A stretch of DNA of 27,341 bases from an uncultured Opitutia bacterium (GTDB taxonomy: Bacteria > Verrucomicrobiota > Verrucomicrobiae > Opitutales > MB11C04). This document shows, piece by piece, positions 1 through 27,341 of the stretch. The stretch lies in contig CAJWWH010000011.1 of assembly GCA_913048545.1 (NCBI GenBank), forward strand, positions 1 through 27,341, written 5' to 3'. The translations under genes were made by a program, and so were the position numbers. The first letter of the stretch is position 1. Each line of letters begins with the position of its first letter. Below the pieces are notes generated by a model, which did not search any database, had not been told where the DNA came from, and saw nothing but the letters and a program-made list of their open reading frames with translations.

Positions 1-1610
1 CCGAGAGCACACCCGAACCAGTGGTTTGGATGGCTGATTATCCAGAGGGAAAATTATTCAGTCACGATCAGTTTTCCGATCAATCTAAAGTTGAGGAATT
101 TACCTATGAATACAATCTAAGTCAACATCCATTAGATCCGGTTAAAATCGCAAACATATCCTTCAAATCAGGTAAAAGTTATTCCTTTGACCTTGAAATA
201 ACCCAAGGAAAAGGTGTGGAGATTTCCTACAGTTCTGATCATGCAAGAAATTCTTTGGACCGGGGGAAAATTATTCGCTTACCAATTTTTAAATCTACGG
301 GTGAGTCGATTGACTTACTTTTACTCTCCAATAAGCATGCCAGCCTGAAGGAAGGTGTCAAAATCGGGCAGGTGTATGACCTTTCGCGTAAGGAATTTGA
401 GGTTCAAAATAAGTTCCTCTCCAAACAAATGTTCAAATTTTTGTCCCCAGGAGAAAGTAAACTTCATTTTTCCCTGTCCTTCCTACCTTCTTCTCCCCAT
501 AAAGCGGAAGTTTTTTTCCAACAGCCAACCTGGCAGAATTTTGTCGATTTACGCAAAGCAAAACTCTCAGGTTTACCCACCGCCCTTGTACAATTAAACT
601 TGGGGTATCCTTTCCTTGCCGGTGTTGAATTGGACCTCGATTATTTTCGGAAGATTTCGGATCAGTTCCTGATTGAAAAGCAGAAATGCGATGAACGGTT
701 AAATCAATTGGGTGCCGGTTTTCCCAATCCGGAAGTATACAAAAATCTCGAAACTTATGCAACCGGTTCAAAATCACTGCTTGCTTATCAACCGGGCGCT
801 TCTTTTGACTCTTTTGCTTACAACCTACCTCTCTCATTTATCAAAAAAAGTTTTTATTCCTGGGATGATGTGCGATTTAATAATCTACGGGGAGAATTGG
901 AAGTGGTTTACAATAACCCCGGATTGGTAAGCGAGCCCAAGCTCTTCTCTTCTTATTGGAGAAAACTAGCGGAGAAAGTCGAGAAATTTATTTCTGACAG
1001 CGTTCAAAAAGATTTTAATTATCAGGAAGAAAAGGCAGTTCGTGATGTGAAGCTGCTTTTTGAATTTTTAGCATTAATGCTCCGAACTGAAATGGCTCTT
1101 GGAGTAGAGGATGAAAACTTTCTGGAAGATCTACAGTCAATTCGCTCAAACTTGGCATCTCCGTCCCCGGATAAAGCGTTTGGTTTGTTATACAAGGAAA
1201 TTCTAGCCCTTTCCAAAGCGAATCCCACGCTGAGTGCATACCTGAAGCAATTCAATGAAAATTACCGCGAAATGCAGAGAAAGCTGGTGCCCTCCTCGAA
1301 ACTGAACCTGAGTTCTCTCTCCCTTGCGATTTCCACCATTTCTGACCCTGGTAAAAATGCGATTTATAAAGATAAGGAATCAGATTTCCGGAAAAATCAA
1401 TTCTGGTCTCAGGCATATGGGAAAATAAATATGGAAATTCTTTCCAAGCAAGCCGAGATCATTAATACAAATTCGTTGCAGCCTGCGGAGCGTTTTAAAA
1501 AGATAATTTCTGAAATTCCCTGGTCACTTGCTGTCTATGAAAAAAATTCAAATGGCGATTGGGTGAAGCAGTCCGATTTTTTACGGCTTGCCCCACCGGC
1601 AAACTTATAA
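1..1610 (+). CDS. Hypothetical protein, 5' end outside the window
   Basis: The reading frame is open from base 3 with no stop before a GTG at 21, so the gene almost certainly begins left of the window and at least 535 residues are present. I recognise no family. The visible part has no signal peptide and no clear membrane segment. It is mixed alpha/beta in its first half and becomes helical and charged toward the C-terminus (roughly residues 310-430), which suggests a cytoplasmic or peripheral protein. It ends 53 bases before the next same-strand gene and so leads into the run of membrane and channel genes. A role as a soluble partner of that machine is inference from position only. The internal GTG at 21 has no convincing ribosome binding site and is not proposed as the start. 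Confidence 0.75.
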   Translation, partial: ESTPEPVVWMADYPEGKLFSHDQFSDQSKVEEFTYEYNLSQHPLDPVKIANISFKSGKSYSFDLEITQGKGVEISYSSDHARNSLDRGKIIRLPIFKSTGESIDLLLLSNKHASLKEGVKIGQVYDLSRKEFEVQNKFLSKQMFKFLSPGESKLHFSLSFLPSSPHKAEVFFQQPTWQNFVDLRKAKLSGLPTALVQLNLGYPFLAGVELDLDYFRKISDQFLIEKQKCDERLNQLGAGFPNPEVYKNLETYATGSKSLLAYQPGASFDSFAYNLPLSFIKKSFYSWDDVRFNNLRGELEVVYNNPGLVSEPKLFSSYWRKLAEKVEKFISDSVQKDFNYQEEKAVRDVKLLFEFLALMLRTEMALGVEDENFLEDLQSIRSNLASPSPDKAFGLLYKEILALSKANPTLSAYLKQFNENYREMQRKLVPSSKLNLSSLSLAISTISDPGKNAIYKDKESDFRKNQFWSQAYGKINMEILSKQAEIINTNSLQPAERFKKIISEIPWSLAVYEKNSNGDWVKQSDFLRLAPPANL

Positions 1611-1663
1611 CTTTTATGGTAAAGAACTTTTTGATAAGTAAAATTATATAACAATTCAGATCT

Positions 1664-4600
1664 GTGAACATAGACCGATTAATCGACCGCATTGAGAAAG
1701 CTCTTCGTGAGGAAGGAACCACCGACCCGGTATTCCATGCCCTTGCCAAGGAGTATGCCAAATACCGCACGCAAATTGACGAGAGGTTGGAGCATTGTGT
1801 CACCCTGATTCGTTCAGGTAAGGACTTTGCTGCCCGTGAACTTGCCGAGCAGCCACCCGATGTCCTGACACTTATGGAAAAGCTTTCCTTCGCCAATGAT
1901 GGAAAGTGGAGAAAGAGTTGCGAAGAAAAAGGGCTTTATGTTGGTCCCACCTGGGCGGATGAGCATGTGGATCTTCTCAATGGGTTATACGACAAGGAAA
2001 TCACTGAGGATAGTCCGCTTTTCAGGGAATATCGTACAGCCGCCCGCAGTCGGGATCAGGAAAAAACTTTCAAAATCCTCAAGATGATCTTAAAGGCGAA
2101 TCCGGATCACGGAGCCGCAAAGAGACATTTTGGACAGCTTAGCGTAAAGATTTTAGAGGATAAGGTTAAGGAATTAACCGCATTAATTGCCGGGGGCAGG
2201 GAAGCGGAATTTCTTGACCTGATGATTGACATCGAGGACACCGATTGGGTTGTTCAACCCAAGGGTGAACAATGGGAAAATGCCCTTGCCGTTCGCGAAG
2301 GGGTGGAGCGAAGAAACGCAAAATCCCGCCTCGAGCAAATTCTGGTAGAAATTGCCTCGTACCGGGCAGCGGACGACTGGAAAGGCTCGCTCGCTCTGAT
2401 TGGAGAGTTTTTTAATCTGGCTCAGGAGCACTCGCTGGAAACGGAACTGGCTGCCGATGACATCAATGTCTACAATGAGTATAAAGAGTGGGCGGAGGAA
2501 TTAGCCGAGGATGCGAAGTCCGAAAGGGAACTCGAGGCTATGATTTCGCGATTCAAGAATCGGCTTGCTGAAATGCATCAAGGAGAAACTCAGGGTGGCA
2601 AAACCCTGGAGGTTTACTCGGAAGAGCAGAATGAATTGCGTAAGTTCAGGCAGGAATTTCAGGACATTGGAAAGTCCCTGTCGGCAGAAATCATGATGGA
2701 TCTTCAAAAAGCGGAGACCCATGTTAAAAATCGTATTCTTCGTCTGCATGGAAAGACCAAGAGAATGTGGATGGCCGGTGTTTTTGCTTTTGTTATGGTG
2801 GCAATCGGAGCGGTGTCAGGTCTTTGGTGGTTAAAAGGTTTTTGGGATGCCCGTTCCGCTGCGGAAGCGGTATTGGAAGTTCCTAACCCCACTCAGCAGT
2901 GGGAAAAACTGACTGCATTTTTGGGAAATTATCCTGATTATCTTGATGATGTTGAAGTCAGGAAATACATCGACCAGATTGTGGAGGAGATTTTTCGGGA
3001 TGCCGGATCGAATTTAATTTCTGAAAGCCAAGACGAATTTCTACTCAAAACTCAGGACAAAGCACTCTTTCCCATACTGAGTAAAGAGGATGTTGAACGG
3101 AAGCGGGCGAGTGTGGTCGCATTAATGTGTGGCAAGATTCTCGAAGATATGGATAACGATCCCAATTTTCAGACTCGTGATGCCAGTCGTTTTTTGGAAC
3201 TGTTTGAAAGTGCCCCTCGGGTTCGAACCGATGATCAGGGAAATGCTCTGCCTTTGAACGAAGTCGATTATTATCGATTCCAGGACAATAAGGTGGTTTT
3301 GGACAAATTACAGGAAATTGCTGCGTTTCTCGCCCGTATCGATGATACTAATGACCGGAAGTCCGATCGATTTAACAAATTGAAAAAGGAAGTGCTTACC
3401 TTTGACGCCAAGGTTTTGAGAGCCTGGACGGAATTTCGTGATTCCGGTAAACCGGATCATGGCATTCTTTCCCAGGAAAAGTATCTCGATGAATTGGATG
3501 ATGAAACCAGAGGTTTTTCCGGCTCGGATGCGATTGACCCTAATGATTATCGTGAAATAAGGGATGCAATTCGCCAGCTTAAGCAAACTTGGAAAGGTTA
3601 CTCCAAGGAAGTTGAAAACAAATCAGGGTCCTCCTACGATGATCTGCTTGACCGAGCGGACAAGCTTTTGGGTGAAAGCCGGAAGGCGAGTACACGTGAG
3701 GATAAACTAAAGTTTCTCAGGCAAATGTCTGGAGAATTGGCTAAAATTACTGAGTTAAATCGAAGTTCAACTGAACAGGAAAGGATATCTTCAGCACAGG
3801 ACAGGGAATTTAAAGAGCTTGTGCAGGCTCAAAAGGAATCGATCTCTGCATTGGGAGAACTCGGAGAAGTGGAAGGAGATTTGGGAAAAGCCCAAAATTT
3901 AAACGAGTATTTTTTTGCTCTCGAAAAACTCCTGAAGAATGATGCCCTGGAAAAAACAAAATCCGGATTAATCCGGGAGGTACTTGCTCACCGAAAAAAG
4001 TTTTCCAATGAAAAAGGCGAGATGAGAAGCAGACTTTTCATCGAGGGCCCGGTTGAGATTTGGGAAAAGGTGGAAGCGGGTGAGATTAGCCTCGAACCGG
4101 ACGAATCCCGCTCGGAATTCGATCATATCATGGGACTGCTTTCACGGCCTGATCTGCGAAATATTTGGAGCTATACGCTAGTCGAATGTTCTCCCCAAAA
4201 GACCGGGCAGTCCGGGGTGTATTCGACAAACCGAAAACCAATGATGTCTTTGTACGCCTATGGTCCCATAAAAGAGGAGGAGGTGGCTCAAAAGTTTGAC
4301 GCCCAGGGACAGCCCGTCGCAAATCCGGTTAAAACCAGGGTGCAAGTGGGCGAGTTTCATTGGAATGGAAAAGTGGAGGGGCGTGAATTTGTGACCACAG
4401 TTTTTGGTGGCGGGGCGAAGGGACTTGCTGCTGAGGATGGAGAATTGACACCTGAGTCAGCTTTTCTTCAGCAACAAATTGAACGCAGGCTTGATCCAAA
4501 CACCAAGAGTGTTGCCGGTCCGCTTATGGAGATGCTTGAAGTTGTAATTGCGGAGCAATCAATTTCTCCTCTCCTGAAGGCTTATTTCCACCGAGAGATT

Positions 4601-5110
4601 GTGGAATTAATGAAGAAAAAACCCGCTTCTTGGGGAGTCGCATTGAGTAATCAACTGCTCAATGATTATGAATCCCTCTTAGGAAAGGTGAAGATAAGAA
4701 TCCGCCCCACGGATTGGATGGATAAGAAAATGAATGAGACACTTGAGAAAAGCCTGGCTCAGTTTTATCAGGAAATTGAAAAGCGTGACTATTTTCCTGA
4801 GGCAAAATTCACCCTCGGCGTTCTGGAATCCCTTCAAAAAGTGGATTTTCCTTACATCGGACATGTGGATCTTCAAGGTGCAAACCGGTTCAAGAATGCC
4901 GAGCCTGATTTGTTTTGGGGGATTTCGCAATCCGAAGGCACATATAAATTGAGCAAGGGCTCAATTTCTTCATTTATTCCCTACAGTCCATTAGTGGGCA
5001 CCAATCCGGCAATTGGATCGATTTTAGCACAAAACTATACGAAATCCAATTTATCGAACGGAAAATTTGGGGGTGTGGACGATTTCCTTCCGGTGGATTT
5101 TTCAAACTAG
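1664..5110 (+). CDS. Large single-pass membrane protein with helical cytoplasmic and coiled-coil regions
   Basis: This 1148-residue protein is read from a GTG start at 1664; no in-frame ATG lies nearby and the frame is closed just upstream. Residues 1-360 are helical and charged, resembling a TPR-like solenoid, with no signal peptide. One strong transmembrane helix lies at about residues 366-390, flanked by basic residues (GKTKR before it). The following region, about 400-850, is very rich in Glu, Lys, Asp and Leu and looks like a helical stalk. The C-terminal 300 residues are mixed alpha/beta and close with a Gly/Ser/Asn-rich tail. I do not recognise a family. The stop is 2 bases before the GYF_2/RDD gene, so the two are probably co-translated. 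Size, topology and operon position suggest a scaffold for the channel subunits encoded downstream; that is inference. The orientation of the helix is uncertain. Confidence 0.85.
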   Translation: MNIDRLIDRIEKALREEGTTDPVFHALAKEYAKYRTQIDERLEHCVTLIRSGKDFAARELAEQPPDVLTLMEKLSFANDGKWRKSCEEKGLYVGPTWADEHVDLLNGLYDKEITEDSPLFREYRTAARSRDQEKTFKILKMILKANPDHGAAKRHFGQLSVKILEDKVKELTALIAGGREAEFLDLMIDIEDTDWVVQPKGEQWENALAVREGVERRNAKSRLEQILVEIASYRAADDWKGSLALIGEFFNLAQEHSLETELAADDINVYNEYKEWAEELAEDAKSERELEAMISRFKNRLAEMHQGETQGGKTLEVYSEEQNELRKFRQEFQDIGKSLSAEIMMDLQKAETHVKNRILRLHGKTKRMWMAGVFAFVMVAIGAVSGLWWLKGFWDARSAAEAVLEVPNPTQQWEKLTAFLGNYPDYLDDVEVRKYIDQIVEEIFRDAGSNLISESQDEFLLKTQDKALFPILSKEDVERKRASVVALMCGKILEDMDNDPNFQTRDASRFLELFESAPRVRTDDQGNALPLNEVDYYRFQDNKVVLDKLQEIAAFLARIDDTNDRKSDRFNKLKKEVLTFDAKVLRAWTEFRDSGKPDHGILSQEKYLDELDDETRGFSGSDAIDPNDYREIRDAIRQLKQTWKGYSKEVENKSGSSYDDLLDRADKLLGESRKASTREDKLKFLRQMSGELAKITELNRSSTEQERISSAQDREFKELVQAQKESISALGELGEVEGDLGKAQNLNEYFFALEKLLKNDALEKTKSGLIREVLAHRKKFSNEKGEMRSRLFIEGPVEIWEKVEAGEISLEPDESRSEFDHIMGLLSRPDLRNIWSYTLVECSPQKTGQSGVYSTNRKPMMSLYAYGPIKEEEVAQKFDAQGQPVANPVKTRVQVGEFHWNGKVEGREFVTTVFGGGAKGLAAEDGELTPESAFLQQQIERRLDPNTKSVAGPLMEMLEVVIAEQSISPLLKAYFHREIVELMKKKPASWGVALSNQLLNDYESLLGKVKIRIRPTDWMDKKMNETLEKSLAQFYQEIEKRDYFPEAKFTLGVLESLQKVDFPYIGHVDLQGANRFKNAEPDLFWGISQSEGTYKLSKGSISSFIPYSPLVGTNPAIGSILAQNYTKSNLSNGKFGGVDDFLPVDFSN

Positions 5111-5112
5111 TC

Positions 5113-6219
5113 ATGGCGTATAACGAAAAATATTCGGTTTCGAAAAGGGGACAAACTTCGGGTCCCTTCACTGCCATGGAGATTATTGATCTGCTGCGGA
5201 TGAAAGAGATCAGTACCATTCACAAAGTCAAACTGGGTAACGAATGGCTGACGGTTTCAGATTTTATTGATCAATATGAAAAGGGTCTTCTTCCTGAACA
5301 AAATCTGGATAAAGTATTTGAGGACGAACCGGAACCCGAGCCTGAACCAGAACCCGAATTGGAACCGGAGCCCGAGCCTGAACCGGAGCCCGAACCGGAA
5401 CCCGTGCAAATTGATGTTCCTGAACCTGGTCCCGCCACGGAGATTCATATCAATCGATCTGGCACCCAATTTGGACCCTATTTATTAAAGGAACTCAAGG
5501 ATTATCTTAAAGCCGGAAATTTACGTTTTAGTGATTTGGTTTGGTTTGAAGGTGTTCCGGAATGGGTGCCGCTTTCCAAAATTCCCGGAGTCGCAGATGG
5601 GTTGAGCTCATTGGGTTCGGCTGCACCGCCCCCTCCGAAACCTCCACCAGCACCAGCGGCTCCTGCTTCCCCCCCGCCCGTACAATCAGCAGTTCCTGCA
5701 AAACTTCAAATTAGCCAGCCGGAAACGGAAAAAGATTCCGAACCGGAAGAATCGGAGGATGTGGAGGAGAAGGAAATATCTTCGGAAAAGGCAGCGTTTG
5801 AAACCGAGAATCTGTCCCCTCATGGAGCCCGTTTAGTCGCGGCGCTTGTGGATAATCTTATATTATCTTCCGTTGTTGGCGTGTTGATTGGAATCGCCGG
5901 TGCGTTTTCTCAATTTGACGGTACATTGATTGGAGCCGGTGTGGTTGCATACTTTTTACTCGGCTGGTTGTATTACGGATTTGGTGAGTCCTCGAAAGCG
6001 GGAGGTTTTATCGGTAAAAGAATGTCCAAAATCAAGGTTGTTCGTCTGAGTGATGGTCAGGTTCCGGGTTTTGGCGTATCCTCCCTTCGGGCCATTCTTA
6101 AAATTCTAATCTCGTTGACGGCTATTCTGCCTTTTATTGTATTTCTTACACCCCGTCGCCAAGGCATTCACGACTTAATATGCGCCACGGTGGTCAGGGG
6201 GAGGGAAGAGGAGAATTAG
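5113..6219 (+). CDS. GYF_2 domain / RDD family membrane protein
   Basis: The 368-residue product has two GYF_2-type domains (about residues 5-55 and 110-160; both show the GPF/GPY turn and a conserved W near the end), separated by a Glu-Pro repeat linker (residues 72-97). A Pro-rich stretch (172-190) and an acidic stretch (203-222) follow. The C-terminal RDD membrane domain (about 237-366) carries the family signature residues R240, D247 and D354 and about three hydrophobic helices. GYF-like domains typically bind proline-rich peptides, so the protein could recruit a partner, or its own Pro-rich linker, to the membrane. RDD proteins are thought to act in transport, but function is poorly known. 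The start is 2 bases after the previous stop, with GGTGGA as a likely ribosome binding site inside the upstream gene. GYF_2-RDD fusions are common in Planctomycetes and Verrucomicrobia. Confidence 0.9.
   Translation: MAYNEKYSVSKRGQTSGPFTAMEIIDLLRMKEISTIHKVKLGNEWLTVSDFIDQYEKGLLPEQNLDKVFEDEPEPEPEPEPELEPEPEPEPEPEPEPVQIDVPEPGPATEIHINRSGTQFGPYLLKELKDYLKAGNLRFSDLVWFEGVPEWVPLSKIPGVADGLSSLGSAAPPPPKPPPAPAAPASPPPVQSAVPAKLQISQPETEKDSEPEESEDVEEKEISSEKAAFETENLSPHGARLVAALVDNLILSSVVGVLIGIAGAFSQFDGTLIGAGVVAYFLLGWLYYGFGESSKAGGFIGKRMSKIKVVRLSDGQVPGFGVSSLRAILKILISLTAILPFIVFLTPRRQGIHDLICATVVRGREEEN
5332..5403 (+). repeat. Glu-Pro codon repeat inside the GYF_2/RDD gene
   Basis: About 24 codons alternate almost strictly between Glu and Pro, with one Leu replacing Pro near the middle. 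Codons vary (GAA/GAG, CCG/CCC/CCT/CCA), so the repeat is kept at the protein level rather than as a recent DNA slippage product. An (EP)n rod is extended and stiff and would space the two GYF_2 domains. Confidence 0.9.
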
Positions 6220-6264
6220 TTTTCTGTAAGAGCCTTGTTTAATCTAGTGAAAGGAAAAAAATAA

Positions 6265-7236
6265 ATGGACGGAGGAGTAGGATTTGATGAACCCGAGTTA
6301 AGTTGGTCGACCCAGGATATTGAGAATAAGATTGGATTCAGTGGAGGACGGTACACTGACACCAATGCATTCTTCACTTTTTTGGTGGGGCTCATTTTAT
6401 CCACGCTTTTTTTCCTCGTGCTGGAATTTGTGATCGGGGACTCAGGAACCGCGGCGGAGTGGAGAGAACAGAACTCAGAAATGGTCACTCTGGAGGACGG
6501 TACGCAGGAGGAACAGGTACGGGACATTCCTCTGCATATTGGCTTGGCCGATAAGTTTATCAACCGCGGAATTGGCGGATATTTAATGGGAGCCGGCATT
6601 ACGCTGCTTTTCTTCTGGGCTCTGGCGATTCTCTTTGTGAAGGGAAGGAAAGTAAGTTTTCAAAAGAAAATTCTCGCCCTTAACTTGATTCCGCAGGATC
6701 CAAACTTTTTTCTCAATAATGCCACCGCCCGTGACGCTCTGCTTCGAATCCGCGGACAGGTCGACGATCCCAAGCACTTTCTACTTTTGAATCGAATAGA
6801 TGTGGCCCTTTCCAACCTGCAGAATATCGGAGAAATTAGTGAGGTGGCCAGCCTGACCAACGCCCAAGCCTCAATCGATGAAGATCAGGTCTCGGCAAGT
6901 TACAGTTTAATTAACGGTTTTAACTGGGCGATTCCAGTGCTCGGGTTTATCGGTACAGTTCTTGGACTGGGATCGGCCATTGGTGAGTTTGGTGTTACCA
7001 TTCAGTTGGCTGATGATGTGGACAAATTAAAAAACTCCCTGACCGATGTCACCGGTGGATTGTCCACCGCATTTGACACTACACTTTTGGGCTTAGTCGC
7101 ATCCATTGTCGTGCAAATGGTCATGACTTTCCGAAAGAGGCAGGAGTTTCTTCTGCTTGATGAATGCAATGAATATTGCCAGGCCTATGTTTTGGCTAAG
7201 CTTAAGCTTGAGAAATCCGGAAGAGGTCGTTCCTAA
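6265..7236 (+). CDS. MotA/TolQ/ExbB family proton channel subunit
   Basis: The 323-residue product has four hydrophobic helices at about residues 35-57, 103-125, 214-237 and 268-290. The last two hold the conserved core of the MotA/TolQ/ExbB family: a Gly-rich helix (GFIGTVLGLGSAIGEF) and, after a loop, the G-L-S-x-A-F-D-T-T-L-x-G-L motif. These subunits form a pentamer around a dimer of B subunits and use the proton gradient to turn or move them. Here the probable B subunits are the next two genes. About 45 residues lie between helices 1 and 2 (probably periplasmic) and about 85 between helices 2 and 3 (cytoplasmic). The start has a good AAAGGA ribosome binding site. The gene starts 45 bases after the RDD gene and is followed 41 bases later by the first B-like gene. 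It is not close enough to flagellar MotA, TolQ or ExbB to name. Confidence 0.92.
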   Translation: MDGGVGFDEPELSWSTQDIENKIGFSGGRYTDTNAFFTFLVGLILSTLFFLVLEFVIGDSGTAAEWREQNSEMVTLEDGTQEEQVRDIPLHIGLADKFINRGIGGYLMGAGITLLFFWALAILFVKGRKVSFQKKILALNLIPQDPNFFLNNATARDALLRIRGQVDDPKHFLLLNRIDVALSNLQNIGEISEVASLTNAQASIDEDQVSASYSLINGFNWAIPVLGFIGTVLGLGSAIGEFGVTIQLADDVDKLKNSLTDVTGGLSTAFDTTLLGLVASIVVQMVMTFRKRQEFLLLDECNEYCQAYVLAKLKLEKSGRGRS

Positions 7237-7277
7237 TCAACCTGATTTTAGTAAGCTTTAACCTTCCGTAAAAAGAG

Positions 7278-8324
7278 ATGGGAAGAAGTAGTCGAAACAG
7301 TGAGGAGAAGGTAAGCTTTTTTGCCTTTCAGGATATCATTACAGCGGTGATTGGTATCTTGGTTTTGATTGCTCTTATTCTTGCTCTGCAAGTAAATCCA
7401 AAACGGGAAAAAGAGGGAGATAATCCAGGTAATAACACCGCCCCGGTTGAACTCATTGAAGGGGGAAATGAAGGAGGCGGGAACGCCACCATTGTGGTGG
7501 CCAGTGAGTTCAATGCTACTGAGGTAATTGAGGAAATTGCCGAACTTCATCAGGAAATGAGTGAAGAGAAGAGAGAATTCATTGTTAAAAGCGAGAAAAA
7601 GAACAGCGAAATTGAAGAATTATCAGAGGAATTAAGAAAATTAAACCTGGAACTCCAGGTTTTTAAAAAAAAGCTTGGAATTGAAGATTCTAACGAAAGC
7701 AAGGACACCAAGGAAAAGATTGAAAACCTTGAACTGTTAATGGATTTAGCCAAGGTTCAAAAAAATGAGTTGAGCGAGGAGAAAAAAGGGCTAGAGGATA
7801 AGATTAATGCGAGAATATTACGATCCCTGAAAAATCTTTCCGAATTGGAGTTACAGGAACTGGATTCCAGCCTGAATTCCCAAGTGGAACAACTGCAGTC
7901 ACAGATTGAAAATGAAGTCCGGGTAATTCCCAAGGAGAATAATGTCGGAGAAAAACCGGTTTTGGTTATTCTCGGTTCAACGGAATTCACGATCGGGATT
8001 TTCAATGGTGAACAGCGAACAGTACAGGTAACACCAGCTAATTATTACCAGCAACTGGGGTCAGCGCTGACTTCCTACGACAAAAAGAAAAACTTCTTTG
8101 TTTATTTCTTCCGTCCATCCGCCTGCGAAACCACCGTGACCAATGTACCGGGAAGGAACGGTGCGATCCAGAAGAATTTATTCGATTTATTGTGTGATCC
8201 TAAAAATAATCTTACCCGTATGCTCGGATATAAATACGGCTTCGAACCGATTCACGAGGAGGCGGCAGTCTTATTCACCGATAAAACGCCCGATCCATTT
8301 ATGGAGTTCTTTCCTGACCTATGA
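7278..8324 (+). CDS. MotB/TolR-like single-pass subunit with coiled-coil stalk (B subunit 1)
   Basis: The 348-residue product starts with a short basic N-terminus, then one transmembrane helix (about residues 14-38) with an acidic residue, D19, at its cytoplasmic end. That is the position of the proton-carrying Asp in MotB, TolR and ExbD. A Glu/Lys-rich coiled coil follows (about 72-215) and then a compact globular domain (about 222-348) beginning with KPVLVILG. There is no OmpA-type peptidoglycan-binding signature. The helix aligns without gaps to that of the next gene: D19 with D16, G26 with G23, and the closing IAL-LAL-VN pattern. It directly follows the MotA-like gene, the usual A-B order. 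The globular domain probably sits in the periplasm; its ligand is unknown. Confidence in the B-subunit role is good, in any process low. Confidence 0.88.
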   Translation: MGRSSRNSEEKVSFFAFQDIITAVIGILVLIALILALQVNPKREKEGDNPGNNTAPVELIEGGNEGGGNATIVVASEFNATEVIEEIAELHQEMSEEKREFIVKSEKKNSEIEELSEELRKLNLELQVFKKKLGIEDSNESKDTKEKIENLELLMDLAKVQKNELSEEKKGLEDKINARILRSLKNLSELELQELDSSLNSQVEQLQSQIENEVRVIPKENNVGEKPVLVILGSTEFTIGIFNGEQRTVQVTPANYYQQLGSALTSYDKKKNFFVYFFRPSACETTVTNVPGRNGAIQKNLFDLLCDPKNNLTRMLGYKYGFEPIHEEAAVLFTDKTPDPFMEFFPDL

Positions 8325-8364
8325 GTATTTTATTAAATATTTTAGTAATTATCTTCAGTAACTA

Positions 8365-9279
8365 ATGGCTCGCGAAGAAGATGAGGGCGGAAGCTTGGAT
8401 ATGTTGCTCGACACTCTGTGCAACACTTTTGGGGGAATCATCTTAATTGCCCTTCTTCTTGCTTTGAGCGTGAATAAAAAAAGTGTCGAACTGTATGAAA
8501 AATTAGTCAAGACGGACGACAATCAATCCGAACTCATTCGAGAACGGGAACAGCTTAAGAATTCACTCCTGGATTTGAAGGATGAGAATATCGAAGTCAT
8601 GGAGGATCTTGAGGATGACGCCTATTCCATGCGGGAAGAGATTGAAGAACTGAAGGATAATTTAGACGATTTAAATAGTGATTCCTCCGCGATGGAGAAA
8701 CTTGCTCAACTTGAAAGGCAGAAACTTCAGGATTTAGAGGATACCGAATTAACCATTGAAAAAGAGCGTTTGAGCATGGAAGAGGAATTAAGCCGATTGG
8801 AAACGATTTTTGAACATCAGGAACTGAGTAAGGAATTGAAAAAAAAGCCCTACCGCAAGGTGAGCCTACCCCAACAAAAAGACACCCGGAAAAAACCGCT
8901 TCCGGTCATTGTGGCCCACGGTAAAATGTATCCGATGATTTCTCTTGGAATTGGTTCGGTGGAAAAGAACGAGGATGGATTATTATGGAATCAAACCCCG
9001 GACAAGCGTTTTCAGGTAAAAGTGGACCCGGGAAAAGGAGTCGATCCCATGAACGAGGATGCTTTGGATCTTTTTCTTTCCTCGGTGGGGGACGCTCCCC
9101 GTTTAGTCCGACAAAATTTTTTCTTAAATCTATTTGTTTTTTCCGACTCTGAAAACTTTGCTATTTTCAATAAGATTCGGGATGAGGCGGTGTTAAGAAA
9201 GTTGGATTATAATTGGATCCCGATTTCGGAACTTCCCCTTGTTTTACGCTCGGATAATGTTCCCTGGAAAGTTCAATGA
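8365..9279 (+). CDS. MotB/TolR-like single-pass subunit with coiled-coil stalk (B subunit 2)
   Basis: The 304-residue product is a paralogue of the preceding gene product in architecture. It has a short acidic N-terminus, one transmembrane helix (about residues 11-35) with D16 at the proton-channel Asp position and a GG pair at 23-24, a coiled coil (about 38-160) and a C-terminal globular domain (about 175-304) starting KPLPVIV. Outside the helix the sequences have diverged, so the two are distinct subunits rather than a recent duplication. No Shine-Dalgarno sequence is visible before the ATG; the 40-base gap is A/T-rich. It is the last gene of the first run, and 264 noncoding bases follow. 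Because B subunits work as dimers inside an A pentamer, a heterodimer of these two proteins is an obvious possibility, but this is inference. Confidence 0.87.
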   Translation: MAREEDEGGSLDMLLDTLCNTFGGIILIALLLALSVNKKSVELYEKLVKTDDNQSELIREREQLKNSLLDLKDENIEVMEDLEDDAYSMREEIEELKDNLDDLNSDSSAMEKLAQLERQKLQDLEDTELTIEKERLSMEEELSRLETIFEHQELSKELKKKPYRKVSLPQQKDTRKKPLPVIVAHGKMYPMISLGIGSVEKNEDGLLWNQTPDKRFQVKVDPGKGVDPMNEDALDLFLSSVGDAPRLVRQNFFLNLFVFSDSENFAIFNKIRDEAVLRKLDYNWIPISELPLVLRSDNVPWKVQ

Positions 9280-9543
9280 TGGAAAGTCTGAAACCGGTAT
9301 TATCAAGTTGCGATCAATGAGACAATATCCTGTGTTTTATTTTTTGCAGACTCTTTCACATTTTTTGTCCAATGATTTGGATTAACGGCAGAACTGTTAC
9401 AAATGCAAATTGAAAAGTCGGTCATAATTCAGGAAAGTTTTATCCATTTGGAATCCATAAAGCTTTTTACCTAAGCGGATAATGACTTATGACTGAATTC
9501 TTTTATCTTGCATAAACAATCAATTACTAGAAAAATATAATAA
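9280..9543. other. Noncoding gap between two gene runs
   Basis: The 264 bases carry no open frame of note and are more A+T-rich than the flanking genes. They probably hold the terminator of the channel operon and the promoter of the next run. I see no strong hairpin with a T-tract and no clear -35/-10 pair. A TATAAT at 9536-9541 is too close to the ATG at 9544 to act as a -10 element. Confidence 0.5.
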
Positions 9544-9810
9544 ATGTCCAAGGAACTTCTCATTTCCCTCATTTTGGGTGCACTTTTAGTGTGCTGTGTT
9601 CTTTTGGGCTTGTTTCAAGCGGAATTACTTTCCAATCCGTTTTTTCTGCTTTTTGGACTAGCCACCATTCTCGGACAGGTTGTGATGGCTCACTTGGCAT
9701 TTAATCAATACAAAAACTTTTCAACCCAAACCACAAAAGAAAGTATCAATGATGAAGAAGGAAGAGACGAACGAGGAGAAGATCGAGGAAGCGACGGATT
9801 TGACGACTGA
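9544..9810 (+). CDS. Small two-helix membrane protein
   Basis: The 88-residue product has hydrophobic helices at about residues 4-25 and 30-54 and a charged cytoplasmic tail of about 30 residues rich in Asp, Glu, Arg and Gly. The two-helix part resembles the N-terminus of the toroid protein encoded at 12380: both run L-I/L-S-L-I-L...L-F-x-A-x-x-L...H-L-A-F. Its last 62 bases overlap the start of the 850-residue gene in another frame, so translation of the two is probably coupled. It may act as a membrane partner of that protein. No known family recognised. Confidence 0.7.
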   Translation: MSKELLISLILGALLVCCVLLGLFQAELLSNPFFLLFGLATILGQVVMAHLAFNQYKNFSTQTTKESINDEEGRDERGEDRGSDGFDD

Positions 9811-12301
9811 AGATACTTCGGTAGAAGAATCCGAGTCTGCAGAGACACAACTTAATCCTAAGCATCGTGGGGTTGCCCTTGCGAGTTTGGTGGCGGGTTA
9901 CACTCTCGCTTTGGGATTTGCGGCAATTTTATTTTTGGGGTCAGACAATCCGCAACCAACTGTGGCGGATGATGAAGTGGTGGAGGAAGGCGAGATGGTC
10001 GTCGCTGCAGAGGGTGCCGACGGTGAATCTTCCGTAATCACCCTTACAGGTGGCAACAGTATTCCATGGACTGCCGGTAAACCATGGGTAGACCCGGGTT
10101 ATACAGCGATTGTGGAAGATGAGGATTTAACTGCTTTTGTGGAAACTGCATCCTTTGTTGATGTCAACACACCGGGTCAATACAAAGTTATTTACACCAT
10201 TAAAGACTCCAAAACTGGGGATGTGATGGATTCAGTTGAACGATTTGTAACCGTGAACGCAGGAGGATTTATTACGGGTGCAAATGTTGCCTACAATGAT
10301 CGATTGGACGGAGTAGTGGTCAAGGACGAAAAAATCACCGCGGTTATTGGAGATAATGACGATGACATTGTTTATGTTGACAACGATGACCGTCATCTTC
10401 GCCTTGGCGGTCACAATCTCAGGGATGGCCGTAACGGAGGAAACGGACGGATTCGTGGAGGTCGTGACCGAGTCGTGATTGATGACGATATTGATTTGGG
10501 ATTACTCGACCGCCGACTGGCCACTTTGGATGACGATGAATTAGTGATTATCGAGGACAACGACGATGATTTAATCGCTCGTCTTGACCGAAAGGATATT
10601 GGATTGGAGCGCGGAGGAAATGACCGGGTTGATGTGGGTAATTTTGTCCCTGATGCCCGTCGTGGAAATTTAAATGATGACGAATTAGGTGCAGTCGGGG
10701 ACTTTGACCAAGACGGAGCCGGTTTTGGAAAAGGAACGATGCCCGGAATAGGTAAAGGCGCCGAGGTTTATGCCTATAATTTCCCCTCTCAAGGAGTGGG
10801 TGCGGGTATTGGAAGTCCAGCAGTTGGAGCAGCGGCAGGTTTTGTAGGACTGGGGGCTGGGATTGGTCAGGCAGTTTTAGACGGACAGGCAGTTCCCGCT
10901 CTTGGCGGAATTGGCACTTACACCCCCTCCGCACCTGCGAAACCGGAAGGTCCGGATGCAGATCAGGACGGAATTCCAGACGCAATGGAAGCATCTTTTC
11001 GCACGAATCCACAATCGAGTGATACGGACAACGACGGAGTGAGCGACGCCGATGAGGTGAGTGCAATGTCTAATCCACGGGACCCTCGCAGCAAACCGGG
11101 CACTCCCGCTCCTGGGGATGACAGCGATCAGGACGGGGTTCCTGCCTCATTGGAAGCTCTTTACGGTCTGAACCCCGCGAACTCTGACAGTGATGGAGAC
11201 GGATTTACTGACGGGGAGGAAATCTCCGCGATGACTAGCCCCACCAACCCAGCCAGTAATCCTGGTGAAATGGGTGGTCCTGCGCTTGCAGTTGCTCCCG
11301 GAGTGGCAGGTGGAGTGGCAGGCTTGGTTGGAGGTGCCGGTGCTGGTGCCGCAGCGGGACTGGTTTCCGGTCGGGTAACTCATCCTTTAGGTTTGGGTGT
11401 GGCAGATGTAGGTGTTGGCATTGATGGTATCGGTCGAGGTGGGGACGGACATGACGATTGGAATTACGATCACCTTCCGAAAGATGGAAACCTTTACATT
11501 ATGATGCATGTGGACGGAAGTGGTTCAATTCTGAGCACCAGAAAAGCATTGGACGAAATGAAAGACACTCTTCTTAAGAATGCGCTGCTTCCTTATTACA
11601 AAAATGACGAAGATCTTTACAACCGCCGGGTTCTCGTAGTGGATGGTGAAGGGGAGCGCACTCTTAAATTCTTTGCCGATGCGGCTAAAAAAGAAAATGT
11701 GTTAGCCCTTGTCTTTCAGGATGAAGCACAACCTGCATATCATCTTCCCAACTTCAACCGTAAGCCCGAGGATCACTACATGGACGACTTGAAAGATCTT
11801 AAGAAGGGTTTAAACGGATATGGCGGACTTTACCGGGGAATCATGTTCCAAGTCGACCGGGGCAAGACTTTTGCCAAATCATTTAAGGAATTTGTGGAAA
11901 ATGCTTGGCGGGGAGATGGTTATCTTTCCGGAGCGGGAGAAAATCTGAAGCCTTATTACTGGCAGGAAAATGGTGACAACATACGTAATCGTGACGGCAT
12001 TGTGTTCAGTGATGAATATCATGTAAATTCCGAAGGTGATCCGGCATACTACATGAACCTGATCATGGAGGCGTCCCGTAAGATCGGTTTGGATTTAGGG
12101 AGATATGGTGGCGGGCAAGAAGATGGCCGTTTCAATGCTAAAGTAAGTGGGGGTTCCAGCAGTACTTCTTCTCTCAATCAGATGTGTCCCGTCAAAAAAG
12201 ATCGCAAGGCTAACCCTTCAATCACCGCAAAGAACTCGAGGGGGCAAACCGTGGCATTTTGCTGCAACGGTTGTAAAAATAAATACACATCGGCTAATTG
12301 A
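9749..12301 (+). CDS. Membrane-anchored multidomain protein: Ig-like, TSP3 repeats, VWA-like and YHS-like parts
   Basis: The 850-residue product has an acidic N-terminus and one transmembrane helix (about residues 43-64). A bacterial Ig-like domain of the DUF5011 type follows (about 97-170). Then comes an Asp-rich region with many DDD/DDE clusters (180-320), a Gly/Ala-rich stretch, and two pairs of thrombospondin type 3 repeats (about 403-505; D-x-D-x-D-G calcium loops such as DSDGDGFTDGEE). A further Gly/Ala-rich stretch leads to an alpha/beta domain starting near residue 585, whose DGSGS at 589-593 resembles the MIDAS of von Willebrand A domains. The C-terminus has a CPV motif (C813) and FCCNGC (C838, C839, C842), like a metal-binding YHS/TRASH finger. 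The AAAGAAAG before the double ATG is a plausible ribosome binding site. The start lies within the upstream small gene. It is probably exported and calcium-binding; the role is unknown. Confidence 0.88.
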   Translation: MMKKEETNEEKIEEATDLTTEDTSVEESESAETQLNPKHRGVALASLVAGYTLALGFAAILFLGSDNPQPTVADDEVVEEGEMVVAAEGADGESSVITLTGGNSIPWTAGKPWVDPGYTAIVEDEDLTAFVETASFVDVNTPGQYKVIYTIKDSKTGDVMDSVERFVTVNAGGFITGANVAYNDRLDGVVVKDEKITAVIGDNDDDIVYVDNDDRHLRLGGHNLRDGRNGGNGRIRGGRDRVVIDDDIDLGLLDRRLATLDDDELVIIEDNDDDLIARLDRKDIGLERGGNDRVDVGNFVPDARRGNLNDDELGAVGDFDQDGAGFGKGTMPGIGKGAEVYAYNFPSQGVGAGIGSPAVGAAAGFVGLGAGIGQAVLDGQAVPALGGIGTYTPSAPAKPEGPDADQDGIPDAMEASFRTNPQSSDTDNDGVSDADEVSAMSNPRDPRSKPGTPAPGDDSDQDGVPASLEALYGLNPANSDSDGDGFTDGEEISAMTSPTNPASNPGEMGGPALAVAPGVAGGVAGLVGGAGAGAAAGLVSGRVTHPLGLGVADVGVGIDGIGRGGDGHDDWNYDHLPKDGNLYIMMHVDGSGSILSTRKALDEMKDTLLKNALLPYYKNDEDLYNRRVLVVDGEGERTLKFFADAAKKENVLALVFQDEAQPAYHLPNFNRKPEDHYMDDLKDLKKGLNGYGGLYRGIMFQVDRGKTFAKSFKEFVENAWRGDGYLSGAGENLKPYYWQENGDNIRNRDGIVFSDEYHVNSEGDPAYYMNLIMEASRKIGLDLGRYGGGQEDGRFNAKVSGGSSSTSSLNQMCPVKKDRKANPSITAKNSRGQTVAFCCNGCKNKYTSAN

Positions 12302-12322
12302 TCTCTACATTTTCTGATTTTT

Positions 12323-12348
12323 CCCTTTTACTGATCGTATAAAAAGGG
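12323..12348 (+). terminator. Inverted repeat between the 850-residue gene and the toroid gene
   Basis: CCCTTTT (12323-12329) and AAAAGGG (12342-12348) form a 7-bp stem with a 12-base loop, 22 bases after the stop at 12301. No T-tract follows, so it is at best a weak or attenuating terminator or an RNA-processing hairpin between the two genes. Confidence 0.3.
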
Positions 12349-12379
12349 CATATAGAATTTTAGATAGCGGGAGTATGGT

Positions 12380-14266
12380 ATGAATACAAAGACCATACTC
12401 TCTCTTATTTTATGCTCAACTCTTGGGCTTGCTGTAGTTGGAAATTTATTTGCAGGAAATCTCATTCTTTCTTCGGTTTTTGTTTTTTCGGGATTAGGTG
12501 TTGGTGTTTTGTCCCATCTTGCATTTTTTGAGGAAAAGAAAAAAAAACCGCAGGGAGTTGGCCCGATTCCTTGGCTCAATTTAGCAATGACTTATGGACT
12601 ACTGCTGCTCAGCGTGGGTGCCTTCCTTTTTCTTCTGATTTATCCTGCTGACTCCCGTCAGTCAACTATTGCCAAGGCTGGGCAAGTCGCTGGAAATGAA
12701 ACGGAGGGGACAACAGTGCCCCAAAGCGAACAAACCGATGTGGCTTCCGGTGGTGAACGTGCCCGCTTGGGTAGCAGTGGAAGGGGAGAGGGATTAGACG
12801 CACTTGGGGGAGCCAACGAAGATAATCAAAATGCCATGCGTGAGGCACAGGTATTAAATCCGGCAATCGCCGGGGCAGAAGGCGGTGTTTCAGATCAGAC
12901 AAAAGTTTCTTCTCAAAATGTTGAGGAGGTTATAGAAGCCGGAGAATTTGATCAGGGATTGGCTGAATCAGAGGATCTGCTGCTCTCCCGTATTGGGGAG
13001 GATGAGGAAAATAAAGATATTGGTGATCCCAATGCCCTGGTTTTCGAGGAAAAAGAAGATAATGCCTTGGCATTTGATCCCACCGTGTTTCGCGGAGCGG
13101 AAGATCCCAACGATATTCTATCCAGAGCCAAAGGGGATAAGTTTACAAACCTTAAGGCAGCAGTTAATTCCCTGGGGGTTTCTGTCCCGAAGTCGATGAG
13201 TGGGCGTTGCGACAAAGTGGGAAGGGTGGCGAGACTTGCCCGTGGAGGAGTCAAGAATCCGGATCGGGTTGAAGCTTCCGTAATCAAAGCATTGAATTGG
13301 TTAAACCAAGATCAAAATGCGGATGGGTCTTGGGGAAATAATGCGAAAGGAGCGATGACCGGATTTGCCCTGCTTTGTTATTTGGGGCATTGTGAATTAA
13401 CGGATTCACCTGAGTACGGCGAAGCGGTAGCCAAAGGAATTAAATATCTGGTGGAATTAGGTGATGAGAAAGACGGTTGGCTTTACGTTACCAATCAAAA
13501 GCACGGGTCAGCCTACGCTCATGGAATTGCCAGCTATGCCCTTGCAGAAGCTTATGGAATGACTGAGAAGCAGTTTATTTTACCGGTTTTAAAAAAGGCA
13601 ATTCAACGAATTGTGGCCGGCCAAAAATCAGATGGAGGCTGGGTCTACATGGTGGAGAGTGCCGGGGTTGATAATCTTCGCTTTGTTGATTTTGGTAATA
13701 AAGGTTCGAGTGATACCTCCGTGAGCGGTTGGCAATTTCAGGCCCTTAAGGCTGCTTATAACACCGGAGCCGTTTTTCCTGATATTGAGGAGGCGTTGGA
13801 GGCATCGATAAAAAATTTTTACCGTGTGTACTCTAATCAAAACGGAAGCTTTGGTTATAAAAATCCGTCCCATAAAACTGATAATCACAAATTAACCGGA
13901 GTAGGTTCGCTCGGTTTACAATCTTGGAAACATGGACATCCTTCGGAGGAGGAAAAAAGAGCCACTTTGAAAAAAGCGATGGAACATATTTTGAAAAATA
14001 ATCTGGCAATGGATTACGCAAGTGGCGATGCAAATTTGTATTCCTGGTATTATGACGCACAGGCCCTTTTTAATTATGGTGGTGCTTATTGGACCGCCTG
14101 GAACCGGAAGATGGAACCAATGCTTATCAATTCCCAGCTTGCTGACGGTAGTTGGCCCAAAGAAGGTGGTGGGAAAACTTCAAGCCAGGGAGGAAAAGAT
14201 GCGGAAGTGTACCGTACCACATTATGTACACTGATGCTTGAGGTTTATTATCGCTACGTTTACTGA
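12380..14266 (+). CDS. Membrane-anchored squalene-cyclase-like (alpha/alpha-toroid) repeat protein
   Basis: The 628-residue product has three N-terminal hydrophobic helices (about residues 4-22, 27-50 and 64-88), an acidic low-complexity linker (about 95-260) and a C-terminal domain (about 300-625). That domain belongs to the prenyltransferase/squalene oxidase repeat superfamily. Several QW-like motifs are visible: QNADGSWG, QKSDGGW, QNGSFGY and QLADGSW. The catalytic DxDD of hopene cyclases is absent; the nearest stretch is SSDTSVSG, so terpene cyclisation is not supported. In planctomycete and verrucomicrobial genomes such proteins are usually annotated only by this fold. The N-terminal helices resemble those of the two preceding gene products combined, suggesting all three share a membrane site. 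The gene starts 78 bases after the previous stop. Confidence 0.87.
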   Translation: MNTKTILSLILCSTLGLAVVGNLFAGNLILSSVFVFSGLGVGVLSHLAFFEEKKKKPQGVGPIPWLNLAMTYGLLLLSVGAFLFLLIYPADSRQSTIAKAGQVAGNETEGTTVPQSEQTDVASGGERARLGSSGRGEGLDALGGANEDNQNAMREAQVLNPAIAGAEGGVSDQTKVSSQNVEEVIEAGEFDQGLAESEDLLLSRIGEDEENKDIGDPNALVFEEKEDNALAFDPTVFRGAEDPNDILSRAKGDKFTNLKAAVNSLGVSVPKSMSGRCDKVGRVARLARGGVKNPDRVEASVIKALNWLNQDQNADGSWGNNAKGAMTGFALLCYLGHCELTDSPEYGEAVAKGIKYLVELGDEKDGWLYVTNQKHGSAYAHGIASYALAEAYGMTEKQFILPVLKKAIQRIVAGQKSDGGWVYMVESAGVDNLRFVDFGNKGSSDTSVSGWQFQALKAAYNTGAVFPDIEEALEASIKNFYRVYSNQNGSFGYKNPSHKTDNHKLTGVGSLGLQSWKHGHPSEEEKRATLKKAMEHILKNNLAMDYASGDANLYSWYYDAQALFNYGGAYWTAWNRKMEPMLINSQLADGSWPKEGGGKTSSQGGKDAEVYRTTLCTLMLEVYYRYVY

Positions 14267-14303
14267 CGGTCACTACTCTCCGACTGATCACATGGTTGGA
14301 TTT

Positions 14304-15269
14304 ATGAAGTTTTTTCAGATAGTTTTGCTCCTTTTATTTTCCTCCTCTCTTGGGGGTCAGGGATTACTGATCAAAAAATCGGGCGTTCTGGAAGGTATTC
14401 TAAGCGCGAAAGGAGAAGCGTGGATTGATGTGAGGGAAGACGGCGGATTATTGGACAGGTATCTTGCCCCATGGTCTGGAGAATCACCTGCACGGGGAGG
14501 GGGGTTTGACTTAAAAACACTGGGTGAATTTAAAGAGCTAATTGTTGGAAACCGGGTTTATCTCGACTGGTTTTGGGACGGACATCTACGGGTTCGTAAA
14601 GTCAGAGAAATCAAACCCTCCAAGAAGGCGGGATTTTTTACCGGTATGTTAATCAATAAAGGGGATCAATGGATCGAGGTGGAAGGTACTGATAATCCCA
14701 CCCCTTGGCGGTTTTATGCTAGGTGGGTGGGTGGATTGCCTGAAGAGGGGGGCAGATATCATTCCAGGACTCTGGAGTTTTTCGAAAATTTTGAAATAAG
14801 TAATCAGGTGCGATTTTATTGGACCTATGATCACCGCCCAAGGATTGAAAGATTTATTGAGCAGGAAGATGACACTTTTATTCCATTCTACTATGGCAAG
14901 ACTGTTCCGGGTTCCACCAATGAAATTTCGCCTGTTATTCCGCCTGTAAGTCCGGTGGTCAATCCGTTTGATCAGGTTTCTCCTACGGCTCCGGTCAATC
15001 CTTTTGATCAGTTACCGGCAGGAACACCCAATCAGTCACTGCCTTCCCCATCTGCCAATCCATTTGATCAAGCACCCCCAGCTGTTCCGGGTAATCCATT
15101 TGAGGCTGCTTCAGCGCCAGGCGGTAATCCATTCGACTCTGCTCCCCCGAGCAATCCCATGCCTGGCGATGCGAATCCATTTGATTCCGCTCCCCAAGCG
15201 AAGGAAGTGAATCCATTTGAGGATGTCCCGTTGCCGGGTAATCCATTTGACACAATTCCTCAGCAATAA
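14304..15269 (+). CDS. Secreted protein with duplicated domain and NPF(D/E) repeat tail
   Basis: I choose the ATG at 14304 because it begins a good signal peptide (MKFFQIVLLLLFSSSLGGQG) after a TTGGA. An in-frame ATG lies at 14292, and the frame extends further to a TTG at 14238 that would overlap the previous gene. The mature protein has two similar domains of about 70 residues (about 31-105 and 110-185 from this start). Each runs G-x-L-x-x-K-G-x-x-W-I-x-V, a W-x-G-x-P-x-x-G-G turn, then V-x-(L/F)-x-W-x-(W/Y)-D. The last 95 residues are Pro/Ala-rich and contain eight NPF(D/E) motifs. No known family recognised. It closes the second run; its stop is 3 bases from the stop of the convergent lipoprotein gene. 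Confidence 0.8.
   Translation: MKFFQIVLLLLFSSSLGGQGLLIKKSGVLEGILSAKGEAWIDVREDGGLLDRYLAPWSGESPARGGGFDLKTLGEFKELIVGNRVYLDWFWDGHLRVRKVREIKPSKKAGFFTGMLINKGDQWIEVEGTDNPTPWRFYARWVGGLPEEGGRYHSRTLEFFENFEISNQVRFYWTYDHRPRIERFIEQEDDTFIPFYYGKTVPGSTNEISPVIPPVSPVVNPFDQVSPTAPVNPFDQLPAGTPNQSLPSPSANPFDQAPPAVPGNPFEAASAPGGNPFDSAPPSNPMPGDANPFDSAPQAKEVNPFEDVPLPGNPFDTIPQQ
14959..15255 (+). repeat. Eight NPF(D/E) motifs in the C-terminal tail
   Basis: The tail repeats Asn-Pro-Phe-Asp/Glu eight times, separated by 6-20 Pro/Ala/Gly/Ser-rich residues. At DNA level the core AATCCNTTYGA recurs with third-base variation, so the motif is kept by selection or expanded by old duplications. Confidence 0.85.
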
Positions 15270-15272
15270 TTC

Positions 15273-16565
15273 TTACCGGAGGAAATTTAGGGAATCCATC
15301 GGGGAGGGCTTATCCCTAATGGTGATTCGGGAACCGTTCGAAAGTAGCCAGTTTGCTTCACTCACTTGTCCCTTTTGCCAATTCCTATTTACTTTCCTCC
15401 GCTTCCGCTCAATTCGTTCGTCCAAAGGAATGATATCACCCGATTGATTACTAGACCACAGAATGTCAATTATGGTGTCGTCCGCATCCAAACCGACAAT
15501 TTCAACGGCAGCACCTTCGCGATCATACATCGAAAGCGTTTCCTGATTTAATGTGGTGTCTATTTCAAGTAAAGTCTTATCGGCTGCACTTCGGGCATCA
15601 AAAACAAAGGCTTCATAGGTCGCGGGAAAACGATCTGGGAGAAGAAAGCCGTCCATGTTTCGAATAGCAATTTCTTTGATATGCGAAGACCAAATGGGGG
15701 TAATTTCATTTCCCCGTTCGTCAATTGCGTAGACAAGAGCGGGTGCGTTATCCGGATTCCGGTAGGATGGAATGGCAAGAATCTCCTTGGCCGCTTCATC
15801 AATGGCCCGTGAAAAACCGTCTGAACTTGCGGAATGAATCGTGTCCAACCTCTTGTCATCAGGCATATAAACCACGAGTGCGTGGGTTTGTGGATAATAA
15901 GTGGACTGTCCTTCGGAGAGGAAGCCATTTTGATCAAAGCTACCTTCTTCCCGAAGAAGTTCATCTATGCTTAAGTCTTTTCCCCGTGGATGATAATAGG
16001 CACGGTATGAACCAACGGGTTTGCCATCCGAGAAGGTAGCGTCCAAGCGGAGATGATTTTTCACTTCCAATTCTCCGGGGTCCAATCCTTCCTCGTCGAG
16101 CTTTTCAAAATAGCGGGCGACATCACTGGGGGAACTTGGATAATAAAGCCTGAACACTCCATTGAGTTCCCCGTTCAGATACTCTTTTTGATAAACCAAT
16201 TCCCCAGTTTTTCCATAGGCGGTGAACAGATTATTTCTTTTTCCTTTTTTAAAGGATCCAGTGAGCAGTTTTAATTCATTATCCTGCCAAAAAGAAAAGT
16301 TTCCATCCTTGTACCCTTTCACAAATCCAATCTTAAAATGCATCTTACCATTGGGATGGTTGTCTACGATGTAAGCACGTTTTTCGTTTCCAAAAGGTTT
16401 ATCCATTCCCAGTTGATAAAGGATTGCGGTGCCGTTTTCATCTTTTCTGTATTCCACATCATCGGGATGTAGCTCTTTGTCCGAACAGGAGCCAAGTAAG
16501 AGAATCAATGCCAGGCAAAGAAATAAATACTGGGATTTAACTGACCTGCTGGATAAATTTTGCAT
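15273..16565 (-). CDS. MORN-repeat (YwqK-like) lipoprotein
   Basis: The 430-residue product has a lipoprotein signal peptide with lipobox LGSC (Cys27). Residues about 40-150 contain several MORN_2-type repeats (HPNGKMHFKIGF-x-x-G-x-x-DG, then G-x-x-x-x-G-x-x-N, then Y-G-K-T-G-E-L-V-Y-Q-K). These resemble the YwqK family of envelope or antitoxin-like proteins. The C-terminal 250 residues are alpha/beta with no recognised family. The start at 16565 puts the hydrophobic segment 13 residues in, as expected. It is the last gene of a three-gene minus-strand operon, 48 bases after the dead-protease gene. Such lipoproteins usually sit at the outer membrane; a role in envelope maintenance with the upstream HtrA is inferred. 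Confidence 0.85.
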   Translation of the reverse strand: MQNLSSRSVKSQYLFLCLALILLLGSCSDKELHPDDVEYRKDENGTAILYQLGMDKPFGNEKRAYIVDNHPNGKMHFKIGFVKGYKDGNFSFWQDNELKLLTGSFKKGKRNNLFTAYGKTGELVYQKEYLNGELNGVFRLYYPSSPSDVARYFEKLDEEGLDPGELEVKNHLRLDATFSDGKPVGSYRAYYHPRGKDLSIDELLREEGSFDQNGFLSEGQSTYYPQTHALVVYMPDDKRLDTIHSASSDGFSRAIDEAAKEILAIPSYRNPDNAPALVYAIDERGNEITPIWSSHIKEIAIRNMDGFLLPDRFPATYEAFVFDARSAADKTLLEIDTTLNQETLSMYDREGAAVEIVGLDADDTIIDILWSSNQSGDIIPLDERIERKRRKVNRNWQKGQVSEANWLLSNGSRITIRDKPSPMDSLNFLR

Positions 16566-16613
16566 TACAAATCTAATACTAGAGAATAACCGATATTTTC
16601 CGCAATGGAAAAC

Positions 16614-17378
16614 TTACTGGTTTCGGGTGCGTACCTGCTCCGCAATTTCAAGTATATCCATTGCCGGTAAAGTGACGATTTCTGACGGTCGTCCGGAGAC
16701 CATTTTATAAACCACCACTCCGAGCCAGTTTCCCATACTGTTGAAAACCGGAGTACCCGGGGAGGTGTTCTCGATCACGAAATAGGTTCTCGGTTTTTCA
16801 ATCACCGCATTGACCCAACCACGACGGAGGGTGGATTGACGGTACAGTGTTTTTCTCAGCTTTCCCATCGAAACCACTTCGTCCAAAATAACTGGCAGGT
16901 CATTCTCGCTTGCTTGTTTCGGAACCCTCGAAAACACAACATCCTTAAACTCGTTCTTTCTTTCCTCGATGGGCAGAACGAAGGCGAGATCAAGGTCAGA
17001 GTCCTTGAGCAAGAGCTTGGCGGGCACCTCGGTTCCATCCTGCATTAAAATCATGACCTCGGTGTAATTGACATTGACTGATGCCCCCGGCGAGCGAATA
17101 CGGGAGAGTATATTGGCGGTAGGATCAACTTTATTGAGGGAAAGAACGGTCAGTCCATCTTCGGCAATAATCGTTCCGAGGGCTTCGAGTTTTTGTTCCT
17201 GAGGAGGCATACTTCTTCCACCCGCACTCAGTTCAACGCGAACCGTGACTGAAACCCAGGTCACACAGTCCGCATGTTCACGGAGGAGTTTCCTCCATGT
17301 GGAGTCGGGTTTCTTGGCCCAGGTCTGAAAAAATAATCCGTTAAAAAGGAAGATAAAAACAAGTGGAAGTGATTTCAT
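16614..17378 (-). CDS. Secreted trypsin-like pseudoprotease
   Basis: The 254-residue product has a signal peptide (about residues 1-21) and a trypsin/HtrA-like beta-barrel pattern but no PDZ domain. By comparison with the adjacent HtrA, the catalytic His position in NHHV is K83 in SLNKV. The Asp is retained (D130 in SDLDLAF). The Ser in GNSGGP becomes Pro in TSPGTP (residues 205-210). Two of three catalytic residues are therefore missing and proteolysis is not expected; the fold may serve as a binding or regulatory partner. It starts 17 bases after the HtrA stop on the same strand, so the two are co-transcribed. The alignment was done by eye. Confidence 0.8.
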   Translation of the reverse strand: MKSLPLVFIFLFNGLFFQTWAKKPDSTWRKLLREHADCVTWVSVTVRVELSAGGRSMPPQEQKLEALGTIIAEDGLTVLSLNKVDPTANILSRIRSPGASVNVNYTEVMILMQDGTEVPAKLLLKDSDLDLAFVLPIEERKNEFKDVVFSRVPKQASENDLPVILDEVVSMGKLRKTLYRQSTLRRGWVNAVIEKPRTYFVIENTSPGTPVFNSMGNWLGVVVYKMVSGRPSEIVTLPAMDILEIAEQVRTRNQ

Positions 17379-17395
17379 TTGTGTGGTTGCTGTGC

Positions 17396-19411
17396 TCAGG
17401 TGTTGTCCCAGTCCGGTTCAAGTTCGAGGAATAGGGTATGAATTCCCCGTTTTACAAAGAAGACAATCCGTTTACTTTTCCTTTGGATCCATTGATTCAT
17501 TTCCTTTTCAAAAAATTGAACCTCTCCCATGGTTTTCCCGTTTATTTGCAGAACCAAATCGCCCTGTCTCAATCCGGCAAGGGAAGCCCATCCTGCGGGT
17601 TCAACATTTTCCACGATTAAACCCGGTGCTTTTTCTTCAAGCCGTTGATTGACCCGATCCCCAAAGGATAGTTCCCGCACCGTGAATTCAAATGTCTCCT
17701 CTTTGTAATCGGGCAGTTCGTTTGCCGGATCGGGCCGTCTTTCCAGGGTTACGTTTAAGTCGAGTTGGTTTCCATTACGCAGGCCAGAAAAAAGTGCCAT
17801 TGAGCCGGGTTTGTATTCTTTAATCATATTACCGAACACCTCTGCATCTTCGGTCCGGTAAGCCTGAATGATCTGTCCGTCAATTCGGTAGAGCAGATCG
17901 CCCGCTTTCAGCCCGGCTTTTTCCGCCGGGGTTCGTGGATATACCTCGGCCAGACGGACGCCACGGGTGGTTTTGGGCAGATTAAGAGCTTCAGAAAGCT
18001 CGCGGGTCAACACCTGGCTCGCCACCCCCAGCCAAGGCTTCCAAGCTTGGACCGGTCGGTTTTCCTCCGCTTCCGGGCCGATTTTGATCACGGTTAATAA
18101 TTTGGCCATATCCCGTTCAAAACTCACCAGAGTGGGAACGGGTTCGTTTTTCCCTTCGGTAATCTTTTTGGAAATCTGCACCATTGTTTCAACCCCACTT
18201 ACTTTTTTTCCTCCGATCGATGTGACCACATCCCCGGGCAGCAGACCGGGTTTGGCACTGTCGGAAGGGCCGCCCCGTCTGACTGAGTGGATTTGGGCTC
18301 CCTCCTTGGAGGACCTTCGGGCCTCAAGAGAGGACATCAGGGTGAAATTCCGAATGGTGACTCCCCAGCTTTTTAAGTCCCGTTCCTTGGCAAATGCGGA
18401 CTCGCGCGCTCCGGTGGTTAATGTCCAGGTTCTTTTTTTATTTTGATGCAAACCGGAGATTTTAACCTTTTTTCCGATCTTCATTCCATAGGCAAATTGA
18501 TTAAAAATTGGCAGGTCCTCCTCGATACGGGCGGACACTTTTTTCCCTCCGTATACCCTGATGATATCCCCCGGTTTTAATCCGGCTTTATCCGCGGGTG
18601 AACCCTCGATTATTCCGGCGACCAATAACCCTTCCTCGCTCGGGTCAAGCACCGGTTGGCATTCCAACCCAGTCCAGCATCGGGCAATCATTCCCTTTTC
18701 CGCAAGTTCCTTAGACACCGACTGGGCAAGATTGGACGGGATCGCTCCGCCCAGACTACCGATTCCGACCTCATTAATGCCAATGATAAATCCCGCCTCA
18801 TCCACCAACGGTCCTCCGCTGTTTCCAGGGAAAATGATTGCATCGTGACCCAACCAGCGCACTAATTCCCCCACATTCTCTCCATCCAGTCGAAAAGAAC
18901 CCTTGTTTGGCGAGATCAGGGCAACATTTGATATTATTCCCCGGGTGACTGACTGGGAAAGCCCCGCCGGGCTGCCCATGGCAAAACAGACATCCCCCAC
19001 CTCGACCGCGTCCGAATCGCCAAAAGTTGCAACGGTCAGGGCCTTGCTCCCCTTGGCCCGGTCCTCCATTCTCAGGCGCAGAACCGCGAGATCAGTCATG
19101 GGGTCCGCTCCCAGCAAATCCGCCATCACTTCCTCCCCGTCGTGCAAGCGGCAGGTGATCCGGGTGGCTTTTCCGGCGACATGGTGGTTGGTGACCACCC
19201 GACCGTCTGCGGATACGATCACCCCACTTCCGGTGGCCCGCGATTTCATCATCCGTCCCCTCGATCCCTCTTCCGAAACCACTTCAATACGCACAATTGC
19301 GGGGTAGACATTTTCCACCGCTTCGGCAAGGGGCAGGGTGGAGACACCGATTTTTTCGGCATGAACAGTAAGTGAAAAGAGCAGGGCGGTAATTGGGTAG
19401 ATGAACTTCAT
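17396..19411 (-). CDS. HtrA/Deg-type serine protease with four PDZ domains
   Basis: The 671-residue product has a signal peptide (cleavage probably after residue 18, VHA) and a trypsin-like domain (about 30-240). Catalytic residues are H77 (NHHV), D107 (MTDLAVL) and S198 (GNSGGP). Four PDZ domains follow, each with a hydrophobic-x-G-D-(I/V/L) strand: about 250-335, 355-440, 470-555 and 590-665. Family members usually carry one or two PDZ domains, so this is a long version. HtrA proteases degrade or refold damaged envelope proteins in the periplasm. It is the first gene of a minus-strand operon with the pseudoprotease and the MORN lipoprotein, and is divergent from the AI-2E transporter. Third and fourth PDZ calls are by pattern only. 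It could equally be called a Deg-family protease; no finer symbol is justified. Confidence 0.93.
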   Translation of the reverse strand: MKFIYPITALLFSLTVHAEKIGVSTLPLAEAVENVYPAIVRIEVVSEEGSRGRMMKSRATGSGVIVSADGRVVTNHHVAGKATRITCRLHDGEEVMADLLGADPMTDLAVLRLRMEDRAKGSKALTVATFGDSDAVEVGDVCFAMGSPAGLSQSVTRGIISNVALISPNKGSFRLDGENVGELVRWLGHDAIIFPGNSGGPLVDEAGFIIGINEVGIGSLGGAIPSNLAQSVSKELAEKGMIARCWTGLECQPVLDPSEEGLLVAGIIEGSPADKAGLKPGDIIRVYGGKKVSARIEEDLPIFNQFAYGMKIGKKVKISGLHQNKKRTWTLTTGARESAFAKERDLKSWGVTIRNFTLMSSLEARRSSKEGAQIHSVRRGGPSDSAKPGLLPGDVVTSIGGKKVSGVETMVQISKKITEGKNEPVPTLVSFERDMAKLLTVIKIGPEAEENRPVQAWKPWLGVASQVLTRELSEALNLPKTTRGVRLAEVYPRTPAEKAGLKAGDLLYRIDGQIIQAYRTEDAEVFGNMIKEYKPGSMALFSGLRNGNQLDLNVTLERRPDPANELPDYKEETFEFTVRELSFGDRVNQRLEEKAPGLIVENVEPAGWASLAGLRQGDLVLQINGKTMGEVQFFEKEMNQWIQRKSKRIVFFVKRGIHTLFLELEPDWDNT

Positions 19412-19481
19412 GAAATATTAAATAAGGCGATGCCGAGGCCTACTTTCGTTTGACTACAACCTCGACAAATAACAATCAATA

Positions 19482-19499
19482 TCTATCCTTGGTGATAGA
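19482..19499. promoter_or_regulatory. Perfect inverted repeat in the divergent intergenic region
   Basis: TCTATC (19482-19487) and GATAGA (19494-19499) form a 6-bp dyad with a 6-base spacer in the 118-base gap between the divergent htrA-like gene and the transporter. It could be an operator for either promoter or a leader hairpin of the transporter mRNA. No clear -10/-35 pair was found beside it. Confidence 0.25.
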
Positions 19500-19529
19500 C
19501 TCAAGCAAGGAAACCAAAGGAAAAGAAAC

Positions 19530-20900
19530 ATGAACAATGACACCGGGACCCCGCAAATTCTATCTGAGAGGCAGAGGAAATTTCTTGGCTTTGTTGCCTG
19601 TTTCGCCGGTGCTTTGCTGTTGGGCTGTCTTTTCACTGCAGTCATTCTTATCCTTAACCGTGCATTCGATCTCTTTGGCGGGGTAATCTGGTCCCTCGCG
19701 ATTTCGGGGATGCTCGCCATCCTGCTCCGCCCCGTGGTTGGATTTTTTGAGGAAAAAGCCAGACTTGGCCGTTTTGCATCCATTCTTCTCCTTTATGCCC
19801 TGGTGATCACCACGGCCGGATCTGCCACCTGGTTTCTTGGTGGAAAAGTAATTTACCAGACCAAGGAATTTCTTGGCACCGCTGCAGATTGGCCCGAACG
19901 GCTTGAGAAAAAAGCCAAGAAGTCCTTACCACCAGAGACCTGGGAATCAATCTCCGGTCAGGTGGATGCGTTTAAGGAATACTGGAATGAAATTTTGGGT
20001 CAGGAAAAAAACCTTGTCGTCCTTCTGCCCGCTTCCGAGCAGGCGGTTTATGATACTTTGGATGTCGATCAACGGGAAACATTTCGTGCTCTTGATCCTG
20101 ACGAACGCTCCGCTTTCTTTACCATCATGGAAAAAGCTGAACAAATTATTTACCTGGAACGCAAAGCGACCGAGATTCGCAACCGGGCGATGGAAGCGAT
20201 GGAAAAACAGGGCGGTGAACTGGCGGAAAAATCAGCGGCCGTGATCAAGTCTGCATGGAGTGGACTGCTGGGATTCTTTGCCCAGATGACTTACCTCGCA
20301 GTCATTCCGATCTACCTCTTTTATTTCCTTGGGTCTAACCGTAACTTGATTGACGAACTTGAAAAGGAACTTGGTTTCCTTTCCGATTCCGTCAAGGAGG
20401 ATGTAGTTTTTCTGATTCGTGAATTTGTGGGTATTTTGGTCAGCTTTTTTCGGGGCCAACTTCTGATCGGTGTTCTGATGGGAGTGGGATATGCTATTGG
20501 TTTCAGCATTAGCGGACTGAAATTTGGGATTACCCTGGGGCTTCTTTTCGGACTGCTCAATATCGTTCCTTACCTCGGATCGATTGTGGGGATTGTCACC
20601 GCCCTGCTGGTCGCTTACCTACAACCCGCCGGGATCGCGGAGACCGGAGAATGGAGTGTCCTGATTGGTTGTGGTATTTCCTTTGCCGTGGTTCAGCTAA
20701 TTGAAAGCTATTATCTGACTCCTCGAATTATGGGTCAGCAAACCGGACTTCATCCAGTCGTGGTTATGGTCTCGATCTTTTTCTGGGGCACCGCATTGGG
20801 TGGAATCCTCGGGATGATCTTTGGTATACCCCTCACCGCCTTCATCATTATTGCCTGGCGTTTGCTTTGCAGGAAATACTTCCAGCAAAGCATTTCCTGA
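19530..20900 (+). CDS. AI-2E family transporter (permease)
   Basis: The 456-residue product is a polytopic membrane protein of the AI-2E transporter family (PF01594). It has helices near residues 14-70 and 84-108, a long helical soluble segment (about 110-230), then five or more C-terminal helices (about 235-450). The C-terminal part shows the family's L-x-x-G-x-L-N-x-x-P-Y-x-G-S (residues 343-356) and a YYLTPRIMGQ-x-x-x-L-x-P stretch. Members export diverse substrates, some being Na+/H+ antiporters, and few truly handle autoinducer-2, so the substrate is unknown. An AAAGGAAA ribosome binding site precedes the ATG at good spacing. It is divergent from the HtrA gene and has no close same-strand neighbour; the next gene is 210 bases downstream. 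The soluble insert is longer than usual. Confidence 0.92.
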   Translation: MNNDTGTPQILSERQRKFLGFVACFAGALLLGCLFTAVILILNRAFDLFGGVIWSLAISGMLAILLRPVVGFFEEKARLGRFASILLLYALVITTAGSATWFLGGKVIYQTKEFLGTAADWPERLEKKAKKSLPPETWESISGQVDAFKEYWNEILGQEKNLVVLLPASEQAVYDTLDVDQRETFRALDPDERSAFFTIMEKAEQIIYLERKATEIRNRAMEAMEKQGGELAEKSAAVIKSAWSGLLGFFAQMTYLAVIPIYLFYFLGSNRNLIDELEKELGFLSDSVKEDVVFLIREFVGILVSFFRGQLLIGVLMGVGYAIGFSISGLKFGITLGLLFGLLNIVPYLGSIVGIVTALLVAYLQPAGIAETGEWSVLIGCGISFAVVQLIESYYLTPRIMGQQTGLHPVVVMVSIFFWGTALGGILGMIFGIPLTAFIIIAWRLLCRKYFQQSIS

Positions 20901-21072
20901 ATTTTGCAAAGGATATGAGCATTCCGTTCTTCTATGTCTTGGTTTGATTGATGATAAGTTTCTGAAAAATACGATTAAATAATTTAAATATTTTTGAGAT
21001 CATGACGAATTAAAGGGTTCCCAAAGTTTCGTCAGCAGAGGAAACTCTCAAGAATACATCTTGCCAGTATTA

Positions 21073-21101
21073 TTGAGTTGGGGGTATAAAATACATAGTA
21101 T
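21073..21101 (+). promoter_or_regulatory. Possible promoter of the GH5 gene
   Basis: TTGAGT (21073-21078) and TAGTAT (21096-21101) are spaced by 17 bases, ending only 9 bases before the ATG at 21111. No Shine-Dalgarno sequence precedes that ATG, which would fit a nearly leaderless transcript. The match is weak and may be chance in an A+T-rich gap. Confidence 0.25.
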
Positions 21102-21110
21102 TTAGCTATT

Positions 21111-23969
21111 ATGCCCGCTTTTAAATATCTGTTTTTTAAGATTATATTACTCTCTTTGTGTCCGGTTGCCCAATCGATTGATTATTTGAACCGAGAGGCG
21201 GTTTCTGTCTCCGGAAATTGGAAGCAAAGTGGATGGTTTGGGTATTACCACGATGGTGGGTCGGGTTGGATTTATCATCAAAATCTGGGATGGGTTTATC
21301 CCAGTTCACCCGATGGGAACTCTTCATGGCTCTATCTGAACGGGATGGACTGGGCATGGACGAGATCGGATTTTTATCCATGGGCGTATTTTCAGAAATT
21401 AAAGGATTGGAGATATTATCATCCACATCGCGGGTTTTACGATGACGAGACAAAAATCTGGGAGATAAGAAATACTTTTTCCGCTCGGTTAGACGCAATT
21501 GATAATGAAACGGGAGACAATACTGGTGGACAGGAATCCAATTCCACTTCCGGGCAGAATGGTCAAACTGATTCGAATCAGAGCAGATTAATTTATTATT
21601 TCCTGAGTATTTCTTCGGGACCAGGGGGCTCGGTCACAGGAGGAGGTAGACACTTGGAAGGAAATTCCACGGGTATTTCCGCGTTCCCTGATACAGGTTA
21701 TCAATTTCTTAATTGGACAGGAGACATCGTGGCGGACAGTAACGCAACAAGCACCACTGTTATAATGGACCGAAATCGAAGTGTAACTGCGAATTTTGCG
21801 ATCGAGCAGCGAGTTCTCTCGGTAATCGCCGGTCCGGGAGGTTCGGCGACCGGTGGAAATAAATATGACTATGGAAGTTCGGCAACGGTGACCGCGATTG
21901 CAAATACGGGGTATCAATTTGAAAGTTGGACCGGTGAAGGACTGGCGGACAATAACGCATCAAGCACCACGGTTACGATGGACCGTAACCGGAGCGTGAC
22001 TGCAAATTTTTTCATTTTTCAACCGATAATGTCTTTGAGCGCTGGGGCAGGTGGTTCGGTCTCGGGTGGGGGCAGATACAGTTATGATGCGAATGTTACG
22101 GTGGAAGCGGTTCCGGACAGCGGGTTTCGCTTTTTGAACTGGAGCGGGGCAAGGGTGGCGAATTCAAGTTCGGCAACCACGATTATTAACCTCACTGCGG
22201 ATTCAAATTTAACAGCCACTTTTGAAGCACTTCCCGCTAATTCATCGGGCAAAGTTGAACCTTATGAAATGGTCAGGAGAATGGGGCGCGGGATCAATCT
22301 CGGGAACGTGCTGAGTGCCCCGGAGGAAGGAAGATGGGCTCCGGCAGCAACGGAGCAATACTTTATTGACCTTGCGGAAGCAAACTTCACCAATGTGCGT
22401 ATTCCCATGGATTTTTACGGGAGTCGGACAAATGGGGACACCTCGACTTATTCTGCCCTTGCGAATACATCGGGGGATTTCAATGGTTCGATGGATGACT
22501 TTGTGGTTTCCAGCACTTACCTCGATCGTATTGAGCAGGTCGTGACCTGGTCTCTTAATCGGGGGCTGATCACGGTGCTAGATTTACACGGTGGAGATTT
22601 GAAGACTGAATTCCTGCACACTTTCAATTCGACCAACAGTCATTACATTGAACCGACTTCAGCTAGGCGTGCGGCTGATATGATGAAGTTCAATTCGATC
22701 TGGCGGGCGATCGCGACCCGCTTCCGAGACTTCGCACCCGAGTTGATTTTCGAGATCGTAAATGAGCCATACTTTGAACTTTCCAGCACGGAAATGGATA
22801 TCCTGAACTCAGGGGTGATACCGGTGATCCGGGCGACCGGGGGGAATAATACCTATCGTAATCTGATCATTGTCGGCGGGGGGGAGAATTCCTACCTCGC
22901 TCCGCAGCAGATCAATCCGGCGATACTCGCCGGGGATGCAAATTTGATTGCGACCTTTCACTATTACGACCCCTTTAAGTTTACCAGTTCGCAACGCGAC
23001 CAGTATGACAATAACACTTGGGGCACGGCGGAGGAAATCCTCAGTGTGCAAACCCACTTCGACTCGGTGAAGACCTGGTCAGACTTACATGGGTTGCCAA
23101 TTTATCTAGGGGAATTTGGGGCGGATAATGCCAATGGATTTGACTACGGTTCGGGCACACTGAGAAAAATTAATTCCAATGCGAGCGGATATGCGGACGG
23201 TGGACCGGATGTCCAATCGCGCGTCCTTTACCACCGGCAGGTCGCACAGGAGGCGATCAACCGTGGATTTGCTTTTTCTACCTGGGATTCTGGTCCCACC
23301 TCTAACAAGACAATTCATAAGCGGAGCGATTCAAATCAGTCCTCAAATTTTGACTTTAATTCCTTTTCCGTGACCTCTTTTGAACCCCCTTCCGTTTCCG
23401 TCAGCACCAATTTGGATACCAGCACCTGGGTTGGCGAGATCAAATCGGCCATTCTTCAGGGGGGAAACTGGCCAGAATGTTACGGTCCGGAAGGCTTGGT
23501 TAAGAATCCGGGATTCGGATGTTCACCTTTTAACCAAGGCTGGTCTCTGAAACTCGTATCCAATTCCTCGGCTCAATTGACGATGGCAGGAGCAGCGAAT
23601 GCACGGACAGGGAATTCAGCGGCTAAAGTGATGGTCAGTTCGGATCTTGGGCATAACAAGGTAATGCTCGAAAACCGTGCCTATGTGAGTGATCTGAATG
23701 GAAAACGGGTCACAGTGGAGGTATGGGTCAAGTCCGCGGAGGCGGCTGAATTCCGTGTCCAATTAAAAGTGATTCCCAAGACGGGGGTGGAGTACGGTCA
23801 GAAATTTCCCTCCTCTGATGTCTTCACTACGGGAACCGAATATCAACGCTACATATTTCGCCATACTGTAGGGGGTGCGATCGAGTCGATTCAAGTAAAA
23901 GTTTTGATGGGAAATGCTCCGGCCATTTTCTACATTGACGATTTTTCCTTTTCAATTGATGACCTTTGA
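21111..23969 (+). CDS. Secreted multidomain GH5 glycoside hydrolase (endoglucanase-like)
   Basis: The 952-residue product has a signal peptide (about residues 1-22) and a Trp/Tyr/Gly-rich module (about 38-120) with repeated G-W-I-Y-H / G-W-V-Y / W-x-Y patterns. A Ser/Asn/Gly linker follows, then three divergent InlB B-type repeats (about 161-232, 233-303 and 304-374; each S-x-G-x-G-G-S-V-x-G-G and ending N-x-T-A-x-F). The GH5 catalytic domain (about 380-760) has the acid/base E552 in NEP and the nucleophile E668 in GEFG. A C-terminal beta-sandwich (about 790-952) with NPGF at its start and F-Y-I-D-D-F near its end looks like a CBM4/9-type carbohydrate-binding module. It should cleave beta-1,4-glucan or mannan outside the cell. 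The next gene, 55 bases away, is a DUF1080 protein, consistent with sugar use. Confidence 0.93.
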   Translation: MPAFKYLFFKIILLSLCPVAQSIDYLNREAVSVSGNWKQSGWFGYYHDGGSGWIYHQNLGWVYPSSPDGNSSWLYLNGMDWAWTRSDFYPWAYFQKLKDWRYYHPHRGFYDDETKIWEIRNTFSARLDAIDNETGDNTGGQESNSTSGQNGQTDSNQSRLIYYFLSISSGPGGSVTGGGRHLEGNSTGISAFPDTGYQFLNWTGDIVADSNATSTTVIMDRNRSVTANFAIEQRVLSVIAGPGGSATGGNKYDYGSSATVTAIANTGYQFESWTGEGLADNNASSTTVTMDRNRSVTANFFIFQPIMSLSAGAGGSVSGGGRYSYDANVTVEAVPDSGFRFLNWSGARVANSSSATTIINLTADSNLTATFEALPANSSGKVEPYEMVRRMGRGINLGNVLSAPEEGRWAPAATEQYFIDLAEANFTNVRIPMDFYGSRTNGDTSTYSALANTSGDFNGSMDDFVVSSTYLDRIEQVVTWSLNRGLITVLDLHGGDLKTEFLHTFNSTNSHYIEPTSARRAADMMKFNSIWRAIATRFRDFAPELIFEIVNEPYFELSSTEMDILNSGVIPVIRATGGNNTYRNLIIVGGGENSYLAPQQINPAILAGDANLIATFHYYDPFKFTSSQRDQYDNNTWGTAEEILSVQTHFDSVKTWSDLHGLPIYLGEFGADNANGFDYGSGTLRKINSNASGYADGGPDVQSRVLYHRQVAQEAINRGFAFSTWDSGPTSNKTIHKRSDSNQSSNFDFNSFSVTSFEPPSVSVSTNLDTSTWVGEIKSAILQGGNWPECYGPEGLVKNPGFGCSPFNQGWSLKLVSNSSAQLTMAGAANARTGNSAAKVMVSSDLGHNKVMLENRAYVSDLNGKRVTVEVWVKSAEAAEFRVQLKVIPKTGVEYGQKFPSSDVFTTGTEYQRYIFRHTVGGAIESIQVKVLMGNAPAIFYIDDFSFSIDDL

Positions 23970-23973
23970 GATT

Positions 23974-23993
23974 GATTGAGTTTTTCCTCAATC
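23974..23993 (+). terminator. Short hairpin after the GH5 gene
   Basis: GATTGAG (23974-23980) and CTCAATC (23987-23993) form a perfect 7-bp stem with a TTTTTC loop, 4 bases past the GH5 stop. No T-tract follows, so termination would be weak; it may separate GH5 and DUF1080 messages only partly. Confidence 0.35.
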
Positions 23994-24024
23994 CAATCCA
24001 CCTGATTCTATTTCATTTAATCTC

Positions 24025-24726
24025 ATGAGAAATTTGTTTGCATTGATATTCCTCCCGGTTCTCATTTGGGCAAAGCCGGGAACCCAGACTCTTTTTAATG
24101 GCAAAGACCTGTCCGGCTGGACAATGGATGTTCCGGCACACGATAAAAAACCGGATCTGCCTAAACCTTTCACGGTTCGGAAAGGTATGCTGGTCAGTCT
24201 TGGAAAGCCGGCCGGTCATCTTCTAACCGAGCAGGAATTTGCGGATTTTCGCTTGGTCGCGGAGTACCGGTTTGCAGGAAAACCGGGGAACTGCGGGATT
24301 CTGATCCATGCCTCCACCCTGCGAAACCTTTATAAGATGTATCCGCAATCAATCGAGGTACAGATGAACCACAAACATGCGGGAGATTTTTGGTGCATCG
24401 TGGAGAACATTGTGGTGCCCGATATGGTCAAGAGACGAGGCCCGGAAAAAAACTGGGGAATTACTGAGGGCAAAGCCCGCCGGATTCTGAACCTCACAGA
24501 CGGTTCGGAAAAACCGGTTGGGGAATGGAATCGTATGAAAATTGAATGTCTGGGGAATGAGGTGAAGGTCTGGATGAACGGGACTCTTGTGAATCACGGA
24601 TATTCCTGCAGTGCAGGGAAGGGAAAACTGGCCATTCAGGCGGAGGGCTCGGAAGTGGAATTCCGCAGGCTTGATTTGACACCGCTCGCAAAACGGGAGA
24701 TGCAACCAAGAGGGGAAAAGCAATGA
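24025..24726 (+). CDS. DUF1080 (3-keto-disaccharide hydrolase-like) secreted protein
   Basis: The 233-residue product has a short signal peptide (about residues 1-16, ending IWA). A single DUF1080 domain (PF06439, concanavalin-like fold) follows, with the typical opening TLFNGKDLSGW, a mid L-x-A-E-Y-R-F strand, GNCGILIHAS, and W-N-R-M-K-I-E-C near the end. Some family members hydrolyse 3-keto-glycosides made by oxidative sugar breakdown; many others are uncharacterised. The length is normal for the family. Its stop overlaps the next ATG (ATGA, 24723-24726), so it was co-translated with the PrsW-like gene. Planctomycetes and Verrucomicrobia carry many copies of this family. Confidence 0.9.
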   Translation: MRNLFALIFLPVLIWAKPGTQTLFNGKDLSGWTMDVPAHDKKPDLPKPFTVRKGMLVSLGKPAGHLLTEQEFADFRLVAEYRFAGKPGNCGILIHASTLRNLYKMYPQSIEVQMNHKHAGDFWCIVENIVVPDMVKRRGPEKNWGITEGKARRILNLTDGSEKPVGEWNRMKIECLGNEVKVWMNGTLVNHGYSCSAGKGKLAIQAEGSEVEFRRLDLTPLAKREMQPRGEKQ

Positions 24727-24839
24727 GCTTGATCAATCTTGGAATGGCCTTGGCTCCGGCGATTGCCATCGCCCTGTTTGTTTATTTCAAGGATAAATAT
24801 GAAAAGGAACCGGTTGGCGTATTGGTGACCTGCCCATAG
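24723..24839 (+). pseudogene. PrsW-like membrane protease, truncated at the composition junction
   Basis: The ATG overlaps the DUF1080 stop and begins a 38-codon frame. It reads as one hydrophobic helix followed by Y-F-K-D-K-Y-E-K-E-P, the hallmark N-terminus of PrsW-family (M82) intramembrane proteases, which are normally over 200 residues. The frame hits a TAG at 24837 exactly where the sequence turns A+T-rich and virus-like. The last residues (T-C-P) may already lie past the join. The catalytic EExxK and His motifs are absent, so this is a gene fragment whose remainder lies outside the contig. Confidence 0.75.
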
Positions 24840-24911
24840 TCTCTAGAAGCATCCCCGTTATTGATACCCCAGCAGGCTAGTGAGCCGTTGGTTCGAACCC
24901 CACAGGGAGTA
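24838..24911 (+). other. tRNA-like element at the junction (degenerate)
   Basis: A tRNA-like T-arm is present: GTTGG (24887-24891), loop TTCGAAC (24892-24898), CCCAC (24899-24903), with one mismatch. The following AGGGAGT (24904-24910) can pair with AGTCTCT (24838-24844), with one mismatch and one G-T pair, giving a 74-base tRNA-sized element. The interior does not fold into normal D and anticodon arms; only a GGCT-AGTG-AGCC hairpin (24874-24885) is clear. It could be a decayed tRNA, or the 3' half of a tRNA whose 5' half was lost at the join. No anticodon is assigned. Confidence 0.3.
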
Positions 24912-24955
24912 TTTAATCATTATAATATTCACTTATTATAATGATATAGGTAAGA

Positions 24956-25023
24956 TACAGCAATCAACACATCATTTCTGTCTTTTAAACTGAACGGATA
25001 GAGTTCAATTCTCTATGCTGTTG
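24956..25023 (+). tRNA. tRNA-Lys(UUU)-like gene, D-arm reduced; possibly a pseudo-tRNA
   Basis: TACAGCA (24956-24962) pairs with TGCTGTT (25016-25022) in six of seven positions. The T-arm is perfect: TAGAG, loop TTCAATT, CTCTA (24999-25015). Between them, TCTGT-CTTTTAA-ACTGA forms an anticodon arm with one mismatch and a seven-base loop reading anticodon TTT (Lys). Only 14 bases separate the acceptor and anticodon stems, too few for a normal D-arm, and the eukaryotic A box is missing. It is either a decayed tRNA-Lys or an unusual tRNA-like RNA. Confidence 0.4.
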
Positions 25024-25153
25024 GTTTCAGCGCCTGGTGGCCGTATAAACAACTACTTACCTGATTAATATATATTCATTTCACTATGGATATATATAAG
25101 TTTTAGATACCATACAGCAATACACTTCTCAAATTGCCTTTTATGCACTTATT

Positions 25154-25214
25154 CGGTCCCGATGGGATCGGCGTGTTGCGACCCAATCTTCGAGAATGGG
25201 CAACGTTTGGCACG
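25154..25214 (+). other. G+C-richer hairpin island, possible structured RNA
   Basis: In A+T-rich surroundings this segment has a 5-bp hairpin CCGAT-GGG-ATCGG (25159-25171). A second, interrupted stem follows: CGTG/CACG (25172-25175 with 25211-25214) outside, TTG/CAA (25176-25178 with 25201-25203), CCCA/TGGG (25182-25185 with 25197-25200), then TCT/AGA closing a TCG loop. No tRNA or known RNA family is recognised. Confidence 0.35.
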
Positions 25215-25249
25215 TTAAATACAATGGTATCTGTTTTTACAATTTTTTA

Positions 25250-25322
25250 GACCCTGTGGCCAAATGGACAAGGCGACTGCCTTCTAAGCAGTAGATTGTG
25301 GGTTCGATCCCCACCAGGGTTA
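25250..25322 (+). tRNA. tRNA-Arg (anticodon UCU), eukaryotic/viral type
   Basis: A complete cloverleaf can be drawn. Acceptor GACCCTG/CAGGGTT (one G-T pair), D-stem GCC/GGC with a loop AAATGGACAA, anticodon stem ACTGC/GCAGT with loop CTTCTAA (anticodon TCT), five-base variable loop, T-stem GTGGG/CCCAC with loop TTCGATC, discriminator A. There is no intron and no encoded CCA. The A-box-like TGGCCAAATGG and B-box GGTTCGATCCC match the internal promoter of eukaryotic tRNA genes, and a T6 run at 25329-25334 fits RNA polymerase III termination. tRNA-Arg genes reading AGA are often kept by A+T-rich large DNA viruses. Confidence 0.92.
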
Positions 25323-25351
25323 GTATCATTTTTTATTTTTATTTTATTTAT

Positions 25352-25526
25352 GTTAGTGTTATGTTAGTTAGTGTTAGTATTAGTTAGCATTATGTTAGTT
25401 AGTGTTAATTAGTTTTAGTTAGTGTTAGTATTAGTTAGTATTAGTTAGCGTTAGTTAGTGTTATGTTAGTTAGTGTTAATTAGTTAGTATTAGTTATATG
25501 TTAGTTAGTGTTAGTATTAGTGTTAG
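25352..25526 (+). repeat. Degenerate TTAG-based low-complexity array
   Basis: About 175 bases consist almost wholly of TTAG, GTTAG and TATTAG/TGTTAG words in irregular order, with GTTAGTTAGTGTTA recurring. It is not a strict tandem repeat and matches no canonical telomere repeat. It separates the tRNA-Arg gene from the duplicated RNA units. Confidence 0.8.
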
Positions 25527-25618
25527 ATATATAAATGTGTGTATATCGGTTATAAAATTGTTTATACGATATATTCTATTAAATATGTGTAAAAATGATG
25601 TTACATTACATTCAAAAA

Positions 25619-25626
25619 AAAATTGA
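25619..25626 (+). promoter_or_regulatory. AAAATTGA early-promoter-like motif, RNA unit copy 1
   Basis: This is an exact match to the AAAATTGA early promoter motif known from Mimivirus and relatives. It ends 29 bases before the first hairpin of the RNA core, almost the same spacing as in copy 2 (30 bases). Confidence 0.6.
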
Positions 25627-25655
25627 TTTAATAAAAATACATTACTATTAAATGT

Positions 25656-25840
25656 AGAAGACTACCAGCAATATCTTATATTAATTTTATAAAATATATT
25701 TAGTCTTCTGGATAAAAAAGTTAGGTTCGACACAGCGACAAACTACAAATTTAAATAGACTTTCAATCTATTATTGGAGTTTAGCCCAAGTTCTCCTTTA
25801 AAAAAAACTAGGCACCACTTACGAACCTGTTATGACTTTT
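25656..25840 (+). ncRNA. Structured RNA unit, copy 1 (anticodon-arm-like hairpin plus H-type pseudoknot)
   Basis: There is no open frame of note. Hairpin 1 has outer stem AGAAGACTA/TAGTCTTCT (25656-25664 with 25701-25709) and inner stem TATATT/AATATA (25677-25682 with 25693-25698). The main domain is closed by AAAAGT/ACTTTT (25716-25721 with 25835-25840) and AGGTTCG/CGAACCT (25723-25729 with 25822-25828). Inside are a 6-bp hairpin AATAGA-CTTTCAA-TCTATT (25754-25772) whose seven-base loop looks like an anticodon loop, and a pseudoknot. Pseudoknot stem 1 is GGAG/CTCC (25776-25779 with 25793-25796); stem 2 is GCC (25784-25786) with GGC (25811-25813), extended by AG/CT. An A-rich third loop and a T-rich tail follow. 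The family is not recognised. Confidence 0.6.
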
Positions 25841-25901
25841 TTTCTTTTTCTTTTTTATGTGTATATCGGTTATAAAAATGATCTTATATTACATTCAAAA
25901 A

Positions 25902-25909
25902 AAAATTGA
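25902..25909 (+). promoter_or_regulatory. AAAATTGA early-promoter-like motif, RNA unit copy 2
   Basis: An exact AAAATTGA match, ending 30 bases before the first hairpin of the second RNA core, in conserved A-rich context. Confidence 0.6.
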
Positions 25910-25939
25910 TTTAATAAAAATACATTACTAATAAATCTA

Positions 25940-26111
25940 AGAAGACTCCCAGCAATATATTAATTTAATAAAATATAATGTCTTCTGGATTAAAAAGTTA
26001 GGTTCGACACTGCTACACACTCAAATTATTAAACAGACTTTTAATCTGTTACTAGAAGTTTTGTTTGGTTCTTCTCAAAAACTAAACACCATCGAACCTG
26101 TTATCACTTTT
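25940..26111 (+). ncRNA. Structured RNA unit, copy 2 (anticodon-arm-like hairpin plus H-type pseudoknot)
   Basis: The architecture equals copy 1. Hairpin 1 is AGAAGAC/GTCTTCT (25940-25946 with 25980-25986) with the same inner TATATT/AATATA stem. The closing stems are AAAAGT/ACTTTT (25993-25998 with 26106-26111) and AGGTTCG/CGAACCT (26000-26006 with 26093-26099). The anticodon-arm-like hairpin is AACAGA-CTTTTAA-TCTGTT (26032-26050); its core is identical to the anticodon arm of eukaryotic tRNA-Lys(UUU). The pseudoknot has stem 1 AGAAG/CTTCT (26054-26058 with 26071-26075), loop 1 TTTT, stem 2 GTTTGG/CTAAAC (26063-26068 with 26082-26087, one G-T pair), loop 2 TT and loop 3 CAAAAA. Compensatory changes relative to copy 1 support the anticodon-like stem and both pseudoknot stems. 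Confidence 0.6.
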
Positions 26112-26137
26112 TTCTCTTTTACATTACATATTTATAC

Positions 26138-26145
26138 AAAATTGA
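26138..26145 (+). promoter_or_regulatory. AAAATTGA early-promoter-like motif for the 86-residue gene
   Basis: An exact AAAATTGA lies 58 bases before the ATG at 26204, within the distance range usual for Mimivirus early genes. The bases between are A+T-rich and hold no other start codon. Confidence 0.7.
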
Positions 26146-26203
26146 ATGTAATTTCTTATCTATTTTTTGAGTGTAGAATCTAATCTCACGAAAACCAAAC
26201 AGT

Positions 26204-26464
26204 ATGTCCGATATTTCCCAGTATTCATACGTCTATTCACTTAATAATTTCAAAAGTTCTGGAATTGTCAGTGAAGTTGATGAAAACAAAATCACATATA
26301 CCTGTAATAATACAGGAGAAAGTGTTACAGTAGACTGTAATTATGTCACTGATGACCCAACAATTATCATCCAACAACTCCTTATTGAGAATCAAGAACT
26401 ACGAGATAATTATTTCAATGTAAATCAGGAAATTATCAAACTTAGGACCAATAATGGTTTATAA
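26204..26464 (+). CDS. Small hypothetical protein, virus-like
   Basis: The 86-residue product has a beta-rich N-terminal half (S-G-I-V-S-E-V-D-E-N-K-I-T-Y-T then a C-N-N-T-G-E-S-V turn), resembling a small SH3-like or KOW-like barrel. The C-terminal half is helical (about residues 52-82), with heptad-like I/L spacing suggesting a coiled coil. No family is recognised. Support for a real gene comes from the AAAATTGA motif upstream, the strong A/T codon bias and a perfect palindrome starting 2 bases before the end of its stop codon. Bacterial-type ribosome binding signals are absent. It could be an early viral protein; function is unknown. Confidence 0.72.
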   Translation: MSDISQYSYVYSLNNFKSSGIVSEVDENKITYTCNNTGESVTVDCNYVTDDPTIIIQQLLIENQELRDNYFNVNQEIIKLRTNNGL

Positions 26465-26496
26465 AAAAGAAAAATGGTTATACATTTTTCTTTTTT
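26463..26496. terminator. Perfect 14-bp palindrome shared by two convergent genes
   Basis: AAAAAAGAAAAATG (26463-26476) and CATTTTTCTTTTTT (26483-26496) pair perfectly around a GTTATA loop. It fills the 34-base gap between the convergent genes ending at 26464 and 26499. Mimivirus messages are known to end and be polyadenylated at such hairpins; one palindrome could serve both strands. Confidence 0.75.
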
Positions 26497-26498
26497 TT

Positions 26499-27092
26499 TT
26501 ATTTCTCAACAATCTTATAAGCCCTAAGAGGAAATTCTAAATAGGATCTAAGTTCTAAAAATCCATCTTCTTTTGGATTACTATGAAATTCCACAAGACC
26601 ATCTAATTCTGGATTTATAAATCTACAGATATTGAGAAGAAGAGTATTTGGGAATTGAGAACCAGACTCACTGAGATAATTCAGTTGCAGTGTATTCTGA
26701 TTCTTGAGTAGTTTGGCCTTTAATACAAACCAATTTAATGTTCCCCAAATTTCCTGATAATACTGATGAACTGTAAGTATTTCATCATAAATTTTTCCAT
26801 ATTGATATGACAGAGTGACATCTGGAATACCATTAGAATACCACCTCAATTTCATCAAAAATTCTCTTGTGAAATTAGGTTCTTTTTTTTCCAGAAAATC
26901 AACATATTTTGATTCTTTCTTCTTGAGACAAGTAGCAAAATCCTTTTGGTAGTTGTCAAACTTACAACAGAAACAAGGGGGGGAAATGGAGCATCGGTGT
27001 TCTTTTTTTGGGATTTCTCCATTTAGGGCGATTGCTAACTCCAACATTTGATTCTTTGAGGACATTTTGATTGAACTATGATATATAGCCAC
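26499..27092 (-). CDS. Hypothetical Cys-containing protein, virus-like
   Basis: The product is up to 197 residues. Two starts are possible: 27092, or an internal Met at 27065 giving 188 residues (MSSKNQ...). The upstream AAAATTGA lies 25 and 52 bases from them respectively; the longer distance is more usual, so 27065 is a serious alternative. The N-terminal region has a Cys cluster (C33, C39, C41, C42 and C54 in the long form, around PPCFCCKF), perhaps a zinc-binding site. The rest is a mixed helical fold rich in Leu, Tyr, Lys and Asn with no signal peptide or membrane helix. No family recognised. It converges on the 86-residue gene and ends at the shared palindrome. Confidence 0.75.
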   Translation of the reverse strand: MAIYHSSIKMSSKNQMLELAIALNGEIPKKEHRCSISPPCFCCKFDNYQKDFATCLKKKESKYVDFLEKKEPNFTREFLMKLRWYSNGIPDVTLSYQYGKIYDEILTVHQYYQEIWGTLNWFVLKAKLLKNQNTLQLNYLSESGSQFPNTLLLNICRFINPELDGLVEFHSNPKEDGFLELRSYLEFPLRAYKIVEK

Positions 27093-27117
27093 TAAAAAAT
27101 AAAGAAAAAAAATTTAA

Positions 27118-27125
27118 TCAATTTT
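27118..27125 (-). promoter_or_regulatory. AAAATTGA early-promoter-like motif on the minus strand
   Basis: TCAATTTT on the plus strand is an exact AAAATTGA on the minus strand, upstream of the 197-residue gene and within the short gap that separates it from the next minus-strand gene. Confidence 0.65.
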
Positions 27126-27159
27126 TTTATTGATGTAATCAAAATTGACAATTTTTCTT

Positions 27160-27341
27160 TTATACACAAATGTATACTCTTTCATCAATCATTCTTCTTC
27201 CATGTTCATCATACAGAATATTACTGAAATCAATTTCGCCTATATCTGGCGACCAGAAATTTCCTTCATTATCTGTATAAGTAGATGAATGTGATCTGGG
27301 ATCCATTACAAAAGGATTACAATATCCACTTGTTGGATCAG
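27160..27341 (-). CDS. C-terminal part of a hypothetical protein, cut by the window edge
   Basis: On the minus strand an open frame enters from the right edge (in frame from 27339) and stops at TAA (27160-27162), giving 59 residues. They are polar and Tyr/Ser/Asp-rich: MDPRSHSSTYTDNEG in the middle, then a hydrophobic-charged tail ending RVYICV. Codon use is A/T-rich like the neighbouring viral-like genes. The family is not recognised from this piece. It lies 67 bases upstream of, and on the same strand as, the 197-residue gene. Confidence 0.55.
   Translation of the reverse strand, partial: DPTSGYCNPFVMDPRSHSSTYTDNEGNFWSPDIGEIDFSNILYDEHGRRMIDERVYICV

Follow-up and report, generated by a model that had tools for sequence, protein, structure and literature searches.

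What are the structured RNAs encoded at the AT-rich end of a contig assigned to an Opitutales bacterium, and which protein might they serve? A reading of the window (the whole 27,341-nt stretch of DNA analysed here) that was made from the letters alone, hereafter the sequence-only reading, had seen in them a tandem pair of viral RNAs standing by themselves. The RNAs fit better in an array-forming family tied to Ro60-like genes, which resembles both the YrlA Y RNAs of bacteria and the Class I RNAs of Dictyostelium. The array probably encodes six small noncoding RNAs that belong to a viral family resembling Y RNAs, partner a viral Ro60 and display tRNA arms.

The origin of the DNA has to be considered first. 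The window is bacterial over bases 1 to ~24,830 (GC 40-55%), where it carries genes for an HtrA-type protease, an AI-2E transporter, a GH5 protein and a 3-keto-disaccharide hydrolase; the remaining ~2.5 kb has a different composition, with 26-31% GC. The nearest relatives of the last complete bacterial gene are found in Opitutales and other Verrucomicrobiota. In the relatives L474, L475 and L476 the next open frame after this gene has 232-234 residues; in the window it ends after ~35 matching residues. Because the AT-rich remainder differs in composition, and a gene that is complete in these three relatives is cut, the simplest view of the window is that of an assembly chimera, an Opitutales bacterium to ~24,830 followed by ~2.5 kb of viral DNA.

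24827..24840, no strand: approximate junction between unrelated genomes (assembly chimera), the bacterial gene being cut after ~35 codons

Both strands of the 27 kb window were scanned for AG plus five nucleotides, CAGC or CTGC at most 11 nt further on, a fully paired 3' strand ending in CT, and then G. There were seven matches. One, at 12146, is in bacterial sequence, and the other six fall within 1.15 kb of the viral part (24948-26100), all on the plus strand. Together with a tRNA gene located within the array they are the following:

24948..25063, plus strand: RNA element 1, 116 nt, stem AGGTAAG/CTTACCT followed by G, motif AT-ACAGCAAT
25105..25233, plus strand: RNA element 2, 129 nt, stem AGATACC/GGTATCT followed by G, motif AT-ACAGCAAT
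25250..25322, plus strand: ordinary tRNA-Arg, anticodon TCT (Rfam at gathering threshold, ARAGORN)
25656..25710, plus strand: RNA element 3, 55 nt, stem AGAAGAC/GTCTTCT followed by G, motif TA-CCAGCAAT, RF01414 24.6 bits, E 0.08
25723..25829, plus strand: RNA element 4, 107 nt, stem AGGTTCG/CGAACCT followed by G, drifted motif AC-ACAGCGAC
25940..25987, plus strand: RNA element 5, 48 nt, stem AGAAGAC/GTCTTCT followed by G, motif TC-CCAGCAAT, RF01414 24.3 bits, E 0.095
26000..26100, plus strand: RNA element 6, 101 nt, stem AGGTTCG/CGAACCT followed by G, drifted motif AC-ACTGCTAC

The two units of the sequence-only reading are thus real as structured RNAs, but their boundaries had to be redrawn: each consists of two elements (55 + 107 nt and 48 + 101 nt), and with two further elements upstream (24948-25063 and 25105-25233) the array counts six in all. 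The perfect 7-bp terminal stem (5' AG..., ...CU 3', then G) is present in all six and is closed in all six minimum-energy folds. In four elements CAGCAA stands three bases past the 5' stem strand, or, read as (A/C)CAGCAA, two bases past it; in elements 4 and 6 the motif has drifted. ARAGORN and Rfam at gathering threshold recognised a tRNA cloverleaf in none of the six, in agreement with the earlier remark that no full tRNA can be drawn in the units. The Rfam search that had been recommended at the time returned only tRNA-Arg from the whole window at gathering thresholds; below threshold, elements 3 and 5 match RF01414, the family of the Dictyostelium Class I RNAs, and YrlA (RF02553) has no match in the window, even below threshold.

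Some other features of the viral part may be mentioned here. At its edge (24840-24912) there is a T-arm-like sequence, GGTTCGAACC, possibly the 3' part of a tRNA or of an element cut by the join. By eye, AT-rich imperfect palindromes resembling transcript-end hairpins can be seen at 24916-24945, after this tRNA-like piece, and at 25066-25099, after element 1, and a degenerate repeat rich in TTAGT/GTTAGT occupies 25340-25530, between the tRNA-Arg and element 3. The 188-aa protein encoded at 26499-27065 (minus strand) has a cysteine-rich start and four relatives in the protein database, all on short metagenome contigs; it has no relative in the IMG/VR, phage or GTDB collections, and the neighbouring 86-aa ORF has none in the phage collection.

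Relatives of the array were sought in viral DNA. In IMG/VR the window stem pattern GTTAGGTTCGACAC was found at 73 loci, none of which had CGAACC within the next 170 bases. The pattern GAAGACTNCCAGCAAT was found at 77 loci, four with GTCTTC downstream, and all four were taken as chance; two of these, L127 and L144, identical in sequence, close a 7-bp stem, but the next base is T, not G. The promoter-coupled pattern AAAATTGA...MCAGCAAT had at least 120 matches in IMG/VR and one true array, L267, among the matches listed; a narrower form of it yielded no new array among the at least 120 IMG/VR matches listed. L267 is a 13-kb phage contig with RecA, RuvC and clamp-loader-type genes, in which six tandem elements end just before a gene of 553 residues. 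Its elements match RF01414 with 33.7 and 33.5 bits (E 3.7e-4 and 4.2e-4), and a YrlA match of 31.6 bits (E 1.5e-4) lies inside an element. RNA-like patterns brought up 357 viral loci, of which two had matches no more than 800 nt from each other: L267, with its six in a row beside the Ro-like gene, and L115, with two isolated matches ~600 nt apart.

The 553-residue protein has a DUF7788 domain. Homologues of it are present in 429 phage records, and those of a Felixounavirus protein used as query in 681; of the listed proteins most carry the annotation hypothetical or RNA-binding, and several are called Ro-like. Six of seven proteins tested contain both DUF2828 and DUF7788, the Leptolyngbya phage protein only DUF7788. 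A sequence profile gives weak matches to TROVE and Ro60 chains, with E from 0.013 to 0.47. For the L294 protein an AlphaFold2 model (pLDDT 77.7, pTM 0.73) was made, which matches the structures of the Ro autoantigen (1yvr, E 2.5e-8), Deinococcus Rsr (2nvo, 1.6e-7) and Thermus phage phiLo Ro60 (9l5y, 3.3e-7). It also matches models of viral proteins, from a Mimiviridae member (2.9e-17) and Cafeteria roenbergensis virus (1.3e-15), as well as proteins of Pithovirus LCPAC304 and Marseillevirus LCMAC202. By these model-to-model matches, giant viruses possess the Ro60-like partner fold.

The elements are strongly associated with this gene. Using the geometry of a 7-nt stem strand, two to three nucleotides, CAGCAA, and later the complementary strand followed by G, we searched 113 Ro-like loci (1.26 Mb) and found 333 elements on the strand of the gene and 8 on the opposite strand; three Markov resamples of the same loci contained 7, 6 and 7. 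At least one element occurs in 98 of the 113 loci and three or more in 69, figures that overstate independence because many of the loci are close relatives (L278 is the contig of L267, there are many Felixounavirus relatives, and L358/L359 and L376/L386 are close pairs). The element nearest to the Ro-like gene is at a median distance of 53 nt, and within 500 nt in 89 of the 98 loci. A further 269 viral loci, chosen because they matched patterns resembling the RNA, had 37 and 30 matches; seven loci had two or more, and none had three. The first scan, with three bases before CAGCAA, left 43 of 103 loci empty, and the figure of 98 of 113 was reached after adding a second spacing, found in 47 empty loci. 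A second group of Ro-like loci was taken from IMG/VR (the best 80 of 480 relatives), and L374, L375 and L385 (fragments of P100 and a nearly duplicate Listeria phage) were left out of the count.

The phages that bear elements include Leptolyngbya phage Lbo-JY46, Klebsiella phage KP2025, Escherichia phage vB_EcoM_E9, Mycobacterium phage Douge, Listeria P100, Campylobacter F357, Enterococcus EFDG1 and Staphylococcus SEP9. By the present definition 15 of the 113 loci are without an element (L309, L310, L313, L318, L319, L336, L341, L354, L372, L273, L276, L377, L378, L379 and L383), among them those of Vibrio KVP40, Aeromonas Aeh1, phiM19, Prevotella Lak-B3, XaC1 and Alsa_2; these may use another motif or carry their RNAs elsewhere. 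In Listeria phage CKA15 (L386; OR088597) three elements lie in an unannotated gap (L386 3871-4134), by eye behind TTGACA-17-TATCAT. The highly transcribed ORFs CKA15_059-061 (L386 2725-3035) were considered as elements and rejected, since they lie elsewhere and hold no CAGCAA element. On two contigs of Ro-like phages other RNA families were encountered: a Hatchet ribozyme match of 75.1 bits (L282 3304-3454), and an abiF RNA match of 50.1 bits (L288 4198-4235), with a tmRNA and numerous tRNAs on the same contig.

All six window elements have the 7-bp stem and following G, and they form a same-strand array. We consider it very probable that the window RNAs belong to this family and share its association with Ro60. 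No Ro-like gene is present in the ~2.5 kb of viral DNA that runs from the join to the end of the contig, and for this reason the partner of the window RNAs themselves is deduced from the relatives.

The terminal stem is maintained by compensatory change. To avoid selecting by pairing, sites were found by the similarity of element interiors and had to carry at least three changes in the stem context (spacing 2 or 3, final G dropped). The stem closed with the site's own strand at all 25 such sites and with the strand of the query at 0 of 15; permuted strands closed 2.6 sites on average and at most 7 in 500 permutations. Two earlier counts were discarded for register errors and replaced by the present test: in one, double changes were paired in 53 cases and broken in 36, and single changes paired in 55 and broken in 195; in the other, 17 of 33 sites closed against a permuted mean of 1.6. 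The interiors of the elements are too variable for a covariance model.

Within these variable interiors, recurrent hairpins can be recognised. The commonest signature is a C-U-NNN-A-A loop on a 5-bp stem, that is, the loop of an anticodon arm, in 22 of 191 clusters with the window included (shuffle mean 0.37, maximum 4 of 300). Leaving out a true tRNA among the 22 reduces them to 21. Outside the window such mimics occur in 19 of 184 clusters, at 16 loci, and on the reverse strand in none; the other 165 clusters have no perfect anticodon arm. The triplets of the 22 arms read as sense anticodons, with no stop anticodon among them, and their first base is T in 10, G in 9, C in 3 and A in none. 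A single phage, Leptolyngbya phage Lbo-JY46, displays TTT, TTT and GCA. The T-arm-like signatures U-U-NNN-A-U (12) and U-U-NNN-G-U (11) are also far above shuffles; U-U-NNN-U-U, counted in the actual sequences only, is as common as one of them (12 clusters). In a set of 200 distinct elements, a T-loop-like sequence is found in 35 of the 70 long ones.

In the window, the anticodon-arm mimics are in elements 4 and 6, which with their drifted motifs escape the CAGCAA scan:

25755..25771, plus strand: anticodon-arm mimic ATAGA-CTTTCAA-TCTAT in element 4, Glu-type UUC (signature scan, copy comparison)
26033..26049, plus strand: anticodon-arm mimic ACAGA-CTTTTAA-TCTGT in element 6, Lys-type UUU (signature scan, copy comparison)
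25776..25813, plus strand: possible H-type pseudoknot in element 4, S1 25776-25779/25793-25796, S2 25784-25786/25811-25813
26054..26087, plus strand: possible pseudoknot in element 6, S1 26054-26058/26071-26075, S2 26063-26066/26084-26087 (by eye and from changed pairs)

The two copies are identical at 49 of 52 positions upstream, 45 of 48 in the 5' element (7 gap columns) and 80 of 98 in the 3' element (12 gap columns). When they were aligned, the four base pairs that the sequence-only reading had listed as changed on both sides were found where it had placed them: T25756-A25770 to C26034-G26048 in the anticodon-like stem, and G25777-C25795 to A26056-T26073, C25785-G25812 to T26064-A26086 and C25786-G25811 to T26065-A26085 in the pseudoknot. 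Its view of a structured RNA family with compensatory changes is supported, and its anticodon-arm mimic is genuine, with counterparts in 16 loci elsewhere. In its pseudoknot the 'TT loop 2' was not recovered; with the stems that were named we count 6 and 4 bases there. The three two-sided changes that favour the pseudoknot come from two sequences with short stems. Minimum-energy folding of elements 4 and 6 forms neither the anticodon-like hairpin nor the proposed pseudoknot, so both structures depend on the comparison of the copies. In element 1, a T-arm-like hairpin and a CTTTTAA loop, on a stem with one U.U mismatch, can be made out by eye.

These data bear on two simple explanations of the array. 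It could consist of decayed tRNA genes or chance repeats, as the weak tRNA match in element 1 (18.2 bits) might suggest, yet ARAGORN recognises a tRNA in just 1 of 339 elements, the stems covary, and the strand bias is 333 to 8; we regard this explanation as scarcely credible. Alternatively, the terminal stems could be mere processing signals of tRNA arrays and the RNAs between them spacers without a function of their own. The 7-bp stems are indeed acceptor-like, and some arrays lie in or beside tRNA clusters. Arrays free of tRNAs also exist, however (none was found in L267 by ARAGORN and none in L275 by Rfam), and the anticodon and T arms of the interiors far exceed shuffles, which makes processing signals a very improbable explanation.

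It is instructive to compare the family with known small RNAs. Like the viral elements, the bacterial Y RNAs (YrlA, RF02553) with Rsr/Ro60 are small RNAs encoded beside a gene of the Ro60 fold, and the tRNA-like T-arm/D-arm module of YrlA is matched by some long elements of the relatives. Four YrlA matches overlap such elements, with 40.1, 34.3, 32.4 and 31.6 bits (E 1.3e-5 to 2.3e-3; the gathering score is 69), and those of KP2025 (40.1 and 34.3 bits) cover the whole model. What the window elements show is not this module but anticodon arms and a T-arm-like hairpin. The viral RNAs differ from YrlA also in the CAGCAA motif, which is missing from the part of the YrlA consensus that was compared, in forming arrays of up to six or more, in having short members and anticodon arms, and in their partner, which belongs to the DUF2828/DUF7788 branch of the Ro60 fold. 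Chen et al. (2014) reportedly described Y RNAs of bacteria and mycobacteriophages. According to the part of PMC12282133 consulted, which cites Y RNAs of bacteria and mycobacteriophages, the mycobacteriophage Y RNAs and the putative ones of CKA15 likewise come from phages with a Ro-like gene nearby; the CKA15 regions discussed there as possible Y RNAs, without a structure, are other transcribed regions (CKA15_059-061).

The Dictyostelium Class I RNAs (RF01414) share with our family the short terminal stem, the AG start, the CUG end and the motif ACAGCAA beside the 5' strand, which is exact in four of the six window elements. As described in the consulted part of PMC7919456, they have a stem joining the ends and an 11-nt motif beside its 5' strand, start with AAG and end with CUGU, are 42-65 nt long in D. 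discoideum, and were published as unique to dictyostelids. Elements 3 (55 nt) and 5 (48 nt) fall in this size range, and element 3 resembles a Class I RNA in size and ends; the other four, of 101-129 nt, are above it. A further criterion for Class I RNAs is a DUSE promoter ~60 nt upstream, and elements 3 and 5 have AAAATTGA upstream. The stem has 7 bp here, and the cited description of the Class I RNAs contains no link to Ro60. The gathering score of RF01414 (41.5) was not reached either by the window elements (24.6 and 24.3 bits) or by the best relative (39.3, L271), and the elements of 11 further Ro-like loci likewise stayed below the gathering scores of RF01414 and YrlA.

This likeness raises the question whether the window RNAs, as viral kin of the Class I RNAs, are instead ligands of an RRM protein in an amoeba host, without any connection to Ro60. 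The shared ends, stem and motif and the size of elements 3 and 5 (PMC7919456, in the part consulted) would fit, RF01414 is the best sub-threshold Rfam match of these two elements, and the AT-rich part may come from a giant virus. However, the window reaches no more than 24.6 bits with RF01414, less than bacteriophage elements next to the Ro-like genes of L271 (39.3 bits) and L267 (33.7), and four of the elements are too long, so that we consider this origin improbable. In the literature searched, from which subscription titles were mostly absent, no description of a CAGCAA stem family beside viral Ro-like genes was found, nor a report of the family's anticodon arms or of a link to Class I RNAs.

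One clue to the kind of virus is a promoter-like motif upstream of elements 3 and 5:

25619..25626, plus strand: AAAATTGA promoter-like motif, 29 bases before element 3 (motif count, copy alignment)
25902..25909, plus strand: AAAATTGA promoter-like motif, 30 bases before element 5 (motif count, copy alignment)

Both distances are those given by the sequence-only reading, and in the AT-rich part the motif precedes two more units, the ORFs starting at 26204 and 27065. It is described as a mimivirus early motif and reported ahead of 45% of predicted mimivirus genes (PMC5294985, in the part consulted). In the whole window it occurs 7 times against 4.96 expected, which is not above chance. We lean towards a giant virus rather than a phage as the source of the viral part; it may belong to the Imitervirales, where the sequence-only reading would have looked for homologues.

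How might such RNAs work? Each is closed by an acceptor-like stem of 7 bp followed by one unpaired G. At 98 of 113 viral loci such RNAs lie near the gene of the Ro60-like protein, which makes the conserved stem and motif most likely a binding site for this virus-encoded DUF2828/DUF7788 protein; what we observe is the association, and it is quite likely that the protein also binds the RNAs. The rest of the molecule is a changeable display module, which, as read from the sequence, is in some RNAs a faithful anticodon arm and in others a T-arm/D-arm module as in YrlA. The displayed arms may attract proteins acting on tRNA, and, used as bait, may compete with, or tether Ro60 to, host enzymes that act on anticodon loops. 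The chief targets might be the anticodon nucleases of antiviral defence, to which elements 4 and 6 of the window would present Glu- and Lys-type arms.

Such a decoy role is a tentative proposal, to which we give somewhat less than an even chance; two published leads point towards anticodon nucleases. YrlA has been suggested to possibly inhibit an anticodon nuclease, and Salmonella YrlA was not cut by the nuclease (PMC7790460, in the part consulted), for which reason bait that acts by being cleaved has less to speak for it. PARIS cleaves tRNA-Lys, and a phage tRNA-Lys escapes this cleavage (PMC11455837, in the part consulted). Phage tRNAs resistant to anticodon nucleases likewise offer viral anticodon loops to the host, but they are whole tRNAs, and the viral elements are not recognised as tRNAs. 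Almost as likely, and equally tentative, is that the same RNAs and the same Ro60-like partner use their modules to tether Ro60 to enzymes of RNA decay or repair (PNPase, RtcB, RNA ligases, tRNA-modifying enzymes), not to trap nucleases. Deinococcus Rsr is tethered to PNPase via a Y RNA (PMC7790460), and a jumbo-phage survey treats TROVE proteins under RNA repair (PMC7824862), each in the part of the source consulted. The Ro-like genes of Listeria P100 and CKA15 have a gene for a tRNA splicing ligase close by, and in Xanthomonas XaC1 an RNA ligase and a tRNA nucleotidyltransferase are nearby, though XaC1 has no element by our scan; these gene neighbours come from the annotation of a few records. 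Tethering leaves unexplained why different anticodons are displayed, sometimes within one phage (Lbo-JY46).

Returning to the Y-RNA-like family with a Ro60-like partner, its widest form would extend from phages to giant viruses a Ro60 RNP with interchangeable tRNA-arm decoys against anticodon nucleases, of which the Class I RNAs would be cellular members with a Ro60-type partner. This is speculative and, as a whole, rather unlikely. More immediately, a shared RNA with anticodon-arm modules would give the Ro-like genes of phages (681 records) a concrete and testable function. The Ro60/Y RNA system is known from human autoimmunity. The viral family described here would link it to the counter-defence of phages, and it suggests what kind of protein partner the Class I RNAs of Dictyostelium may have.
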